Part shown: positions 1 to 64,000 of the stretch, piece by piece
Numbering within the stretch: the stretch's first letter is position 1
Layout: every line of letters begins with the position of its first letter
DNA from: an uncultured Bacteroidales bacterium
GTDB taxonomy: Bacteria > Bacteroidota > Bacteroidia > Bacteroidales > Paludibacteraceae
Assembly: GCA_902799705.1 (NCBI GenBank)
Contig: CADCBP010000006.1
Location: forward strand, 20,480 to 84,479
Reading direction: 5' to 3'
DNA: 64,000 nucleotides
Program-made: the position numbers and the translations under genes
The notes under the pieces: model-generated
Seen by the model: the letters and a program-made list of their open reading frames with translations, nothing else
What the model was told of the DNA's origin: nothing
The model's database searches: none

Positions 1-999
1 TCCACTTGCAGAAGAAGAACAAGCCAACAGACTGTTTTTCGTATCATCGCTATATACAAACCATCCTTCCACAAATCCGTTTATACTTCTAGCTCCCCAT
101 GGTGCCCCTGCAGCAGAACCGTTGTAAACAATATTGGGTATATTTCCAAACGCAACATCTTCAATGCTAGTGACACTACTAGGAATTGTTATAGAAGTCA
201 AAGCGGTGCAACCATAGAACGCTAACTGCCCAATGCTTGTGACACTACTAGAAATTGTGACAGAGGTCAAACCAGTGCAATTCCGAAAAGCACAGTCTCC
301 TATACTTGTGACACCATTCGGAATAGTCACGGAGGTCAAACCTTTGCAATTTTCGAACGCACTCCCTCCAATACTTGTGACACTATTGGGAATCTCTATC
401 GAGGTTAGACTTTTGCAATCGTTAAAAGCCCAATCACCAATCCATTTTGTTCCTTTTTTTATTGAATACGTTGATAAAGTCTTATCGACAGCTTCTACTA
501 AATATGTATCTGCATAACGGACATTGTCTATAATTGGCAAACCGGTGCAACCAGAGAACGCATTTTGTCCTATGCTTGTAACGCTATTAGGAATTGTCAC
601 AGAGATTATTCCCTTACAACCTTCGAAAGCATCATATTCGATACTTATGACACGACGCGGAATCCTTACTTTGAAAGAATCTTTTGAAAACCGTAAGGGA
701 TTTTGAAGAGCGGATTGTAATTCTGTACTATTTCTTGCAGATATAGGCATAGTATTTATATAAACCACATATCCACAAAATAATGTAAACAAAACTATAA
801 CCAGTGCAATAGCAAATTTTATATATTTTTTTCTATCTTCGGCTTCGCGTGCTTTGCGAATACGTTCTTGCTCCGCTTCTTTTTCTTTCTGTTCTTTTAT
901 TAGACGTTGTACTTCCTCCTTGGAAGTGCCACATTGCGGACAGGCTTGTGCGCGATCGGAGAATTCCTTGCCGCATTTGGGACATTTAATGAGTGCCAT
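1..999 (-). CDS. BspA-like leucine-rich-repeat protein with zinc-ribbon N-terminus (3' partial)
   Basis: Reading leftward from the ATG at 999-997 the frame stays open for 333 codons to the window edge, so the C-terminus is missing. It begins with a zinc ribbon (CxxC at residues 6-9 and 20-23), followed by a charged Lys/Glu/Arg stretch (about 26-58) likely to be helical, and one membrane segment (about 60-82). From about residue 115 there are BspA/LRR_5 repeats of roughly 23 residues built on LTSVTIPNSVTSIG..AF..C. An anchored repeat protein exposed outside the cytoplasm is the natural reading; BspA-type proteins often mediate adhesion, but no ligand can be inferred here. It is the last visible gene of a leftward cluster; the upstream gene ends at 1009 and has an almost identical first 24 residues. 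Confidence 0.85.
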   Translation of the reverse strand, partial: MALIKCPKCGKEFSDRAQACPQCGTSKEEVQRLIKEQKEKEAEQERIRKAREAEDRKKYIKFAIALVIVLFTLFCGYVVYINTMPISARNSTELQSALQNPLRFSKDSFKVRIPRRVISIEYDAFEGCKGIISVTIPNSVTSIGQNAFSGCTGLPIIDNVRYADTYLVEAVDKTLSTYSIKKGTKWIGDWAFNDCKSLTSIEIPNSVTSIGGSAFENCKGLTSVTIPNGVTSIGDCAFRNCTGLTSVTISSSVTSIGQLAFYGCTALTSITIPSSVTSIEDVAFGNIPNIVYNGSAAGAPWGARSINGFVEGWFVYSDDTKNSLLACSSSASG

Positions 1000-1008
1000 A
1001 ATAATCTG

Positions 1009-1680
1009 TTATTGGTGTTTTAATTTACTTAATAAACTTGGTGTATAGTAAGCTATTATCAATAATATCATGCCAAAAAATGTGAAACTATTTTTAATTC
1101 TCCAAATCGTTTCAAAAAATTCGTATCCTTCATCTCCATTATATCCTCTAATGCCAATATTAGTTAGCACTTCGAAAACTATCAACAATGCACCATATCC
1201 TGCAAAAACATATCTCACATATCCTCTCATATTGAAACTATTCAACAATATACACAAACCATATAGTAAGCCTATCAACTCAACAGTCTTCATAGTATAC
1301 ATCATATTAACATTCGTATTAGAATACATAATACTAGTGTATGGAATTATATACGTTGATATATAATATAGGCATATAACGATACCCAAAGATGGATATA
1401 GTTTTTGGTTCCAACTTTTTGGAGATATTAATATAATTTGATGTATCCAGAATGCCCCCATATACAACCAAAATAATATATAAAGGATTCTGCGGATCGT
1501 TGTGGGATGGATATTCGCATTCAGTGGAAGGATAATGCTCAAGACAAAGAGCATTAGTCCAGCAATAGCAAAACCAATACTAACAAAAAATAGATTTTTA
1601 ATAGAGTACCCGCATTGCGGACAGGCTTGTGCGCGGTCGGAGAACTCCTTGCCGCACTTGGGACATTTAATGAGTGCCAT
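1009..1680 (-). CDS. Zinc-ribbon multi-pass membrane protein
   Basis: A 223-residue protein with an N-terminal zinc ribbon (CxxC at 6-9 and 20-23), a short linker, and about five or six hydrophobic segments filling the rest. No enzymatic motif is visible and I do not recognise a function. The zinc ribbon is nearly identical in protein and DNA to that of the downstream BspA-like gene, while the rest is unrelated, so the domain has been copied or shuffled. It lies 9 bp upstream of that gene in the same direction, which suggests co-transcription. Confidence 0.75.
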   Translation of the reverse strand: MALIKCPKCGKEFSDRAQACPQCGYSIKNLFFVSIGFAIAGLMLFVLSIILPLNANIHPTTIRRILYILFWLYMGAFWIHQIILISPKSWNQKLYPSLGIVICLYYISTYIIPYTSIMYSNTNVNMMYTMKTVELIGLLYGLCILLNSFNMRGYVRYVFAGYGALLIVFEVLTNIGIRGYNGDEGYEFFETIWRIKNSFTFFGMILLIIAYYTPSLLSKLKHQ

Positions 1681-1713
1681 AATTAATAATATTATAGTTT
1701 ATACATTGACTGA

Positions 1714-1869
1714 TTAGTGACTCTGAATATCCATTAATACTAAGCAAAAACAGAATAGAGCCCATAAAAGAACAACCAATAACGGAACTATTACCAAAAG
1801 GACAATCATCCTGCGTTGCAATCTTTTATGCTTGTTTGCTAATGAATTATCTTCCATTTCAATAATCAT
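1714..1869 (-). CDS. 51-residue single-pass membrane protein
   Basis: The ATG at 1869-1867 overlaps the TGA of the upstream zinc-ribbon gene as ATGA, the usual sign of translational coupling. The product has a basic N-terminal third (KHKRLQRR) and one strongly hydrophobic helix (about residues 21-44). An internal Met at residue 5 is an alternative start. The function is unknown; sitting among three zinc-ribbon membrane proteins, it may be a subunit or small regulator of that set. Confidence 0.6.
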   Translation of the reverse strand: MIIEMEDNSLANKHKRLQRRMIVLLVIVPLLVVLLWALFCFCLVLMDIQSH

Positions 1870-2279
1870 TTTGGATTATACTTGTTATCCAAGCGAGTTA
1901 AGCGATAGGATATATTGACAAGCAATTTGATAAAAGCCCAAGATAAGATTCCCAAAAGAAGAAATAATAAGCCAAATATAATACATAAAATACCTCCTAT
2001 AGCTTCAAAGTTTCCTTGAGACATCAATGAGAAACCAGCAAATAGTCCAATTATTCCCACAATAATTCCTACTACTAAATTAATTACAGCCAGCCCGTTT
2101 GCCGTATGTTCTGCTCCGAAATCATTACTTGATTCTAGAGCGGGAGAAATATTTTTATCCATTGAAGGTTCTTTATGCTCTTGGAACTCAGAAGACGGGC
2201 ATCCACAACCAGGACATGAGGCGGGCACATTGCCTTCTTCAAATGTTTTTCCACAATCTGGGCATACATATTTTTTCAT
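1866..2279 (-). CDS. Zinc-ribbon protein with two membrane segments
   Basis: The start is taken at the Met directly before the zinc ribbon (MKKYVCPDCGKTF), 10 codons inside the longest frame; that gives 137 residues. It has two Cys pairs (CPDC and CPGC), a polar linker, and two C-terminal hydrophobic helices separated by a short glycine-containing loop. Its stop overlaps the start of the 51-residue gene by 4 bp. It is probably the first gene of the leftward zinc-ribbon cluster. No clear -33/-7 promoter is visible upstream. Function unknown. Confidence 0.75.
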   Translation of the reverse strand: MKKYVCPDCGKTFEEGNVPASCPGCGCPSSEFQEHKEPSMDKNISPALESSNDFGAEHTANGLAVINLVVGIIVGIIGLFAGFSLMSQGNFEAIGGILCIIFGLLFLLLGILSWAFIKLLVNISYRLTRLDNKYNPK

Positions 2280-2436
2280 AGTACAATCCCTTATACGTGT
2301 CGGGCGCAACTTTTAATTTCCCTCCATTTTATTATTCGGCAGGAGGTTTCGCCGGTATGTTTTATGCTTTTCATCTCTCGGTCATTTCTCGGTCTTGTGC
2401 CGCTCTTCTCCCGCTCATCGCTCGGCGGCGGGATAT

Positions 2437-2479
2437 AACAAAAAGCGGCAGTCCGCTTGATTGGATTACCGCTTTTGTT
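2437..2479 (-). terminator. Rho-independent terminator after the AAA_14 ATPase
   Basis: Read leftward, this is a stem AACAAAAGCGG/CCGCTTTTTGTT with one bulge, an about 20-nt loop, and a T-rich 3' arm. It starts 25 bp past the stop of the ATPase gene. Confidence 0.6.
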
Positions 2480-2503
2480 AGGTCGAAATCTAAATTATTC
2501 TAT

Positions 2504-3778
2504 TTATGGCTTTAGACAACCGATGGGAATGATATATACGCCATCGTCTCTGCGATAGGCGTATTGTCCGCCGGTTAAAACCATCAAGAATGCCGGTTGA
2601 CCAATCTTGGATGTATCTACTTGCTTGGCTAACTCCGTCAGGTTTTGTGCGGCATCTTCAATCTCTTTGCTACCGGTTTTAACTTCCACCGCAGCCCATC
2701 GACCATCGTGCAAACGGATGATCAAGTCAGACTCCAAATCAGAGTTATCGTGATAGTGATAGACGGTTCCGCGTAGTGCATCAGTATAGACACGCACGTC
2801 ACGCAAACAAAAGTCCTCGAACAAGAATCCGAACAGATTAAAGTCCTCTAACACGCTTGTCGGATTCAGTTCTAATACCGCTGTTGCCAGGCTTGTATCT
2901 ACGAAATGGCGTTTGTGGGATGTACGGATGCCAGTCTTGCTGCGTAACGACGGTTGCCATGCTTTAGCATCTTCGATGACAAACAGTCGACGCAACGCTC
3001 TCAAATAACTGGTAAGCGTCTTGTCGGTGATAGAGATATCGTTCGCGCGCACATCAGCCATGATCGTAGTAGCGGCTGTCATAGTGGAGATGTTTCGCGC
3101 ATAACTGCGTAACACCGCACGCACTCGGTCTGGATCTTTTTCGGAACCATCCACACGATTGACATCCGTGTTCACTAGTTCATCCACTAAGTTAACCGCC
3201 ACCTCCAAAGCGTCCTCTTTGTCCAATGATAAAGCACCCGGCCAGCCGCCTCGACACATGACATAAGCGATGTCCTTAATCGTAAGCGGACTTTCGAAGA
3301 GTCCCATCTGCTGTGTACCATCGAAGAGTGCTTTGAGCGACACTTGTCCGCGCGACTCCTTCGACTCCCAGAGACTCATTGGTCGCATACGCAGGCGTGC
3401 GATTCGTCCTGTACCGGTATGTTCCATCTCTTCATTCTCTTCTTCATCCAGAGGTGTTGCTGAACCGGTTAATATGAACTGATTCATCTGTTGCCGTTGA
3501 TCTGCTGCAAATCGTACAGCATCCCACAGGACCGGAATCGTCTGCCATTCGTCGAGCATGCGTGGTGTTTCGCCTTCCAATAACAGCGAAGGTTGCGTAT
3601 CTGCCATTTTGCGATACATGGCACGTTGGTCCGGATTTTGGATATATATGACACTCTTAGCTAACTGAGCACCTGTCGAGGTTTTTCCACACCATTTGGG
3701 GCCTTCAATTAGCACTGCTGCACTACTGCGTAATTTGCGTTTGAGCAACTCGTCATCAATTCGTTCAAGGTATTCCAT
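2504..3778 (-). CDS. AAA_14 / DUF4143 ATPase
   Basis: A 424-residue protein of the large prokaryotic AAA_14-DUF4143 family. The Walker A motif is GPKWCGKT (26-33), Walker B is RMLDEW (73-78), and sensor-1-like FILTGSAT is at 101-108. The C-terminal DUF4143 region contains a PD-(D/E)xK-like strand pattern (SDLIIRL..WAAVEVKTG), as is usual in the family, whose biological role is poorly defined; toxin-antitoxin or defence-like roles have been suggested. It stands alone, with its own promoter and terminator. The promoter overlaps an array of four 23-bp repeats, pointing to tight, possibly self-directed regulation. Confidence 0.9.
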   Translation of the reverse strand: MEYLERIDDELLKRKLRSSAAVLIEGPKWCGKTSTGAQLAKSVIYIQNPDQRAMYRKMADTQPSLLLEGETPRMLDEWQTIPVLWDAVRFAADQRQQMNQFILTGSATPLDEEENEEMEHTGTGRIARLRMRPMSLWESKESRGQVSLKALFDGTQQMGLFESPLTIKDIAYVMCRGGWPGALSLDKEDALEVAVNLVDELVNTDVNRVDGSEKDPDRVRAVLRSYARNISTMTAATTIMADVRANDISITDKTLTSYLRALRRLFVIEDAKAWQPSLRSKTGIRTSHKRHFVDTSLATAVLELNPTSVLEDFNLFGFLFEDFCLRDVRVYTDALRGTVYHYHDNSDLESDLIIRLHDGRWAAVEVKTGSKEIEDAAQNLTELAKQVDTSKIGQPAFLMVLTGGQYAYRRDDGVYIIPIGCLKP

Positions 3779-3802
3779 ACGTATATCGTTTAAAAATCGC
3801 TA

Positions 3803-3834
3803 CAAAGGTACAACAAAAACTTGATATACGCAAA
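3803..3834 (-). promoter_or_regulatory. Promoter of the AAA_14 ATPase gene
   Basis: The -33 element TTTG (3834-3831) is followed by 20 nt and the -7 element TACCTTTG (3810-3803). The extended block CGTATATCA follows the -33. The leader is about 20 nt. Confidence 0.8.
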
Positions 3835-3838
3835 TAAT

Positions 3839-3912
3839 TCCGAAGATTTTTGTAATTTTATTCCGAACTTTTTAATAATTTCACTCCGAATAATTTTGCA
3901 TTTTTGCTCCGA
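3839..3912 (-). repeat. Four 23-bp iterons upstream of the ATPase promoter
   Basis: TCGGA followed by an A/T-rich spacer occurs four times at exactly 23-bp steps; leftward-reading copies begin at 3912, 3889, 3866 and 3843. The shared pattern is TCGGAnnnAAAnTnnnAAAAnnT. The array ends just upstream of the -33 element, so it is placed as an operator array. Confidence 0.8.
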
Positions 3913-3981
3913 TTGTTTCAACTTTCGACCTTTTTACGGTAATCCAATACGTCAAAGAGCACATTTGTCACAAGCAAGTAC

Positions 3982-4192
3982 AAAAAAAATACTGCTTATG
4001 CTTTATAAGAGAATGGGTGTCTGGCATAACCCAGGAATAATAAAGCAAAAGCAGTACATACCGAAGTACGTACCGACGCTTGCCAATCTTATTCCTTAGG
4101 ATAAAAAGTTGCCAGACTTTATATTCTCTTTGATTGGTTCGTCAGTAATAATATGTTATGTTCGCGTGCGCGAAACATTAGCCGCTGCTAAT
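3982..4192 (-). ncRNA. Candidate structured RNA of about 210 nt
   Basis: The unit has its own promoter (4199-4230), no credible reading frame, and a strong intrinsic terminator. Read leftward the stems are: ATTAGC/GCTAAT with loop AGCG (4192-4177); TGTT(T)CGCG/CGCGAACA; GACG..CCAATC paired with GATTGG..CGTC enclosing a smaller hairpin; and an 8-bp stem GTACGTAC/GTATGTAC capped by a UUCG tetraloop. It ends with the 16-bp, one-mismatch stem 4055-4040/4006-3991, followed by eight Ts (3989-3982). I do not recognise it as 6S, tmRNA, SRP or RNase P RNA. The next gene leftward starts about 200 bp beyond the terminator and has its own promoter. Confidence 0.6.
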
Positions 4193-4198
4193 CGCTTG

Positions 4199-4230
4199 CA
4201 AAGATACAACAAAAATTTGAATTACACAAA
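4199..4230 (-). promoter_or_regulatory. Promoter of the candidate ncRNA
   Basis: TTTG (4230-4227), 20 nt, TATCTTTG (4206-4199), with TGTAATTCA directly after the -33. There is no protein-coding gene downstream for about 400 bp; the only thing it can serve nearby is the structured RNA. Confidence 0.75.
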
Positions 4231-4313
4231 TAATTTATGTTTTTTGTCGTTTTTTTGCTTTCGCGCACGCAAATCACATACTTTCGGAATGTACTACTTA
4301 GCTCAAGGATTGG

Positions 4314-4883
4314 CTACAAATCATTCTTGATGCCTTTCACGCGAACAACATACTGGCTCTTGATCCATCCGGTATTGTCATAGATAACTGCTTCGTCTAA
4401 AGCTTTTCTTTTTACATAGAAAATAGTATCACTTCCAAGAAATTCCGCTGTAGATTCTAAGGTAAAGCCCATAATCTTTCCACTCGGACATCTGATAGCT
4501 TGGTGTTCCTGATCGAAGATATAGTTGGCATCCACCAAGGTTCTCCATTTTGAATTTGCCGGGATATGTAAATATCCATCCGATTTGCGATACTCTCCCT
4601 TATTTTCTCCCGTGCGTTCCACATATTGTACTTTAGAATCACTTTTGATATCAAAGTACCATAGAACATCGTATGTCTGTGCGTTGGGATCGTAGTCCCA
4701 ATGGTAACTCTGTTGCCCGGTAAATATGTCATAAGTCAGATTATCGGACGCAATACAAGCCCAAATGCCAACAATAGAGGAATTGGTGAATGTTGTCGGA
4801 TCATCCGGTTTGATAGTTTCACGCTCACAAGCGGAGCAAATAAAGAGGGCTAAACATAGCCAAACAAAAGTTTTACTTTTCAT
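4314..4883 (-). CDS. Putative lipoprotein
   Basis: A 189-residue protein that opens with a basic n-region, a hydrophobic core and the lipobox-like ICSAC, so it is probably exported and lipidated at Cys19. The mature part is polar and rich in Trp, Tyr and Asp, with features of a small beta-rich domain (for example SIVGIWACIAS, as in lipocalin-like proteins of Bacteroidetes), but I cannot assign a family. It has its own promoter upstream (4945-4976). The upstream region shares an about 17-bp sequence with the region upstream of the next gene. Confidence 0.7.
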   Translation of the reverse strand: MKSKTFVWLCLALFICSACERETIKPDDPTTFTNSSIVGIWACIASDNLTYDIFTGQQSYHWDYDPNAQTYDVLWYFDIKSDSKVQYVERTGENKGEYRKSDGYLHIPANSKWRTLVDANYIFDQEHQAIRCPSGKIMGFTLESTAEFLGSDTIFYVKRKALDEAVIYDNTGWIKSQYVVRVKGIKNDL

Positions 4884-4944
4884 TGTTGTAATGTTTTAAA
4901 GGATTAATAAACAAATCAGCGGAACACCTTTCGGAATTCCGCTG

Positions 4945-4976
4945 CAAAAGTACAACAAATATTTGATATACGAGAA
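4945..4976 (-). promoter_or_regulatory. Promoter of the lipoprotein gene
   Basis: The -7 element is TACTTTTG (4952-4945). The -33 position (4976-4973) reads TTCT, a poor match, but the adjoining CGTATATCA block is perfect. The early transcript can fold as AGCGGAA..TTCCGCT. Confidence 0.6.
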
Positions 4977-4990
4977 GTTCTTATTACTTC

Positions 4991-5560
4991 TTATATTAGC
5001 GTGACGGATTGGAGGCCGCCGTTATTGCCTGCGACATAAGAGACGGTGGTATGGCCTGTGAGGACAAGCTGGTCAATGAAAAGCGGCTGACCAGTCAGGA
5101 AGAAAGTGGATACAAAAGTATCCCCTGCACTCAATTTGGAATTGACAGATTCCACAACCTCAAAACGCATATCGCCCAAATAGCGGAACACACAACGGCG
5201 GTTGGGCAACCAAGTAACCTCAATACTCTGGCCGGGTTGTAAGTCCTTGGTATGAATTCCCTCTGCGATGAACGGATTGCTGCTGCCATGTTCGCCTTCT
5301 TTCAAACGATTGGTATAATCATTCCAATCGCGCGAACCCACGTAGCGGGCAAGGATATTGAGCGTGGAAAGACGTGTGTTATTAGCACCTTCTACGTACC
5401 CCCACAGACGCTCTAATGTACTAAGCGCCAAGTTCTCATGCAGACACAGCCATATTTGCGCAATAAGAGACTCAAAATCAGCCGGAGTGGCCGGACGTGT
5501 ACCAAACCGCGCTTCTACATCCTTGCGGAGCTGGATAACTTCGGGTGCATTTTTGTTCAT
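4991..5560 (-). CDS. Conserved unknown protein beside a Ser/Thr kinase
   Basis: A 189-residue protein with the start taken at MNKNAPEV (three codons inside the longest frame). The N-terminal half is helical, with a helix-turn-helix-like run (LALSTLERLWGYVEGANNTR); the C-terminal half is beta-rich and resembles a small barrel (GQSIEVTWLPNRRCVFRYLG). There are no membrane segments. I do not recognise an enzyme. It lies downstream of the membrane Ser/Thr kinase in the same direction but has a separate promoter at 5586-5617. A regulatory role linked to the kinase is only an inference from position. Confidence 0.65.
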   Translation of the reverse strand: MNKNAPEVIQLRKDVEARFGTRPATPADFESLIAQIWLCLHENLALSTLERLWGYVEGANNTRLSTLNILARYVGSRDWNDYTNRLKEGEHGSSNPFIAEGIHTKDLQPGQSIEVTWLPNRRCVFRYLGDMRFEVVESVNSKLSAGDTFVSTFFLTGQPLFIDQLVLTGHTTVSYVAGNNGGLQSVTLI

Positions 5561-5585
5561 AATGATCAATTGTTAAAATCCGCTG

Positions 5586-5617
5586 CAAAGGTACTGCTTT
5601 TTTCTGATATGCGCCTA
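5586..5617 (-). promoter_or_regulatory. Promoter of the 189-residue unknown gene
   Basis: The -7 element is TACCTTTG (5593-5586), with CGCATATCA at the extended position; the -33 tetramer reads TAGG, a weak match. Immediately upstream is a 10-bp direct repeat AAGAAGTAAT, also found upstream of the lipoprotein promoter. Confidence 0.6.
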
Positions 5618-5684
5618 CTTCTTATTACTTCTTATTATTTTATTTAAAGAAGTAAACGATTATTACTTTTTATTTCTTTTAAAG

Positions 5685-6902
5685 CTATTTCTCAGGCAAA
5701 ACGAGCGCCAAGGAGTCATATAGTTGGTCGTTCATGTTCCAGTATTCCATGAATGCATGCATAAATTCTTCATGTAAAATTGGGTCTTTGATGGAGCGTT
5801 TTGCTTCTTCAAGACACTCTTTCATACCGCCATCATAATCGCGAACATCAGACATTGTTTTCAATTCGCCGTTTTTTACTGCTTTGCGAATGGCAGTATG
5901 ACGTGCAAAATGAATGTCTGCTGCTTTTTTGCGTACCACTTCGCGAGGAGAAGGAGTATTCGCTTTAACAGCCAGCGCATCCACCACACGATTTAGAGAA
6001 TCCACCTTGGCTTGGCGTTCTTCATTCACTTTGAGAAGGGAGTCAATGTTGGCAGAAAGACTCTGCTCCTGTTCGCTATGCTTGAGCTCGGCTTGCCGGT
6101 ATTCGGCATACATAAGCCATCCTGCAAGGCATAATACGGCTAAAAAGATAAGTGACACCGGCAACCATATACGCAAGTTGTCTGATCGTTTTATAGCCCG
6201 CAACACTTGTGCGCATGAAGAATAACGATCTGCAGGGTTCACACGTGTGCATTTGCGGGCAATATATTTATAACGATGCGGGAAAAGAAGAGCGATGATT
6301 TTGCCGATCGCATAGATATCTGCACGGTTGTCTATAGATTGGCCAGCTAATTGTTCCGGCGCGATATATGCCATCGAACCGGCAGGCTGTTTGAAGGTGA
6401 CGTAATCATCCGTATCGGACACTCCAAAATCAATCAGTTTGACCGTAGAGCCATTCCGCGTGATGAGAATATTAGATGGTTTGATATCCCGATGGATGAT
6501 TTGCCGCTCATGCAAGCAAGAAAGGGCGTCAAGGAGTTGCTCAAGGATGCGGCGACGGATAGCTGCAGGCGGGTTCGTCTCAAGGAACTGATCCAACGTA
6601 ATGCCATCGATATACTCCATTTGGATATACCAGCCGATGGAATCCATGTGCCCGAAATCAAGCAGTCGAACGATATTCAGATGATCCACACCGACTCCGA
6701 TAGCAAACTCTTTGCAAAGGAGTTCTATATGCGGCGTGGATTCGCGATAAGGTTCTGCCAAAGCCTTCAGCACGTACTTCCGCCCAAAACGTGTAGCCAC
6801 ATAGAGCGCATTATATCCCTCTGCAGACAATAGCTCCGGTTCCGACCATACATCAGAGAAATCCGCGTTTATAGGCGATATGATAAAAGAGGAATCATTC
6901 AT
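5685..6902 (-). CDS. Membrane-anchored Hanks-type Ser/Thr protein kinase
   Basis: The start is set at MNDSSF (6902), 13 codons inside the longest frame, which clears the upstream gene; that gives 405 residues. The kinase domain spans about 25-240: VLK with K46, the catalytic loop HRDIKPSN (138-145), DFG (158-160), and APE (181-183). The glycine-rich loop is weak. One membrane segment follows (about 245-265), then a coiled-coil-like Glu/Lys-rich stretch and a helical extracytoplasmic domain with no known ligand module. It follows the pectate-lyase-like gene by 23 bp and is probably co-transcribed with it. Confidence 0.9.
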   Translation of the reverse strand: MNDSSFIISPINADFSDVWSEPELLSAEGYNALYVATRFGRKYVLKALAEPYRESTPHIELLCKEFAIGVGVDHLNIVRLLDFGHMDSIGWYIQMEYIDGITLDQFLETNPPAAIRRRILEQLLDALSCLHERQIIHRDIKPSNILITRNGSTVKLIDFGVSDTDDYVTFKQPAGSMAYIAPEQLAGQSIDNRADIYAIGKIIALLFPHRYKYIARKCTRVNPADRYSSCAQVLRAIKRSDNLRIWLPVSLIFLAVLCLAGWLMYAEYRQAELKHSEQEQSLSANIDSLLKVNEERQAKVDSLNRVVDALAVKANTPSPREVVRKKAADIHFARHTAIRKAVKNGELKTMSDVRDYDGGMKECLEEAKRSIKDPILHEEFMHAFMEYWNMNDQLYDSLALVLPEK

Positions 6903-6925
6903 TGCCAGACTTATATTTACTCTAT

Positions 6926-7897
6926 TTACCGAACAATGCATTGGGCATCGGGGGCAGAGCGGTAAGGGATCTTAATACCGGGACCGAAAGAGGGTGAGAT
7001 GATGGTGACCGTTGATTCGCGGCGGGCATCGACTGCCGGGTGTTCCGTGGTACATTCCCACCGGCAATGATCCAGGAGAATAGTACCGAAACGAACCATT
7101 GGCATTCGCTGGCGACAACCCTCTCCCCATGTGCAATACGAATAGGTAACATGCAGTTTTCCTCTATCCGCCACTACCCTGTCCGCAGCACCCACCAGAT
7201 TAGAGTTCATGTGGTCGTAACTGCGTTCCGAATAGCCGAAATAGCAATGTGAGACCGTAATCGAATCTGACTGCGAAGTGATGTCCAGATTGCCGTCCAT
7301 GCCATCCATGAAGACACAACTATCAATGAATATACGGATGGAATGATCCATGCCCAAGAGATCATTGCCTCCCACATCAATTGCCCCGGGGCCTTGCAGA
7401 TGCAAGCCGCGAACAATTATATCCCTGCAATGAGATAACTGGATACATCCGGAAGCGCGGAAAGACTCTTCGGGGTCGTTAAAACGGTCAATAAACAGCT
7501 GGCGGGTCTTTAGTTCGCGCTGCTCACGCACCTTTTGCCCATTAGAGAGCACACCACCCTCTCCGCCGGTAGAGAAACTCATCACATCCGCGCTATCGAG
7601 CATCGCCCGGATATCTTTTGTCAAACAAAAACGGGTACGCAGACAAGCGTCATGCGTACCTATGATGGTTTTGTTTTGCAGATGCTTGAGAACGACGGTA
7701 TGGCCAAGAACAAACTCGCCTGCCGAACCATCCAGAATAACCGTATCGTGCGTTCGGACAGCCGCCAAGAGACTATCCGACATGTCTGCTCCGTTGGAAG
7801 TGATGGTCAGGGCAGCTTGAGCACTCTGAGCCATCACAAGCAAACAGAAAAGAATACTATTTGCTATTATATGCTTCAAGGGCTTTACGCAAGACAA
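6926..7897 (-). CDS. Pectate-lyase-like secreted protein
   Basis: A 323-residue protein with a signal peptide (hydrophobic core about 10-24, AQA-A cleavage region). The body has right-handed beta-helix character, with the DGNLDITSQSDSITVSHCYF pattern at the centre, as in family 1 pectate lyases, and MPMVRFG where the conserved catalytic Arg region lies. Pectate lyases cleave polygalacturonate by beta-elimination outside the cytoplasm; substrate specificity is not provable here. Its start overlaps the 3' end of the aminotransferase gene by 41 bp. A second family member lies two genes upstream. Confidence 0.75.
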   Translation of the reverse strand: MSCVKPLKHIIANSILFCLLVMAQSAQAALTITSNGADMSDSLLAAVRTHDTVILDGSAGEFVLGHTVVLKHLQNKTIIGTHDACLRTRFCLTKDIRAMLDSADVMSFSTGGEGGVLSNGQKVREQRELKTRQLFIDRFNDPEESFRASGCIQLSHCRDIIVRGLHLQGPGAIDVGGNDLLGMDHSIRIFIDSCVFMDGMDGNLDITSQSDSITVSHCYFGYSERSYDHMNSNLVGAADRVVADRGKLHVTYSYCTWGEGCRQRMPMVRFGTILLDHCRWECTTEHPAVDARRESTVTIISPSFGPGIKIPYRSAPDAQCIVR

Positions 7898-9047
7898 TCA
7901 TTGCTTTGCCGAGGTCCTCTTTATTGAGCACATACGCCATACGAACCTGGTGACGACCATCCTCCGGATTGGTGTAGAAACCTGTTCCAGGGGCCATCAT
8001 GACGGTCGCGCCTTCGTACTGGAAGTCCGTCAGACACCATTTGCAGAACTTCTCTACATCATCGACCGGCAGTTCAACCATCACATAGAAAGCACCTGTA
8101 GGCGCGGGTGCAAAGACACCGGGAATCTGATTGAGCTGGTCAATGAGGAAATTACGTCTGCCCAGATACTCGTCATACACCTCCTGCATATACTCTTCCG
8201 GCGTAGAGAGACTTGCCTCGGCTACTACCTGACCAAACAAAGGAGGACTGAGACGCGCCTGGCAGAACTTCATCACGGATTCACGCACGGCTTTGTTCTT
8301 TGTTATGAGCGCACCGATGCGGATACCGCACTCGCTGTAACGCTTCGAGACGGAGTCCACGAGCACCACGTTTTCTTCGATACCTTCCAAGTGGCACGCG
8401 GAAATATACGGCGACTTGGTATAGATGAACTCGCGGTACACCTCATCAGAGATGAGGTAGAGGTCATATTTCTTCACGAGGTCACGAATCTGACGCATCT
8501 CCTGCTTGGTATAGAGATAGCCCGTCGGGTTATTGGGATTACAGATCAAGATAGCACGCGTCTTAGGCGTGATCTGCTTCTCGAACTCCTCCACCGGCGG
8601 CAGTTTGAAGCCGTTCTTAATATCCGTCTTGACGGACTTTACCACCGCCCCCGCAGAGATAGCAAACGCCATGTAGTTGGCATAACTCGGGTCAGTAACG
8701 ATAATCTCATCGCCCGGATTAAGACAACTCATGTACGCGAACATAATCGCCTCCGAACCACCCGCAGTGATGATGATCTCATCCGGCGAGAGGTCAATGC
8801 CGTAATTGGCATAATAACTCACCATCTTCGTACGCAGGGATTTTAATCCCTGAGAGGGCGAGTACTCTAAGATTTCCGTATTGAAATTCTTCACTGCCTC
8901 CAGAGCCTGGGGCGGCGTTTTGATATCCGGCTGACCGATATTCAGGTGATACACATGTACACCGGCCAATTTGGCCTCGTCAGCATACTTTGCCAGTTTT
9001 CTAATTGGGCTCTCCGGCATGGATTGCGCCCGTAAACTGATTTCCAT
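7857..9047 (-). CDS. PLP-dependent class I/II aminotransferase (aspartate-aminotransferase-like)
   Basis: A 396-residue protein with the fold-type I layout: the substrate-binding YSPSQGL region near residue 80, LICNPNNPTG (about 170), and SDEVYREF (about 200). The PLP lysine lies in DSVSKRYSECGIRIG (about 230-245), and the C-terminal arginine strand (HQVRMAYVL) is present. It probably transfers amino groups between aspartate or similar substrates and 2-oxoglutarate. It sits between two pectate-lyase-like genes on the same strand, only 19 bp past the upstream one, and overlaps the downstream one, so it probably shares their transcript; no functional link is evident. Confidence 0.85.
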   Translation of the reverse strand: MEISLRAQSMPESPIRKLAKYADEAKLAGVHVYHLNIGQPDIKTPPQALEAVKNFNTEILEYSPSQGLKSLRTKMVSYYANYGIDLSPDEIIITAGGSEAIMFAYMSCLNPGDEIIVTDPSYANYMAFAISAGAVVKSVKTDIKNGFKLPPVEEFEKQITPKTRAILICNPNNPTGYLYTKQEMRQIRDLVKKYDLYLISDEVYREFIYTKSPYISACHLEGIEENVVLVDSVSKRYSECGIRIGALITKNKAVRESVMKFCQARLSPPLFGQVVAEASLSTPEEYMQEVYDEYLGRRNFLIDQLNQIPGVFAPAPTGAFYVMVELPVDDVEKFCKWCLTDFQYEGATVMMAPGTGFYTNPEDGRHQVRMAYVLNKEDLGKAMIVLRKALEAYNSK

Positions 9048-9066
9048 ATAATTGTATTTTGTTGAT

Positions 9067-10713
9067 TTACTGAATAATTTGTCCTTGCGGAGTATAAGTT
9101 TTATCCCCGCGACGAATCACTACACGTCCATCTTGCACGTATTTCCGAACTTTTGTAAGCTCTTCGTCTATCGTCTCAATATCTTCCGTGGACGGTTTAT
9201 AGCCGTCGTCCATCGGGGCTTTATGCGTCATGGCGTAGTGCAGATACATCTCCAACATCGTATATCCGGAAGCATGGCGGACATTATTATCTGCCACCTC
9301 GGGGTTACACCCGTTCTCGCTCTCCCATTCATCCGGCATGCCGTCCTTATCTGTATCCACCAAGGGCGCTACCGCCGTATAATCATAAAATCCTTCAGCA
9401 TCTTCCTCTGTATCAATGATACCTTTCTTTCCTGTTACAGAACCGGTATAGGTATAGCCGCCCTCGTGTGTATCGTTTACCAGGCGCTTGCCAATATGGT
9501 CACGCGGGAAACAACCGGCGGTGTCTAAGACTGTCTCCTGTGCCTTTTCCGCCGTTTCGTAGGCTTCTACGGCATAAGCGTACAAGTTGAAGTCATAGCG
9601 GCCGTAGATTGAATCCTCCGTCCATCTCCACCAAGGCGTTTGCGGCCGAATGAGCGTGTCCACTCGACTCTCGGCTTTCGTATATCCTTTGACATTGACA
9701 GCCGACCAGTTGTCTGCCGTAGCGGATGGTACGCCATCAAAGATATTGCCATCAAAGAACCACTTACTCGGTCCCCAACTCGTTGCGCCGCTACGGGCTT
9801 TCTCCACCGAGACAAACAGTTTTGTGTTGGTCGTGTTTGGACCCTTTTTGTAATAGTTATTGATGAAGTTACATTCATGCGCAGAGTTGAGACCATTATA
9901 TGAGTCTATCTTTGCCGTGTTCTCTCCTCCATAGCAACCGTTCGAACCACCCTCGAAATTATAGTTCACATTATTGATATAATCAAGGTACACCACGAAA
10001 TCATTGCTCTGCGCGCCATTGAAACGGCATGAACGCTTGTTATTGTTCACCAGCAAGTTATGATGATAGGTTGCCGGAGAACCGCCCCACTGACATCCGT
10101 AGCCGCGTGCACCCTTCGGGTGACCAGAGCTATTCAGACCCTCATGCACGATACAATACTGCACGGTGATAAAATGGCTGTCGTAGGTATTCATGTTCTC
10201 CTCGGTGGACCATCCGAACTCGCAGTGGTCAATGATGTAGTTGCTACAGTTCTCCGCACCGAACGCGTTCTGCGTGATGATATTACCGTTCACATCTTTG
10301 CGGCCGATACGGAAACGGATATTACGGATGATGAAGTTCTCCGATCCGCCGCAATTGACTTTGTTATGCGTGATAACGATACCTATACCCGGCGCTGTCT
10401 GTCCGGCAAGGGTGTAGTTCTTTCGGTTAATACGCAGGTCTTTTACCAAACGAATCTCACCCGTCACGGCGAAACAAACCGTCAAAGGCTCATCCGGAAA
10501 CTGCTTTACAGCCCAGCGCAACGAGCCTTCCATATCCCCGTTGGCGTCATCCTCCAAAGTCGTCACATAGACTACCTTGCCTCCACGACCGCCAGAGGTA
10601 TATTTACCGAATCCTTCTGCGCCCGGGAAGGCAAGCAAAGTATCCGGTAACACTGCAGCAGATAATGTACATAATGACATTATACAAAGTACAAGGGTTA
10701 TAATCTTTTTCAT
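9067..10713 (-). CDS. Pectate lyase (PL1-like) with C-terminal DxDxDG calcium repeat
   Basis: The start at MKKIITLVLC (10713) is chosen because it gives a clean signal peptide and an ATGA overlap with the upstream pseudouridine synthase; it yields 548 residues. The family signature FPGAEGFGKYTSGGRGG follows the signal peptide. The central part is a parallel beta-helix (IRNIRFRIG, IIDHCEFGWS, VQYCIVHEGL, HHNLLVNNNKR). The C-terminus has DTDKDGMPDEWE, a thrombospondin-type-3 or dockerin-like calcium-binding repeat common in Bacteroidales pectinases. It is probably a secreted pectin-degrading enzyme acting with the second lyase downstream. Confidence 0.88.
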   Translation of the reverse strand: MKKIITLVLCIMSLCTLSAAVLPDTLLAFPGAEGFGKYTSGGRGGKVVYVTTLEDDANGDMEGSLRWAVKQFPDEPLTVCFAVTGEIRLVKDLRINRKNYTLAGQTAPGIGIVITHNKVNCGGSENFIIRNIRFRIGRKDVNGNIITQNAFGAENCSNYIIDHCEFGWSTEENMNTYDSHFITVQYCIVHEGLNSSGHPKGARGYGCQWGGSPATYHHNLLVNNNKRSCRFNGAQSNDFVVYLDYINNVNYNFEGGSNGCYGGENTAKIDSYNGLNSAHECNFINNYYKKGPNTTNTKLFVSVEKARSGATSWGPSKWFFDGNIFDGVPSATADNWSAVNVKGYTKAESRVDTLIRPQTPWWRWTEDSIYGRYDFNLYAYAVEAYETAEKAQETVLDTAGCFPRDHIGKRLVNDTHEGGYTYTGSVTGKKGIIDTEEDAEGFYDYTAVAPLVDTDKDGMPDEWESENGCNPEVADNNVRHASGYTMLEMYLHYAMTHKAPMDDGYKPSTEDIETIDEELTKVRKYVQDGRVVIRRGDKTYTPQGQIIQ

Positions 10714-11390
10714 TGTATTTCTTGAGTTAATGTACGCCATAGGGTGTCGTCCGGCACCGGAGCTGTTATACATATATTTTCTTTGCTTACAGGGTGAATA
10801 AATTCTATTTTCCGCGCGTGGAGACAAATCCCTCCATCCGGGTTAGAGCGCTTTGCGCCATACTTGAGATCGCCTTTTACCGGACATCCTATAGCTGCCA
10901 ACTGACAGCGAATTTGATGATGTCTTCCCGTCTCGAGGTTTATCTCTAACAATGTGTAATTCTCTCCGCGAACAAGGGTGCGATAATTCAAAACAGCCTG
11001 CTTCGCATCTTTTGCGTGCGGTTTTACAATATAACTTTTGTTCTGCGATTCGTTCTTTACGAGCCAGTTTTCGAGGCGTGCTTCGGGTTGTTTTGGTGCA
11101 CCTTGCACTATCGCCCAATAGGTTTTTTTGATCTGCTCATGGCTCTTGAACATCTCGTTCAGACGGGCAAGCGCTTTGCTCGTTCGGGCGAAGAGCACTA
11201 CCCCGCTCGTCGGGCGGTCCAGACGGTGAGTGACACCCAAAAAGACCTCGCCGGGCTTGTTGTATTTCTCCTTGATATACGCCTTTACCATCTCGCTCAG
11301 CGGCGTATCGCCCGTCTTATCGCCCTGCACGATCTCATTACAGGTCTTGTTGACGGCAATAATATGGTTATCTTCGTACAAAACGACCAT
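10710..11390 (-). CDS. RluA-family pseudouridine synthase
   Basis: A 226-residue protein carrying the RluA signature HRLDRPTSGVVLFART with the catalytic Asp in HRLD (about 57-60), and the RNA-binding ETGRHHQIRCQL block (about 155-166). It converts uridine to pseudouridine in rRNA or tRNA; the exact target cannot be read from the sequence. There is no S4 domain at the N-terminus. It follows rlmB by 24 bp, so two RNA modification genes are adjacent, and its stop overlaps the pectate lyase start. Confidence 0.9.
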   Translation of the reverse strand: MVVLYEDNHIIAVNKTCNEIVQGDKTGDTPLSEMVKAYIKEKYNKPGEVFLGVTHRLDRPTSGVVLFARTSKALARLNEMFKSHEQIKKTYWAIVQGAPKQPEARLENWLVKNESQNKSYIVKPHAKDAKQAVLNYRTLVRGENYTLLEINLETGRHHQIRCQLAAIGCPVKGDLKYGAKRSNPDGGICLHARKIEFIHPVSKENICITAPVPDDTLWRTLTQEIQ

Positions 11391-11405
11391 GGTCGTTTAT
11401 TTCAA

Positions 11406-11426
11406 ATTTATAATTTATGATTGATG
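11406..11426 (+). repeat. Three 7-bp repeats between rlmB and the RluA gene
   Basis: ATTTATA, ATTTATG, ATTGATG in tandem, overlapping the rlmB stop. One of several heptanucleotide arrays in the window. Confidence 0.6.
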
Positions 11427-12188
11427 ATTTCTTTGTCTTACCGCCTCATAGATGAACACACCGGCTGCAACGGAGACGTTGAGGCTCTCAATGACTCCGG
11501 TCATAGGAAGGCGCACCTGGTCCGTACAGAGTTTGAGGTTCTCCTCATAGATACCTTTCTCTTCTGAGCCCATCACAATACAGGTAGGAACGGTCATATC
11601 GACATCGGTATAGTTTCGCTCTGTATGCTCGGTAGCGGCAATAATACGCAATCCGCTGTCCCGCAAGTATTGAAGCGCGTTTTGGAGGTTCTCCACCTTG
11701 CAGATGGGCAAGGTATGCAATGCTCCTGCGGACGCTTTGACCGCATCGCCGTTGATAGCCGCACTCCCGCGCGTACCTATAATAAGTGCGTGTACACCTG
11801 CGCATACACATGTACGTGCGATGGCACCGAAGTTGCGGACGTCAGTCACTCCGTCCAAGAGCATCAGTAATGGTGTCTTACCTTCATCATACAAGCTCTG
11901 CACGAGATTCTCGAGCGGATAGAACTCTATCGGACTAAGGAACGCAATGACGCCCTGATGGTTCTTGTCCGTAAACTGGTTCAGTTTATCCACCGGTACA
12001 CGTTGGACGGGTGTACTTGTTCCTTCCAGTTTCAGCAGCAGTTCGCGTCCGATAGCGGAACTCATATCTCGGCGCAGCAGCACTTTATCCAGTACTTTGC
12101 CCGCCTCGATGGCCTCCATCACAGCGCGAATACCGAAGATCATCTCTTTCTCTTTCGGTCTCTTGGTGTCGTATTTATGATTGATCAT
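11415..12188 (-). CDS. rlmB: 23S rRNA 2'-O-ribose methyltransferase, TrmH/RlmB family
   Basis: A 257-residue SpoU-class protein. The N-terminal substrate-binding domain (MIFGIRAVMEAIEAG onward) is followed by three SPOUT motifs: NFGAIARTCVCAGV, CIVMGSEEKGI, and LPMTGVIESLNVSVAAGVF near the C-terminus. RlmB methylates G2251 of 23S rRNA in Escherichia coli. Two starts are possible, 12188 and the Met at 12143; the longer is kept because a few residues before MIFG are usually present in relatives. The upstream start lies inside an eight-copy ATTTATG array, so copy number could affect expression. Confidence 0.88.
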   Translation of the reverse strand: MINHKYDTKRPKEKEMIFGIRAVMEAIEAGKVLDKVLLRRDMSSAIGRELLLKLEGTSTPVQRVPVDKLNQFTDKNHQGVIAFLSPIEFYPLENLVQSLYDEGKTPLLMLLDGVTDVRNFGAIARTCVCAGVHALIIGTRGSAAINGDAVKASAGALHTLPICKVENLQNALQYLRDSGLRIIAATEHTERNYTDVDMTVPTCIVMGSEEKGIYEENLKLCTDQVRLPMTGVIESLNVSVAAGVFIYEAVRQRNHQS

Positions 12189-12242
12189 TTATGATTTATG
12201 ATTTATGATTTATGATTTATGGTTTATGGTTTATGATTTATG
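12187..12242 (+). repeat. Eight-copy ATTTATG/GTTTATG heptamer array
   Basis: Eight perfect-length 7-bp units (five ATTTATG, two GTTTATG, one ATTTATG) fill the gap between the fabG stop (12238) and the start region of rlmB. The unit sequence differs slightly but the phase never slips. Confidence 0.95.
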
Positions 12243-12978
12243 CCATGGCGCCATTTACCTGAATCACCTGCCCTGAGACATACGAGCTTAGGTCAGATGC
12301 CAGGAATAAGGCCACTTTCGCTACCTCTTCCGGTTCGCCACCACGACGCATAGGAATGAGTGTTACAAATTGCTTGAGCGTCTCTTCCGGCAGGGCTTTG
12401 GTCATGTCAGTCAAGATGAATCCCGGGGCAATGGCATTGGCACGGACGCCACGGGAACCCAGTTCCTTGGCTACAGACTTCGTGAGGGCGATGATACCTG
12501 CTTTAGAAGCAGCATAGTTCGCCTGTCCGGCATTACCATTGATTCCTACTACCGAACTGAGGGAGATGATTGAACCGCTGCGTTGGCGCATCATAACCGG
12601 CGTCACGGCATGCGTGAAGTTAAACGCCGACTTGAGGTTCACTTGTATCACCTGATCCCATTGCTGCTCTGTCATGCGCATCAATAACGTGTCGCGCGTG
12701 ATACCGGCGTTGTTCACCAATATATCTACGCTGCCGAAATCCGCAACTACCTGCTCCACCACCTTATGCGCCTCGTCGAAATCAGCCGCATTGGAGGCAT
12801 AAAACTGCACTTTCACGCCCAGCGCAGCGATCTCGTCGCGTGTTGCTTGTGCGGCTTCGTTCAGTTCCAGGTCCGTAAATGCAATATTTGCACCCTCGCG
12901 TGCAAAAGCGAGAGCTATCTGTTTGCCTATACCACGGGCAGCACCCGTGATAATAGCTGTTTTAGATGCTAATAACAT
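12238..12978 (-). CDS. fabG: 3-oxoacyl-[acyl-carrier-protein] reductase
   Basis: A 246-residue short-chain dehydrogenase. The NAD(P)-binding TGAARGIG is at 11-18, the NNAG motif near 86-89, and the catalytic Ser (ISLSSVVG) and YAASK are all present. The C-terminal LASDLSSYVSGQVIQVNG ending is typical of FabG, which reduces beta-ketoacyl-ACP in fatty acid elongation. It begins 1 bp after the lptC stop, so lipid and LPS-export genes are tightly linked. The family is broad, but length and context support FabG. Confidence 0.88.
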   Translation of the reverse strand: MLLASKTAIITGAARGIGKQIALAFAREGANIAFTDLELNEAAQATRDEIAALGVKVQFYASNAADFDEAHKVVEQVVADFGSVDILVNNAGITRDTLLMRMTEQQWDQVIQVNLKSAFNFTHAVTPVMMRQRSGSIISLSSVVGINGNAGQANYAASKAGIIALTKSVAKELGSRGVRANAIAPGFILTDMTKALPEETLKQFVTLIPMRRGGEPEEVAKVALFLASDLSSYVSGQVIQVNGAMA

Positions 12979-12979
12979 G

Positions 12980-13642
12980 TTATTGGGTTACTAATTTAAA
13001 TTTAGATTGTTCCTTGGTCTGTTCCTTGGTCTGTTCCTTGGGTTGATTCGTCTGCTCTTCCACCGGTCCTTCTTGTTCCTCATCAACGGGGAAGACGCCC
13101 GTCGGATGCATGATAGTGTATTTGCTCATCTCCTCGTTGGACTCGAACCCTACTCCCTCGATTATACTCTTCTCGCGCGTGATATGAATAGCAGAGTCGG
13201 AATACACACGGTGCATGCGTTGGTCCCATTTGAGTTCCTGCGTATCGAAATGCTCCCCTTTACGGTTCATAGCATGTACATTGCCGCGTAGCGTCCAATG
13301 CTGGTCAGGCTCGTTATAATACGCATAATCCGCTTTAAGCGAAGCCTGCACGGTCAATGCTTCATCGAACTGCTCCAAATAGATTCCTTTCGGAAACTCT
13401 TGATACGTCGGTTCTGTCTTGTCGTACACCAACCATTGCGCGGTCTCAATTCGATAGCGCGTTATACCGGAGTCGGAGATGAGTGTGGTCACTGTATCAC
13501 CGACAAGTACCGGCAGCGAGTCGCGTGGCGGTACTTGGTCGTGCATCACCTCTTCAGCAGGCGAGCAAGCGAACAAAACGATAGCGAGCAACACGAGGTT
13601 GCTCGCTATCAATGTCTTATCGGATAGTGGTTGTTTCACCAA
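12980..13642 (-). CDS. lptC: LPS export periplasmic protein LptC
   Basis: A 220-residue protein with an N-terminal hydrophobic segment ending in LFACS (possible lipobox). The LptC fold signature is visible in beta-strand repeats such as GIYLEQFDEALTVQASLKADYAYY..WTLRGNVHAMN and LKWDQRMHRVYSDSAIHITR. LptC passes LPS from LptBFG to LptA across the periplasm. The C-terminus is a Glu/Gln/Lys tail encoded by 12-bp tandem repeats (KEQT units). The start overlaps the upstream TPR gene by 26 bp. Confidence 0.82.
   Translation of the reverse strand: MVKQPLSDKTLIASNLVLLAIVLFACSPAEEVMHDQVPPRDSLPVLVGDTVTTLISDSGITRYRIETAQWLVYDKTEPTYQEFPKGIYLEQFDEALTVQASLKADYAYYNEPDQHWTLRGNVHAMNRKGEHFDTQELKWDQRMHRVYSDSAIHITREKSIIEGVGFESNEEMSKYTIMHPTGVFPVDEEQEGPVEEQTNQPKEQTKEQTKEQSKFKLVTQ
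13009..13042 (+). repeat. 12-bp tandem repeat in the 3' end of lptC
   Basis: TTCCTTGGTCTG occurs twice plus a partial third copy. It encodes a KEQT repeat in the LptC tail; since 12 is a multiple of three, copy changes alter length without frameshift. Confidence 0.85.
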
Positions 13643-15032
13643 TCCAACCTCCTACGTAATAGGTAGAGCCGGAGAACTCATTCGGCAGGTCGAAACGCTC
13701 CTCTTTGGTCGGGAAGTATTTCGCATAACTGGAAATACAGTCATTAGCAGCTGCTTCAACCGAAGGATCGATCTGCTTTGCCTTTACGAATTTATCTACA
13801 GCTGCCCAGTAAACGGTCTTGTTAAGGATCGTACCTTTCGGATCATTTCCATACAGACGGGTAGCAGCATAAGCCATACCGATGATGATATAGCAACGAC
13901 CCTGCCCTTTGGTCATACCGAGATTAGTCAGTGTAGCAATCGAAGCCTGTGCATAACGGCGTGCTTCCGGATAGCGCTTGAGGTTCGAGTAGCAATATAC
14001 AGCCGCATTGTACTGGTAGTCCGCTACATCCTCGTACTCCTCATCCACGGTAGCAAGCTGGATAGCCTGGTCGTAGTACTTCACAGCAGCTTCGTAATCC
14101 CCTTTCTTGGCAGCCATTGAGGCACAGCCGGCAGCCGACTCGTCCGTAGGTTGCAGTTTATGCGCAGCCTCGCAAGCAGCGAAATACACATCACTCTCCG
14201 TACAACGTACACGTTTGTAGAGTTTTACGATTTTCTGGAGCACATCGAGGTTCGTCTTGTTATCCTCTACATCGTCTGCGTACAACTCATCGAGTTTATT
14301 GCAGTCCGCAGCACCGGAAATAGCGAAGATGTTATCTACATAGTCTTTCTGCTTCGATGCCAGATCAGCATTCTTGTTATTCGGATCAGCGGCTTGGTCA
14401 GCCAACAGACCGCTTGCCAACTCATAGTCACCGATCATCTGCTCCGCCTTGTCATCCGGATTTGCTTTATAGAGCGAATACGAAACATCTACCAAAGCTT
14501 TGAGGACAGCCATCTTACTCTTGATACCCATACCTTCTGCAGACTCACGCAAACACTTGCGTGCCTCTTCGTATTTGCTTTCTCCGTAGAAATCAATGTA
14601 AGCCAGGCCCTTTTCACCGAGGATATATGCCTTAGGGTATTTCGCATCTTTACCGAAATACTTGATACGCTTGTCTTGCATCTCGATAGCAAGTTTTGCC
14701 AGGCGCTCTTTCTCCGCCTTGTCAGCCGTAGCCTGATACAAAGCCTCTACAATCTTAGCACCGTCAGAATAGATGGACTTGTTTGCATTCGGGCAGGTGG
14801 TATATACTGCCCACCAAGGCTCATATGCATCAGCATACATCTTGTTCTTCACTGCCTCATGGAAGAGCGACACGTTCATCACACACTCCTCGGTGATTGT
14901 CGGTTCTTCACTTTCTTCTTCGGGAACCGCTTTTACGACTTCCTCCTCGCCTACTTTCTTCGGTTTCTTAGCACATGCCATAACCGGAATAGCGGCTACG
15001 AGTGCCAATACAACTAATGTTTTGAATTTCAT
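13617..15032 (-). CDS. Exported TPR-repeat protein
   Basis: A 471-residue protein with a signal peptide (MKFKTLVVLALVAAIPVMAC; the Cys could be a lipobox) followed by an acidic/basic linker and several TPR-like helical pairs, clearest near YEAAVKYYDQAIQLA and YPEARRYAQASIATL. TPR proteins act as binding scaffolds. The order coaX, outer-membrane protein, TPR protein, lptC is one I recall as conserved in Bacteroidales, which suggests an envelope assembly role, but the function is not established. Confidence 0.82.
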   Translation of the reverse strand: MKFKTLVVLALVAAIPVMACAKKPKKVGEEEVVKAVPEEESEEPTITEECVMNVSLFHEAVKNKMYADAYEPWWAVYTTCPNANKSIYSDGAKIVEALYQATADKAEKERLAKLAIEMQDKRIKYFGKDAKYPKAYILGEKGLAYIDFYGESKYEEARKCLRESAEGMGIKSKMAVLKALVDVSYSLYKANPDDKAEQMIGDYELASGLLADQAADPNNKNADLASKQKDYVDNIFAISGAADCNKLDELYADDVEDNKTNLDVLQKIVKLYKRVRCTESDVYFAACEAAHKLQPTDESAAGCASMAAKKGDYEAAVKYYDQAIQLATVDEEYEDVADYQYNAAVYCYSNLKRYPEARRYAQASIATLTNLGMTKGQGRCYIIIGMAYAATRLYGNDPKGTILNKTVYWAAVDKFVKAKQIDPSVEAAANDCISSYAKYFPTKEERFDLPNEFSGSTYYVGGWIGETTTIR

Positions 15033-15097
15033 AATCGTTTATTTTTGTTGTTAGTTAATATGCATTTACAAATGGTCCTTACAATTAGCGTGCCAAA

Positions 15098-16357
15098 CTA
15101 CAATTTACGTTTGAAGAACCAGTTCTCTGCAACGGAAATACCTACCGTCAGCCGCAGGTTATTCTCCTCGAGTCCGGCCGGACTACCGCGATGTGAATAC
15201 TCAAGTGTGGTATTGACCATTGTGCCGACTCCATATACGGGAAAACCAATACCTATTCCGGCGGTGATCCGTTTAGCACCGATCGACGCCAAGTACTCAT
15301 CCTGTACGCTCACACCTGCGCGCCAACGCATCCGGTCCACATATTTGCGTCCGAGCGGGTTATTCTGGTACTCCAATCCGAGAGCTATGCGGTGGCGGTC
15401 ACGCAGGCCATTCTTCGGGTCACTTCCCAAATAGCCGTTATACATCGCAGAACCCATACACTGGCGTTCGAAATCGAAGGCCACCGTCAAGCGATTCGCC
15501 CATGTATAACTGGCACCGACGCCCCATACCATCGGCAACTCCCATAATCCTTCTATAATCGGAATAGAGTCTTCTGACTGGGTCTCAATAATAATCACAT
15601 CGCAGTTCATCTTCATCTTGGGTTCGAAGATTGCACCAGCATTGAATGTGTGATCTCCCCATGTATGAAAGAACTGCGCACCAAAACGCAAACGCGGTGT
15701 CCTCACGTGCATCAATTCATCTTGTAACGAAGGCTGTAGTCCTGTCTCCTTGAACTCCAGCGCACGCATACGTTGAAGGTCACCCCACATATAATAGAAG
15801 TTCGCTCCAAGAGCGAAATAGTTACATATATTAAAACTCAACCCGGCATACACCTCGCTGATGTTTCCAATACCCTCATAGTCTGTCGTATAATGATATG
15901 CACCACCAGCCGTTGAGTCCTGAATAGAGATGGAATAGCCTACCGAGCTGTAAGGCGTAAGACCAAAAGACATTGCAATCCATTGTTTCCACAGCGGAAT
16001 TTGGAACGTAAGATACTCCAGGTTTCCGTTTGCCTTGTTGCGCATGCCGCTGGCATCCTGATATCGGCTCCATGTTGCGCTGGCGGCAATGTCCATCATA
16101 AAGGTGAGTGTATCGCACGCCGTGAACGAAGCCGGTTGTGAAGGGTTGATGGCACGGTTGGAACGCATACCAAGCCCGACTCCCCCCATAGCGCGGTAAG
16201 CTGTAGGCACATTCTCATTCAAGTCTCCATAGGCGTAACGCGAGTAAGGAGAACTGGTCAGGTTCTGCGCAGATAAAGATGAAAGGTGAAAGGTGAAAAG
16301 TGAAAGCATCACCATCCACAAGACTATTATTCGATATTTGTTCCTTTCAATTTTCAT
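15098..16357 (-). CDS. Outer-membrane beta-barrel protein
   Basis: A 419-residue protein with a signal peptide ending near SLSAQ and a body of alternating aromatic/polar strands (YEGIGNISEVYAGLSFNI, FALGANFYYMWGDL, RWRAGVSVQDEYLA), ending with a strand close to the C-terminus. The opening SPYSRYAYGDL is typical of a Bacteroidetes barrel family related to FadL/PorV-like proteins. Its start overlaps coaX as ATGA. Most unusual, the signal peptide is partly encoded by four 7-bp tandem repeats (16278-16305), so loss or gain of a copy would shift the frame. Confidence 0.8.
   Translation of the reverse strand: MKIERNKYRIIVLWMVMLSLFTFHLSSLSAQNLTSSPYSRYAYGDLNENVPTAYRAMGGVGLGMRSNRAINPSQPASFTACDTLTFMMDIAASATWSRYQDASGMRNKANGNLEYLTFQIPLWKQWIAMSFGLTPYSSVGYSISIQDSTAGGAYHYTTDYEGIGNISEVYAGLSFNICNYFALGANFYYMWGDLQRMRALEFKETGLQPSLQDELMHVRTPRLRFGAQFFHTWGDHTFNAGAIFEPKMKMNCDVIIIETQSEDSIPIIEGLWELPMVWGVGASYTWANRLTVAFDFERQCMGSAMYNGYLGSDPKNGLRDRHRIALGLEYQNNPLGRKYVDRMRWRAGVSVQDEYLASIGAKRITAGIGIGFPVYGVGTMVNTTLEYSHRGSPAGLEENNLRLTVGISVAENWFFKRKL
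16278..16305 (+). repeat. Four 7-bp repeats inside the signal-peptide coding region
   Basis: GATGAAA, GGTGAAA, GGTGAAA, AGTGAAA in tandem (28 bp) encode the residues LFTFHLSSL of the barrel protein's signal peptide on the opposite strand. Confidence 0.9.
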
Positions 16358-17139
16358 TTTTCCTTTTTCAACTTATTATATACTAAAATCGTATTCAGTC
16401 CGATGAGCACCAAGTGCTTCTCATGCCGCAATTGCCTATTTTCATTTCGCGAACTGCGGACATTATTGATAATATACGGTGCATTCCCGCCTGTGAGGAA
16501 AGTCTGAAAGCCATGTTTAGCACTATTCGGAGAAACCATTTTCTCGCGCAACGTGCGCATGTATCCTTTTACTTCATAAGCCACCCCCCGTATCACGCCC
16601 GCTGCAATGGCATCGCGTGTATTCTTTCCGAAGAGCGGAATCAATTCGTTCTCATCCACTTCCACCAATGGGAGTTTCTTCGTCATGCGCTGCAAAATCG
16701 TGAAGCGCATCTTCAATCCCGGCGCAATATTTCCTCCCAAGTACTCCCCTTCTGCCGACACGAAGTCGTACGTGATAGCCGAACCACAGTCGATGATCAG
16801 CAGGTTCTCGTTCGGGCAAATACTCTTCGCTCCTACGGCAGCTGCCAGACGGTCCTGTCCCAATGTTTCAGGCGAATCATACCTATTGATAATTGGTACC
16901 GGTGTCATGTGGTCAAAGAGCACAAAATGCTGCGAACGGCGGTTTAATGTATTGACGATAGCCGCTTCGACATTCACAACTGACGAAATAATAGAATCCG
17001 TGATTTCATACAGATCAAACAGGCGCTCCACGTCTGCGGAACTGAACTGCTTGTATGTCAGATCTTTGATGATCTTCCCTTCGTCCGTCATCAGCGCCAC
17101 TTTCGTGCGGCTATTTCCCTGGTCAATACACAGATTCAT
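16354..17139 (-). CDS. coaX: Type III pantothenate kinase
   Basis: A 261-residue ASKHA-fold protein. The phosphate-binding DQGNSRTKVALM motif is at residues 6-17, IIDCGSAITYDFV near residue 115, and FLTGGNAPYI near residue 215. CoaX catalyses the first step of CoA synthesis, ATP plus pantothenate to 4'-phosphopantothenate, and is insensitive to CoA feedback. It starts 5 bp after the stop of the acyl-CoA synthetase gene, a CoA-using enzyme, and overlaps the downstream barrel gene by 4 bp. Confidence 0.92.
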   Translation of the reverse strand: MNLCIDQGNSRTKVALMTDEGKIIKDLTYKQFSSADVERLFDLYEITDSIISSVVNVEAAIVNTLNRRSQHFVLFDHMTPVPIINRYDSPETLGQDRLAAAVGAKSICPNENLLIIDCGSAITYDFVSAEGEYLGGNIAPGLKMRFTILQRMTKKLPLVEVDENELIPLFGKNTRDAIAAGVIRGVAYEVKGYMRTLREKMVSPNSAKHGFQTFLTGGNAPYIINNVRSSRNENRQLRHEKHLVLIGLNTILVYNKLKKEK

Positions 17140-17144
17140 ACAAT

Positions 17145-18824
17145 TTACACACCTGCCGTCGTGTACAGGAAGCGTTTGATTGATTTCTTCGGTGTTTTCT
17201 CGAACTCGTGCGGATAGAGTTTGACGATGGCAATCTGCTCGTACGCCGCCAACTCGGAGTTGACTTGCTTGCGTGCTTCTTCCATTTGTTCCTCCAATTC
17301 CTCACCCGTCATACCACTTGCATCCACTTCGTTGTAATCCGGACAGATAAGCGCCACAAGGCGGTTGTCTTCATGCTGCAACACAAGTGACTCGAGCACA
17401 TAAGGCATGTTATTGAGTTTCGCCTCAATCTCCTCGGGATAGATATTCTGTCCGCTCGGACCGAGCAGCATGGTCTTGCAACGCCCCTTGATATAGAGGA
17501 ATCCGTCCTCGTCGAGCATACCGAGGTCACCTGTACGAAGCCATCCGTCGGAAGTAAAGCTCTCTTTGGTTGCCTGCGGGTTCTTGTAATAACCGGTCAT
17601 GGTATTCTCGCCACGAACGACCACCTCACCTACTCCTTCGGCATTCGGGTTAACGATCTTCACCTCCATGATGCCAGGCAGCGGTTTGCCGCAGGAATAC
17701 GGTTTGCTGCCGCAGTCGTACGGCGTGAAGGCGATCAGCGGCGCGCACTCCGTCATACCGTAGCCCACCGACACGGGGAACTTGATGCGGTAGAGGAATG
17801 CCTCCACTTCGGGGTTGAGCGGCGCACCTCCGATGATGATCTGACGGAACTCGCCTCCGAAAGCCTGTACAAGCTGTTCGCGGATCTTCGAGCATACCAC
17901 CGAATCCAGGAACGGCACTTTGAGTACCCAACTAACGGGCGGCTTCTGAATCTGCGGCACGATCATTTTCTTGTATATCTTCTCGAGAATCAGCGGCACG
18001 GACAGGATCAGCGTCGGCTTCACTTCCGAGAAGGCCTTCAGTAAGATCTTCGGCGACGGCGTACGGCCTACCAACCAGGTATGACCACCGGCTGCAAGGC
18101 AAGACAGGAAGTCGAACGCGCATCCGTACGCGTGCGCCAAAGGCAGGAAGGTCACGAAGCGCGCGCCCTTGAAAGCCAAGCCCGACTCAATACCGAAACG
18201 CACATTACCGGCTAAACCGTTCAGCGGCATGATGACGCCTTTGCTGAAACCGGTCGTTCCGGAGGTATAGTTAATCGAACCTATCTCGCTGTTGGGACGC
18301 TCGTCGAAATGCAGGTCCTTGGCCCAGTAGCCATCCGGGTGTTTCTTCTTGTACTTCTCCGCGATGGCATCGTAGTTGATCTTCTTCGGGTCGAGCGCCA
18401 GAGAGATCGGGTGCCAATCGTTAAGGCTGACGGACGCTAACACGTGCGGTATCTGGTCGAGCTCGATACCTTCCCAGTTGATATCGCTGATGAACAGCAG
18501 TTTGGATCCCGAGTGGTTGATGATGTGGATCGCGTCGTTCGCGCGGAAGTCCTGCAAGATCGGTACGATGATCGCGCCGTAGGTGATGGCTGCCAGGAAG
18601 ACCGTTATCCAGTTACTGTTGTTACGGCCCATGACGGCGATCTTGTCGTTCTTCTTGATGCCGCACTCTTTAAACAGAATATGCAGTTTCTCGATGTTGA
18701 TAGCCAGTTGGCCGTATGTCAAGGTGACGTCCGTACCATAGTCAGTGACGGCAGGCATCTCCCAGTTCTCTTTGAAAGAGCGCTCATACATCTTGACAAA
18801 ATTGTATTTTTCTTCTGTCATCAT
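17145..18824 (-). CDS. AMP-forming acyl-CoA synthetase (long-chain fatty-acid ligase-like)
   Basis: A 559-residue ANL-family enzyme. The phosphate loop INYTSGTTGFSKGVIMP is near 185-200; VGYGMTECAP (A5) is near 370; the adenylate motif RTGDLGMLDEDGFLYIKGR is near 430; and the C-terminal catalytic lysine lies in PKKSIKRFLY. It activates a carboxylate with ATP and then loads CoA. The chain length cannot be read from the sequence. A second Met at codon 2 is an alternative start. It is co-directional with coaX. Confidence 0.9.
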   Translation of the reverse strand: MMTEEKYNFVKMYERSFKENWEMPAVTDYGTDVTLTYGQLAINIEKLHILFKECGIKKNDKIAVMGRNNSNWITVFLAAITYGAIIVPILQDFRANDAIHIINHSGSKLLFISDINWEGIELDQIPHVLASVSLNDWHPISLALDPKKINYDAIAEKYKKKHPDGYWAKDLHFDERPNSEIGSINYTSGTTGFSKGVIMPLNGLAGNVRFGIESGLAFKGARFVTFLPLAHAYGCAFDFLSCLAAGGHTWLVGRTPSPKILLKAFSEVKPTLILSVPLILEKIYKKMIVPQIQKPPVSWVLKVPFLDSVVCSKIREQLVQAFGGEFRQIIIGGAPLNPEVEAFLYRIKFPVSVGYGMTECAPLIAFTPYDCGSKPYSCGKPLPGIMEVKIVNPNAEGVGEVVVRGENTMTGYYKNPQATKESFTSDGWLRTGDLGMLDEDGFLYIKGRCKTMLLGPSGQNIYPEEIEAKLNNMPYVLESLVLQHEDNRLVALICPDYNEVDASGMTGEELEEQMEEARKQVNSELAAYEQIAIVKLYPHEFEKTPKKSIKRFLYTTAGV

Positions 18825-18848
18825 AATGATTGACGATTTAAGATTAAC

Positions 18849-19235
18849 TTACTTAACGGGCTTCGCCACATAGACAGAATCCACTATAAACTGGCTGTTT
18901 CCTCTCCACGGCAGCGTACCGAGGTACCGTTTCCAATGCACCTTCACTCCGGTATTGGCTCCTTCGTCCAACTGACGAGCCACGCTCTCTTTCACTACAG
19001 AGAACTTGAACTCATTGGAGACAATGGCTCCCTGTGTCCTTGTGTTTTTCAGGCCTGTCTGAATCATTTTGCCCTCGTAAGTTTTGAAGACAAAACCCTC
19101 TTTCTGGAAGTAGTTGATATCTCCCTCGTTGACGCCCTCAGCATAAACGAAGAAGAATTTAAAAAAGATAAAGACGGCGAGCGCCAAAACGGCAATGACC
19201 GATGTCCATGTAATTACTTTACCTGTTGTACTCAT
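18849..19235 (-). CDS. Small membrane-anchored protein
   Basis: A 128-residue protein with one N-terminal membrane helix (about 8-30) and a polar extracytoplasmic domain containing GDINYFQKEGFVFKTYEGKM and a Trp-rich stretch (KRYLGTLPWRG). This is a widespread Bacteroidales type that I believe is sometimes mislabelled as 6-phosphogluconate dehydrogenase; nothing here supports that enzyme. It is the first gene of the long leftward run and has a canonical promoter at 19279-19310. Confidence 0.75.
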   Translation of the reverse strand: MSTTGKVITWTSVIAVLALAVFIFFKFFFVYAEGVNEGDINYFQKEGFVFKTYEGKMIQTGLKNTRTQGAIVSNEFKFSVVKESVARQLDEGANTGVKVHWKRYLGTLPWRGNSQFIVDSVYVAKPVK

Positions 19236-19278
19236 ATCGAATAAATAATTTTTTTCGCGTATTTCCCAATTTCGGGTG

Positions 19279-19310
19279 CAAAGATACTGCTTTTTTTTAA
19301 TATACGCAAG
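19279..19310 (-). promoter_or_regulatory. Promoter at the head of the leftward run
   Basis: CTTG (19310-19307), 20 nt, TATCTTTG (19286-19279), with CGTATATTA after the -33. Confidence 0.8.
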
Positions 19311-19348
19311 TACGCGCGCGCATTTTTTTAATTTTTTGTGTTTGAAAA

Positions 19349-19380
19349 TTTGGAAATATCACAAAAAAGTATTATCTTTG
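19349..19380 (+). promoter_or_regulatory. Promoter of the 127-residue unknown gene
   Basis: TTTG (19349-19352), 20 nt, TATCTTTG (19373-19380). It sets the translation start to the ATG at 19404, because upstream in-frame starts would precede the transcript. Confidence 0.8.
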
Positions 19381-19403
19381 CAGAAAATTTCAAAGCAACG
19401 AGA

Positions 19404-19787
19404 ATGGCAGGAAGATTCATCATATTAGATGTCGGTGTCAAAGCAAGGATGGGAGAGTGGGGCAAAAACGACTACACCCGTCGTTTACCCGGTCATCCTG
19501 AGAATATAGTCTCTATCTGCAAGAAACCTCGGTACACCAAGAAACAGAAGCGTAAGATGGCAGAACGCCCCACCGTTCAACGCTTTTGTGAGGTAAACGC
19601 CGAGGCACACGCTATATTCCAAGACCCTGTTCGCAAAGCCGAATGGCAAGCTCGTCATGTTGCTGCGAGACAGGATGCAAGCCGCCATAATTACTATGTT
19701 CCTGTACGGCTTTGGGACTATGTCCGTCATGAGTTGAACATACGCAAAAAAGAGGCCGCAAAAGAGTCTCAAGAAGAATCCATGTAA
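19404..19787 (+). CDS. Unknown basic protein
   Basis: A 127-residue protein starting MAGRFIILDVGV, chosen from promoter position. The middle is rich in Lys and Arg (KKPRYTKKQKRKMAERP) and the rest is helical, without membrane segments or a recognisable domain. A nucleic-acid-binding role is possible from its charge, but there is no motif to support it. It is a single-gene unit divergent from the leftward run. Confidence 0.7.
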   Translation: MAGRFIILDVGVKARMGEWGKNDYTRRLPGHPENIVSICKKPRYTKKQKRKMAERPTVQRFCEVNAEAHAIFQDPVRKAEWQARHVAARQDASRHNYYVPVRLWDYVRHELNIRKKEAAKESQEESM

Positions 19788-19809
19788 CTTAATGATTTTC
19801 ATAGATGAA

Positions 19810-19832
19810 ACCTCATAAGATTCCTATGAGGT
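19810..19832 (+). terminator. Hairpin after the unknown basic protein
   Basis: Perfect 8-bp stem ACCTCATA/TATGAGGT with a 7-nt loop, 22 bp past the stop codon. It has no T-tract, so termination is uncertain. Confidence 0.4.
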
Positions 19833-19937
19833 TCCTATGAGCGTATAATAAGGTTTATAGATACTATCGAGGAGAGGGTGAAGGTGAAAGGTGAAAGACA
19901 GGGATGGGCACCTAAGATGCGACAAGCGGATATATAC

Positions 19938-19988
19938 GGGATAAAATCCCTAACAATAAACAAAGTCAGACGCGGGATAAAATCCCGC
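19938..19988. repeat. Two small hairpins with GGGATAAAATCCC
   Basis: The same 13-bp hairpin sequence occurs at 19938-19950 and, extended to GCGGGA/TCCCGC, at 19972-19988. The surrounding 19833-20118 holds no gene that I can support, only GTGAAAG-like repeats. Confidence 0.6.
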
Positions 19989-20037
19989 ACTAATGGACGA
20001 AGGGGGAGAGGCTAAAGGCGAAGGGTGAAAGGGGAAG

Positions 20038-20092
20038 GGTGAAAGGTGAAAGGTGAAAGGTGAAAGGTGAAAGGTGAAAGGGGAAAGGGGAA
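20038..20092 (+). repeat. GGTGAAA heptamer array upstream of the fbp promoter
   Basis: Six perfect GGTGAAA units (20038-20079) followed by degenerate GGGGAAA units; related heptamers occur at 19878-19897 and around 20022-20030. The same unit is found inside the outer-membrane protein gene at 16278. Confidence 0.95.
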
Positions 20093-20118
20093 GGAAAATG
20101 CGACAAAGAAGCAAATTA

Positions 20119-20150
20119 TTTGCGTATGTCATAAAAAAGTTGTATCTTTG
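20119..20150 (+). promoter_or_regulatory. Promoter of fbp
   Basis: TTTG (20119-20122), 20 nt, TATCTTTG (20143-20150), with CGTATGTCA after the -33. The transcript would carry an unusually long leader of about 280 nt. Confidence 0.85.
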
Positions 20151-20211
20151 CAGCCGCAAAGATGCAGGCATTTCCATACAGCGGGTTCTGCCGGCAGACA
20201 AGAACAACTAC

Positions 20212-20434
20212 AGGACAAAATATATAATAGGAAGAACTGTAAAAGCAACGGCAGGACAAGATATATAATAGAAAGAACTGCAAGAGTAATTGCAGGACAA
20301 AATATATACTGGGAAGAACTGTAAAAACAACGGCAGGACAAGATATATAATAGAAAGAACTGTAAAAACAACGGCAGGACAAGATATATAATAGAAAGAA
20401 CTGCAAGAGTAATTGCAGGACAAAATATATAATA
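20212..20434 (+). repeat. 41-bp tandem repeats in the fbp leader
   Basis: Five full 41-bp units start at 20212, 20253, 20294, 20335 and 20376, and a partial sixth starts at 20417 and runs to the start codon. Two types occur in the order A, B, A, A, B: type A ends CTGTAAAAxCAACGGC, and type B ends CTGCAAGAGTAATTGC, where CTGCAA/TTGCAG forms a hairpin with the next unit's first bases. All units share AGGACAAxATATATA. Confidence 0.95.
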
Positions 20435-20436
20435 CT

Positions 20437-22425
20437 ATGACAGACGAACGGTACTTACGTTTATTAAGCGAGAAATTTCCTAACGCGCAAGCGGTGGTGA
20501 CGGAGCTAATCAACCTTCGTGCCATCCTCTCATTACCCAAGGGAACAGAACATTTTGTGAGTGACTTACACGGCGAATCAATGGCCTTCATTCACATGAT
20601 CAAGAATGCGTCGGGCGTAGTTCGCAAGAAAGTAGATGAGGTGTATGGTTATTCGATGGACGAGGAAGAGAAACGGGCGTTGTGCGCGCTGATATACTAC
20701 CCCGACGAGCGCATCGAGCTCGTCAAACGCTCCTTTGAGTCTCCCACCCCATCCGTCCCAGAAGGTAAAAGTTTTGACTCTATCACGGAATGGTACAAGC
20801 GCCGCTTAAGCCAGGTAGTAGAAGTAGCACGCGCAGTGACTATCAAATACAGCCGTTCGAAAGTCCAGAAACTGCTTCCGAAAGACTACTCCTATATCAT
20901 CGGCGAGCTACTGCACGAGTCCCATTTGGAACTCAAAGACCGTAACACCTATTACAATGCCATCATTGACGCCATTATCGAGACGGGTTGCGCCGATCAG
21001 TTACTCATCGCCATCAGTTATCTCATTCACGGTCTGACCATCGACACCTTGCATATTGTCGGTGACATCTTCGACCGCGGTCCCGGTTCTGCGAAGATAT
21101 TAGACGTGTTGTCAACGGTACGCGATTATGATATTCAATGGGGCAACCACGACATCGAGTGGATGGGTGCGATGGCTGGCAATCTTGCTCTTCTCGCGAC
21201 CGTACTTCGTGTAAGTATCCGCTACGCCAACATCGAAACACTCGAAGAGGGTTACGGCATCAATCTGCTGCCACTCGCAAACTTCGCAATGACCGTCTAT
21301 GGCGATGATCCCTGCACTATATGGCAGACCAAGGATTTCGAGAACAACCCCCGTCTGACCCGCTCGGCACAACTGATGGCGAAAATGCACAAAGCGATAT
21401 CGATTATCCAGTTCAAGCTCGAAGGCCAGACCGTGCTTCGCCATCCGGAATGGAAGATGTCGCACCGCGCCATACTGGACAAGATCAATTACGGTGCCGG
21501 TACAATCACTTTGGACGGGAAATGCTACCCGCTTCAGGACACCAACCTTCCGACGATAGACCCGAAATCCCCGTACGCCTTGAACCAGTACGAGCAGGAT
21601 CTGATGAACCAGTTATGGCGCTCGTTCCGCAAGAGCGAGAAGATGCAACGCCACCTGCGGATGCTCTACGAGCATGGTTCACTCTATCTCGTACGCAACG
21701 GTTTCCTGCTCTACCATGCAGCGATACCGCTCAATGCGGACGGCAGTTTCACAGAAGCTGACGTTTGCGGCAAACATGTGAGCGGGAAGGCACTCATGGA
21801 CCGCACAGAGGCCGTAATACGTCAGGCGTACTACGGTGAAGGCAAAGCCAAAGAGAATGCACTCGACTACATGCTATATCTATGGGAAGGCGAGTTTTCT
21901 CCGCTCTACAACAAAGACCGCATGACTACATTTGAACGCTACTTCATCTCAGACAAGGCCTCCCACGAAGAGAAAAAAGGAGCCTATTTTGCCCTCTCAG
22001 ACGATGAACATATATGCGAAAAGATTCTCTCGGAGTTCGGTTTGGATCCTGCTACGGGGCGTATTATCAACGGTCACGTGCCTGTTCGCACGATCAAAGG
22101 AGAGAGTCCGATACGCGCCAAGGGCAAACGATTCGTGATAGACGGCGGTTTTAGCAAACCCTATCAGGAGAAGACGGGCATCGCCGGTTATACGCTGATA
22201 TACAACAGCCACGGTATCCAGCTGGTCGAGCACGAGAGTTTCGAGAGCCGCGAGCAAGCCATCCTCTCCGGCAGCGATATCCACAGCCGGACCTTATTAC
22301 AGGACTTCAGCGGCAAACGTATCCGCATAAAAGACACGGACAAAGGAAAAGAGTTGCTCGAGCAAATAGAATCACTCGAACAACTCCTTGCGATGTACAG
22401 GAATGGTTCCCTGCGGGAACGTTGA
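20437..22425 (+). CDS. fbp: Class 3 fructose-1,6-bisphosphatase
   Basis: A 662-residue protein, the usual length for the Firmicutes/Bacteroidetes class 3 enzyme. The ATG at 20437 is preferred over an upstream TTG that lies inside the 41-bp repeats. Metallophosphatase motifs are present: HFVSDLHGE (about 38-46), VGDIFDRGPG (about 208-217), WGNHDIEWMGA (about 234-244), and GHVPVRTIKGESP in the C-terminal part. It hydrolyses fructose-1,6-bisphosphate in gluconeogenesis. The repeat-laden leader suggests post-transcriptional or variable control. Confidence 0.95.
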   Translation: MTDERYLRLLSEKFPNAQAVVTELINLRAILSLPKGTEHFVSDLHGESMAFIHMIKNASGVVRKKVDEVYGYSMDEEEKRALCALIYYPDERIELVKRSFESPTPSVPEGKSFDSITEWYKRRLSQVVEVARAVTIKYSRSKVQKLLPKDYSYIIGELLHESHLELKDRNTYYNAIIDAIIETGCADQLLIAISYLIHGLTIDTLHIVGDIFDRGPGSAKILDVLSTVRDYDIQWGNHDIEWMGAMAGNLALLATVLRVSIRYANIETLEEGYGINLLPLANFAMTVYGDDPCTIWQTKDFENNPRLTRSAQLMAKMHKAISIIQFKLEGQTVLRHPEWKMSHRAILDKINYGAGTITLDGKCYPLQDTNLPTIDPKSPYALNQYEQDLMNQLWRSFRKSEKMQRHLRMLYEHGSLYLVRNGFLLYHAAIPLNADGSFTEADVCGKHVSGKALMDRTEAVIRQAYYGEGKAKENALDYMLYLWEGEFSPLYNKDRMTTFERYFISDKASHEEKKGAYFALSDDEHICEKILSEFGLDPATGRIINGHVPVRTIKGESPIRAKGKRFVIDGGFSKPYQEKTGIAGYTLIYNSHGIQLVEHESFESREQAILSGSDIHSRTLLQDFSGKRIRIKDTDKGKELLEQIESLEQLLAMYRNGSLRER

Positions 22426-22465
22426 TTGTTTTACTGCGTAAAACGTGTATAAAAGTTTATAAAGT

Positions 22466-23320
22466 TTATACGAGAGCCTTAATGAGGCTCTCTTTTGTTC
22501 CTGCCAGGAGGTCTACAGGTGCAATTTCTATCATGGTCTTCGCGCCAAAGTCTCCACGTTCTTTGAGACGCACCGCCGCGCGTGCACAAGAGACGAGGAC
22601 CTGCCCCGTGAGCGCAGGATTATTGATGGTCATATTGAACTCAAAACGCTGGTTATGGGTTATGCCCGAGACTCCGTTCCGCACCAAGTTGACACCATGC
22701 GCGACGTTATTGAGGGCATCCACGCTCTCCACGGGGATAACATGCGTCTCGTCATGAGCGAAATAATCGTCCGCAAGGAGTGCCGCTTCAACCGTTTTGA
22801 AGTCTGCCCCCTCCTCCAATTCGACATACACCATCCTGCGATGAATGCCCGTTCCCAATGGGATAGTCATAGAAAGTGCATTTTTGACTCCGGGAATTGA
22901 CTTGGCTGCGACGGTGTGTCCCATTGAACGTCCCGGGCCAAAATTAGTGTAAGTCAATCCTTTCGGAGCAAGCGCCATGAGTATAGCCCTAATCATCGAG
23001 TCCGACCCCGGATCCCATCCCGCCGAGATGACGGAGACGCATTTATTAGTTCTACACACAGCATCCAAGGACTCGCGCAAGTTCCATATCCGGCCATGAA
23101 TATCGAAACTATCCACGGTACAAATGCCCCGCGCAGCCAACACCGTTGCAAACTTCTGCACTTCGCGTGTCGGCGTGCAAACAAGCACAACGTCCGCGTC
23201 AATGCAGTTCAAACAATCATTGTGGTGAAAAACTCCCGCCAATTCCATATCAGGGGCGGCATTGACAGCTTCTTCAGCGGCCCGGCCTATATTGCCGTAA
23301 CCTAAAATAGCGATTTTCAT
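22466..23320 (-). CDS. ddh: meso-Diaminopimelate D-dehydrogenase
   Basis: A 284-residue protein. The Rossmann start ILGYGNIG (4-11) is followed by the family's signature blocks SAGWDPGSDSMIRA, FGPGRSMGHTVAAK and MTIPLGTGIHRRMVYVEL, and the C-terminal FEFNMTINNPALTGQVL. The enzyme makes meso-diaminopimelate in one NADPH-dependent step from tetrahydrodipicolinate and ammonia, for peptidoglycan and lysine. It lies downstream of glmS, dapL, dapF and glnN on the same strand, although dapL plus dapF provide a second route to the same product. Confidence 0.9.
   Translation of the reverse strand: MKIAILGYGNIGRAAEEAVNAAPDMELAGVFHHNDCLNCIDADVVLVCTPTREVQKFATVLAARGICTVDSFDIHGRIWNLRESLDAVCRTNKCVSVISAGWDPGSDSMIRAILMALAPKGLTYTNFGPGRSMGHTVAAKSIPGVKNALSMTIPLGTGIHRRMVYVELEEGADFKTVEAALLADDYFAHDETHVIPVESVDALNNVAHGVNLVRNGVSGITHNQRFEFNMTINNPALTGQVLVSCARAAVRLKERGDFGAKTMIEIAPVDLLAGTKESLIKALV
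22472..22497 (+). terminator. Terminator for fbp
   Basis: Stem GAGAGCC/GGCTCTC with a 7-nt loop and TTTT, 46 bp past the fbp stop. It lies inside the 3' end of the convergent ddh gene. A second small hairpin (TTTTAC/GTAAAA) precedes it. Confidence 0.55.
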
Positions 23321-23355
23321 ATTTATGATTTCAAATTTATGATTTATGATTTATT
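23321..23355 (+). repeat. ATTTATG heptamers between glmS and ddh
   Basis: In the gap before ddh, ATTTATG occurs at 23321, 23335 and 23342 in a fixed 7-bp frame, with degenerate units between and after. It touches both the glmS stop and the ddh start. Confidence 0.85.
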
Positions 23356-25195
23356 CGACCGTAACAGACTTGGCGAGGTTACGAGGTTGATCTACGTCAC
23401 AACCTTTGACAACGGCGATATGATACGCCAACAGTTGCAGCGGGATGACGGTTAAAAGGGGCGTGAGACATTCCTCTGTTGCCGGCACCTCAATAACATA
23501 GTCGGCTATTTTCCGCACTTGAACGTCCCCTTCGCTGACCACAGCAATCACCCTACCCTGGCGCGCCTTGATTTCCTGTATATTGCTGACAATCTTCTCA
23601 TACGTGCCGCAATGCGGTGCCACGACAACCACGGGCATCTCATGGGAGATCAGCGCGATGGGACCGTGCTTCATCTCCGCAGCGGGATAACCTTCGGCAT
23701 GGATATACGATATCTCCTTCAGTTTGAGAGCCCCTTCCAGAGCCACCGGGAAATTATATCCCCGACCGAGATAGATGAAGTTCTGTGTATAGGTAAATGT
23801 CTTGGCGAAATCGGCAATGCGCGTGTTCTGCTCCAAGACGCGTTCTATTTTCTGCGGGATTTGCCCGAGTTCGCGCACGATAGAGACAAACTGCTCCTTG
23901 CTGATAGTCTTTTTCTCGCGTCCTATACAGAGGGCCAACATGGTAAGTGCAACAACTTGCGCCGTGAAAGCCTTGGTCGAAGCCACTCCGATCTCCGGTC
24001 CTACGTGTGTATAACAACCGCTATCGCTCATGCGCGGGATAGAAGCCCCGACCACATTACAGATGGAGAAGATAAAAGCCCCTTTGGACTTGGCGAGCTG
24101 AATCGCCGCAAGGGTGTCCGCCGTCTCACCGGACTGGGATATAGCAATGACCACATCATCTTTGTTGATGACGGGTTTGCGATAACGGAACTCCGACGAG
24201 TACTCCACTTCGACGGGAATCTGCGCGAACTCCTCGATGGCATACATGGCGATAAGTCCGGCATGCCACGACGTTCCGCAAGCAGTGATGATGATGCGCT
24301 TGGCGTTCAGAAAACGGTCCTTATTGTCAATAAAGCCGGAGAGGGCGATGTTATCCTGTCGCACGTTCACGCGTCCCCGCATGGAGTCCGTAAGGGTGCG
24401 AGGTTGCTCAAAGATTTCCTTGAGCATGAAATGCGGGTATCCTCCTTTCTCAAGTTGTGAGAGCGAGAGTTCAAGACGTTTTATTTCCGGGGTTTTCTGC
24501 ACATTACCTATCGTGGTGATATCGACTTCTTCGCCTAATCGCAAGGTTACTACTTCTTCATCTTCAATATAGATGACCCGGTCGGTATATTCGACAATCG
24601 GCGTAGCATCAGAAGCCAGGAAATACTCGTCTTCACCAATGCCGACCACGAGCGGCGATCCCTTACGGGCAGCTATAAGTGTATCGGGATGGGTCTTGTC
24701 CAAGATAGCGATAGCATAGGCGCCAACGACTTGCTGCAAGGCCAGTTGTACGGCAGTCTTGAGGTCCACGTGCTTATTGACCTGAGTGTACTCGACAAGT
24801 TGTACGAGCACCTCAGTATCGGTATCGGACTTGAAGGTATAGCCTTCCTTCATCAGCCCCGCTTTGAGCACAGCGTAGTTCTCAATGATGCCATTATGGA
24901 TGATGGCAAGACGCTCGGACTCCGAGTAATGGGGATGCGCATTCTGGGTGTTGGGTTCGCCGTGCGTAGCCCAGCGGGTATGGGCGATACCGATACTTCC
25001 GTCAATATCCTTGTCCGCCGCAAAAGCCTCGAGTTCGGAGACCTTGCCTTTGGCCTTATAGACATTGAGTTGTCCGGCGCTATTAATGAGTGCCACACCG
25101 GCACTGTCATAACCGCGGTACTCGAGACGATGAAGTCCCTTAATCAAGATCGGATACGCCTTGCGACGACCGATATATCCTACAATTCCACACAT
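23351..25195 (-). CDS. glmS: Glutamine-fructose-6-phosphate aminotransferase (isomerizing)
   Basis: A 614-residue protein of the standard length. It starts MCGIVGYIG, so Cys2 becomes the N-terminal nucleophile of the glutaminase domain; HTRWATHGEPN and HNGIIENY follow. Two SIS isomerase domains occupy the C-terminal half, with CGTSWHAGL, SQSGETADT and VASTKAFTAQV motifs and the ending PRNLAKSVTVE. It makes glucosamine-6-phosphate, the entry to peptidoglycan and LPS amino sugars. It starts 3 bp after the dapL stop, so they form one unit. Confidence 0.96.
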   Translation of the reverse strand: MCGIVGYIGRRKAYPILIKGLHRLEYRGYDSAGVALINSAGQLNVYKAKGKVSELEAFAADKDIDGSIGIAHTRWATHGEPNTQNAHPHYSESERLAIIHNGIIENYAVLKAGLMKEGYTFKSDTDTEVLVQLVEYTQVNKHVDLKTAVQLALQQVVGAYAIAILDKTHPDTLIAARKGSPLVVGIGEDEYFLASDATPIVEYTDRVIYIEDEEVVTLRLGEEVDITTIGNVQKTPEIKRLELSLSQLEKGGYPHFMLKEIFEQPRTLTDSMRGRVNVRQDNIALSGFIDNKDRFLNAKRIIITACGTSWHAGLIAMYAIEEFAQIPVEVEYSSEFRYRKPVINKDDVVIAISQSGETADTLAAIQLAKSKGAFIFSICNVVGASIPRMSDSGCYTHVGPEIGVASTKAFTAQVVALTMLALCIGREKKTISKEQFVSIVRELGQIPQKIERVLEQNTRIADFAKTFTYTQNFIYLGRGYNFPVALEGALKLKEISYIHAEGYPAAEMKHGPIALISHEMPVVVVAPHCGTYEKIVSNIQEIKARQGRVIAVVSEGDVQVRKIADYVIEVPATEECLTPLLTVIPLQLLAYHIAVVKGCDVDQPRNLAKSVTVE

Positions 25196-25198
25196 ATG

Positions 25199-26359
25199 TT
25201 ATAGTTTTTTTATTCGTTGTAATGCTTCCTCTACATCTTTTCTGTTGGAGAACGCAGAGAAGCGCACAAATCCTTGGCCCGCATCACCAAATCCCGCTCC
25301 GGGCGTGCACACTACTTGACATTGATGCAAGAGCAGGTCAAAGAAGGTCCACGAATCCATCGTATCAGGGGTCTTACACCATATATACGGTGCGTTTTTA
25401 CCGCCATAGACCTTATATCCCAAGGCGGTCAGTCCGTCGGCAATAAGATGAGCCGTCCGCTTGTAATACGCCAGATTGGCCGCCATACCCTGCTTGCCTT
25501 CCGGCGTGAACGTAGCTTGCGCTGCGCGCTGTGCCACATACGCTGTTCCGTTATATTTGGTGCACTGGCGACGCAGCCACATCGCATTCAGTCCTGTCTC
25601 TTTCGGCACGACGGTATAGCCGCAACGAACGGCCGTAAAGCCTGCGCTCTTACTGAAACTGCGCACCTCTATCGCCACCTGTTTCGCGCCCTCTAACTCA
25701 TAGATACTGTGCGGCACATCGTCCTCCTCTATATAGGCCTCGTACGCGGCATCGAAGATGATGATACTCTGGTTTTCTATCGCATAATTGACCCACTGTT
25801 GCAGTTCATGCCGTCGGAGCACCGTTCCCGTCGGGTTATTGGGCAGACAGAGATAGATGATATCCGCTTTCTGCTTGGGCAGTTCCGGCACAAAACCGTT
25901 CGCTATCGTACACGGCAAGTGGATGACCTCCCGACCCGCCATGATACTACCGTCCATATACGCCGGATACGAAGGATCTAAGATCGCTACGCGGTTAGAC
26001 GGCAAGAACAGTTCACTCAGGTTTCCCAAATCGCTCCCTGCGCCTTCGCTGATAAACACCTCGTCGATATCCAGACGGATTCCCCGCGGCGTATATTCAT
26101 GATCTATGACCGCCTGACGAAGCCATGCATAGCCTTCTTCCGGACCATAGCCGCGGAAAGTCTCGACATGCGCCAGTTCGTCCACGGCCTTATGCATCGC
26201 CTCAATAACCGCTGCCGGCAGCGGTTGGGTCACATCGCCCACACCCATACGCAACAGGCGGGCATCCGGATGCTGCGCCTTGTACGCGTCCGTACGTACC
26301 TCTATCTCTTTGAACAGGTATCTGTCCGGCAATCGGTCAAAATGGTTATTCCTATTCAT
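25199..26359 (-). CDS. dapL: LL-Diaminopimelate aminotransferase
   Basis: A 386-residue fold-type I PLP enzyme. It has the LLRMGVGDVTQPLP opening, FRGYGPEEGY, ISEGAGSDLGN, LCLPNNPTGTVL and the PLP lysine in VRSFSKSAGFTAVRCGY. DapL converts tetrahydrodipicolinate to LL-diaminopimelate with glutamate as donor, bypassing the acylated intermediates. It overlaps dapF by 8 bp and adjoins glmS, so cell-wall precursor genes are coupled. Confidence 0.94.
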   Translation of the reverse strand: MNRNNHFDRLPDRYLFKEIEVRTDAYKAQHPDARLLRMGVGDVTQPLPAAVIEAMHKAVDELAHVETFRGYGPEEGYAWLRQAVIDHEYTPRGIRLDIDEVFISEGAGSDLGNLSELFLPSNRVAILDPSYPAYMDGSIMAGREVIHLPCTIANGFVPELPKQKADIIYLCLPNNPTGTVLRRHELQQWVNYAIENQSIIIFDAAYEAYIEEDDVPHSIYELEGAKQVAIEVRSFSKSAGFTAVRCGYTVVPKETGLNAMWLRRQCTKYNGTAYVAQRAAQATFTPEGKQGMAANLAYYKRTAHLIADGLTALGYKVYGGKNAPYIWCKTPDTMDSWTFFDLLLHQCQVVCTPGAGFGDAGQGFVRFSAFSNRKDVEEALQRIKKL

Positions 26360-27134
26360 TGTTATACCTATATTCGCCCCGGAAGACCTCCGTAGCCGGT
26401 CCGGTCATGAAGACCGGTGCCAGGTCGGATTTCCATTGGATATGAAGGTCTCCTCCGGGTAAATGGACCGTCACTTCACGGGCGGTCATTCCTCCATAGA
26501 TTGCCGCCACAGCGGATGCGCAGGCTCCCGTTCCGCAGGCGAGCGTCTCTCCCGACCCGCGCTCGATGACGCGCACATCGAGTTCGTGCTCGTTGCGCAC
26601 GCGTACAAACTCCACATTCGTATTAGGCGGCAACTGCGGGACCGTATCGCGGAAGAAGACCGCATGCTGGTTACCCATATTCACCGCCGTGTATCCCACC
26701 GGGTCGGCGCCAAGCATGATGGTAGCCGGCTGCAGCGTAGGTCGGCCCATATTGACCGTCACCTGCGTCACTTTGCCTTCGGCTACCTGCAACGCCAGAT
26801 TCCGCACGCCCGCAAGCGTACGGATCTCCATATGGAGGTGGGTACAGCGTCCGCTCTCGTACAGGTATTTGCCTACACACCGGATCGCATTGCCGCACAT
26901 CTCCGCTTCGCTACCGTCCGCATTGAAGATGCGCATCCTGGCATCGGCGTCTTTCGAGGGACAGATCAAGACCAGCCCGTCCGAACCGATACCGAAATGG
27001 CGATCGGACACACGGCGCGCCAAATCCGCCAGGTTGATCTTGGCGATTCGGGCTGCCGTCTCCGGGCGGAAACAATCGATATAGATATAGTCGTTTCCCA
27101 GCCCGTGCATCTTAATGAACGGAATGGTTTGCAT
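26352..27134 (-). CDS. dapF: Diaminopimelate epimerase
   Basis: A 260-residue protein. The two catalytic cysteines are visible in AEMCGNAIRCVG (near residue 80) and GSGETLACGTGACA (near residue 205), and the start MHGLGNDYIYID is characteristic. It interconverts LL- and meso-diaminopimelate, using the product of dapL. It starts 3 bp after the glnN stop. Confidence 0.95.
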   Translation of the reverse strand: MQTIPFIKMHGLGNDYIYIDCFRPETAARIAKINLADLARRVSDRHFGIGSDGLVLICPSKDADARMRIFNADGSEAEMCGNAIRCVGKYLYESGRCTHLHMEIRTLAGVRNLALQVAEGKVTQVTVNMGRPTLQPATIMLGADPVGYTAVNMGNQHAVFFRDTVPQLPPNTNVEFVRVRNEHELDVRVIERGSGETLACGTGACASAVAAIYGGMTAREVTVHLPGGDLHIQWKSDLAPVFMTGPATEVFRGEYRYNNE

Positions 27135-27137
27135 ACC

Positions 27138-29327
27138 TTAACGAACGAACATCAATTCACGGTATTTGGGTAGCGTCCACATCTCATCATCGACGATGAG
27201 TTCGAGGGCGTCGGCGTGCTCGCGGATGTCTGCCATGAGCGGCAGGACGGTGTCGTGATACGCCAGGGCTTTGGCGCGCTCGTCCGGCATGCGGTTTGCC
27301 TTATGGCGCGCGTCGGTCATCCGCTCTACCCCTTCGAGGATGGCGCCGGAGTGGTGCTCTATCTGCTTGATGATGCTATAGTCCATTTCGTTGAGGCTTG
27401 CTGTCTCATCGGCAGGGAAAACCTGCTTGACCGCCAGCACATTCTGGAGCAACATGGTCTGGTAACGTTTTGCCGCCGGCAACACATGGTTCACGACGAG
27501 ATCCCCCATGACACGGCTCTCAATCTGCAATTTCTTTACGTATGTTTCCCATTTGACTTCACTACGGCTCAGCAATTCGGCTTTGCTTAGAACATCGGTG
27601 TGCTCGAACATCCGTATAGTATCCGGCGCTAAATAGCGATCAATGACCTTCGGCACGGAGGTCTCGCAGTCCAAGCCACGCTTGGCCGCTTCGGTTTTCC
27701 ATTCGTCGCTATAGCCGTTGCCGTCAAAGCGGATGGCCTTACAAGCCACGATATATTTCTTGATCACATCGAAGAGCACGCGCTCTTTGGGTTCGCCCTT
27801 CTCGATGCGTTTGTCCACCTCTTCTTTGAAAAGCATGAGTTGCTCCGCCACGGCCGCATTGAGGGCCAGCATGGCGGCTCCGCAGTTAGCCGACGAACCG
27901 ACGGCGCGGAACTCGAAGCGGTTACCAGTGAAGGCGAAAGGCGAAGTACGGTTGCGGTCGGTGTTATCGAGCAAGATCTCCGGGATATTGGCGACTCCGA
28001 GTTTCATCTCTTTCTTGGCATTGATGATGATGGCCTCTTCGGCTGTGGCCTGCTCGAGTTTGTCAAGGACGGCGGATATCTGCTTGCCGAGGAAGACGGA
28101 GATGATGGCCGGCGGTGCTTCGTTGGCTCCCAGGCGGTGCTCGTTCGTCGCACTCACGATAGAGGCTTTGAGCAGCCCGTTATGGCGCTGCACGGCCATA
28201 AGGACATTGACCAGGAAAGTGATGAACTGCAGGTTCTGGTACGGGTTCTTGCCCGGCGCAAGCAAGTTGATGCCGGTATTGGTCTCCATCGACCAATTGC
28301 AATGCTTACCGCTACCGTTGACGCCGGCATAGGGTTTCTCGTGCAGCAGCACGCGGAAATGATGCTTCTCCGCCACCCGCTCCATGATCGACATGACAAG
28401 CAGGTTATGGTCATTGGCGAGGTTGACGTCTTCGTAGATCGGCGCCATCTCGAACTGGTTCGGCGCTACTTCGTTATGCCGCGTGCGCACAGGGATACCG
28501 GCCTTGAGGGCTTCGTACTCGAGTTCGCGCATGAAAGCCAGCACGCGGGCAGGGATAGCGCCGAAATAATGGTCCTCGAGTTGCTGACTCTTGGCGCTGT
28601 TATGTCCCATGAGGGTGCGACCCGTGAGCATGAGATCCGGGCGGGCGTTATAGAGCGCTTCGTCCACCAGGAAATACTCCTGCTCCCAACCCAGGTTCGC
28701 GTGCACGTGCTTGACCTGCTTGTCGAAATACGCGCACACCTCGCGTGCGGCATGGCATAGCGCCGCCGTAGAACGGATGAGCGGGGTCTTATAGTCGAGC
28801 GCTTCGCCGGTATAGGCCACAAAGACCGTAGGGATACAGAGCGTATCGCCGATAAGGAAGACCGGCGAAGAAGGATCCCAAGCCGAGTAACCGCGAGCCT
28901 CGAAGGTATTGCGGATACCGCCCGAAGGGAAAGACGAAGCGTCCGGCTCCTGCTGGTACAGGCTGTCGCCGCTGAAGGCCTCCATGAGGGTGCCGTTCTT
29001 ATCGAGCGTGAAGAACGCGTCGTGCTTCTCCGCCGTACCTCCCGTGAGGGGCTGGAACCAATGGGTGAAATGCGTAGCGCCGTGCTCGATGGCCCATTTG
29101 CGAATTCCGATAGCTACTACGCCGGCAATGTCGCGATGAATGGTGCGACCGTTATCCACATCGTCGAAGAGCTGGTCCAACACCTCCTGGGCGATATACT
29201 CCTTCATCTTCTCACGCGTGAACACATCACAGGCGAAATAATCCTTCACTCTGCCTTCCGGCACTTCCACTTCCGCAGGTTTATGCAAAAAAGCCGTCTT
29301 TAACGCTTCAAAACGAATATTACTCAT
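27138..29327 (-). CDS. glnN: Type III glutamine synthetase
   Basis: A 729-residue protein of the length expected for GSIII. Visible family blocks are HYTHWFQPLTG-like THFTHWFQPLTGGTAEKHDAF near residue 85, ARGYSAWDPSSP, the Glu-rich NLGWEQEYFLVD, the NEVAPNQFEMAP segment, and KPYAGVNGSGKHCNWSMET. It makes glutamine from glutamate and ammonia, in the same unit as glmS (glutamine consumer) and dapL (glutamate consumer). A canonical promoter lies upstream, probably driving glnN-dapF-dapL-glmS, perhaps through to ddh. Confidence 0.95.
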   Translation of the reverse strand: MSNIRFEALKTAFLHKPAEVEVPEGRVKDYFACDVFTREKMKEYIAQEVLDQLFDDVDNGRTIHRDIAGVVAIGIRKWAIEHGATHFTHWFQPLTGGTAEKHDAFFTLDKNGTLMEAFSGDSLYQQEPDASSFPSGGIRNTFEARGYSAWDPSSPVFLIGDTLCIPTVFVAYTGEALDYKTPLIRSTAALCHAAREVCAYFDKQVKHVHANLGWEQEYFLVDEALYNARPDLMLTGRTLMGHNSAKSQQLEDHYFGAIPARVLAFMRELEYEALKAGIPVRTRHNEVAPNQFEMAPIYEDVNLANDHNLLVMSIMERVAEKHHFRVLLHEKPYAGVNGSGKHCNWSMETNTGINLLAPGKNPYQNLQFITFLVNVLMAVQRHNGLLKASIVSATNEHRLGANEAPPAIISVFLGKQISAVLDKLEQATAEEAIIINAKKEMKLGVANIPEILLDNTDRNRTSPFAFTGNRFEFRAVGSSANCGAAMLALNAAVAEQLMLFKEEVDKRIEKGEPKERVLFDVIKKYIVACKAIRFDGNGYSDEWKTEAAKRGLDCETSVPKVIDRYLAPDTIRMFEHTDVLSKAELLSRSEVKWETYVKKLQIESRVMGDLVVNHVLPAAKRYQTMLLQNVLAVKQVFPADETASLNEMDYSIIKQIEHHSGAILEGVERMTDARHKANRMPDERAKALAYHDTVLPLMADIREHADALELIVDDEMWTLPKYRELMFVR

Positions 29328-29379
29328 ACTTTTGACGTTAATTTTTGTTTTTAATCCGATTGAATTTTAAAAATCGCGA

Positions 29380-29411
29380 CAAAAGTAGTATATTTTTTTG
29401 AATTGTGCAAG
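29380..29411 (-). promoter_or_regulatory. Promoter of the glnN-dapF-dapL-glmS unit
   Basis: CTTG (29411-29408), 20 nt, TACTTTTG (29387-29380). The leader is about 45 nt. Confidence 0.75.
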
Positions 29412-29420
29412 AGAAAAATA

Positions 29421-29448
29421 AAAAAAGTGAGCAATTGCCCACTTTTTT
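29421..29448. terminator. Bidirectional terminator
   Basis: Stem AAAAAAGTG/CACTTTTTT with a 10-nt loop, 32 bp past the stop of the leftward vWA gene. It separates that gene from the glnN promoter. Confidence 0.8.
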
Positions 29449-29479
29449 CCCTCTTTACACTAAACTCTATACACAAGCA

Positions 29480-31327
29480 TTACCCCACCAATACCTTCTC
29501 TGTGTACCATTTTCCGTCAACGAAAGTCTTGATAAAATAGACACCTCTCGGCAGTCCGATGGACACGAACCGCGCTTTGAGGCTCTCAATATCGCCTTCG
29601 AAAATTGTAATCAGTTTGCCGCTCATATCAACTATGTAAAATACACCTTCCCCATGCGGGATAGACGGATCCTCTGCTATTTCATCCGGACTGAAGGGGT
29701 TCGGCAAAAAGGCATCTATGTCACCATTCATCAACCCTTCCACTCCATCTTGCGAACACTCCGGCATCACGCTGAACTCTACGATAGTACGGACCAGCAT
29801 ATCATTCAGATGCTCAACTTTTAGGCTGTCTGTAGCCGGTTTCAAATGAGAATGACCGATACCCGAGTCGTCTGTCAGGAAAAACGAGGTGCCATTAGTA
29901 GCCAGCGCCATCGCCCGCAGGAGTAGTTCACCACTCTTATCCAATCCGCTGCAGACTACAGGCACGATACGGACGCCTACCGCCGCTGCATTAAGGATCT
30001 GGTCATGCAGTAGCGCCAGTGTGGCGGAATCTTTATGGCAGGGCGCATCTAATATAAGGAACGCAATGCGTGCACGCGCGTTAGCATCCCATCCGCTACT
30101 ATTAAGAGCCGCCATGAGTGCTTCCGGCACCGCCTCAGGATAGTCTCCTCCTCCATTTGCCTCTTGCTTGTCAATGAAGGCCTGAGTCGTTTTGATATCG
30201 CTTGTCAGACGCGAGATACGGGTGATATATTCATCGCCATGGTCACGATAGACTACCGCTCCGGTACGGATATTCAAACCACCCGTAGCATCCTTGGCGC
30301 GAGAGATAACATCCTTCATCTCTTCCTGCAGATAGCGCAACTCATCTCCCATAGAACCCGTCACATCGAATACAAACACTACGTCAACATCATCCGAGTG
30401 ATTGCATTCTTCATCAAGGACAATAGTGTTCAATCCTTCCGACCAATCTTTGGCGTCTATTGTCTTATCGTCCACCCGTATTTTCAAACCAGCGTGTTTA
30501 CCACAGAGATTATTGGATGCCAGTTGATACCATAACTCCGCCTTACCGGTGTTGTCAGTTACTGCCTGAAAGAGCGTATTGCCGCTATGATCCAACAAAC
30601 TCACGGCACGAGACGCTATAGGCGCTCCGTCCGTCTTTGAACGCAACTGAACCGTATAGCGATGGCGTGGAGCAAGGCGCCAATCGGAGATATACGACTT
30701 ATGACTCTCATCTATCACACGCGGCCAGAAATACCATTTTGCAAAATCATTCACCTCGCCTGCCGTCAGTTTGCCGGCAGAGACAGCAGTATTAGTCTCT
30801 GTTCCGGGACGCATGGGCGGCTTCTCCATGGCTTCCTCGGCTACCGCATAATCCGCCATAGCCGATTCCGCGCGTGCCATCGGCATGGCGGTAGCGAGCG
30901 ACACCGCTGCTTTGTCGTAGTGTGCACCCGCTACGCGGTACATGAGTCCCGTTCCGCGCACCATCACACCGTCTTTTCCCCCGCGGTTTTTGGAGGCCTT
31001 CGGAGTCAGTTTTGCTACCAGCAATGGTGCATTATTACTTGTAAATTGTGAATTGTGAATTGTAAATTGTGCTTTCTTGTACCCTTCGCAAGAGATAGTC
31101 AGCACATTACTTGTCACCTGTTCGGGTTTGAGTACCACGCGGCCGTCGAAAGAGGTCTTATAGACCTGCTTCCCAATCTTCACTTGCGCCTCGGGCAGGA
31201 GTGCCTGCGTTGTATCCATCACGAGAACTACCACATCGTTTGCTAACGGAGCGGATTTTTTCATACATGCTTGTGTTGAACCGATGGCCATAACAAGCGT
31301 CAAAACAACTGAGAAAAAATACTTCAT
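29480..31327 (-). CDS. Secreted von Willebrand A-domain protein with type IX secretion C-terminal domain
   Basis: A 615-residue protein with a signal peptide (MKYFFSVVLTLVMAIGSTQA) and a carboxypeptidase-regulatory-like beta domain (about 30-110). A vWA domain follows (about 312-500) with the metal-site motif DVTGSMG at 321-327. The C-terminal part (about 545-615) ends in GVYFIKTFVDGKWYTEKVLV, a type A T9SS sorting domain, so the protein is probably secreted through the outer membrane and may be surface-attached. Residues 85-99 (KAQFTIHNSQFTSNN) are encoded by four 7-bp repeats, so copy-number change would shift the frame. No clear upstream promoter is seen. Confidence 0.85.
   Translation of the reverse strand: MKYFFSVVLTLVMAIGSTQACMKKSAPLANDVVVLVMDTTQALLPEAQVKIGKQVYKTSFDGRVVLKPEQVTSNVLTISCEGYKKAQFTIHNSQFTSNNAPLLVAKLTPKASKNRGGKDGVMVRGTGLMYRVAGAHYDKAAVSLATAMPMARAESAMADYAVAEEAMEKPPMRPGTETNTAVSAGKLTAGEVNDFAKWYFWPRVIDESHKSYISDWRLAPRHRYTVQLRSKTDGAPIASRAVSLLDHSGNTLFQAVTDNTGKAELWYQLASNNLCGKHAGLKIRVDDKTIDAKDWSEGLNTIVLDEECNHSDDVDVVFVFDVTGSMGDELRYLQEEMKDVISRAKDATGGLNIRTGAVVYRDHGDEYITRISRLTSDIKTTQAFIDKQEANGGGDYPEAVPEALMAALNSSGWDANARARIAFLILDAPCHKDSATLALLHDQILNAAAVGVRIVPVVCSGLDKSGELLLRAMALATNGTSFFLTDDSGIGHSHLKPATDSLKVEHLNDMLVRTIVEFSVMPECSQDGVEGLMNGDIDAFLPNPFSPDEIAEDPSIPHGEGVFYIVDMSGKLITIFEGDIESLKARFVSIGLPRGVYFIKTFVDGKWYTEKVLVG
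31041..31068 (+). repeat. Four 7-bp repeats inside the vWA gene
   Basis: GTAAATT, GTGAATT, GTGAATT, GTAAATT in tandem (28 bp), in frame at the present copy number. Confidence 0.9.
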
Positions 31328-31412
31328 ATGCGTTATATTTTATATAAAAAGGTATAACAAATAGCGTGCCAAAGAAAAAAATATGTCCAAAATGCATTTT
31401 TTTGTCAAAAAA

Positions 31413-31444
31413 TTTGGTCATGTCAAAAAAAAGCAGTACTTTTG
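31413..31444 (+). promoter_or_regulatory. Promoter of tRNA-Glu
   Basis: TTTG (31413-31416), 20 nt, TACTTTTG (31437-31444), with GTCATGTCA after the -33. Confidence 0.8.
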
Positions 31445-31473
31445 CAGTCGGTTTTGAAAAAGAAACGTATTCC

Positions 31474-31546
31474 GGTGCTATCGTCTAGTGGCCTAGGACA
31501 ACGGCCTCTCACGCCGTAAACCCCGGTTCGAGTCCGGGTAGCACTA
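31474..31546 (+). tRNA. tRNA-Glu (anticodon CTC)
   Basis: A full cloverleaf: acceptor GGTGCTA/TAGCACT (first pair G-U), anticodon stem ACGGC/GCCGT around loop CTCTCAC, and T arm CCCGG-TTCGAGT-CCGGG. The anticodon is CTC, reading GAG. The 3' CCA is not encoded. Confidence 0.95.
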
Positions 31547-31547
31547 C

Positions 31548-31577
31548 AAAAAACGACCTCCACGGGTCGTTTTTTTG
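31548..31577 (+). terminator. Terminator of tRNA-Glu
   Basis: AAAAAACGACC/GGTCGTTTTTTT stem, directly behind the tRNA. Confidence 0.9.
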
Positions 31578-31585
31578 TAAATTTA

Positions 31586-31617
31586 TTTGCATATTTAAAA
31601 AAAATACTGTAATTTTG
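31586..31617 (+). promoter_or_regulatory. Promoter of the outer-membrane barrel gene
   Basis: TTTG (31586-31589), 20 nt, TAATTTTG (31610-31617), with CATATTTAA after the -33. Only about 15 nt of leader remain before the ATG at 31640. Confidence 0.75.
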
Positions 31618-31639
31618 CGCTGTAAATGGTATGTTTATC

Positions 31640-32563
31640 ATGAGAAGGCATCTATATACCATAATTGTTACGCTTTGTGCTCTGCTGCTTTTGGCTCCAT
31701 CTATAACAGCCAAAAACTCACGCTGGAAGAAGGAACGTATCGTTTGGTCGCAAAAGCCAACAGGTAAGTCCGGCTTATATACGCAGCACAATTTTTTCAT
31801 CTCACATGGCGTTACGCTGAATGCAAATGCGTTGTATTATTTCGGCGATGTAGATAATGAGGGTGTCGCTTTCAACGGAGGGTTTAACATCAATAACTTA
31901 AGTTACGGAGGTTCGTTGGTACTCGGCTACATGATGCCTGCGAGTACACATTGTAACCTGCGTTACACCTTAATGGGAGGAACGATTCATGGTAACAACG
32001 AGGCGAAATTCAAGCAACTGAATCCTCCTCGGGATGATTTCCGGCGTTTCAAAGCCATACTGATTCAACCTGCATTCGGGGTAGAGATTTACCCGTTTTC
32101 CCGTGCCGGTTTCTATTTGTATGCCGGCGTGGCTGTAACGGGAAGTATCATCACTAACTATGAATTCTTCTATTACAAGAGCATGCCGAGCGGCAAAGTG
32201 CTCGATAAGATTACAGGAAGCACCTTTGGTATATTGCCTATGGTACAGGTAGGATTAGGTTATAGTTGGCGTCTGAACGAATCATGGGCGCTGAGTGCAG
32301 AAATCATGCTTCAGGAAGGTTTGGTAGATCTGCATTATATGAACCTGGATGCCTATCCTATGGCTGCATCGCAGAATAGTAAAGGGATTACAATGGGTAG
32401 TTTGGGTGCTACGTACGTAAACCGTTACGGAGAGAAGACCTTGCACTGGAACGATGGCTGGTTTCAAATAGGACTGACTATTTCCTATCGTTGGAATACC
32501 TGCGAGCACTGCCGCATCATCAATAATTACAACAACATCAAGCCCGCACGAGGCAGAAAGTAA
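31640..32563 (+). CDS. Outer-membrane beta-barrel protein (porin-like)
   Basis: A 307-residue protein taken from MRRHLYT; the ATG at 31631 is an alternative. A signal peptide ends near SITAKN. The body shows repeated amphipathic strands (FFISHGVTLNANALYYFGDVD, YGGSLVLGYMM, RAGFYLYAGVAVTGSI, QVGLGYSWRLNESWALSAEI). These match the general pattern of Bacteroidetes outer-membrane barrels; no cargo can be named. It converges on a leftward gene with only 2 bp between stop codons. Confidence 0.8.
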   Translation: MRRHLYTIIVTLCALLLLAPSITAKNSRWKKERIVWSQKPTGKSGLYTQHNFFISHGVTLNANALYYFGDVDNEGVAFNGGFNINNLSYGGSLVLGYMMPASTHCNLRYTLMGGTIHGNNEAKFKQLNPPRDDFRRFKAILIQPAFGVEIYPFSRAGFYLYAGVAVTGSIITNYEFFYYKSMPSGKVLDKITGSTFGILPMVQVGLGYSWRLNESWALSAEIMLQEGLVDLHYMNLDAYPMAASQNSKGITMGSLGATYVNRYGEKTLHWNDGWFQIGLTISYRWNTCEHCRIINNYNNIKPARGRK

Positions 32564-32565
32564 AC

Positions 32566-33225
32566 TCAGAGTTTTGGTCCTCGTTGCTTCTGTTTGACCG
32601 TTCCGGTCTCCGCGTGCTCCACCAGATTTTCCAAGATTATCGCCAATCGCCATTCGATGGCGTTCTGCCATGTTTTATCCGAAATAAAGGTTGATAGTAC
32701 TTTTCCAAAGACAAGGCGGAATTCGTAATGCACACGAGTCTGATTTTCCGAGATGGGTTCCATCCTCATCACGAAATCCCCCCCCTCGAGAATTGAACCA
32801 CTATAGGTAGCCGTCATGTGCGCAGTAAGCGGATACTTTGACTTAGCCGGGCGGGATAGTACATACTTCGTTCCCAGATGCTGGTCTTTCCACCAACGCA
32901 CTCCGAGTACATAAATATCGATAGCTACATCACCTGTTTTGTTCTTCGGATCATAGACACGGTCCTTATAACGCAACTGAATGGCATCGCGACTCTCCTT
33001 GGTCTTCTTTACATTTGTTTGCACTTCTGCCGTACCGGCGTACGCCCATGAGAATAAACTATCCGGGCAAGCCTGAAACTGGTAACAGAACTTATTCGTC
33101 GTCTTAAGCATTTCATGTAACGGCGCATTGCAGATGGTATCTATAACCACTTCGCGCATCTGTGGACGAATGGCGAAGGCATACACAGATACAAAAAGAC
33201 TGAGGAATAGAAATTTATATTTCAT
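32566..33225 (-). CDS. Exported protein of unknown function, possibly SRPBCC/START-like
   Basis: A 219-residue protein with the start taken at MKYKFLFLSLF because it gives a clean signal peptide (ending near VYAFA). The rest alternates strands (KYVLSRPAKSKYPLTAHMTATYSG, FVMRMEPISENQTRVHYEFRLVFG) and ends with a long helix (WQNAIEWRLAIILENLVEHAE), the layout of an SRPBCC lipid-binding fold. That assignment is tentative. It is the last gene of the leftward alaS-menG run. Confidence 0.65.
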   Translation of the reverse strand: MKYKFLFLSLFVSVYAFAIRPQMREVVIDTICNAPLHEMLKTTNKFCYQFQACPDSLFSWAYAGTAEVQTNVKKTKESRDAIQLRYKDRVYDPKNKTGDVAIDIYVLGVRWWKDQHLGTKYVLSRPAKSKYPLTAHMTATYSGSILEGGDFVMRMEPISENQTRVHYEFRLVFGKVLSTFISDKTWQNAIEWRLAIILENLVEHAETGTVKQKQRGPKL

Positions 33226-33247
33226 ATCAGATTGTTTTTCGGTAGTA

Positions 33248-33553
33248 TCAGATTTGATAGTCAAGGCATGTCCGCAGTTCTGTATTCGGGCGCACAATGC
33301 CGTCGGCAACCGCAACGTGAGCCGGGTGAACAGCGTATCCTATGAGAGCTTCTTCGGACTCGAGGGTGCTATCAAGCATTATATCGGCATTACTGCTGTC
33401 CAGCCTTCCGTCTATTTGCACATGGATATCAACCAGTCCCGGAATTTTTCCCTGTAAGTCCTCCAGTCCTTGCTTGATCGCCAGGGCTTTCTCGCGTTTC
33501 TCAGCGGCATTAAGGTCCGCACGCAAACGCCATAAGATAATGTGTTTTATCAT
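33248..33553 (-). CDS. Dabb (stress-responsive A/B barrel) domain protein
   Basis: A 101-residue protein. MIKHIILWRLRADLNAAEK and the later YAVHPAHVAVADGIVRPN match the Dabb family, small ferredoxin-like-fold proteins that usually dimerise. Some members act as polyketide cyclases or stress proteins; the role here is unknown. Its start overlaps the menG stop by 4 bp (ATGA), so translation is probably coupled. Confidence 0.9.
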   Translation of the reverse strand: MIKHIILWRLRADLNAAEKREKALAIKQGLEDLQGKIPGLVDIHVQIDGRLDSSNADIMLDSTLESEEALIGYAVHPAHVAVADGIVRPNTELRTCLDYQI

Positions 33554-34233
33554 TTTATTGCTGTATAAATTGTTGCAATTCCCAAACTGAGCGGGATAAA
33601 ATGCTCATTGCCAAACCCCGCGTCATGCAGATGCTGTACAAAGGTTTCTCCCCAACAAAACGACTTCACGCTGCGGTTGAGATAGGTGTAAGCAGTCTTG
33701 TCTCTACTCACTATTCGTCCGACACCGGGCAAGATACGCGTGAAATACAAATCATACAAATTGCGCACAAAGCGGTTCGTGGGATACGAGAACTCCAGAA
33801 TTGTCACTTGTCCTCCGGGTTTGAGCACACGGTACATCTCTCTAAGTCCGGCATCGAGGTCGCTGAAGTTCCGGCATCCGAAAGCGCATGTCACTCCATC
33901 AAAAAAGGCATTCTCAAAAGGCATTTCTTGCGCATTGCCGTGCACGAAAGTCACATTCATCTTATGCTTTGCACATTTCTCTTCGCCGATAGCCATCATC
34001 CTATCGGAGAGGTCGAGTCCTGTTACTTTTTCCGCTTTTCCACGTCGAAGCATCTCTATCGTCAAGTCAGCGGTACCGATTGCCACGTCGAGCACATGCG
34101 CAGCAGGCTGCATCTCTTTCACCGTTTTACGCCGCCAAAAGCGATCAATATTCATCGACAAGCCATGGTTGAGTCCGTCATACGTACTCGCGATGCGGTC
34201 AAATAACTGCCCTATGTGCTGTTTCTCTTCCAC
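33550..34233 (-). CDS. menG: Demethylmenaquinone methyltransferase
   Basis: A 227-residue class I SAM-dependent methyltransferase of the UbiE/MenG type. It has FDRIASTYDGLNHGLSM at the N-terminus, the SAM motif VLDVAIGTADLTIEM, the acidic VTGLDLSDRMM, and FGCRNFSDLDAGLREMYRVL, then GGQVTILEFS. It performs the last step of menaquinone synthesis, expected in an anaerobic or microaerobic Bacteroidales. It lies 3 bp past the dsbD stop. Confidence 0.93.
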   Translation of the reverse strand: MEEKQHIGQLFDRIASTYDGLNHGLSMNIDRFWRRKTVKEMQPAAHVLDVAIGTADLTIEMLRRGKAEKVTGLDLSDRMMAIGEEKCAKHKMNVTFVHGNAQEMPFENAFFDGVTCAFGCRNFSDLDAGLREMYRVLKPGGQVTILEFSYPTNRFVRNLYDLYFTRILPGVGRIVSRDKTAYTYLNRSVKSFCWGETFVQHLHDAGFGNEHFIPLSLGIATIYTAIK

Positions 34234-34236
34234 GAA

Positions 34237-35826
34237 TCAATATTTAAGCCATTGAATAAATGTATCCGGATCGGTAGTGAAAACCATCGGTTCAGCTATC
34301 GAGTGACCGTAAGGATCCAACTGTACAAAGAAAGGCTGGGCATTTGCTCCAAACTGTTCCCTTTGTATCTGTGAGTTGCGGTCCCCTATTCCATCCCGTT
34401 TATCGTCAACGAAGAGTTGGATAAACACGTAGTTCTGCATACGACTTTTTACGCTGTCGTTATCCAGTACATAGGCTTCCATCTTCCGGCAGTTCACGCA
34501 GCCGTACCCCGTAAAATCGATAATTACAGGTTTACTCGTCTGACGGGCGTAGGCCATGCCCTCTTCATAGTCATAGAACACTTCGCGCCCTTCTATTTCC
34601 ATAGGCGGAGCAAAGGCAGAGATGGCTTTTACAGGCGCACCTCTAAGTCCCGGGACAAGGTAAAAAGCAAAAGCTAACGAAGGAATAATCACAATTGCAC
34701 GAATAATCTTGCGTGTTATAGATACGTTCCATATATTCCAAAGAAGATATATTCCAATTCCCAAGAAACAAACAATCCAAATGGCTATAAAGAGCCAACG
34801 CGGTAAGATTCCCCAACCGTAGGCAAGATCTGCCACGGAGAGGAATTTCAGAGATAAAGCCAATTCGAGGAAAGCCAATACAACCTTGAAAGATGTCATC
34901 CAGTCCCCAGATTTTGGAGCATTCTTCAACCATTGCGGGAACATCGCAAAGAGAGAGAATGGCATAGCTAACGCGATGGCAAAGCCCAACATACCAATAG
35001 TCGGAGCCAGCAAACTACGGCCGGCTGCTTCTACCAGCAAGGTACCAATGATAGGGCCGGTACAAGAGAAAGAGACGATGACAAGCGTGAATGCCATGAG
35101 TAATATACTCACGAAACCACCCGTCGAGCGGGCTTTGTTATCCAAGGCTGTTGACCAACTATCCGGTAACGTGATTTCGAAGAGGCCGAAGAACGACAAC
35201 GCAAAAACTACCAGCAAGAGGAAGAAGAAGATATTCACTACCGCATTGGTACTCAGGTCATTCAATGCAGAAGCCCCGAAGAGCAATGTAACTAACAAGC
35301 CCAAGCCGACATACAATACAATGATACTTATACCATACAGGATAGCATCCTTCTTTCCTCCTCCTTTCTTCAAGAAGAAAGAAACGGTCATCGGAATAAT
35401 CGGCCATACGCAAGGTGTGAAGATGGCTAACAGTCCACCCAAGAAGCCGAGCAGGAAAATAAGCCATAATGAGCGGTCAGCACCCGAACCCAATGATGAC
35501 GTTTCGTGTGATGATACGCTATGAGCGCTTAATGGTTCATATTCCCATACTTCCGGAGCCGTACACATGTTATCGTTGCAAGCATTGAAACGGACAGGTG
35601 CAAGATCGGTCTTGGCGAGTGTCATGACGAAGGAGTCTTTAAACTCCTGCGTGAACAAGAAATCGCCCATCTCAATGATAGACATGTGCCAGCCGGGTTC
35701 TACCACTGCTTTTATGCGCACGCTATCATCTCCAATAGTTTCACCGCTCCATTTCACAGGTTGCACCATCTGAGCAACACTCAGAAGCGGCAAGAAAGCA
35801 AGTACTATGAATAAAATACGTTTCAT
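34237..35826 (-). CDS. dsbD: DsbD-type thiol:disulfide interchange protein
   Basis: A 529-residue protein with all three DsbD parts: a periplasmic N-terminal domain with the cysteine pair NACNDNMC after a signal peptide; a central domain of about eight membrane helices (conserved FTPCVWPIIPMT and FSCTGPIIG, each with one redox Cys); and a C-terminal thioredoxin domain with FTGYGCVNCRKME. It moves electrons from cytoplasmic thioredoxin to periplasmic substrates. It overlaps the upstream gtrA-like gene by 4 bp. Confidence 0.92.
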   Translation of the reverse strand: MKRILFIVLAFLPLLSVAQMVQPVKWSGETIGDDSVRIKAVVEPGWHMSIIEMGDFLFTQEFKDSFVMTLAKTDLAPVRFNACNDNMCTAPEVWEYEPLSAHSVSSHETSSLGSGADRSLWLIFLLGFLGGLLAIFTPCVWPIIPMTVSFFLKKGGGKKDAILYGISIIVLYVGLGLLVTLLFGASALNDLSTNAVVNIFFFLLLVVFALSFFGLFEITLPDSWSTALDNKARSTGGFVSILLMAFTLVIVSFSCTGPIIGTLLVEAAGRSLLAPTIGMLGFAIALAMPFSLFAMFPQWLKNAPKSGDWMTSFKVVLAFLELALSLKFLSVADLAYGWGILPRWLFIAIWIVCFLGIGIYLLWNIWNVSITRKIIRAIVIIPSLAFAFYLVPGLRGAPVKAISAFAPPMEIEGREVFYDYEEGMAYARQTSKPVIIDFTGYGCVNCRKMEAYVLDNDSVKSRMQNYVFIQLFVDDKRDGIGDRNSQIQREQFGANAQPFFVQLDPYGHSIAEPMVFTTDPDTFIQWLKY

Positions 35827-36269
35827 ACCGGGGGTTCTTCAATGGGTTCTTCTTTTTTCTTGAAGAAAAGCAGACACACGAGGTAATTAATACACCCGCC
35901 GATGAAGATGACGACATAACTGATATAATCATCCCGCCATGTAGAAAGCCAGAGAATCATCAGCGGCAGAAGTCCTAACTGAATTCCAAGATTGATTGCT
36001 CGCGCCAAGAGGAAACCTCCGGCATTCTTGATATTAGGCCTGGTGCCAAAGGTGTACCAGTTCAGGAAAAGATAGTTCGGTATCATTTCCAACAGATAAC
36101 CTATCGCAAAGGCCACATAATACAATGCTGCGCCCTTATCCGGGTGGTCAAAGAGCAGCAATGCGGCCATAAAAATCCATGTCTGAACGAACATACCCGT
36201 TGTGCCGACCACTGCAAAGCGGAAGGCACTACGGATTTGTGCAGGGAAATATGAGGTTATTAGTCGCAT
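35823..36269 (-). CDS. GtrA-like membrane protein
   Basis: The start is placed at MRLITSYFPAQ (36269), which clears the alaS stop; a longer frame from 36392 would overlap alaS by 62 bp. The 148 residues hold four hydrophobic helices, with FRFAVVGTTGMFVQT near the start and YLLEMIPNYLFLNWYTFGT between helices two and three. That pattern fits GtrA-family proteins, which take part in flipping polyprenol-linked sugars for surface polysaccharides. The substrate is unknown. Confidence 0.75.
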   Translation of the reverse strand: MRLITSYFPAQIRSAFRFAVVGTTGMFVQTWIFMAALLLFDHPDKGAALYYVAFAIGYLLEMIPNYLFLNWYTFGTRPNIKNAGGFLLARAINLGIQLGLLPLMILWLSTWRDDYISYVVIFIGGCINYLVCLLFFKKKEEPIEEPPV

Positions 36270-36330
36270 TCTCACTCGTTTCAGGTCCGATTCGATTCTG
36301 TCTCGATAGTGTCTCGTTAGTCTGATTTTG

Positions 36331-38937
36331 TCACTCAATGGCGGCAAGTAACTCTTCCATGGCAGCATTGAGTCCGTTGACATCGCGTCCACCGGCAGTA
36401 GCCATCCACGGTTGGCCTCCTCCGCCGCCTTGTATATGTTTAGCAGCAGACTTAATCATCGCGCCGGCGTTCTTACCTTCGTTCACCAACGGCTGGCTGA
36501 GGAAGACGGCGATAGTCGGCTTTCCTTCCCATTGGGTAGCAGCGACCACAGCAAACTTGACGTCAGTGAACTTGCCGCGCAGCAAAGGCATAACGCCACG
36601 AATCATATCGGGGTTAAGTTCACCCTGCAAGCGAACGAGTTTAATATCACCAAAGTCTTCCGCGGATGCGATGATACGATCACGGAACATCTCTATTTTC
36701 TCCGCCACGTACCGATCAATACGTTTTTTCAAATCGGTATTTTCCTCTATCTGCTTCAAAATTGCGCCCTCCAAATCGGGAGCATTATGGAATATATCCC
36801 GTAGATGGTTGAGAATATCCTGCATACCATAGTATAACTGATCAGCTTTTGCGCTAGTGACAGCCTCAATACGACGAACTCCGGCCGCAATGCTGGTTTC
36901 CATGATAATACGTACAGAACCGATACGTCCTGTTGAAGACACATGGCAACCTCCGCACAATTCTACCGAAGGACCATATTTAATCACGCGTACGTCATCT
37001 CCGTATTTCTCGCCAAACAACGCCATAGCCCCCATTGCCTTTGCTTCTGCTATCGGTGTATGACGGCTTTCTTCCAGGTGAATATCCTGACGGATGAGTT
37101 TATTCGCGAGTTTCTCTACTTCGCGGAGTTCCTCCGGCGTCACTTTCTGGAAATGGCTGAAGTCGAAACGCAGACTCTCAGGTGTGACAAGACTACCCTT
37201 CTGCTCCACGTGTTTGCCCAACACTTCGCGTAACGCATAATGGAGAATGTGCGTAGCCGAGTGATTGCATGCAATAGCCTGCCGGCGCTCTGCGTCCACG
37301 ATAGCAGTCAAGGTTCCGGTTAGATCCGCCGGCAGTTCTGCAAGAATATGTACCGGCAGGTTGTTCTCGCGCTTTGTATCAAGCACACGCACATTACCCA
37401 AAGTGCCGGTGTCACCTACTTCACCACCCATCTCGGCATAGAACGGTGTCTTGTCCAGGACGACCTGATAATATGACTTGCCCTTCTGGCTCACCTGGCG
37501 GTATCGGAGTATATGACAATCCACAGTCAGTTCATCGTAGCCGACGAACTCCGTCTCTCCTTCGGCCAGCACCGTCCAGTCTCCGAGGTCTTGTTTATTG
37601 GCTTCACGTCCCATGGACTTTTGGTGTTCAAGGGCTTTGTTATACTCCTCTTCATTGGTGGTAAATCCGTTCTCGCGAAGGATAAGTTCGGTAAGGTCAA
37701 GCGGGAAACCATAGGTATCCTTGAGCGTGAAAACATCCACGCCGCTAATCTCTTTCTTTCCGGCTTTGCGCGCTTCATCCATGAGTTTATCCAGCAGACC
37801 GATACCTTTATCCAGCGTGCGCAGGAAGGCTTCTTCTTCGGACTTGATGACCGGTGTAATCTGCGCCTCCTGCGCTCTCAACTCCGGATATGCCTCGCCG
37901 AGATCTTCTATGAGTTGCGGCACCAGTCGATAGAGGAACGCCGTCCGCATGTTCAGGAACGTATATCCGTAACGTACCGCACGGCGAAGAATACGACGGA
38001 TGACATATCCCGCTTTCTCGTTAGAAGGCAACTGCCCGTCCGTGATAGCGAAAGCGATGGTACGTATGTGATCAGCGATGACACGCATTGCAACATCTGT
38101 CTTCTCGTCCTTACCATAGGTACAGCCACAGATATCGCCAATACGCTTGAGCATAGGCTGGAACACATCCGTGTCATAGTTAGAAGTCTTTCCTTGAATA
38201 GTACGAACGAGACGTTCGAAGCCCATACCGGTGTCTATTACTTTCTTAGCCAGCGGCTCCAAAGATCCGTCCGCCTTGCGGTTGTACTGCATGAAGACGA
38301 TATTCCATATCTCAATAACCTGCGGATGATCTTTGTTCACCAATTCGCGACCCGGCACTTTCGCGCGCTCTTCGGCACTACGGCTGTCCACGTGAATCTC
38401 CGAACACGGACCACATGGCCCTGTATCACCCATTTCCCAGAAATTATCGTGTTTATTTCCGTTCAGAATATGATCGGCTGGCAAGTGTTTTGCCCAAATG
38501 GAAGCCGCCTCATCATCACGGGCCAAACCTTCTTCCGGCGAACCCTCAAACACGGTCGCGTACAGATTGGACGGGTCTATCTTCAATACATCAACGATAT
38601 ACTCCCATGCAAAATCGATAGCTTCTTTCTTGAAGTAATCGCCGAACGACCAGTTACCGAGCATCTCGAACATGGTGTGATGGTATGTATCGTGCCCGAC
38701 CTCTTCGAGGTCATTATGTTTGCCGGACACGCGCAGACATTTCTGGCTGTCCGCCACACGCGGGTACTTAATCGGATCATTGCCAAGGATAATACCTTTC
38801 CAGGGGTTCATGCCGGCATTAGTGAACATGAGCGTGGGGTCATCTTTGATGACCATTGGCGCAGAAGGAACGATCTGGTGTCCTTTCGCTGCCATGAAGT
38901 CCAAGAAGGACTGACGAATTTCTTTACTGGTTCTCAT
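36331..38937 (-). CDS. alaS: Alanyl-tRNA synthetase
   Basis: An 868-residue protein of the usual length. The class II catalytic core is at the N-terminus ([23 protein letters not shown]). The editing domain has [18 protein letters not shown] and, later, [16 protein letters not shown] with the zinc-binding Cys/His set. The C-terminal C-Ala domain ends [14 protein letters not shown]. It charges tRNA-Ala and hydrolyses Ser- or Gly-tRNA-Ala. It overlaps the pdxA stop by 14 bp. Confidence 0.97.
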
Positions 38938-40027
38938 TATATCTCGTTGTCTTAAAATCTATGAATTCGCGGCGCGGTTTTCCTTCGCCGTCGTTGCGTT
39001 CAATAAAAGGTAGCGGATTGGACGTCAGATTGTCATATTCAGTACGTTGGCGCAATACATCTATCGCCATAAAAATTGCATTACGCATGGACGAAGGATC
39101 CGCTTGGTCTTTTCCTGCGATGTCATACCCGGTCCCATGGTCAGGCGATGTGCGCACAATATTCAATCCTGCGGTGAAGTTCACGCCGCTCATATCCAGT
39201 GTTTTGAATGGTATCAATCCCTGGTCGTGATACATTGCAAGCACCGCATCGAAATGCGAGAAATGACAAGTACCGAAGAAACCGTCTGCCGCGTATGGAC
39301 CAAAAGCCCATATACCCTGCTCTTTTGCCTTCTCAAGAACCGGAACAATGATCTGTTGTTCCTCTTTCCCGAGCAGTCCTTGATCACCGGCATGAGGGTT
39401 CAAGGCCAACACCGCTATGCGCGGTTTCTCAAGACCGAAATCGCGTTTGAGAGATTGATTCAAAATCGTGAGTTTTTTCAGAATACGCTCCTCGGTTATC
39501 TGTGCCGGTATTTCAGACAAAGCGACATGATTGCTCACCAGTGCAACACGAAGACCGCCGCTGCAAAGCATCATCAGTTCTTCGCCTTCAAACTGCTTCT
39601 CCAAATATTCCGTATGTCCGGTAAATCCGGGTAAGGTCTGCGCCACTGTTTCTTTATTCAGCGGGGCGGTAACGAGGGCTTGCACTTTTCCTGCCTTAAG
39701 ATCGCGACAGGCACGTTCCAGAGACGCGAGAGCCGCTTTACCGGCTTCGGGCGTAGGAGTACCGATTTCTACCGGCAAGTTATCGGTATAACAGGTAATG
39801 AGATTCAGACGTCCGTCTTTCGCTTGTTCCGGCGAGTCAATAAGGTTCCATGTGACGTTATGGTACTCTTCGGACAACGTTGCGATGTGCTTCTTCGCAA
39901 CGGCTGCATTGCCGTAGATTATTGGACGCATGATATCAAACATGTATCCTACGAGAAGCGACTTGATAATCACTTCGTATCCTACGCCGTTAGTATCACC
40001 GGCTGTGATGGCTACTATAGGTTTCAT
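38924..40027 (-). CDS. pdxA: 4-Hydroxythreonine-4-phosphate dehydrogenase
   Basis: A 367-residue protein. The N-terminus [18 protein letters not shown], the centre [10 protein letters not shown] and [10 protein letters not shown], the metal-binding [12 protein letters not shown], and the C-terminal [11 protein letters not shown] are the family's conserved blocks. PdxA oxidises 4-phosphohydroxy-L-threonine in pyridoxal phosphate synthesis. Vitamin B6 supply matters for the several PLP enzymes nearby. Its start overlaps the 3' end of the nitroreductase gene by 32 bp. Confidence 0.95.
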
Positions 40028-40529
40028 TATGTATCTTTTCGTATTTCAGTTTATTCAAATCGTAGTTCTGGCGTTCCTCATCCGGGTAACCGAGTGCTAT
40101 CGCGCATAACACCACTTTGTCGGCAGGAATGGCACACAATTCTCTTACCATCGCTTCGGACTCCTCGCGTTCATAAATATGACACCAACAAGCGCCTATT
40201 CCCTGCTCTGCAGCCGCAAGAAGTATATGTTCCGCAGCTATCGCACCATCTGACATCCATGTGTTGTCACACAAAGTAGGGTCAAGAGCGATAATAATAC
40301 CCGCCGTCGCAGTATCGAACATCTGACTACCGTAAGTCTTACATCCGCTCAATGCGCGCAACTTCGCTTCATCGCGCACTACGATAAACTCCCACGGGCA
40401 AGTCCGCTTGGCACTCGGAGACATCAGCGCGCAGCGCAACATATAATCTATTTTCTCCTGCTCTACCGGCCGCGAAATATACTTACGTATTGACCGGCGT
40501 CGTTGACATAATTTTTCAAAAGAATCCAT
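39996..40529 (-). CDS. Nitroreductase-family flavoprotein
   Basis: The start is MDSFEKLCQ (40529), because the promoter's -7 element is at 40549-40556 and the longer frame would begin upstream of the transcript. The product has 177 residues with the FMN-binding RRRSIRKYISRPV near the N-terminus, CALMSPSAKRTCPWEFIVV, and GIGACWCHIYERE in the C-terminal half. Such enzymes reduce nitroaromatics, quinones or flavins with NAD(P)H; the natural substrate is unknown. It leads the leftward run. Confidence 0.9.
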   Translation of the reverse strand: MDSFEKLCQRRRSIRKYISRPVEQEKIDYMLRCALMSPSAKRTCPWEFIVVRDEAKLRALSGCKTYGSQMFDTATAGIIIALDPTLCDNTWMSDGAIAAEHILLAAAEQGIGACWCHIYEREESEAMVRELCAIPADKVVLCAIALGYPDEERQNYDLNKLKYEKIHNETYSSHHSR

Positions 40530-40548
40530 ACCATTCCAAATTAGCGTG

Positions 40549-40580
40549 CAAAGATACACTTTTTTTTTGATATACGCAAA
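40549..40580 (-). promoter_or_regulatory. Promoter of the nitroreductase-pdxA-alaS run
   Basis: TTTG (40580-40577), 20 nt, TATCTTTG (40556-40549), with a perfect CGTATATCA after the -33. It decides the start of the nitroreductase. Confidence 0.85.
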
Positions 40581-40668
40581 TAGAAAATAAAAATGTTTTC
40601 TAAATTTACGTTATATGCATAAAAAAATTATCAAAATGCGTAATTTTAGCATTTTTCAGGCAAGTTTA

Positions 40669-40700
40669 TTTGCATATATTATTTTTTTATTGTATTTTTG
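40669..40700 (+). promoter_or_regulatory. Promoter of the paired lipoprotein genes
   Basis: TTTG (40669-40672), 20 nt, TATTTTTG (40693-40700), with CATATATTA after the -33. The start at 40757 leaves a leader of about 50 nt. Confidence 0.8.
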
Positions 40701-40756
40701 CAGCCAAAATAGGTATTGGTACCTATTCTTTATGTATAACAAATAATTTACTATTT

Positions 40757-41698
40757 ATGAAAAGAATTTCTATCTTCTCATTCATCTTGCTAAGTATGTT
40801 CTTGGCAAGTTGTACGACGTACCAGTACACTGCTCGTCAGACGGAGATTAACAATCGTCAGATGGACACGAAGGTACAACGCGCCGAAATTAAAGTGGAT
40901 TATAACCATCAAGTGACGGCGACATCTAATTTTCAACTTACCCGCAAAGACGCGATTGCCGAGGCTGAGTTTAATTGCATTCGCGATGAGAAAATCGACG
41001 TAGTAGTAGATCCTATTTACAAAATCGAGTTCAGACCGTTCAAACTCAAGAGAAAATACCGCGCAACCATTATCGGTTTCGAAGGTCTGTACGAGGAGAA
41101 AGAGAATCTGCTGGATGAATCGAAGAAATACACGATTGAGGACATTGAGAAATTCAAATTGCTATATGATCCGAGTTTTCTGCCGTACTATTATCAACAG
41201 CCCCTTCCAGCCGGTGGCGATGTATATAACTATTACATCAAATCTGGCGTAAATGGTTCGAATGTGGCTCCGGCAGCTCCGGCGAAGAGTAAAGTATCAA
41301 GCAAAACCGCTCCTTCCATCATGCTGAGAAACGATAAGCCTGCTCGTCAGCGCCCCTTCAAACAATATACGAGCGAGGATCTGCGTAAAGCGAAACAACT
41401 TCGCGATGCCGGTATCGGTGCTATTGTATGCGGTGCTGCTGCATGTTTAGGAGTTGGCCTTCCCGTCTTCATTGCAGGAGAGAGTGGAGCTTTTGGACAA
41501 AAAAAATATAGCGAACCGAACGATGCTGCTATAGTAGCAGGTGCCGTGTTGATGGGTGTAGGTGGTGCTACATTTATGGCTGGTATTCCTATTGTATCTG
41601 TAGGCGCTACTCGCTACAATATGCTCAAAAAAGCTCAGGGAATGAATCTTACGTTTAATGCCGGTGCTAATGGTGTCGGTTTGGGTCTCACCTTTTAA
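40757..41698 (+). CDS. Putative lipoprotein, first of a paralogous pair
   Basis: A 313-residue protein with a lipoprotein signal (MKRISIFSFILLSMFLASCT). The first mature residues TTYQYTARQTEINNRQ and the later IDVVVDPIYKIEFRPFKLKRKYRA are shared with the next gene. The first gene additionally has a Pro/Ala/Lys linker and two C-terminal hydrophobic segments (about 240-262 and 280-300), so it may span or insert in a membrane. The family is unknown to me. Both genes are probably transcribed together. Confidence 0.75.
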   Translation: MKRISIFSFILLSMFLASCTTYQYTARQTEINNRQMDTKVQRAEIKVDYNHQVTATSNFQLTRKDAIAEAEFNCIRDEKIDVVVDPIYKIEFRPFKLKRKYRATIIGFEGLYEEKENLLDESKKYTIEDIEKFKLLYDPSFLPYYYQQPLPAGGDVYNYYIKSGVNGSNVAPAAPAKSKVSSKTAPSIMLRNDKPARQRPFKQYTSEDLRKAKQLRDAGIGAIVCGAAACLGVGLPVFIAGESGAFGQKKYSEPNDAAIVAGAVLMGVGGATFMAGIPIVSVGATRYNMLKKAQGMNLTFNAGANGVGLGLTF

Positions 41699-41710
41699 AA
41701 TTAATATATT

Positions 41711-42325
41711 ATGAAAAAGATATTTTTAATTAGTTTGTGCGCAATTGCACTTTCAAGTTGTACTATCTATCAGTACTCCAGCCGTAACGCGGCTATTAAC
41801 CGTCAGAATTTCCAAGCGACTCCGACGATTGTGGATGTAAAAGCCGATTTCACCAAACGTGTCAACACAACTTCCAACTGGCACAGAACTGCTGAGCAAG
41901 CCATGGAAGAGTGCAAATATCTTGCTATCACCACCAATAATATTGATATTGTTGTGGATCCGATTTATCAGGTTCAAGTACGTCCTCATAAAATCCGCAA
42001 AAGATATAAAGCGGTTCTGACTGGTTTTGCAGGTTTCTATACTAACTCCCGCACACCGATGGAGGATATGAACCTTATTAAGAACTTCACTCGCGAAGAA
42101 ATTGAGAACTATCTGTTGCTGCATCAATCGGAGATGATTCTGCCGTATCTGTATCAACCTCAACAACCAACGGGCGATGTAATCAATGTGCATTCGGATC
42201 ACTCGAAGTGTGGCCATAAATGCGAGAAAAAAGAGTCTGTCACTCCTGTAATCGAACAATCGGCACCGGCACAGGCTCCGGCAAAAGAAGCCACCTCGTT
42301 CAATAAGAATAAGAAGAAAAAATAA
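41711..42325 (+). CDS. Putative lipoprotein, second of a paralogous pair
   Basis: A 204-residue protein with a lipoprotein signal (MKKIFLISLCAIALSSCT), 12 bp after the first gene. Residues CTIYQYSSRNAAINRQN and IDIVVDPIYQVQVRPHKIRKRYKA match the first copy, and both carry a similar helix beginning LLxxxSFLPYYYQQP / LLHQSEMILPYLYQPQ. It lacks the C-terminal hydrophobic segments and ends in a Lys/Asn-rich tail after a His/Cys-rich HSDHSKCGHKCEKK stretch that could bind metal. Confidence 0.75.
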   Translation: MKKIFLISLCAIALSSCTIYQYSSRNAAINRQNFQATPTIVDVKADFTKRVNTTSNWHRTAEQAMEECKYLAITTNNIDIVVDPIYQVQVRPHKIRKRYKAVLTGFAGFYTNSRTPMEDMNLIKNFTREEIENYLLLHQSEMILPYLYQPQQPTGDVINVHSDHSKCGHKCEKKESVTPVIEQSAPAQAPAKEATSFNKNKKKK

Positions 42326-42385
42326 TCTTCCTTCATAAAAAAGGTACTATCGTATCGTTTTTAGCGAAAAAAAGTGGCACACGTT

Positions 42386-42417
42386 CTTGCGTATGTCATT
42401 TTTTTTTCATACCTTTG
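42386..42417 (+). promoter_or_regulatory. Promoter of lysS
   Basis: CTTG (42386-42389), 20 nt, TACCTTTG (42410-42417), with CGTATGTCA after the -33. Confidence 0.85.
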
Positions 42418-42479
42418 CAGCGGATTTTATGTGCATACATAAATACATAATAAAAAGTATCTAAATTTTAAGAATCATA

Positions 42480-44042
42480 ATGGAATTAAGTGAACAAGAA
42501 ATTGTACGCCGCCAGAGTTTACAAACGATGCGCGATTTAGGCATCGACCCGTACCCTGCGGCAGAGTATGAAGTGACCGGTTTTTCCTCCGACATCAAGG
42601 CGAATTTTGTAGATCGAGCTGAAGGAGAACCGGAACCGAAAGCGGAATGGTTTACCGGAAAGAACGTGCGTATTGCCGGACGATTGATGAGTAAGCGTAT
42701 CATGGGGAAGGCCTCGTTTATCGAGTTGCAAGACTCAAAAGGACGTATCCAGGTATATGTTTCCCGCGATGATATCCAAGCGCCGGTAGCTGAAGGAGAA
42801 CAACCGACTACCATAGAGCAGCAGATGTACAACGTCGTATTCAAGAAACTGCTCGACATCGGCGACTTCATCGGCATTGAAGGATTTGTTTTCCGCACAC
42901 AGATGGGCGAAATCAGCGTGCACGCAAAAAAAATGACCGTACTCGCAAAGAGTCTGCGCCCGTTGCCTATTGTGAAGTACAAAGACGGCGTAGCTTACGA
43001 TGGTTTCAATGATCCAGAACAACGCTACCGTCAGCGTTATGTGGACTTGGTCGTTAATGACGGCGTAAAGGAGACTTTCCTCAAACGTGCAACTATCTTG
43101 CGCACCATGCGTCAGGTCTTCGACGAGGCCGGATATACCGAAGTGGAGACTCCTATTCTGCAACAGATAGCTGGTGGCGCGAGTGCACGTCCGTTCATTA
43201 CACACCATAACTCGCTTGACGTGGACATGTACCTGCGCATTGCGACGGAACTCTACCTCAAACGTCTGATCGTCGGTGGTTTTGAAGGGGTTTATGAGAT
43301 TGGTCGTAATTTCCGTAACGAGGGCATGGACCGCAGTCACAACCCAGAATTCACCTGCATGGAACTCTACGTGCAATATAAAGACTATAATTGGATGATG
43401 GGCTTTACCGAGAAGTTACTCGAGAAGATTGCCATCTCCGTTAATGGCACAACCAAAGTGAAAGTAGGCGGCAACGAGATTGATTTCAAAGCGCCATATC
43501 GTCGTTTGCCGATTCTCGATGCCATCAAAGAGAAGACTGGCTTGGACTTGGCTTCGATGGACGAAGAGGCTATCCGCGCAGAGGCAAAAAAACTGGGTGT
43601 AGAGGACACCGAGCACATGGGCAAAGGCAAACTGATTGACGAGATCTTCGGCGAGACCTGCGAAGGTACCTTCATTCAGCCGACCTTTATCACCGACTAT
43701 CCTGTAGAGATGAGTCCGCTGACGAAGATGCACCGCTCCAAACCCGGCCTTACAGAGCGTTTCGAACTGATGGTTAACGGCAAAGAACTGGCGAACGCGT
43801 ACTCCGAGTTGAACGATCCTATCGACCAATACAACCGCTTCGTCGAGCAAATGAAGCTGGCAGACAAGGGGGACGACGAGGCGATGGTAATCGACCACGA
43901 CTTTATGCGCGCGTTAGAATACGGTATGCCGCCTACTTCCGGTATCGGTATCGGTATTGACCGTCTGGCTATCCTCATGACCGGACAACCGACCATACAA
44001 GAGGTACTACTCTTCCCCACCATGAAACCGGAAGTGAATTAA
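42480..44042 (+). CDS. lysS: Lysyl-tRNA synthetase, class II
   Basis: A 520-residue protein. The N-terminal OB-fold anticodon-binding domain covers about 40-160 (VRIAGRLMSKRIMGKASFIELQD). Class II motifs follow: motif 2 YEIGRNFRNEGMDRSHNPEFT, and motif 3 GIGIGIDRLAILMTG near the C-terminus. It charges tRNA-Lys. Some Bacteroidetes LysS proteins have a longer C-terminal extension that is not present here. It begins the rightward lysS-gpsA-pgi group. Confidence 0.96.
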   Translation: MELSEQEIVRRQSLQTMRDLGIDPYPAAEYEVTGFSSDIKANFVDRAEGEPEPKAEWFTGKNVRIAGRLMSKRIMGKASFIELQDSKGRIQVYVSRDDIQAPVAEGEQPTTIEQQMYNVVFKKLLDIGDFIGIEGFVFRTQMGEISVHAKKMTVLAKSLRPLPIVKYKDGVAYDGFNDPEQRYRQRYVDLVVNDGVKETFLKRATILRTMRQVFDEAGYTEVETPILQQIAGGASARPFITHHNSLDVDMYLRIATELYLKRLIVGGFEGVYEIGRNFRNEGMDRSHNPEFTCMELYVQYKDYNWMMGFTEKLLEKIAISVNGTTKVKVGGNEIDFKAPYRRLPILDAIKEKTGLDLASMDEEAIRAEAKKLGVEDTEHMGKGKLIDEIFGETCEGTFIQPTFITDYPVEMSPLTKMHRSKPGLTERFELMVNGKELANAYSELNDPIDQYNRFVEQMKLADKGDDEAMVIDHDFMRALEYGMPPTSGIGIGIDRLAILMTGQPTIQEVLLFPTMKPEVN

Positions 44043-44045
44043 TTC

Positions 44046-44066
44046 GTAATTTTTAATTTTTAATTT
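44046..44066 (+). repeat. Three 7-bp repeats between lysS and gpsA
   Basis: GTAATTT, TTAATTT, TTAATTT in tandem fill most of the 32-bp gap. Confidence 0.7.
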
Positions 44067-44074
44067 AAATTACT

Positions 44075-45064
44075 GTGTATCGTAAAATTGCTATTCTCGG
44101 TTCTGGTTCTTGGGCGACAGCGTTGGCGAAAATCGTGATGCAAAACCAGAGCGAGATCAATTGGTTCATCCGTCGTCAGGAAGTCATTGACGAATTCATC
44201 GCAACCGGCAAGAACCCTTCTTATTTAGGAGCCGCCAGTTTTGATATCGGACGTATTCATTTCTCATCCGACATCAACCAAACAGTTGCGCAATCTGACG
44301 TGCTCATCTTGGCTATTCCGTCGCCGTACGTGAAGCAGTCTCTGAATAAGATTCGTCGCGACATGACGCATAAAGTGGTTATCTCTGCCGTCAAAGGTAT
44401 GATTCCTGATGAGAATGTAATCATCACCGACTATCTGCATAACCGTTTTGGCATCTCTTTCGACCAATTGGGTGTCATTGCCGGACCTTGCCATGCTGAG
44501 GAGATCGCCTTGGAACGGCTCAGTTATCTTACTATCGGCTGCGAGAACCGCCAGAATGCCGAAGTATGGGCTAAACTATTTAGCACACAGTATGTGCACA
44601 CAACCATTTCGAACGATGTGATTGGTTTGGAATACAGTTCGGTAATGAAGAATATCTACGCCATCGCAGCCGGTATGTGTCAGGCGCTGCATTACGGCGA
44701 TAACTTCCAAGCAGTACTGCTCTCGAATGCCATTCAAGAGATTCAGCGTTTCGCGACGGCGATGAGCAATGTGCCGCGTGACATCACCGCTTCCGGCTAC
44801 TTGGGAGACGTGTTGGTCACCGGCTATTCACAATTCAGCAGGAACCGCCAATTCGGTCAAATGCTGGGATTGGGCTATTCCGTCAAGGCCGCACAGATGG
44901 AGATGGAGATGGTGGCCGAAGGATACTATGGCACGAAAGCCATCTACGAAGCCAACCAACGCATGAAAGTGGCGCTGCCTATCGTGGACGCTATGTACGA
45001 AATATTGTACAACAAACAAAAAGCAAAACCTATTATCAAGTCTTTAACTTCTAAATTACAATAA
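44075..45064 (+). CDS. gpsA: Glycerol-3-phosphate dehydrogenase [NAD(P)+]
   Basis: A 329-residue protein with a GTG start at 44075, required because the NAD-binding [14 protein letters not shown] begins only seven residues in. Later blocks are [20 protein letters not shown], the catalytic [15 protein letters not shown] and [14 protein letters not shown] (normally GDLxxT). It reduces dihydroxyacetone phosphate to sn-glycerol-3-phosphate for phospholipids. It lies between lysS and pgi. Confidence 0.93.
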
Positions 45065-45069
45065 TCATC

Positions 45070-46413
45070 ATGGAACTTTGTTTAAAGAATGCTGCAAGCT
45101 TCGTGAAAGCCGACGCATTAAAGAAACTGGAGTCGCAAACAGAAGCTGCCAACTTACTGCTCGAGAACGGTAAGGGCGCAGGTAATGACTACATTGGCTG
45201 GGTACACCTTCCCTCCTCTATCACAGAGTCAGAATTGGCAGAAATCCAGGAATGTGCAGAGGACTTACGCCGTCGTTGTGAGGTGGTGATCGTAGCCGGT
45301 ATCGGTGGTTCGTATCTCGGTGCACGCGCCGTGAATGAGGCTTTGAGTTCATCGTTTGATGCCTTTGTCGCCAAAGACCGTAAGAACCCTTACGTGGTTT
45401 ATGCCGGAAACAATATCGGAGAAGACTATCTGGCTGAACTCATGGAGTTCCTCGCCGATAAACAATTCGGTATCATTAACATCTCCAAATCAGGTACGAC
45501 AACCGAGACAGCACTCGCTTTCCGTCTGCTCAAGACCATGCTGGAGAAGCAAGTAGGCAAAGAGGAAGCCAAGCATCGTATCGTAGCTGTTACGGACCGT
45601 GCCAAAGGAGCACTGCGCAGCCTCTCCACCAAAGAAGGGTACAAGACCTTTGTCATCCCCGATAACGTAGGCGGTCGTTTCTCGGTGCTCACGCCTGTCG
45701 GCCTGCTTCCTATCGCTGTCGCAGGTGGTGACATCCGCGAACTCGTACGCGGAGCCGTAGAGATGGAGAAAGCGACGGATGTCAACGTGCCGTTTGCCAA
45801 GAACCCGGCATGCCAGTATGCTGCGATAAGGAATGCACTCTATCAGGACGGCAAGAAAATCGAGATACTTGTTAACTTCAACCCAAAACTGCATTATTTC
45901 TCCGAGTGGTGGAAACAGCTCTACGGCGAATCCGAGGGCAAGGACCACAAGGCTATCTTCCCCGCTTCTGTCGATTTCACAACCGACCTCCACTCCATGG
46001 GCCAATGGATTCAGGACGGCGAGCGTACCATCTTCGAGACCGTGATCTCTATTGAGAAGGCAAACAAGAAAGTGCTTGTTCCGATGGACGAAGAGAACCT
46101 TGACGGACTGAACTTCCTCGCCGGTAAGCGTGTCGATGAAGTCAACAAGATGGCTGAACTTGGTACACAACTGGCGCATGTGGACGGAGGTGTACCGAAT
46201 ATTCACATCTCTTTTGAGAAGATTGATGAGTTCAACATCGGCCAGTTCATTTATTTCTTCGAGCGCGGTTGTGGTATATCCGGCTACATCTTGGGCGTTA
46301 ACCCGTTCAACCAGCCGGGCGTCGAAGCATATAAAAAGAATATGTTCGCTCTGCTCGACAAACCCGGATATGAGGCGGAGAGCAAAGCTATTAAGGAACG
46401 TTTAAACAAATAG
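45070..46413 (+). CDS. pgi: Glucose-6-phosphate isomerase
   Basis: A 447-residue protein of the shorter bacterial type. It has [14 protein letters not shown] near residue 78, [17 protein letters not shown] near 137, and the signature [16 protein letters not shown] near 200; the C-terminal catalytic Lys region ([32 protein letters not shown]) is complete. It interconverts glucose-6- and fructose-6-phosphate, the substrate of glmS and the product of fbp, both elsewhere in this window. It starts 5 bp after gpsA. Confidence 0.95.
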
Positions 46414-46416
46414 GAT

Positions 46417-46854
46417 ATGAAAAAGATTGCATTAGTGGCACTGCTCATCAGTGTGTTTGCCGCAGGCGTTTCCGCGCGTGGAAAACAACCCATTGCTTTC
46501 GAGAAAGTACCGGAAGTAGTGCAGGAAGAAGTGCAAAAATACTTCCTGCCATTGGAAATCCAACTCATTACGGTGAAGAAAGTTGCTCCGCGTAAGTTTG
46601 AGTACACTTTCTCAATGGAAGATGCAACGCAGATCAAGTACTCTAATAAAGCGGTACTTCTCGAGGTTGAGAACGAAAAGGGAGTTCTTCCTGTATTCAT
46701 TCCCGAAAAAATACTGACGTACGTACTGGAGACTTTCCCGAACGCAACCATCACGAGTTATGAGGCTGCCTCCGGCAAGAAAGTTATTGAACTGAATGAC
46801 GAGATGGTTCTTGTCTTCACCAAGAAAGGCAAGTTCCTGCGTATCGAGGACTAA
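46417..46854 (+). CDS. Periplasmic PepSY-like protein
   Basis: A 145-residue protein with a signal peptide (MKKIALVALLISVFAAGVSA). The mature part has two similar repeats, VPEVVQEEVQKYFLPLEIQ..VTVKK and IPEKILTYVLETFPNATIT..EAAS, the helix-strand arrangement of PepSY-like (DUF2874) domains. The function is unknown; relatives are common in Bacteroidetes periplasm. It is the last gene of the rightward group and its stop overlaps the stop of the convergent DUF5103 gene. Confidence 0.75.
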   Translation: MKKIALVALLISVFAAGVSARGKQPIAFEKVPEVVQEEVQKYFLPLEIQLITVKKVAPRKFEYTFSMEDATQIKYSNKAVLLEVENEKGVLPVFIPEKILTYVLETFPNATITSYEAASGKKVIELNDEMVLVFTKKGKFLRIED

Positions 46855-48056
46855 TGAAGAATCTGTACGCCGACTAAGCGGTCATATCGTGCGCCGAATG
46901 GACGCCAATAGACATACACGGCGTATTCATTCTCCGTCTGCCAATAACTACCATCCACTCGTTGGGTGGTAGTTTTGTTTTGTGTGCCCTTGCCGGAGAA
47001 CCAATACTGGTAATCATACCCACCCTGCTTCACGAGAGTCGTGAGCCAATAGACTTTTGCTTCCGGATCATACTGCATTCTGTTACGCAGCGAGCATTCA
47101 TTCTGGAAGAGGTCTCCGCCGATATAAAGGGCACCGTCTAACCAAGGTTTGTCCACTGCCAACGTCCAATGTACCCACATATACTCCGCCTCTATATCAT
47201 CATCATACGCGTGCTCGGCATTAATCTTATAGATGCCGTCCGCATCGAAATGATGGATATACTGACCTTGTGTCACCTCGTCCGTGAATAGCAACACGTT
47301 ATAGTCACCCATCTCATGGTACACGCGGTCGATGCCCGTTCCGGCATAATACGTAGAGAAAGCATCGAAATGATGGTACTCGTTGCCACCTTCAAAAATA
47401 AGGGCTTTGTTATTGACATAACGCTGTCTTGCGGGCTCAAAGAATGTAGGCTGCGTCAGTTCAACGGCATTGTCTGTGCGGTTATTCTGCGTCACCACGA
47501 TCCGCAGTTCTTTCGGGTCACGAACATCCAAGGCCGCTGTATTCACATCGATATCCAACTGTTGATACCGACCGTTGAACTCGATATCGGTATTCGAACG
47601 CACGTTCGCTGCAATCTTCACAAGAGGTTCCACTACGCAAAAATCTATTTCCGCCACCTTGTCGTCCGGATTGCCGTCTTCGTAGATTGTCAAGCGGTAC
47701 TGACCGCTCTTGGTAAGGCGCATCTCTTCGTTGGGGAATTCGAACCAATAATGCGTATATACGCGAGAGGTGTTGATGGACTGCGCATAGTCAACGATGT
47801 CGCAGGTCGTAAAACCTTGCAAGTACTCGTTGCTCATCAGGTCACTGTTTAACATTCGTACTGTGTATGTGTACATGTGTACGTCATGGCTCATCTCGTC
47901 GAAGGAGATGTGAAGCGGAGCCTGATCGTCCAATAACAAGAACTCGCGCGCTACGCGCAACGTGCGCACGTGCTCCTTATAAACGCGCGCATGTGTCTGA
48001 GCCGGCAATGTTGTTGCCAGAACAATAAAAATGAATATGAATGCTATTTTTTTCAC
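46851..48056 (-). CDS. DUF5103 protein, type IX secretion plug-like
   Basis: The start is taken as the GTG at 48056 (VKKIAFIFIFIVLA), because upstream codons would lie in the tRNA-Thr promoter region on the other strand; that gives 401 residues. A signal peptide ends near LPAQT. The body matches the DUF5103 family: LRVAREFLLLDDQAPLHISFDE, NSDLMSNEYLQGF, YTHYWFEFPNEEMR and GNEYHHFDAFSTYYAG. Members of this family have been described as the plug of the type IX translocon pore. Together with the T9SS-tagged vWA protein it shows that the system is present. Confidence 0.85.
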   Translation of the reverse strand: MKKIAFIFIFIVLATTLPAQTHARVYKEHVRTLRVAREFLLLDDQAPLHISFDEMSHDVHMYTYTVRMLNSDLMSNEYLQGFTTCDIVDYAQSINTSRVYTHYWFEFPNEEMRLTKSGQYRLTIYEDGNPDDKVAEIDFCVVEPLVKIAANVRSNTDIEFNGRYQQLDIDVNTAALDVRDPKELRIVVTQNNRTDNAVELTQPTFFEPARQRYVNNKALIFEGGNEYHHFDAFSTYYAGTGIDRVYHEMGDYNVLLFTDEVTQGQYIHHFDADGIYKINAEHAYDDDIEAEYMWVHWTLAVDKPWLDGALYIGGDLFQNECSLRNRMQYDPEAKVYWLTTLVKQGGYDYQYWFSGKGTQNKTTTQRVDGSYWQTENEYAVYVYWRPFGARYDRLVGVQILH

Positions 48057-48062
48057 AAAATA

Positions 48063-48094
48063 TTTGTGTATTTCAAAAAAATGTAGTACCTTTG
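48063..48094 (+). promoter_or_regulatory. Promoter of tRNA-Thr
   Basis: TTTG (48063-48066), 20 nt, TACCTTTG (48087-48094), with TGTATTTCA after the -33. Confidence 0.85.
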
Positions 48095-48127
48095 CACCCG
48101 CTTTCAAAAATCATGCCAACATAATTC

Positions 48128-48200
<73 letters not shown>

Positions 48201-48203
48201 CTC

Positions 48204-48240
48204 AAAACGGACGTATAACCTTTTGGTTGTCGTCCGTTTT
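48204..48240 (+). terminator. Terminator of tRNA-Thr
   Basis: Perfect 10-bp stem AAAACGGACG/CGTCCGTTTT, with an inner ACC/GGT pairing. Confidence 0.85.
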
Positions 48241-48376
48241 GTCACTTCCATACGGACTCAAACCGGGGGTTCTTATCTCTCTTCGTTCGAACGATTATTG
48301 CGACAAGTCTCAATTTTCGAGTCTGGGAGAATTGCCTTCAGCAATAATCGTGCCCCTGGGGGCTAAGACGTGGCTC
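48241..48376. other. Structured non-coding block after tRNA-Thr
   Basis: No gene is supported here. It contains a 12-bp perfect palindrome TCGTTCGAACGA (48283-48294), an inverted repeat CGATTATTGC/GCAATAATCG (48292-48301/48341-48350), G-rich and C-rich runs flanking them, a T-arm-like TTCGAGTCTGGGA, and just beyond it a copy of the tRNA 3' flank GTGGCTCTCAAA (48370-48381). Confidence 0.5.
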
Positions 48377-49363
48377 TCAAAGAACGGCTTCTCGAAGCTG
48401 TTCTTTTATTTTCTCCGGCGCAAAAGTGGCCTCTATCGTGTCGCGGAGGATAGTCCGGACTTCACCCTTGGTCAGGTGTGCCGTCTCGATGATGTATTGC
48501 CATTCCTTGGCGAGCGTCGTGTCGCTGACGGTCATGTTATCCGTATTGATACATACGCGAACTCCTGCGTCCATCAACTGTCGGATCGGATAAGCATCGT
48601 ACGAGGGGAAGATGCCTGTCTGCAAATTACTCGTCGGGCACAACTCCAGCATTACTTTTCTGTCCGCTAACAGTTGCACGACCGACGGGTCTTCCAGTGA
48701 ACGTACTCCATGACCAATACGTACCGCGCCTCCATTCACTGCCTCACGCACGCTCTCAGCACCGGCTGCCTCACCTGCATGCACAATCAGTGGGATTCCT
48801 GCGGCACGCACCAACGCGAACTCTTCCGCGAATGTATGTGTGGGGTACAGGGACTCTGAGCCCGCCAGGTCAACAGCCACCACTCCTTTGCCGAAATATG
48901 TCTTCGCCACTTCGATGGTCTCTTTATTGGCTTCGTGCGTGACCTCGCCGCGCATCATACTCAGGATGAGTCCGCAAGGGATAGGCGAGTCATGCATCGC
49001 CTGTAAGGCGCATTCCGTCACTTCGCGTTGTGTCAGTCCCTGCATGCATGATTTCTGCGGGGCAAAACGAATCTCCGCGTATAGCAATCCCTGCCTATGT
49101 AGTTCTGTCAGCAAGTCATGCACACACTCGCTGATTGCCTCGCGGACGTGCAGTAAAGAACATGCCAGTTGGAAACGAGCCAGGTAGTCATTGAGGTTCT
49201 TGCAGTCATGCATCACGGACATCTCACGCTGGAACGCTTCCCGTGTTGTTGGTGCGGATATACCCTGCTCTTCCGCCAATTTGCGGGCGGTTTCTATAGG
49301 GATAGAGCCGTCCAGATGCAAATGTAAATCTATCCATGCAGGATATGATTGTGTGTTTGTCAT
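48377..49363 (-). CDS. add: Adenosine deaminase
   Basis: A 328-residue metal-dependent amidohydrolase. It has the zinc-binding DLHLHLDGS at residues 12-20, the catalytic VHAGEAAG (about 195-202), GHGVRS, and the ICINTDN-like VCINTDNM (about 275-282). It deaminates adenosine to inosine in purine salvage. It is the last gene of the eight-gene leftward operon, following preA by 16 bp; purine salvage downstream of alarmone genes is suggestive but not proof of a link. Confidence 0.92.
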   Translation of the reverse strand: MTNTQSYPAWIDLHLHLDGSIPIETARKLAEEQGISAPTTREAFQREMSVMHDCKNLNDYLARFQLACSLLHVREAISECVHDLLTELHRQGLLYAEIRFAPQKSCMQGLTQREVTECALQAMHDSPIPCGLILSMMRGEVTHEANKETIEVAKTYFGKGVVAVDLAGSESLYPTHTFAEEFALVRAAGIPLIVHAGEAAGAESVREAVNGGAVRIGHGVRSLEDPSVVQLLADRKVMLELCPTSNLQTGIFPSYDAYPIRQLMDAGVRVCINTDNMTVSDTTLAKEWQYIIETAHLTKGEVRTILRDTIEATFAPEKIKEQLREAVL

Positions 49364-49379
49364 GTTTATGTATTATTAT

Positions 49380-50840
49380 TTATTTCTGCGGTTTGGGCAT
49401 TCGTTTCGCCATGCCTATCGCTTTCGTCGGACATACAAGACGGCACAGGTGGCATCCTACGCATTTGGTTCCGATGATATGCGGTTTACGATCTTCACCA
49501 AAGGTGATTGCCTGATGACCTCCGTCTGCGCAGGAGATGAAACAACGTCCGCAACCTATACATTTCTCGCGGTCGATCTTCGGGAAGATCATTGTCTCGC
49601 GGTCGAGGTTGGAAGGCAGCACGATATTCTTCAACTCCTCCCCTACCAACTTCTTCAGTTCCACTATTCCGCGCTCTTTCATATAATGCTGCAATCCCAA
49701 CTTGAGGTCATCGATGATACGATAACCGTACTGCATGACTGCTGTACATACCTGCACATTACGGCAGCCGAGTTGGATGAACTCTAATGCGTCACGCCAA
49801 GTCTCGATACCGCCGATACCACTGATATCCATGTGTTTCTCTATGCCGGCTTTATGCAGTATGGGGTTGCCTGTCATCTCATAAATCATACGCAGTGCGA
49901 TGGGCTTGACGGCCTTGCCTGAATAACCCGACACGGTCTTTTTATCACTCACCTCGGCATCATGGCTCATCGTGATGGACTTGATGGTATTGATGGCACT
50001 GATACCTGACGCGCCACCATAGAAACAAGCTAACGCCGGAGATGTCATAGACATGATATTCGGGGTCATTTTCGGAATAACTGGTATCTTCACCGCCTCT
50101 TTCACATACGACGTATAGAAAAGAATCAACTCGGGATTCTGACCTATATCCGATCCAAGGCCGGTCAGTCGCATCTGTGGGCACGAGAAATTAAGTTCCA
50201 CGGCATCGCAACCTGCATCCTGAGCCATCTTCGCCAATTCGATCCACTCTTCTTCCGTTTGACCCATGATAGATGCAACGACAATCTTTTTCGGGTAGTT
50301 CTGTTTGAGTCGGTGAAGAATATCAAAGTCCGTGGTATAGGGATTCTCACTCAACTGCTCCATGTTCCTGAATCCGACAAAAGGTGTTCCTTCTTTGCCT
50401 ACAGCATCGAAACGCGGACTGACCTCGCGGATATCCTGTTTGCATATTGTCTTATAGAAGACGCCTGCCCAGCCTGCCTCAAAGGCGTTGGCTACCATCT
50501 CATAGTTCGTGCATATTGCCGAACTGGCAAGGAAGAACGGGTTCTCACATACGATGTCGCAGAAGTTCAGTTCGAGCGATGGGAGATCTGTCTCGTCACT
50601 CACTGCCGGACCTTCTTCCATGGATGCTTTCTTCAGTTCCGCAATTCGGATGGGTTTGTCATAATGGATACAAGCCTGCTCTGCGGCTGCGATCTCAGAG
50701 TCATTTAACTGGCTGAAATACGTGTTTGCAGTCCAGCGATTTTCAAATCGTAATGCGCGAAGTGCGCGAGCGGTTTTCTGACCGCATGGAGCGTCTGTAC
50801 ATAATAGACAGCGAGCTACCTCTTCGTTGATGTGGATCAT
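49380..50840 (-). CDS. preA: Dihydropyrimidine dehydrogenase subunit PreA-like with two 4Fe-4S clusters
   Basis: The start MIHINEEV (50840) forms an ATGA overlap with the phosphatase gene; the longer frame is not needed. The protein has 486 residues. An N-terminal helical region contains CLLCTDAPCG, as in the FeS domain of PreT and GltD. Then come the DHOD-like FMN barrel (ELNFCDIVCENPFFLASSAI, VELNFSCPQMR) and a C-terminal ferredoxin with CIGCGRCFISCADGG and CVGCHLCRLVCP. It would reduce uracil and thymine with NADH. No preT partner gene is in the window; the added N-terminal Cys region may reflect a different electron partner. Confidence 0.88.
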   Translation of the reverse strand: MIHINEEVARCLLCTDAPCGQKTARALRALRFENRWTANTYFSQLNDSEIAAAEQACIHYDKPIRIAELKKASMEEGPAVSDETDLPSLELNFCDIVCENPFFLASSAICTNYEMVANAFEAGWAGVFYKTICKQDIREVSPRFDAVGKEGTPFVGFRNMEQLSENPYTTDFDILHRLKQNYPKKIVVASIMGQTEEEWIELAKMAQDAGCDAVELNFSCPQMRLTGLGSDIGQNPELILFYTSYVKEAVKIPVIPKMTPNIMSMTSPALACFYGGASGISAINTIKSITMSHDAEVSDKKTVSGYSGKAVKPIALRMIYEMTGNPILHKAGIEKHMDISGIGGIETWRDALEFIQLGCRNVQVCTAVMQYGYRIIDDLKLGLQHYMKERGIVELKKLVGEELKNIVLPSNLDRETMIFPKIDREKCIGCGRCFISCADGGHQAITFGEDRKPHIIGTKCVGCHLCRLVCPTKAIGMAKRMPKPQK

Positions 50841-51640
50841 AATAGATATCTTTTTCGTAGTATTTGTAAGTCTTCGTGCGTGAGACACAAGATCTCGTGC
50901 AAGTACCGCGTCATGCCGCCGTATTCGCGGTCGATAAGGTCTAAGGTGGAAATGAAGTTCGGTGTGGATACTCCCATAAAGGCTTGTATCACCGCTATCT
51001 CAGCTGCACCGCCACCGCGGGCTACCACGTCTGCATTGAGCTTCTCCACTATGGGACGGTAAGCTATATTACTCAAGTCAAAGTCCGCTATGATCGTCTC
51101 TTTGTCCACTCCCAAAGCGAACATCAAGAACGCAGCTCCCCACCCCGTGCGGTCCTTGCCTTGTGCGCAGTGCCACAGGATTCCACCATCCTCAGGCGCC
51201 TCGACGATCAGACGCAGGAACGCGGCGTATTGCAGTTGGGAGAACTCGCTCTGAATCAGCGAAGGATACATGTTCGCCGCCATCTGTTGTACCTCCGGAT
51301 AGAAGGAATAATTGACGATATGACGGTCAAGTTCCAGAAAAGCCTCATCCGGAATAGGCTTGCCTGTCTGCTGTTCCGCGCGCATGTCGATAGTCGGCAA
51401 CAAGTGGTGCTGAACGCCGTCCATCTCCCTGTCAGGCACAGCTTCGAACTCACCCATCGAACGGAAATCGAAGATGCGGCATAGGTTATATTCACTCTTC
51501 AACCGCGCCACGTCTGCGTCCGTCGCATCATGCAGGTGCGCGGTGCGCAGCAAGCGTTGCGGACGGATCGGACGACCGCCGGCTGCTATTATACCGCCTA
51601 AGTCACGGGCATTATCTATGTGTTCAAAAACGATATTCAT
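50837..51640 (-). CDS. Tyrosine phosphatase (Y_phosphatase3-like)
   Basis: A 267-residue protein. It has NARDLGGIIAAGGRPIRPQ near the N-terminus and the cysteine phosphatase P-loop HCAQGKDRTGWG (about 158-169), which fits the Y_phosphatase3 family of protein-tyrosine/phosphoinositide phosphatases. The target is unknown. It overlaps the HD protein upstream and preA downstream by 4 bp each, so translation is coupled with both. Confidence 0.9.
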   Translation of the reverse strand: MNIVFEHIDNARDLGGIIAAGGRPIRPQRLLRTAHLHDATDADVARLKSEYNLCRIFDFRSMGEFEAVPDREMDGVQHHLLPTIDMRAEQQTGKPIPDEAFLELDRHIVNYSFYPEVQQMAANMYPSLIQSEFSQLQYAAFLRLIVEAPEDGGILWHCAQGKDRTGWGAAFLMFALGVDKETIIADFDLSNIAYRPIVEKLNADVVARGGGAAEIAVIQAFMGVSTPNFISTLDLIDREYGGMTRYLHEILCLTHEDLQILRKRYLL

Positions 51641-52233
51641 TTCTTAAAAACATCATCGATGAGGCGCACAAACTCCTGGTAGGCAAAGGTGTCACTCAGT
51701 TCACTCAGCGAAGCTGCCAATCCGCGGTAATGCCATTCATGCGCCGATTTGTCGGTACAGTGGAATATCTTCCATAGTTCATCGCCTTTGGCCTGATAGT
51801 CCCGCCAGATAGCGCGCATATTACTCAACTTGTCGCCCATGGCTACTATCTTCGCGTCATGCGGAGCGGCTGCCAGACGGTCTATCGCTGCCTGTTTGCG
51901 GGCATGCCATGTAGCCTCTTCATCACCATTTTCACCATTAAACAATACACCATTAATCTGGTCGCTCTCTGCGTGTACGAGTTGAGCGATACGGTCGCCG
52001 AACTCCGCACGCAGTTGCTCCACCGTCACGTCGGTGTCCTCTATGGTGTCGTGCAATGCAGCGGCGGCTAACAGCTCCTGATCCGGCGTAATGGTTGAGA
52101 CAATCTCTACGGCCTCCATCGGATGAACGATATACGGGAAACCTTTGCCGCGACGCTCGCTGTTATGATGAGCCTGTACCGCAAAGATTATCGCGCGGTC
52201 CAGCAACTCCGTATCCATGTATTTGTTTGCCAT
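51637..52233 (-). CDS. HD-domain protein, small alarmone hydrolase-like
   Basis: A 198-residue protein carrying the RelA/SpoT-type hydrolase motifs: RGKGFPYIVHPMEAV (metal-binding His), AALHDTIEDTDVTVEQL (HD..ED), and AMGDKLSNMRAI. No synthetase domain is attached, so it looks like a stand-alone small alarmone hydrolase of the Mesh1 type that would remove (p)ppGpp or related nucleotides. A synthetase is two genes upstream. Its start shares one base with the stop of the APH-like gene (TAATG). Confidence 0.88.
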   Translation of the reverse strand: MANKYMDTELLDRAIIFAVQAHHNSERRGKGFPYIVHPMEAVEIVSTITPDQELLAAAALHDTIEDTDVTVEQLRAEFGDRIAQLVHAESDQINGVLFNGENGDEEATWHARKQAAIDRLAAAPHDAKIVAMGDKLSNMRAIWRDYQAKGDELWKIFHCTDKSAHEWHYRGLAASLSELSDTFAYQEFVRLIDDVFKK

Positions 52234-53105
52234 TATTTCAATATCGTTTCGTTTAGTACCACCCGGAACTCAGGCATCGGGCAATGGGTGCAACTCTCTA
52301 CAAGAAGGGTCTTCAGTCCCGCATAGATACGGACCGTCTTTTCTATCTCTTTAATATCGGCCTGCGGTCCGCATCCTTCTATCGGACATTCCGGCGAGTG
52401 GAAATACTCATCCGCGAATGCGTCCCAGAAACGGCCGGCGGTGGCATTACTCATGTGATACTGTTCCATGGTCCACGACTCGTGATTGAGTTTGCAGCAC
52501 AGATAAACCATGCCCAAATCGAACATCGGATAGCCGTAACAGAAGTCACCAAGGTCGATGAAATAGGAAGTACGTACACCGTCTTTCTCCACAAAGATGC
52601 CGTTACTGAACTGCAAGTCTCCGTGAATAGCGCGGTCACTCTCGGGTGCTGCTGCGATGAACGCACGGAGTTTATCCTTCTCTTCTTCCGTGAAGAAGGG
52701 GTTTTCGCGAAGCCACTTGTACTGGCGGTCCTTGACGTTCTCAAACTGTTTCGTATCCACGTGTATGTTATGCAATTTGAGGCACAGTTGTGCAAACTCA
52801 CGTGCATACTCCTCGGTATGTTCAGGGTCGTCACCGCAGGCACGCGAATAGGATTTCTTGCCCTCAATACGGCGAAAACGGATTCCCAAACGCTCACCGT
52901 CAGTCACCAGATCGCCGGGTTCCGGACTCGGGATGCCGAGGTCATACACTTTCTTCGCCATCTCCAACTCGGTACGGGCGGAGTCGAAGTTGCGCAAATA
53001 CAACTTCATCATGATCGACGGGTCGGTCTTATGGTTGTAACTGGCGCCGTTGGCTCCTTCGCCCGTACGCACGTAGTCATTCAAATCAATTAATATCGGT
53101 TCCAT
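52233..53105 (-). CDS. Aminoglycoside-phosphotransferase-like kinase (TIGR02172-like)
   Basis: A 290-residue protein with the kinase-like fold of the APH family. AIHGDLQFSNGIF (about 165-177) is the catalytic loop, and YFIDLGDFCYGYPMFDLG (about 186-203) holds the metal-binding Asp. It resembles the TIGR02172 group of unknown substrate; resistance to antibiotics should not be assumed. Position between an alarmone synthetase and a hydrolase suggests a small-molecule kinase in stress response. Confidence 0.78.
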   Translation of the reverse strand: MEPILIDLNDYVRTGEGANGASYNHKTDPSIMMKLYLRNFDSARTELEMAKKVYDLGIPSPEPGDLVTDGERLGIRFRRIEGKKSYSRACGDDPEHTEEYAREFAQLCLKLHNIHVDTKQFENVKDRQYKWLRENPFFTEEEKDKLRAFIAAAPESDRAIHGDLQFSNGIFVEKDGVRTSYFIDLGDFCYGYPMFDLGMVYLCCKLNHESWTMEQYHMSNATAGRFWDAFADEYFHSPECPIEGCGPQADIKEIEKTVRIYAGLKTLLVESCTHCPMPEFRVVLNETILK

Positions 53106-53111
53106 TCTTTC

Positions 53112-53132
53112 AACTTTAAACTTTAAACTTTA
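53112..53132 (+). repeat. Three 7-bp repeats between the APH-like and synthetase genes
   Basis: AACTTTA in three tandem copies; the array covers the synthetase stop codon region. Confidence 0.75.
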
Positions 53133-54175
53133 TCCTGCATGAAGGGTAAACCTGACGCCAGTTTGTAAGTCATCTCCGCCAGTTCGGCATTCTGTGAGTT
53201 ATGTCCGTTGAGGGCATCAAAGAGGCGCTCCAGTCCGATCTTTCCGCCGCCGGAGGAGAGCACGCACACGATGCATATATTCTGCAGTCCGATTGCCGAA
53301 GAGATGATATCGATGTCGGTATTGCCCAACTGGTGGCGTGCAAGGAGGTACGCGTCCGCTTCGTATTTATGGATCAATCGGTCAACATCGCCCAGCGTCT
53401 TACATTGCAGTGCCAACAGGACGCGAAGATAACGAATCATCGGGGCCTCCTGTATCTCCGCCTGGTTGATGGCAGCGATACGTTTGTTCAGGGCGTCAAG
53501 AGGACGGGCCTGAATATAACTGCGGAAGGTATCGCCGTCCAGCATCACGTCGTCTAACTTGCCGTTCTGGACAAGAGCCTGCACGCGCCGACGATAGTCC
53601 GTGATCTCCGTGCGGATCCGACTGAACTCGTCATCGGCCATCTCCAATATTCCTGCAAGGCGGTTCATTCGACGCATGTATTCACGGGGAATCTCAATGC
53701 CGGACTTGTAACCGGTGTCGTGGTTGATGGCCGCCCAAGCGTGTTGAAGAGTAGTGCGTAACTGCAACTCGAACGGAAAACGGAATCCCGGCAGACGGCA
53801 TATATAATGCAGCGAGTTGTACCCGAAACTGTCAAGTTGGTGCAGTTTCCGCTTGTCCACGGAGTTGTTCCAGTCAATCTCGAAGAGTTGTTCCGCCATG
53901 GATGCGATGCGGTCCACGTCGTCGGTGTAGAAAGTGATGATACGCGCACCTACAAGGTCCGTGATGTCGCTCAGCGTCGCGTATTTGTTTCCTTTCAGTT
54001 CCAGCTTGCCCGCCAGACTCTCTTCCGTCTTCACGCGTCCCTCTACCGCCGTCACAATCAGTCCGTTGCGGTCGAGCGCGTCGCGCAAAGTCTTAAGTGC
54101 CGCGTCTTTGAGACGTTCCAACTCCGGAACGGACGCGCGGTACTCCTCCAAGATCATTTCGCAATGCAGATCCAT
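53123..54175 (-). CDS. Small alarmone synthetase, RelA/SpoT (p)ppGpp synthetase domain
   Basis: A 350-residue protein. The synthetase core (about 40-190) has LKGNKYATLSDITDLVGARII, YTDDVDRIA, SFGYNSLHYI and ELQLRTTLQHAWAAINHD, all expected for pyrophosphate transfer from ATP to GTP/GDP. There is no hydrolase, TGS or ACT domain; a helical C-terminal part (about 200-350) is of unknown function. This makes it a long small-alarmone-synthetase. It is followed by the APH-like kinase and the HD hydrolase. Confidence 0.9.
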   Translation of the reverse strand: MDLHCEMILEEYRASVPELERLKDAALKTLRDALDRNGLIVTAVEGRVKTEESLAGKLELKGNKYATLSDITDLVGARIITFYTDDVDRIASMAEQLFEIDWNNSVDKRKLHQLDSFGYNSLHYICRLPGFRFPFELQLRTTLQHAWAAINHDTGYKSGIEIPREYMRRMNRLAGILEMADDEFSRIRTEITDYRRRVQALVQNGKLDDVMLDGDTFRSYIQARPLDALNKRIAAINQAEIQEAPMIRYLRVLLALQCKTLGDVDRLIHKYEADAYLLARHQLGNTDIDIISSAIGLQNICIVCVLSSGGGKIGLERLFDALNGHNSQNAELAEMTYKLASGLPFMQDKV

Positions 54176-54199
54176 AAATACTAAATTCTAAAACATCCC

Positions 54200-54227
54200 A
54201 TAACCGGTAACCGATAACCCGTAACCC
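54200..54227 (+). repeat. Four 7-bp repeats between the synthetase and STAS genes
   Basis: ATAACCG, GTAACCG, ATAACCC, GTAACCC in tandem fill the 56-bp gap. The unit sequence is unrelated to the ATTTATG and GGTGAAA arrays, but the length is again seven. Confidence 0.8.
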
Positions 54228-54231
54228 TCAA

Positions 54232-54534
54232 TCACTGTATCTCGAACAATGATATAAATCCGGTCATTACGAATACCTGACGGATGTCGGCATTGATGTT
54301 ACGTACTATCACTTTGCTGCCATGCGCGGCTGCTTCCTTACGAATGCTGAGGAAGATACGCAAACCCGACGAAGAGATATACTCCAAGGCGGTGCAGTCC
54401 AGAATGATTTCTTTGTGTTCAAGGTCCATCAACGGCTTCACATCTTCTACCGTCTGTACTGCCGCCGCCGTGTCCAAACGGCCTTCAAAGGAAGCAATTA
54501 CTTGATTCCCGTTGTGAGTGATTACTGTTTTCAT
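54232..54534 (-). CDS. STAS-domain anti-anti-sigma factor-like protein
   Basis: The start is MKTVITHN (54534). The protein has 100 residues with the STAS fold: alternating strands and helices, and DCTALEYISSSGLRIFLSI (about 58-76), which contains the Ser cluster phosphorylated in partner-switch regulators. The upstream gene carries both a PP2C phosphatase and a matching kinase domain, so the pair should be substrate and switch. The sigma factor or output protein is not in the window. Confidence 0.9.
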   Translation of the reverse strand: MKTVITHNGNQVIASFEGRLDTAAAVQTVEDVKPLMDLEHKEIILDCTALEYISSSGLRIFLSIRKEAAAHGSKVIVRNINADIRQVFVMTGFISLFEIQ

Positions 54535-54552
54535 ATCTAACAATTTAACGTT

Positions 54553-56634
54553 TTAACAATTTAAGGTTTTAACAAGAGTTAAAACATTCTTGTCATCAAC
54601 CCGTTCGTAGTGTACCTCGTCCATCAGTTGAAGCACAAGATGGATGCCCAACCCGCCTATCGCGCGTTCTTCGGCGGAGAGAGATATATCTGCCGGAGGT
54701 TGTTGGGTCGGGTCGAAAGGAATACCGCTGTCGGAGATGATGAAGACGATTTGCTCGTGTGTTTCGTCACCGGCTATCTGGCTGCGGACGAACTCCACCA
54801 GCACTTGGCCGTTCTTCACGTCCGGATAAGCATATAGCATCACGTTGCTCACTGCCTCTTCTAACGCGAGGTTAACAGGCATGTTCAACTCCGCGGGGAT
54901 ACCCAAACTGTCTATCCACTCTGCGAGCGTTGGTATCTGCTGGATGTCGTTGCGCATGATGATGGCGTCTTGCTGGTAGCGGATGGCGAGCATCGTCAGG
55001 TCGTCGCTCTGTTGGGCGCCGCCAACGAAACGTGTCACGTCAGCCTGCATCTCATCCACTACCCGGCGGGGGGATACGTCTGCTATCAGACTGCGGCAGT
55101 CCTCCAAGTGATTCATCATCCGTTCTTCGCCGTACTGCTCATGCCGTTTGTTCTCTGCCTCCGTCAGACCGTCTGTATAGAGGAAAAGCAGGTCGTTCTT
55201 CTCCATATGCATCTTCTGCGGGTGGAACTCAAACTCCGGCTCCACGCCTAACGGCAGGTTCGCCTTCACCTCTATGGTACACGGTTCATGACCATACGGC
55301 ACATGAACAGGCGCATTATGTCCGGCATTGCAGAAAGCGAGTTCGCCCGTACGGCAGTCAAGCACGCCCAAAAAGAGGGTAAGGAACATGTTCTGCTCGT
55401 TCTGGTCGCACAGCGCACGGTTAATCTTACGCACAATCACATCGGGCTGTTCCTCATGTGCGGTGATACTACGGAAGAGCGAGCGCGTGGTAGCCATGAC
55501 AAGCGCTGCCGGCACTCCCTTTCCGCTCACGTCGCCGACGCAGAAGAAGAGTTTGTTATGACGCACATAGAAATCATACAGGTCGCCGCCTATCTCTTTC
55601 GCGGGATCGACGATACCGTATATATTCAGGTCGCGGCGGTCAAAGAACGGAGGGAACACTTTCGGAAGCATCGCTTTCTGAATAGTCTGTGCCACTTCCA
55701 GTTCACCTTCCATCCGTTGGTTCTTCTCAGCGAATGCCAACATCTTACGGGTGGTGCGCGCCGAGTAGATCACAATCAAAGCAAGGACGATCAGACCCAG
55801 GATCATCAGCACGCTGACGATTCTACCGATACGGTTGAGGTCGCGGAACAGTTCATCTTCGGGAATGATAACCTCTATGTGCCAACCCGTCGCGTCAATC
55901 TCTTCCTGATAGATGTTGTATTTCCGTCCGGGCACAGTGTCGGGAACAGGAACGATATCCACTCCCGTGCTGGACTTGATTGAATAATAACTGTTCGGAT
56001 AGACTTGCAGATAGTCGGAGATATTTTTCAGGTCATTAAGCGACATGTCGCAGCATACGACGGCTACCACTTCCCCTTGGCGGTTTCTCACAGGACAGGA
56101 ACAACTCACCACAAAAGTCTGTGAACCCGAGTCGTCCAGATACGGCTCGCTCCACCAGCAACTGTCGTGTACAAAGCCGTTCTGGTACCACTCCATCTGG
56201 GTGTAGTCATGGTCGGCACTGCCAATCTGACGGGTGAAGATACTGTCATGGGTTATACGACTGCTGCAGGCCTCGAAATAGGTGCCGTACTTGGGGAAAT
56301 AATCCGGTACATACGCGACTGCCATGCTGGTATTCGAACGCAGGGTACTCACTACCAGACGCGAAGCGATGAAAATCGAGTCCGGGTTATTTAGATGCCC
56401 CTCCACCAACTTGGCCAAGGTCTTGGCGGCAGTTTCCATCTCGACGGTATGCATCTCTATCTCCAACTCCGCCTTGCGCAACTCCGTTTGGGCGCGTTGT
56501 TCCGCCTCATGTCGGATGGCGACACGGCTCGTGAAATACTGCACACAAGAAATTGCCTCTAACACTACGGCGGCAACAATCATGATCCATAACCCGTCGT
56601 GCCTGATTTTGGTCTTTTGTTTGGTCTTTATCAT
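54553..56634 (-). CDS. Membrane sensor / SpoIIE-type PP2C phosphatase / anti-sigma-kinase fusion
   Basis: The start is the ATG at 56634 (MIKTKQKT), just inside the transcript; 693 residues. It has an N-terminal membrane helix (about 15-35), an extracytoplasmic Cache-like sensor (about 40-265), a second helix (about 275-298), a coiled-coil linker, a SpoIIE/PP2C phosphatase (EIGGDLYDFYVRHNKLFFCVGDVSGKGVPAAL; FLYTDGLTEAEN; SDDLTML), and a C-terminal HATPase_c_2 domain (NLALEEAVSNVMLYAYPD; GIPFDP; GGLGIHL). It probably senses an external signal and sets phosphorylation of the STAS protein encoded 9 bp downstream. Confidence 0.9.
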   Translation of the reverse strand: MIKTKQKTKIRHDGLWIMIVAAVVLEAISCVQYFTSRVAIRHEAEQRAQTELRKAELEIEMHTVEMETAAKTLAKLVEGHLNNPDSIFIASRLVVSTLRSNTSMAVAYVPDYFPKYGTYFEACSSRITHDSIFTRQIGSADHDYTQMEWYQNGFVHDSCWWSEPYLDDSGSQTFVVSCSCPVRNRQGEVVAVVCCDMSLNDLKNISDYLQVYPNSYYSIKSSTGVDIVPVPDTVPGRKYNIYQEEIDATGWHIEVIIPEDELFRDLNRIGRIVSVLMILGLIVLALIVIYSARTTRKMLAFAEKNQRMEGELEVAQTIQKAMLPKVFPPFFDRRDLNIYGIVDPAKEIGGDLYDFYVRHNKLFFCVGDVSGKGVPAALVMATTRSLFRSITAHEEQPDVIVRKINRALCDQNEQNMFLTLFLGVLDCRTGELAFCNAGHNAPVHVPYGHEPCTIEVKANLPLGVEPEFEFHPQKMHMEKNDLLFLYTDGLTEAENKRHEQYGEERMMNHLEDCRSLIADVSPRRVVDEMQADVTRFVGGAQQSDDLTMLAIRYQQDAIIMRNDIQQIPTLAEWIDSLGIPAELNMPVNLALEEAVSNVMLYAYPDVKNGQVLVEFVRSQIAGDETHEQIVFIISDSGIPFDPTQQPPADISLSAEERAIGGLGIHLVLQLMDEVHYERVDDKNVLTLVKTLNC

Positions 56635-56666
56635 CGCTGTATTTTTCGGCAAATTAAAATCGGCTG

Positions 56667-56698
56667 CAAAGATACTGTTTTTTTTTCATATATGCAAG
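56667..56698 (-). promoter_or_regulatory. Promoter of the eight-gene stress-signalling operon
   Basis: CTTG (56698-56695), 20 nt, TATCTTTG (56674-56667), with CATATATGA after the -33. No other promoter of this type is seen in the gaps down to the end of add at 48377. Confidence 0.85.
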
Positions 56699-56756
56699 CG
56701 CGCGCACACTTTTCTTATTTCTTGAGAGATCTTCGACCTAAAAAATTCTCCAAAAA

Positions 56757-56788
56757 TTTGCATATATAGAAAAATTATTGTACTTTTG
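56757..56788 (+). promoter_or_regulatory. Promoter of the SDR gene
   Basis: TTTG (56757-56760), 20 nt, TACTTTTG (56781-56788), with CATATATAG after the -33; divergent from the operon promoter. Confidence 0.85.
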
Positions 56789-56815
56789 TGCCCATTTTAA
56801 AATAAAGGTTGAGAA

Positions 56816-57592
56816 ATGAAGAAAGATATTTTTGATTTGAGTGGCCGCGTGGCATTGGTGACCGGATGTTCGGGAGGCCTGGGCGTACAGATGGCAAAAG
56901 CCCTGGCGGCACGAGGAGCGGAGCTGGTGATCATTGCCCGCAGGTATGAGAAATTGGTGGAAGTGCAACAGGCTATCGAGGCGGAGTTCGGCGTGAAGGT
57001 GTTACCTTTGCAATGTGACATCACCGACACCGGAGCGGTGGAACGAATGGTGGATGATGCGCTCAAGCAGGTTGGTCATATCGATATCGTAGTCAACAAT
57101 GCCGGTACGGGAGCTGTTGCGCCGGCGGAGGATATCACCGATGCGCAGTTTGAGAACGAGATGCAGATAGACCTGTTCGGTACTTTCCGCGTTGCGCGGG
57201 CCGTGGCGAAGAAATCCATGATACCCAACGGCTACGGACGTGTGATCAACATCGCATCGATGTATGGCCTGGTCGGTAATAAGATTGCTCCCGCTTCGCC
57301 GTATCATGCAGCCAAAGGAGGCGTTGTCAATCTCACGCGGGCGCTGGCAGCCGAATGGGGAAAATACGGTATCACAGTGAATACCATCTGCCCGGGATAT
57401 TTCATCACACCGTTGACGAAAGAGACTCTGGAGTCCGACTATTTTGCACAATATGCCAAGACGGTCATCCCTATGGAGCGTTATGGTCATGAGGGCGAAC
57501 TGGACAGCGCTGTTGTCTTCCTTGCGTCCGATGCTTCCACCTACGTCACCGGTGTCGCTCTACCCGTGGATGGCGGCTATACATGCGTGTAA
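56816..57592 (+). CDS. Short-chain dehydrogenase/reductase (gluconate 5-dehydrogenase-like)
   Basis: A 258-residue classical SDR. NAD(P)-binding TGCSGGLG is near 17-24, NNAG near 92-95, catalytic Ser in INIASMYG, and YHAAK near 163-167; the ending VALPVDGGYTCV is typical. MYGLVGNKIAPASPYHAAKGG and PGYFITPLTK resemble gluconate 5-dehydrogenases (IdnO/Gno type), but substrate assignment in this family from sequence is weak. It stands alone with its own promoter and terminator. Confidence 0.8.
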   Translation: MKKDIFDLSGRVALVTGCSGGLGVQMAKALAARGAELVIIARRYEKLVEVQQAIEAEFGVKVLPLQCDITDTGAVERMVDDALKQVGHIDIVVNNAGTGAVAPAEDITDAQFENEMQIDLFGTFRVARAVAKKSMIPNGYGRVINIASMYGLVGNKIAPASPYHAAKGGVVNLTRALAAEWGKYGITVNTICPGYFITPLTKETLESDYFAQYAKTVIPMERYGHEGELDSAVVFLASDASTYVTGVALPVDGGYTCV

Positions 57593-57603
57593 CTATTCCA
57601 AGT

Positions 57604-57668
57604 GGGGACGATTTGTCCCCAGGTAGAACAGAACATACAGAGTTTCGGAAACGAGACTCTGTTTTTTT
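57604..57668 (+). terminator. Terminator of the SDR gene
   Basis: A GGGGAC/GTCCCC hairpin (57604-57619) is followed by CAGAGT/ACTCTG (57639-57644 and 57656-57661) and a run of seven Ts. The second hairpin is the functional terminator. Confidence 0.85.
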
Positions 57669-57723
57669 GTGCCCGCAGATGTATCAAAATATGTAAAAAA
57701 AAACTTAAATACTTTCTAATATA

Positions 57724-57755
57724 TTTGTGTATATCAGAAAAAAGCCGTACCTTTG
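57724..57755 (+). promoter_or_regulatory. Promoter of the RhuM-like fragment
   Basis: TTTG (57724-57727), 20 nt, TACCTTTG (57748-57755), with a good TGTATATCA after the -33. It sets the start at 57776. Confidence 0.85.
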
Positions 57756-57775
57756 CGGCGAATTTTGCTTTAAGA

Positions 57776-58030
57776 ATGGTTGCAATTGCAACTAAATTTG
57801 AACCAAATAGCATGTTATGGATATACAAAGAAGGTGAACTTTCCGAAGCAGATACTGTGAGAAAAATCGGAATTTCCGACTTTTCTACCAAACCCACCAA
57901 TTTCTACAACCTTGATGTCGTCATTTCTGTCGGTTATCTCTCTTCAGTGGCTCTACTGAGCAACTCTCAGGCGAAACATCCCAAGTATTCCAATCCCTAT
58001 TATTGGGCTGGATTTATTATGTTGGACTGA
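57776..58030 (+). pseudogene. RhuM-family-like fragment (84 residues)
   Basis: The 84-residue frame from ATG 57776 contains WIYKEGELSEADTVRKIG, then NFYNLDVVISVGYLSS, resembling the central part of RhuM/virulence-type proteins (typically YEEGEL..ATVRKF..FYNLDxIISVGYRV). The usual N-terminal HTH and the rest of the C-terminus are missing, so it is either a remnant or a shortened derivative. It nevertheless has a near-perfect promoter and ends cleanly. It marks the left side of the accessory region. The family call is moderate. Confidence 0.55.
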
Positions 58031-58043
58031 CGATTTTACGTAG

Positions 58044-58098
58044 AATCGCAGATTATTTTGTGCAAAATCGCAGATTTTTCTTGCAGGAATCGCAGATT
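58044..58098 (+). repeat. Three 22-bp iterons at the restriction-modification gene promoter
   Basis: AATCGCAGATT occurs at 58044, 58066 and 58088, exactly 22 bp apart; the third copy lies between the -33 and -7 elements. This placement suggests repression or autoregulation. Confidence 0.8.
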
Positions 58099-58111
58099 TT
58101 TTGTACCTTTG
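58080..58111 (+). promoter_or_regulatory. Promoter of the restriction-modification-like gene
   Basis: CTTG (58080-58083), 20 nt, TACCTTTG (58104-58111). The extended element is replaced by the third iteron. Confidence 0.75.
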
Positions 58112-58133
58112 CAGCCGCAAAGGTTTTAACACG

Positions 58134-58178
58134 ATGACAATACAAAATCAAATGTTCAATTTTACCCCCCCCCAGTAA
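58134..58178 (+). CDS. 14-codon leader frame closed by the C9 tract
   Basis: ATG 58134 reads MTIQNQMFNFT, passes into the C9 run and stops at TAA 58176-58178. With one C fewer, or two more, the same frame continues into the large protein below. It is most likely the true start of that gene in a switched-off state, rather than a separate peptide. Confidence 0.5.
   Translation: MTIQNQMFNFTPPQ
58165..58173 (+). repeat. C9 homopolymer tract
   Basis: Nine consecutive Cs lie within the first 14 codons of the restriction-modification-like gene, a typical slippage site for phase variation. Confidence 0.85.
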
Positions 58179-58239
58179 GGGAAATGTCGCAAAGCACGTC
58201 TCGCTTGCGCTGTTAGGCTTATTTTTTATTGGTATCTTT

Positions 58240-61113
58240 GTGTGCGGTTATCGTGCCGCTTCTTCTCCGGTCGAGGTCAGCAGTTCTGTTTTCTGTGACC
58301 CCGACTCTCTTTTATATTATGCGGAGCGCGCGTACATGGACGAGGACCCCAGGGCGCTGTTCGTCACGGGTGCGGCTGCCTATCTGAAATGGCAGGACCC
58401 CGCCTCTTTCCCTGCGTCCTGCACCACGGTCTCCCGTGACGAGGCGGACATCATGTTGCTCAGAGCAGCAGAGCTCGGCAACCCCGATGCCCGCCAACTC
58501 TACGATTTAGATATTCGTGAAGAGTCGATTAAACTCAAAGTGGCTAAAGATTGGTTTAGTAACTATGACACGACCCAAATAAAAGGAAATATTGACTTTA
58601 GTGTTTGTGTACCTACCGAGCCCGGACAGTTAGAACTATTCGATCTTGATTTCTTCCTTTGGGCGGAAGCTAAAAAGGGTAATAAAGAAGATATAGACGA
58701 TTCATTAGTGCAACTCATTATTACTATAATGAAAGCGCGCACATATAATGACTATTTGCCGCCTAAATACCTCGGAGCCTTTGATGCCGAGAAAATAGCT
58801 TTTATACCTTATGACGACAAACTACAGCGCCAAGTTATATATGATCAAGTTTTAGAAAATAAAATTGATTGGACAAAAATAACCCCTTCCGATCATGGTT
58901 CAGAGGAATTTGCATTAGTAAAAAAGAAAGCCTATAATATCTTATCGAATAATAAGTCACAATATGACTTTGTTAAAGACGAAAAGGAGTTACGACAATT
59001 TATAAAGAAAAATTTTGTTGCAAAGACTGGCACCAACAAAATCAACATCACCCTTAATCGAATGACATCTATTTTCAATAGATGGCTGGAAGAGGTTAAG
59101 CCTACAATCAATGTGCCTTGGCCGGATTTAGCCAAAGAAAATATCCTGCCCGCTGATTTTTTCTTAGCGGATGCTATTTCAAAAGATAATTATTCCCTTG
59201 GCAGGACATTACAGGTGTTACTTCATTCTAATTCATATCAGATAAAGTTAAAACACAAGATAGGAAGCTTATATAAAGATTTCTTAAGTGAGGGTTTTGA
59301 ATTTACAGACAACCAAAAAGCACATAAAACATTCTGGAACAAATATAATCGCCCTCCGCGCCGTAAGGAAAGAGAGGCAATGCAAGCTCGGCGTGACTTG
59401 CTAATTGAGCCTGACAGACGCGAGAGAAAAGGAGCATTCTTTACTCCTCACCAATGGGTAGATTTAAGTCAGGAATATTTAGCAAATGTGCTAAATAAAG
59501 ACGGACAAAATTGGCAGGAAGAATACTATATATGGGATTGTTGTGCCGGTACAGGAAATCTCTTGTTTGGTCTGACTGAAAAGGAACGTATTTTTGCTTC
59601 TACTTTAGACGAAGCCGACGTCACTTATATGAAGACACAAGATAACCTATTACCTGCGCATGTGTTCCAATTTGATTTCTTGAATGATGACCTGCAAGGC
59701 GACAAAGTGCCCGAGGATCTTAAACGCATCTTAAAAGACCCAGAGGAACGCAAAAAACTCGTCATTTATATTAATCCACCATACGCGGAGGCAACTGGAT
59801 TTGGTGATAAATGTAAGCCAAATGTAAGTTCAGGGACAATGGTATATACAAAGTATAAAAACCTGATAGGAGCCGCAATAAAAGAATTATTTGCACAATT
59901 TTTCATTCGAATATACCAAGAAATTCCAGGCGCGACGCTTGCAGAATTTTCAACTTTGAAAATTCTGCAAGCTCCAACGTTTAAGAATTTCAGGTCGATA
60001 TTTAAAGCTAAACTACTCAGTTTATTCATTGTACCTGCTGATACATTCGATAATGTGAAAGGTCAATTCCCCATTGGATTTTATATTTGGGATACAAAAC
60101 AAAATGAATCTTATTCTTCCTTTGAAGCTGACGTCTACGACAATAAAGGGAATTACATTCAAAAGAAGAAGACGGAGGTTGTTTATGAAGAAAAGTTGAT
60201 AAACAAATGGCTTAGAGCGAATTATGACAAGGAGAATAATCCGATTGCATTCTTGCGTTTCGTTCCAAATGATTTTCAAAGTAATAGAGGAGTATTTATT
60301 ACTTTATCCCCTAAGGAAAGTGATGTAAGAGAAAGTCGTATTACTCCTATTACTAAAAATAATTTGGTTGTTATTTCCATATATAATGCTGTCCGTAAAG
60401 TTATCCCTGCATCCTGGTTAAATGACCGCGATCAATTCCTTTGGCCGAGGAAGGTATGGAAAGAAGATAGAGAGTTCCAAACGGACTGCCTGGCTTTTAC
60501 GCTATTTAACAATAATATCCAATCTGAAGGCACAAACCATTGGATTCCTTTCAAAGAAAAAGAGGTGAAAGCACCGATGCTTTTTGAGTCGCATTTCATG
60601 TCGGACTTCATAGCGGGAAAAATAAAGCCAGACGTACAAGATACTCTCTTTGGTGCAGAGGATAGTCTCATCCCTACAGAGCCGATCCAATTCTCACCTG
60701 AAGCACAAGCCGTTATGGACGCAGGACGGGAACTTTGGAAATATTATATGTGGCATAAAGATGTAAACGTTAACGCCTCGTACTACGACATCCGCCGTTA
60801 TTTCCAAGGAGAGAAGAACGGCAAAATGAACCCCGATAGCGACGACCCTACATATATGCGCTTATGGGGAAATATCAAAGAAGCACTCAAAGTGCTCGCT
60901 AAAAAGATTGAACCGAAAGTATATCTGTATGGTTTCCTCTTAGACGAAACCACTCTGCCAGAAGATGAACCGGAGGAGGTCGCTGAGATGCCCAAAAAGA
61001 AACCCGAAAAGATAGCAAAAGCCAAGACAAAGAAGGATACTAAAACCCAAACGATCATCAATTACGGCACAATAAATTTCAATGATAATAGCAAAAATTT
61101 CCGCTTAGATTGA
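58240..61113 (+). CDS. Single-chain restriction-modification-like protein (nuclease plus N6-adenine methyltransferase), chimeric N-terminus
   Basis: The intact frame runs from GTG 58240 (957 residues); the likely true start is ATG 58134, out of frame as sequenced because of the C9 tract. Residues 1-90 (GC-rich DNA, Sel1-like LLRAAELGNPDAR) are unlike the rest. From about 92 a PD-(D/E)xK-like nuclease is seen (D119 in GNIDFSV; WAEAKKG with E143 and K145). The methyltransferase has FFTP (400-403), motif I DCCAGTGN (433-440) and NPPY (512-515), followed by a long target-recognition-like region and a Lys-rich tail. This is the type IIG arrangement, cutting and methylating DNA in one chain. DNA after 58500 is AT-rich. 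Confidence 0.75.
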   Translation: MCGYRAASSPVEVSSSVFCDPDSLLYYAERAYMDEDPRALFVTGAAAYLKWQDPASFPASCTTVSRDEADIMLLRAAELGNPDARQLYDLDIREESIKLKVAKDWFSNYDTTQIKGNIDFSVCVPTEPGQLELFDLDFFLWAEAKKGNKEDIDDSLVQLIITIMKARTYNDYLPPKYLGAFDAEKIAFIPYDDKLQRQVIYDQVLENKIDWTKITPSDHGSEEFALVKKKAYNILSNNKSQYDFVKDEKELRQFIKKNFVAKTGTNKINITLNRMTSIFNRWLEEVKPTINVPWPDLAKENILPADFFLADAISKDNYSLGRTLQVLLHSNSYQIKLKHKIGSLYKDFLSEGFEFTDNQKAHKTFWNKYNRPPRRKEREAMQARRDLLIEPDRRERKGAFFTPHQWVDLSQEYLANVLNKDGQNWQEEYYIWDCCAGTGNLLFGLTEKERIFASTLDEADVTYMKTQDNLLPAHVFQFDFLNDDLQGDKVPEDLKRILKDPEERKKLVIYINPPYAEATGFGDKCKPNVSSGTMVYTKYKNLIGAAIKELFAQFFIRIYQEIPGATLAEFSTLKILQAPTFKNFRSIFKAKLLSLFIVPADTFDNVKGQFPIGFYIWDTKQNESYSSFEADVYDNKGNYIQKKKTEVVYEEKLINKWLRANYDKENNPIAFLRFVPNDFQSNRGVFITLSPKESDVRESRITPITKNNLVVISIYNAVRKVIPASWLNDRDQFLWPRKVWKEDREFQTDCLAFTLFNNNIQSEGTNHWIPFKEKEVKAPMLFESHFMSDFIAGKIKPDVQDTLFGAEDSLIPTEPIQFSPEAQAVMDAGRELWKYYMWHKDVNVNASYYDIRRYFQGEKNGKMNPDSDDPTYMRLWGNIKEALKVLAKKIEPKVYLYGFLLDETTLPEDEPEEVAEMPKKKPEKIAKAKTKKDTKTQTIINYGTINFNDNSKNFRLD

Positions 61114-61119
61114 TTTTTA

Positions 61120-61151
61120 TTTGCATATTTCAATTAAAAGCAGTAATTTTG
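61120..61151 (+). promoter_or_regulatory. Promoter of the 133-residue gene and its structured leader
   Basis: TTTG (61120-61123), 20 nt, TAATTTTG (61144-61151), with CATATTTCA after the -33. The transcript would have a leader of about 210 nt. Confidence 0.8.
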
Positions 61152-61157
61152 CACCCG

Positions 61158-61368
61158 ATTTCGTCAGCTCTTAGACGCTAAATAGGAGGACATATTTAAT
61201 TCAAGGCATATTCCTTTACCGGTAGTTTGGCACACTAATTAGTAACAAAGAGTAATATGTCCCAATTATCCGTGTTTTGCATGGGTAGGTGGGATATTGT
61301 TACGTGTGTGCCAACACTACCGGTTTTCCCACTTGCTCGTGCTTTTTTACGCCAAAAATATTAAAGCC
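61158..61368 (+). ncRNA. Structured leader with competing pairings
   Basis: A long hairpin pairs 61218-61235 with 61306-61324 (ACCGGTAGT..TTGGCACAC, one 1-nt bulge), then GTAACA with TGTTAC, then ATATGTCCCA with TGGGATAT. Upstream, GGACATATT (61188-61196) can pair with AATATGTCC (61254-61262), which lies in the hairpin's apical stem, so the two folds exclude each other or form a pseudoknot. It occupies the whole leader of the following gene. Confidence 0.6.
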
Positions 61369-61770
61369 ATGAGTATAAACATAACTAATTTAGGTGGAGT
61401 CGTCAATTACCATGACAACCACAAAGAAATTACCATTCACAACGCAGGAAATACGTCTGACCTCGTCCGTAAATTCATGGCGGACGATGTAGAACCGGTG
61501 GAGGATATTAAGCCGGATTCTTCTTTCTTCAAATTCTTCACACCCAAGTGTTTCGAACAGAAACGCGCAGAAGCTGTAGAGGCAGAGATACGCGCTGCAT
61601 GCAAAGGTACAGCGGAAGCGTTGTGGAGAACCCTTTGGGATAACGAGAATTTAGGCTATGTAGAGGTGGAACATATTGACGCAACTACCCTCTATCGCGA
61701 GATAGAAAACCACTACGGTAAATTGCCTTATTCTGAGCGAAATTTTCGCAAAGCGAGGAACAATAGATAA
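61369..61770 (+). CDS. Small unknown protein downstream of the restriction-modification-like gene
   Basis: The start is MSINITNL (61369); 133 residues. An N-terminal beta-rich part contains VVNYHDNHKEITIHN, resembling the tail of the preceding large protein (INYGTINFNDNSK), then a helical part (CFEQKRAEAVEAEIRAACKGTAEALWRTLW) and a Tyr-containing C-terminus. No known domain is recognised. Its own promoter and elaborate leader suggest independent, controlled expression. Confidence 0.65.
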   Translation: MSINITNLGGVVNYHDNHKEITIHNAGNTSDLVRKFMADDVEPVEDIKPDSSFFKFFTPKCFEQKRAEAVEAEIRAACKGTAEALWRTLWDNENLGYVEVEHIDATTLYREIENHYGKLPYSERNFRKARNNR

Positions 61771-61845
61771 GTTCCGTTGAGTTCCGTGGAGTTCCGCGTG
61801 ATGCGGCACTTTAGTTCCATTCTGCGGCACTTTATTTCCGTCTAT
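61771..61845 (+). repeat. Short tandem repeats in the 3' flank
   Basis: Three 10-bp units (GTTCCGTTGA, GTTCCGTGGA, GTTCCGCGTG) are followed by two 21-bp units starting GCGGCACTTTA (61803 and 61824). Confidence 0.7.
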
Positions 61846-61854
61846 TTCCATAAT

Positions 61855-61882
61855 GACCTGCAAAATTGCGGGTCTTTTTTTT
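61855..61882 (+). terminator. Terminator of the 133-residue gene
   Basis: GACCTGC/GCGGGTC stem (with G-U pairing) and loop AAAATT, followed by eight Ts. Confidence 0.85.
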
Positions 61883-61945
61883 ATGTGTGAACTTTGCACC
61901 GGATTTCAGTTGTGGCAACGTCGCCGCACGTAAAGATCCAGTGTT

Positions 61946-62164
61946 ATGATTTATACTTTTTTATCTTCAGTTTTCATTGCCCTCTTTCTGGTAGTGGGCA
62001 CCCTCGCGCTCATGGGATTCCTTGACCTCATGCGCAAGAACATGCCGCTTAACTGGCTCTGTTGCCAGCACGTGATCGTACTCGCAGCTATCGCAGTACT
62101 ATGTTTCATCCTCGCCTGTTTCTTCGGCGCACAAATCCCCCAAAGCTATGAGTTACCCGCTTGA
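61946..62164 (+). CDS. Small membrane protein with two helices
   Basis: A 72-residue protein with two hydrophobic helices (about 3-26 and 43-62) joined by DLMRKNMPLNWLCCQH. There is no known domain. It overlaps the HNH endonuclease gene by 17 bp. Such short membrane proteins are usual in phage or conjugative regions; a specific role cannot be assigned. Confidence 0.6.
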   Translation: MIYTFLSSVFIALFLVVGTLALMGFLDLMRKNMPLNWLCCQHVIVLAAIAVLCFILACFFGAQIPQSYELPA

Positions 62165-62834
62165 GTTATTGCACAACGGCGCACAGCTGCGGTTGGTCGG
62201 CGTGCATCCAACCGCCAAAACGGCTTTTTATGTCAATGACGGCAAGGGCGGCGTCATCGGTGTGCGCGTCTATCCCGATGGTCGCCAAGTCGTGGTCAAT
62301 CCGGATTATAAAAAACTCAAAAGCAGTATCAAAAGACCTAAAACAGAGGGGTACCAGCAATTTCGCCAAGCTTGGGGGCCTCGTTTGTATATCCTTGCCT
62401 CGCATGCCGTCTATTGTGCATGGCGTCACGAGATACCCGCAGGCATGACCATCGACCATATCAACGGAGTAACCACCGACAACTCCATCGCTAACCTCCG
62501 CTGTGTCACCATGGCGCTCAATCAGCGAGACGGGGGTTTCCTGACGAAACTGCGTAACAAAGGCATCAAGCCTGCCGACGTCCGGCGATCATATCTCCTA
62601 CGCTATTTTGACCGCATGGCGCATATAAAAGCGAACATCTCCTCTAATCGCTACAACCACCTCGACCGCGCCGACCTGATGACCATCCTCTTTTACGACA
62701 TCCCAGTCGTCTATGACCACTTCAAGCAACACTACCACCTCGACCTCCCCTTCAAACAACCTACTATTAATCTTCTTAGTATTTCAGGGCGATGGTATCG
62801 CCCGCTTAAAAGCTTTGTTAATTTTGCCGAATAG
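62148..62834 (+). CDS. HNH endonuclease
   Basis: A 228-residue protein with an HNH_3-type motif IDHINGVTTDNSIANLRCVT (about 103-122), preceded by HAVYCAWRHEIPAGMT. This arrangement is typical of free-standing phage or mobile HNH nucleases that cut one or both DNA strands. The C-terminus is helical and without known features. It is the second gene of the terminal cluster. Confidence 0.82.
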   Translation: MSYPLELLHNGAQLRLVGVHPTAKTAFYVNDGKGGVIGVRVYPDGRQVVVNPDYKKLKSSIKRPKTEGYQQFRQAWGPRLYILASHAVYCAWRHEIPAGMTIDHINGVTTDNSIANLRCVTMALNQRDGGFLTKLRNKGIKPADVRRSYLLRYFDRMAHIKANISSNRYNHLDRADLMTILFYDIPVVYDHFKQHYHLDLPFKQPTINLLSISGRWYRPLKSFVNFAE

Positions 62835-62861
62835 TATTCGGCGCCCTAAAATTTTATCATT

Positions 62862-63188
62862 ATGCCTAACGATATCAACAAACTGCGCCGTCTGATGCGC
62901 ACCGCTCATCAACTCAAGAAAGAGCACCCCGCCATCCTGCGCGGGGCATCGCTCACGCAAAGCCAAGCACTCAAGTACGCCTGGTGGTTCGAATCTTTCC
63001 GTAAAAAACTCCAATCCGGTACCTACCGCTTCTCTTACTTCAAGAAACGCCCGAAGTCTTTGTCAAGTGCTCCGGACGTCAGGCCGGAGAATTACAACAC
63101 TTTCCCTTATTACGACCTCAACGCCGGCGGATGGCGCTCCTTCCGGCTTGATAACTTCATCGGTTTTGTGGAACAAGTGAACGCATGA
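62862..63188 (+). CDS. Small protein of phage/ICE type, unknown function
   Basis: A 108-residue basic protein with a helical N-terminal half (HQLKKEHPAILRGASLTQSQALKYAWWFESFRKKL) and an aromatic C-terminal half (FRFSYFKKRP-like; GGWRSFRLDNFIGFVEQ). It resembles small SH3-/helix-containing proteins of Bacteroidetes mobile elements, without a named family. Its stop overlaps the next start by 4 bp. Confidence 0.65.
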   Translation: MPNDINKLRRLMRTAHQLKKEHPAILRGASLTQSQALKYAWWFESFRKKLQSGTYRFSYFKKRPKSLSSAPDVRPENYNTFPYYDLNAGGWRSFRLDNFIGFVEQVNA

Positions 63189-63949
63189 AACTCCTTCTCG
63201 ACGATAAGCAACACCGCGGCTGCAACCTCAATGCCAACGAGGCGTGTATCTTTGCCGCTATCCTCAAATGCACCCGCGCAGGACGAGGATGGTACGGTAA
63301 TTATCGCGAACTCGCCGCCGCTATGCCTTTCGTTATTAATCACTCTACCGTATATCGGGCTATACAAAAATTGTTGAACTTGGGGTTAATAGAAAGGAGA
63401 GACGAGAAGTTATTCGCCTTGTTGCAAAATGAAACAGAGTTGTTGCATGGTGCAACAGAGTTGTTGCAAAATGAAACAGAGTTGTTGCAAAATGCACTCC
63501 CCCCTAACAACCCCCCTATAATTAATAATAATATGAACGAAAAAGAAAAAGAGCAGCAACGCGCGCTATGCGCACGCGATTGCGAAGAGCAGCAGGACTG
63601 CTTATTTGAAAAGTTTTGGAGATTTTTCTCTGTGGCTATGCCTACCGAGTTTCAAAACAGAAAGAACGCTGCATGTAAAATGTTTGCGGAGCGTTCCAAG
63701 GTCGCACAACGGGCTATAGTGGAAGCCGCGCAAGAGGGTGCTCCCGGACATCCGGGAGACGACCCAAACCCCTACTTCTTCGTAGCCGACTTCCCAGAAC
63801 CCGAGCCCACTTTCCTTTCCGGACAAGAGCAAGACCGGCTGCGCGAACAAGGCATTCCACTTGTGCAGGTCAAGTACAACGGCAAGTTCCTCATCTGCAC
63901 ACGCGAGACCAAAGAACTTTTCAACCTCGAATTCGTCCGCGATTGGTAG
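63185..63949 (+). CDS. Winged-helix, phage replication-like protein with LLQNETE repeats
   Basis: A 254-residue protein. The N-terminal winged-helix-like region (about 10-75: EACIFAAILKCTR..WYGNYRELAAAMPF..HSTVYRAIQKLLNLGLIERR) suggests DNA binding, as in replisome-organiser proteins of phages. Residues of the LLQNETE type repeat about 3.5 times, encoded by 21-bp units at 63419-63495. A Pro/Asn and Glu/Lys linker and a helical C-terminal domain follow. Replication initiation of a prophage or plasmid-like element is the best guess. Confidence 0.6.
   Translation: MKLLLDDKQHRGCNLNANEACIFAAILKCTRAGRGWYGNYRELAAAMPFVINHSTVYRAIQKLLNLGLIERRDEKLFALLQNETELLHGATELLQNETELLQNALPPNNPPIINNNMNEKEKEQQRALCARDCEEQQDCLFEKFWRFFSVAMPTEFQNRKNAACKMFAERSKVAQRAIVEAAQEGAPGHPGDDPNPYFFVADFPEPEPTFLSGQEQDRLREQGIPLVQVKYNGKFLICTRETKELFNLEFVRDW
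63419..63495 (+). repeat. 21-bp in-frame tandem repeats
   Basis: Units begin at 63419, 63440, 63461 and 63482 with TTGTTGCA; the second unit differs. They encode the LLQNETE stretch. Confidence 0.9.
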
Positions 63950-63962
63950 CCCCTATGCATTT

Positions 63963-63982
63963 TTCGCGCATCTTTGCGCGAA
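63963..63982. other. Palindrome at the window end
   Basis: TTCGCGCA/TGCGCGAA, a perfect 8-bp stem with loop TCTT, 13 bp after the last gene. It could be a transcription terminator, but there is no T-tract. Confidence 0.4.
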
Positions 63983-64000
63983 CAATCCCCCAGCGAGCTA

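Follow-up and report, generated by a model that had tools for sequence, protein, structure and literature searches.

To our knowledge, post-transcriptional control in Bacteroidota is poorly known. Rfam assigns the DUF805 (RF03081) and DUF805b (RF02914) RNAs, which form clan CL00115, to its cis-regulatory class; these are motifs of 68 and 35 nt, without the 170-nt pseudoknotted part of the leader family described here. A study of Flavobacterium psychrophilum reports 64 structured 5′ regions (PMC9723704), and the GibS sRNA of Bacteroides thetaiotaomicron is reported to have a mainly single-stranded 5′ part (PMC7366714). The openly licensed literature, including the accessible portions of PMC2864571, PMC7366714, PMC8040213 and PMC9723704, yielded no description of the leader RNA, and an earlier partial detection of it is possible.

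We have analyzed a 64,000-nt stretch of DNA from an uncultured Bacteroidales bacterium (the window), in which an earlier note had pointed to a structured RNA at positions 3982-4192 of the minus strand. The elements named there, a promoter, a UUCG hairpin, the arms GACG..CCAATC/GATTGG..CGTC, a terminator stem and a T8 run, are all present in the minus-strand sequence. The promoter (4199-4230, −) contains TTTG (4230-4227) located 20 nt upstream of TATCTTTG (4206-4199). Bacteroidota promoters carry TTTG at −33 and TAnnTTTG at −7, and the two motifs appear to fit this type. Judging by the promoter position, the whole RNA (3982-4192, −) would start near 4192 and end with the U8 run at 3982.

The RNA begins with two 5′ hairpins (4161-4192), predicted by folding and by comparison of genus relatives. 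In the first of them (4192-4177), the CAGCGG loop is mostly kept across genus members and the stem varies, as seen by eye. The following parts are, in 5′ to 3′ order on the minus strand, the P1 5′ arm (4132-4146, with ACTGACG at 4146-4140 and CCAATC at 4137-4132; 88.1% and 71.5% of cells paired), arm b of the long-range helix b/b′ (4123-4130), the small-hairpin loop d (4111-4117, 93.4% of cells paired), which is the kissing-loop partner of d′, arm c of the long-range helix c/c′ (4089-4095), the P1 3′ arm (4072-4088, with GATTGG at 4088-4083 and CGTCGGT at 4078-4072) and hairpin e (4052-4075), whose 8-bp stem GTACGTAC/GTATGTAC closes the UUCG loop. Next come the 5′ arm of terminator T (4041-4055, 95.3% of cells paired), arm c′ (4034-4040), hairpin g (GGGT/ACCC, 4015-4032, 87.7% of cells paired), whose loop carries d′ (4025-4019) between g and g′, arm b′ (4007-4014), and the terminator 3′ arm with the U-run (3982-4005; arm 4005-3991, U8 3989-3982). 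The P1 arms and the b, c, d, b′ and c′ elements were assigned from the alignment and the cognate-arm tests described below, and the end of the terminator from sequence, alignment and folding. The terminator stem has 16 pairs with one mismatch (−24.8 kcal/mol) and is followed by T8. The same order of parts is kept in the genus members of type A (close) and type B (strongly diverged).

No Rfam family reached its gathering score at 3982-4192, and below that score there were only matches far under the cut-offs. The proposed covariance-model check thus returned no known family at the locus and agreed with the earlier statement that the layout of the RNA is not that of 6S, tmRNA, SRP or RNase P RNA: tmRNA, SRP RNA and RNase P RNA gave no gathering-score match, the window giving two tRNAs only, and 6S RNA (RF00013) had no match in the whole genome, with 5 of 14 control genomes matching. 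When 20 loci of the wider family were searched against Rfam, the sole match was a DUF805 RNA, located immediately behind one locus. Bacteroidales-1 (RF01693) had no match at the locus and no gathering match in the window; elsewhere in this genome (G000, C14:43555-43778) it matched with 38.8 bits, under the 60-bit cut-off, and 35 of 61 relatives had matches at E ≤ 0.001, with 10 of the 61 over the cut-off.

The segment 3982-4195 folded at −67.6 kcal/mol, compared with −42.9 ± 4.0 kcal/mol for 200 dinucleotide shuffles (z −6.14, none of the 200 as low), in line with a structured RNA. The terminator hairpin by itself was equally distinct (z −6.18, 0/200 shuffles as low), and the P1 hairpin by itself was weak (z −1.91, 10/200 shuffles as low). 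The stems listed in the earlier note are therefore present, and P1 and T covary, but they do not make up the minimum-energy fold. This is a long rod, which keeps b, c and d and gives up P1 and T and which, as a nested fold, excludes these two. Compensatory change backs both the rod helices and the set formed by P1 and T. Since P1, T, b, c and d use no base twice, they can coexist as a kissing-loop pseudoknot. Comparison of the relatives shows that the predicted loops of P1 and T pair with each other through three helices, one of them a kissing loop.

Compensatory change was assessed in two separate sets of sequences. Six of the 66 genus loci were dropped as truncated or odd (L053, L055, L057:2239, L076, L079 and L081), leaving 60 sequences, 58 of them distinct; 41 were used in alignment A5, with P1, e, T and g as nested and b, d and c as crossing helices. 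The second set, A9, comprised 42 of 50 matches, none from the window's genus; it excluded L083, both L084 copies, L108, L111, L114, L115 and the match on the reverse strand of L101. Five measures of covariation were taken in A5, two of them less decisive. Standard pairs were found in 84.5% of 2357 cells vs. 32-42% with the partners slid by 1-3 columns, and two-sided change in 254 cells vs. 106.5 ± 8.4 in shuffled data. The less decisive measures gave 31 pairs with two-sided change vs. 27.1 (17/500 shuffles as high) and 92 further pair types vs. 87.9 (50/500 as high). The lowest-paired helices were c (65.4%), inner P1 (71.5%) and b (72.0%), values that come partly from misplaced gaps. Helix b had changes on both sides in all eight of its pairs and is very different between types, with its complementarity retained.

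A cognate-arm test compared the duplex energy of cognate and permuted arms over the distinct arm pairs of 55 sequences, with kinship uncorrected. In each of P1, b, d, c and T, binding was better between cognate than between permuted arms, with 0 of 5000 permutations as good; for example, helix b had −8.5 vs. −2.5 kcal/mol and helix c −7.8 vs. −2.6 kcal/mol. P1, b, d and c again gave 0/5000 in A9. The two sets hence agree on compensatory change, in permutations that ignore relatedness, and both support P1 and the terminator, two of the stems for which the earlier note had suggested looking for such changes in relatives. The mosaics L051, L080 and L082 were kept out of the permutation test and are shown beside it, and one sequence (L056:2090) was an exception in which b is without pairing (−0.2 kcal/mol). 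The kissing helix has at least six pairs in 41 of the 42 A9 members, which come from other families. In A9 members the loop of the small hairpin is mostly CTGGNAA, complementary to the loop of hairpin g, and co-varying versions exist, such as CTCGCAA/TGCGAG. In the helices, cells with G-U outnumbered those with A-C (179:65 and 130:45), the bias that folding of the transcribed strand should produce.

The 3′ strand of hairpin e is complementary to two partners, the e 5′ strand and the base of the terminator 3′ arm. Both duplexes reach −5 kcal/mol or lower in 38 of 40 (A9) and 29 of 29 (A5) distinct triples, and both pairings of the e 3′ strand beat permuted partners (0/5000). The cognate and permuted energies for e and T were −14.4 vs. 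−12.4 and −13.4 vs. −11.1 kcal/mol in A9, and −10.9 vs. −8.9 and −7.7 vs. −6.2 kcal/mol in A5. These margins amount to only ~1.5-2.4 kcal/mol because the strands are conserved; permuted e and T partners also bind well, so that covariation there is modest. In the window, the extended form of e (CGGTACGTAC/GTATGTACTG), our proposed antiterminator, pairs 4075-4066 with 4061-4052, so that it competes for bases with P1 (CGTCGGT) and with the beginning of the terminator. The RNA thus combines an intrinsic terminator with a mutually exclusive alternative pairing. This predicted anatomy is that of an attenuator, from which we infer that switching occurs.

We have searched for further members at several depths. 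A BLAST search detected the RNA in four genomes out of 61, one of them its own. Under strict filters, a covariance model built from eight sequences (R1) gave 64 matches in 52 of 178 genus genomes (26 of the 68 good-quality ones), at most three in any one genome; another search matched 157 of the 178, mostly through short promoter-like matches only. The window RNA type is patchy even within the genus (52/178 genomes). A second model (R2) scored the 3982-4192 locus at 164 bits and, with the own genome counted, had matches in 41 of the order's 393 genomes, spread over 33 of 206 genera. A third model (R3), built from the 42 sequences of A9 after four badly supported pairs had been taken out, and hence from no member of the window's genus, matched 150 of the 393 order genomes, which represent 89 of 206 genera. 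At the level of the phylum it matched 54 of 395 genomes, in 27 of 171 genera, and four of these 54 fall within the order. The genome counts are lower bounds, since the 40-genome searches score few candidates per genome, and the covariance-model E-values are rough. Matches in genus, order and phylum place the conservation of the RNA well outside near-identical strains.

Close R3 searches of eight genomes at E ≤ 0.01 gave 5 (own genome), 10, 19, 14, 30, 5, 12 and 5 matches. The 30 matches of G450 include 25 at E ≤ 0.001, and reverse-strand echoes account for two of the five matches in G384. The five matches in the own genome lie outside the window locus, three of them at E ≤ 0.001; the 3982-4192 locus is not listed in this whole-genome search at E ≤ 0.01, and R3 recovers 3983-4156 at 35.3 bits (E 2.8e-4) when the 64-kb window is searched. 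Beyond the two copies in the window, R3 found no match there up to E 1. As a control, 50 kb of Escherichia coli, small and of different composition, gave one R3 match up to E 10 (E 6.1) and no R2 match. Strong matches also match their own reverse strand with up to 45-46 bits, so low scores alone prove little. The best explanation of these data is that the RNA is one member of a multicopy Bacteroidota family of RNAs of ~170-210 nt. The notion of one abundant regulatory or housekeeping RNA of this lineage was not supported, given the second copy in the window, the five more in the genome and the order- and phylum-wide family; a lineage-specific housekeeping RNA was likewise rejected, the RNA being patchy in the genus and multicopy.

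The second window copy (61144-61348, +) has the promoter motif TAATTTTG at 61144-61151 and the RNA at 61152-61348, where the U-run ends; a likely ATG follows at 61369, 20 nt after the U-run. It folded with z −5.85 (0/200 shuffles as low) and was scored in the 64-kb window by R3 at E 0.11 and by R2 at E 0.0087. In its relatives the helices are retained with changed letters, as judged by eye, and the start codon lies ~10-20 nt after the U-run. The surroundings of the copy look mobile and include a 957-aa protein that has no Pfam match, as well as an HNH_3 protein.

The position of the RNAs relative to genes was analyzed in 96 of the 122 loci L130-L251, which are not a random sample of loci. They contained 92 distinct R3 RNAs (seven from the genus, the others from order and phylum), 91 of them with at least 300 nt downstream. 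The nearest downstream ORF with 70 codons or more shared the strand of the RNA in 86 of the 91 cases, lay on the opposite strand in 3 and was absent in 2. The distance from RNA to ORF had a median of 69 nt for the 86 same-strand cases, with 76 within 160 nt. The promoter motif TAnnTTTG was found within 160 nt upstream of 69 of the 92 RNAs (8.8 expected), whereas of the 69 spacers that separate an RNA from its start codon by 15-160 nt just one contained it (3.85 expected from shuffles). With so few promoter motifs in the short spacers, the simplest view is that transcription of the gene starts at the promoter ahead of the RNA. Members of the wider family usually lie 5′ of a same-strand gene with hardly any promoter motif between. 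Plasmid records of Bacteroides ovatus, B. fragilis and B. finegoldii contain R3 matches (E 1.2e-8, 1.0e-5 and 1.8e-9) that end 57, 31 and 44 nt before a gene; the genes are annotated as dihydrofolate reductase family (two) and deaminase (one), and topoisomerase, integrase or RteC-domain genes lie near these copies. Searches of phage and plasmid sequences with the L253 copy, and a second pattern search of viral contigs, found none.

Taken from sequence comparison, these observations make it probable that the RNA family consists of 5′ leaders acting as conditional transcription terminators for diverse accessory genes. The earlier proposal of a regulatory or housekeeping RNA of this lineage gives way to a cis-acting leader with a conditional terminator, to which the data point instead. 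As long as P1 and the loop-loop pairs hold, hairpin e would stay short, T would form and transcription would stop at the U-run. If P1 gave way on a signal, e would extend and capture the beginning of the T 5′ arm, so that RNA polymerase would read through into the gene. Counting against this leader model are the weakness of P1 by itself, the rod as minimum-energy fold, the functionally incoherent downstream genes, and the window copy, which is 205 nt from the next gene with a promoter motif between.

The arrangement of the window copy bears on the leading alternative, a stand-alone trans-acting or protein-binding sRNA that would always end at the terminator and act elsewhere, the gene behind it being incidental. 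Of the explanations considered, this one is closest to the earlier reading. The motif occurs in 17 of 24 genus type A spacers of at least 180 nt, the window copy included, and in 2 of 17 type B spacers below 170 nt; the window copy and 16 other type A members, with the next gene ~200-370 nt away and a promoter motif between, would suit an sRNA, as would the strong terminator and the RNA's own promoter. This explanation does not account for the same-strand position of the next ORF behind 86 of 91 RNAs, in 76 cases at no more than 160 nt, nor for the single motif in 69 spacers. It is further disfavoured by the ~10-20-nt spacers of the second copy and its relatives and by the spacers of 21-28 nt in the type A members L032 and L045. 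We regard it as rather unlikely.

At the locus itself, the gene directly behind the terminator encodes an AAA_14/DUF4143 ATPase (2504-3778, −) and has its own promoter motif, TACCTTTG, at 3810-3803. An arrangement without an intervening promoter is thus not found at 3982-4192, and the RNA may now act only as a short terminated RNA or, alternatively, may be left over from an earlier arrangement. The ATPase unit is absent in the relative L036, compared by eye, and was either gained in the window or lost in L036. There, the counterpart of the gene at 1866-2309 (−) comes, with its leader and start, directly after the RNA, ~150 nt on, and this gene is possibly the original partner of the RNA. Because the ATPase unit lies between the two, the present downstream gene may not be the original one. 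In L005 the same ATPase is followed by the 3′ part of another RNA copy, 22 nt before an ATG whose frame stops after ~20 codons.

On the other side of the RNA, the window encodes C0 (190 aa) beside a Ser/Thr kinase (4991-5569 and 5685-6941, −). The C0 model has a helical N-terminus and a beta-rich C-terminus, with no Pfam match, and a Foldseek search of solved structures with this model had no hit at E ≤ 0.001. At 41 of the 66 genus RNA loci, including the most diverged (L077 and L078), the kinase, C0 or both are found no more than 2.3 kb away, a count that is lowered by loci cut at contig or fetch ends and in which near-duplicate genomes are counted. A fixed RNA-kinase-C0 module was rejected, as no neighbor in 29 loci of other genera matched either protein (flanks up to 1.5 kb). 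The stretch from kinase to RNA sits in the window between a pectate-lyase-like gene and the RNA, and in L053 and L055 the 5′ part of the RNA is replaced by the end of a pectate-lyase-like gene.

The kinase/C0/RNA neighborhoods of the genus have different genes behind the RNA in different species. In addition, the mosaics L051, L080 and L082 have halves from different types, with b unmatched in all three, c also unmatched in L080 and L082, and d weaker. The varying genes and the mosaics suggest that RNA copies can serve as homology regions for gene exchange, on present evidence as a side effect and not as a shown function. One could go further and see a DNA-level element, a site of cassette-like exchange of gene units through folded single-stranded DNA or homologous recombination. 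Besides the changing genes and the mismatched b arms of the mosaics, such an element could explain the presence or absence of the ATPase unit exactly behind the terminator, the remnant in L005 and the close pairs of copies, which are 1.1 kb apart in G254 and 1.9 kb apart in G291. The excess of G-U over A-C substitutions, the promoter and the U-run point to a transcript, and G256 and G450 have their copies scattered, with ~8 kb between the closest two listed. We judge the DNA-level element to be improbable. An integron-like array was rejected on this same scatter, the close pairs in other genomes notwithstanding. Two family members stand in tandem, <50 nt apart, ahead of one gene at L084 and L085.

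The downstream genes share no function. The Pfam scan covered 75 of the 76 proteins at short distance and gave matches to 119 families, none of them in more than seven proteins; the commonest were BspA-type leucine-rich repeats (7), the Por secretion tail (5) and divergent InlB repeats (3), and DNA methylases (2 and 2) and sigma factors (2) were also present. A crude signal-peptide pattern occurred in 43 of the 76 downstream proteins vs. 6 of 36 upstream neighbors and 18 of 49 other ORFs, backgrounds that are small and include uncertain ORFs. Such incoherent targets are unusual for a riboswitch. A classical riboswitch for one small molecule would match the kissing-loop pseudoknot, the strongly conserved loop bases and the adjoining terminator with its alternative partner; faced with this functional mixture of targets, we give it very little credence. 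A 6S-like housekeeping RNA, a rod with bulges, agrees with the minimum-energy fold and is hardly tenable for an RNA that is patchy in the genus, present in many copies per genome and positioned before genes, in a genome where RF00013 has no match.

Between terminator and start codon, five loci (L134, L190, L221, L222 and L230; L097 is the same place as L134) have an above-gathering DUF805 or DUF805b match, which makes these motifs look like the 3′ neighbor of the same leader in part of the family. In the wider family, DUF805b-like sequence was found no more than 400 nt behind 14 of the 91 members; in the genus, it was found no more than 600 nt behind 17 of the 66 loci. At L190:2674-2742 there is a second DUF805 match, ~1 kb away, without an adjoining R3 match, and the window has neither a gathering-score DUF805 or DUF805b match nor the exact pattern. 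In some members of the family, the leader may thus include the DUF805 motifs as a second part. Inspection by eye also shows another small hairpin, its loop resembling UUGGGACU, that is repeatedly present between terminator and start codon, for example in L131, L132, L157, L165 and L178.

Returning to the leader reading, we put forward a broader idea as tentative, with the odds on balance against it: a phylum-wide leader, present in up to dozens of copies per genome, may put rapidly changing accessory genes, among them those for surface and secreted proteins, DNA methylases and regulators and those on mobile elements, under one shared transcription switch and mark the positions where such genes are swapped and the switch stays, which would make it one of the largest unrecognized RNA-controlled gene sets in bacteria. 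If this were true, one common signal would govern a considerable share of the variable genome, among it the genes found on plasmid records of Bacteroides, the DUF805 motifs would gain a larger context, and a directly testable system would be available in a tractable gut organism.

Compared with known systems, the RNA at 3982-4192 resembles GibS, as described, in being intergenic and in having its own promoter and an intrinsic terminator (PMC7366714). The family shares with Bacteroidales-1 (RF01693) its structured nature, the order in which it occurs and a similar model length (179 positions). With transcription attenuators and terminator riboswitches it has in common the leader position, the intrinsic terminator and a strand shared with an alternative hairpin; unlike in those systems, the target genes are incoherent and two loops pair across the terminator.
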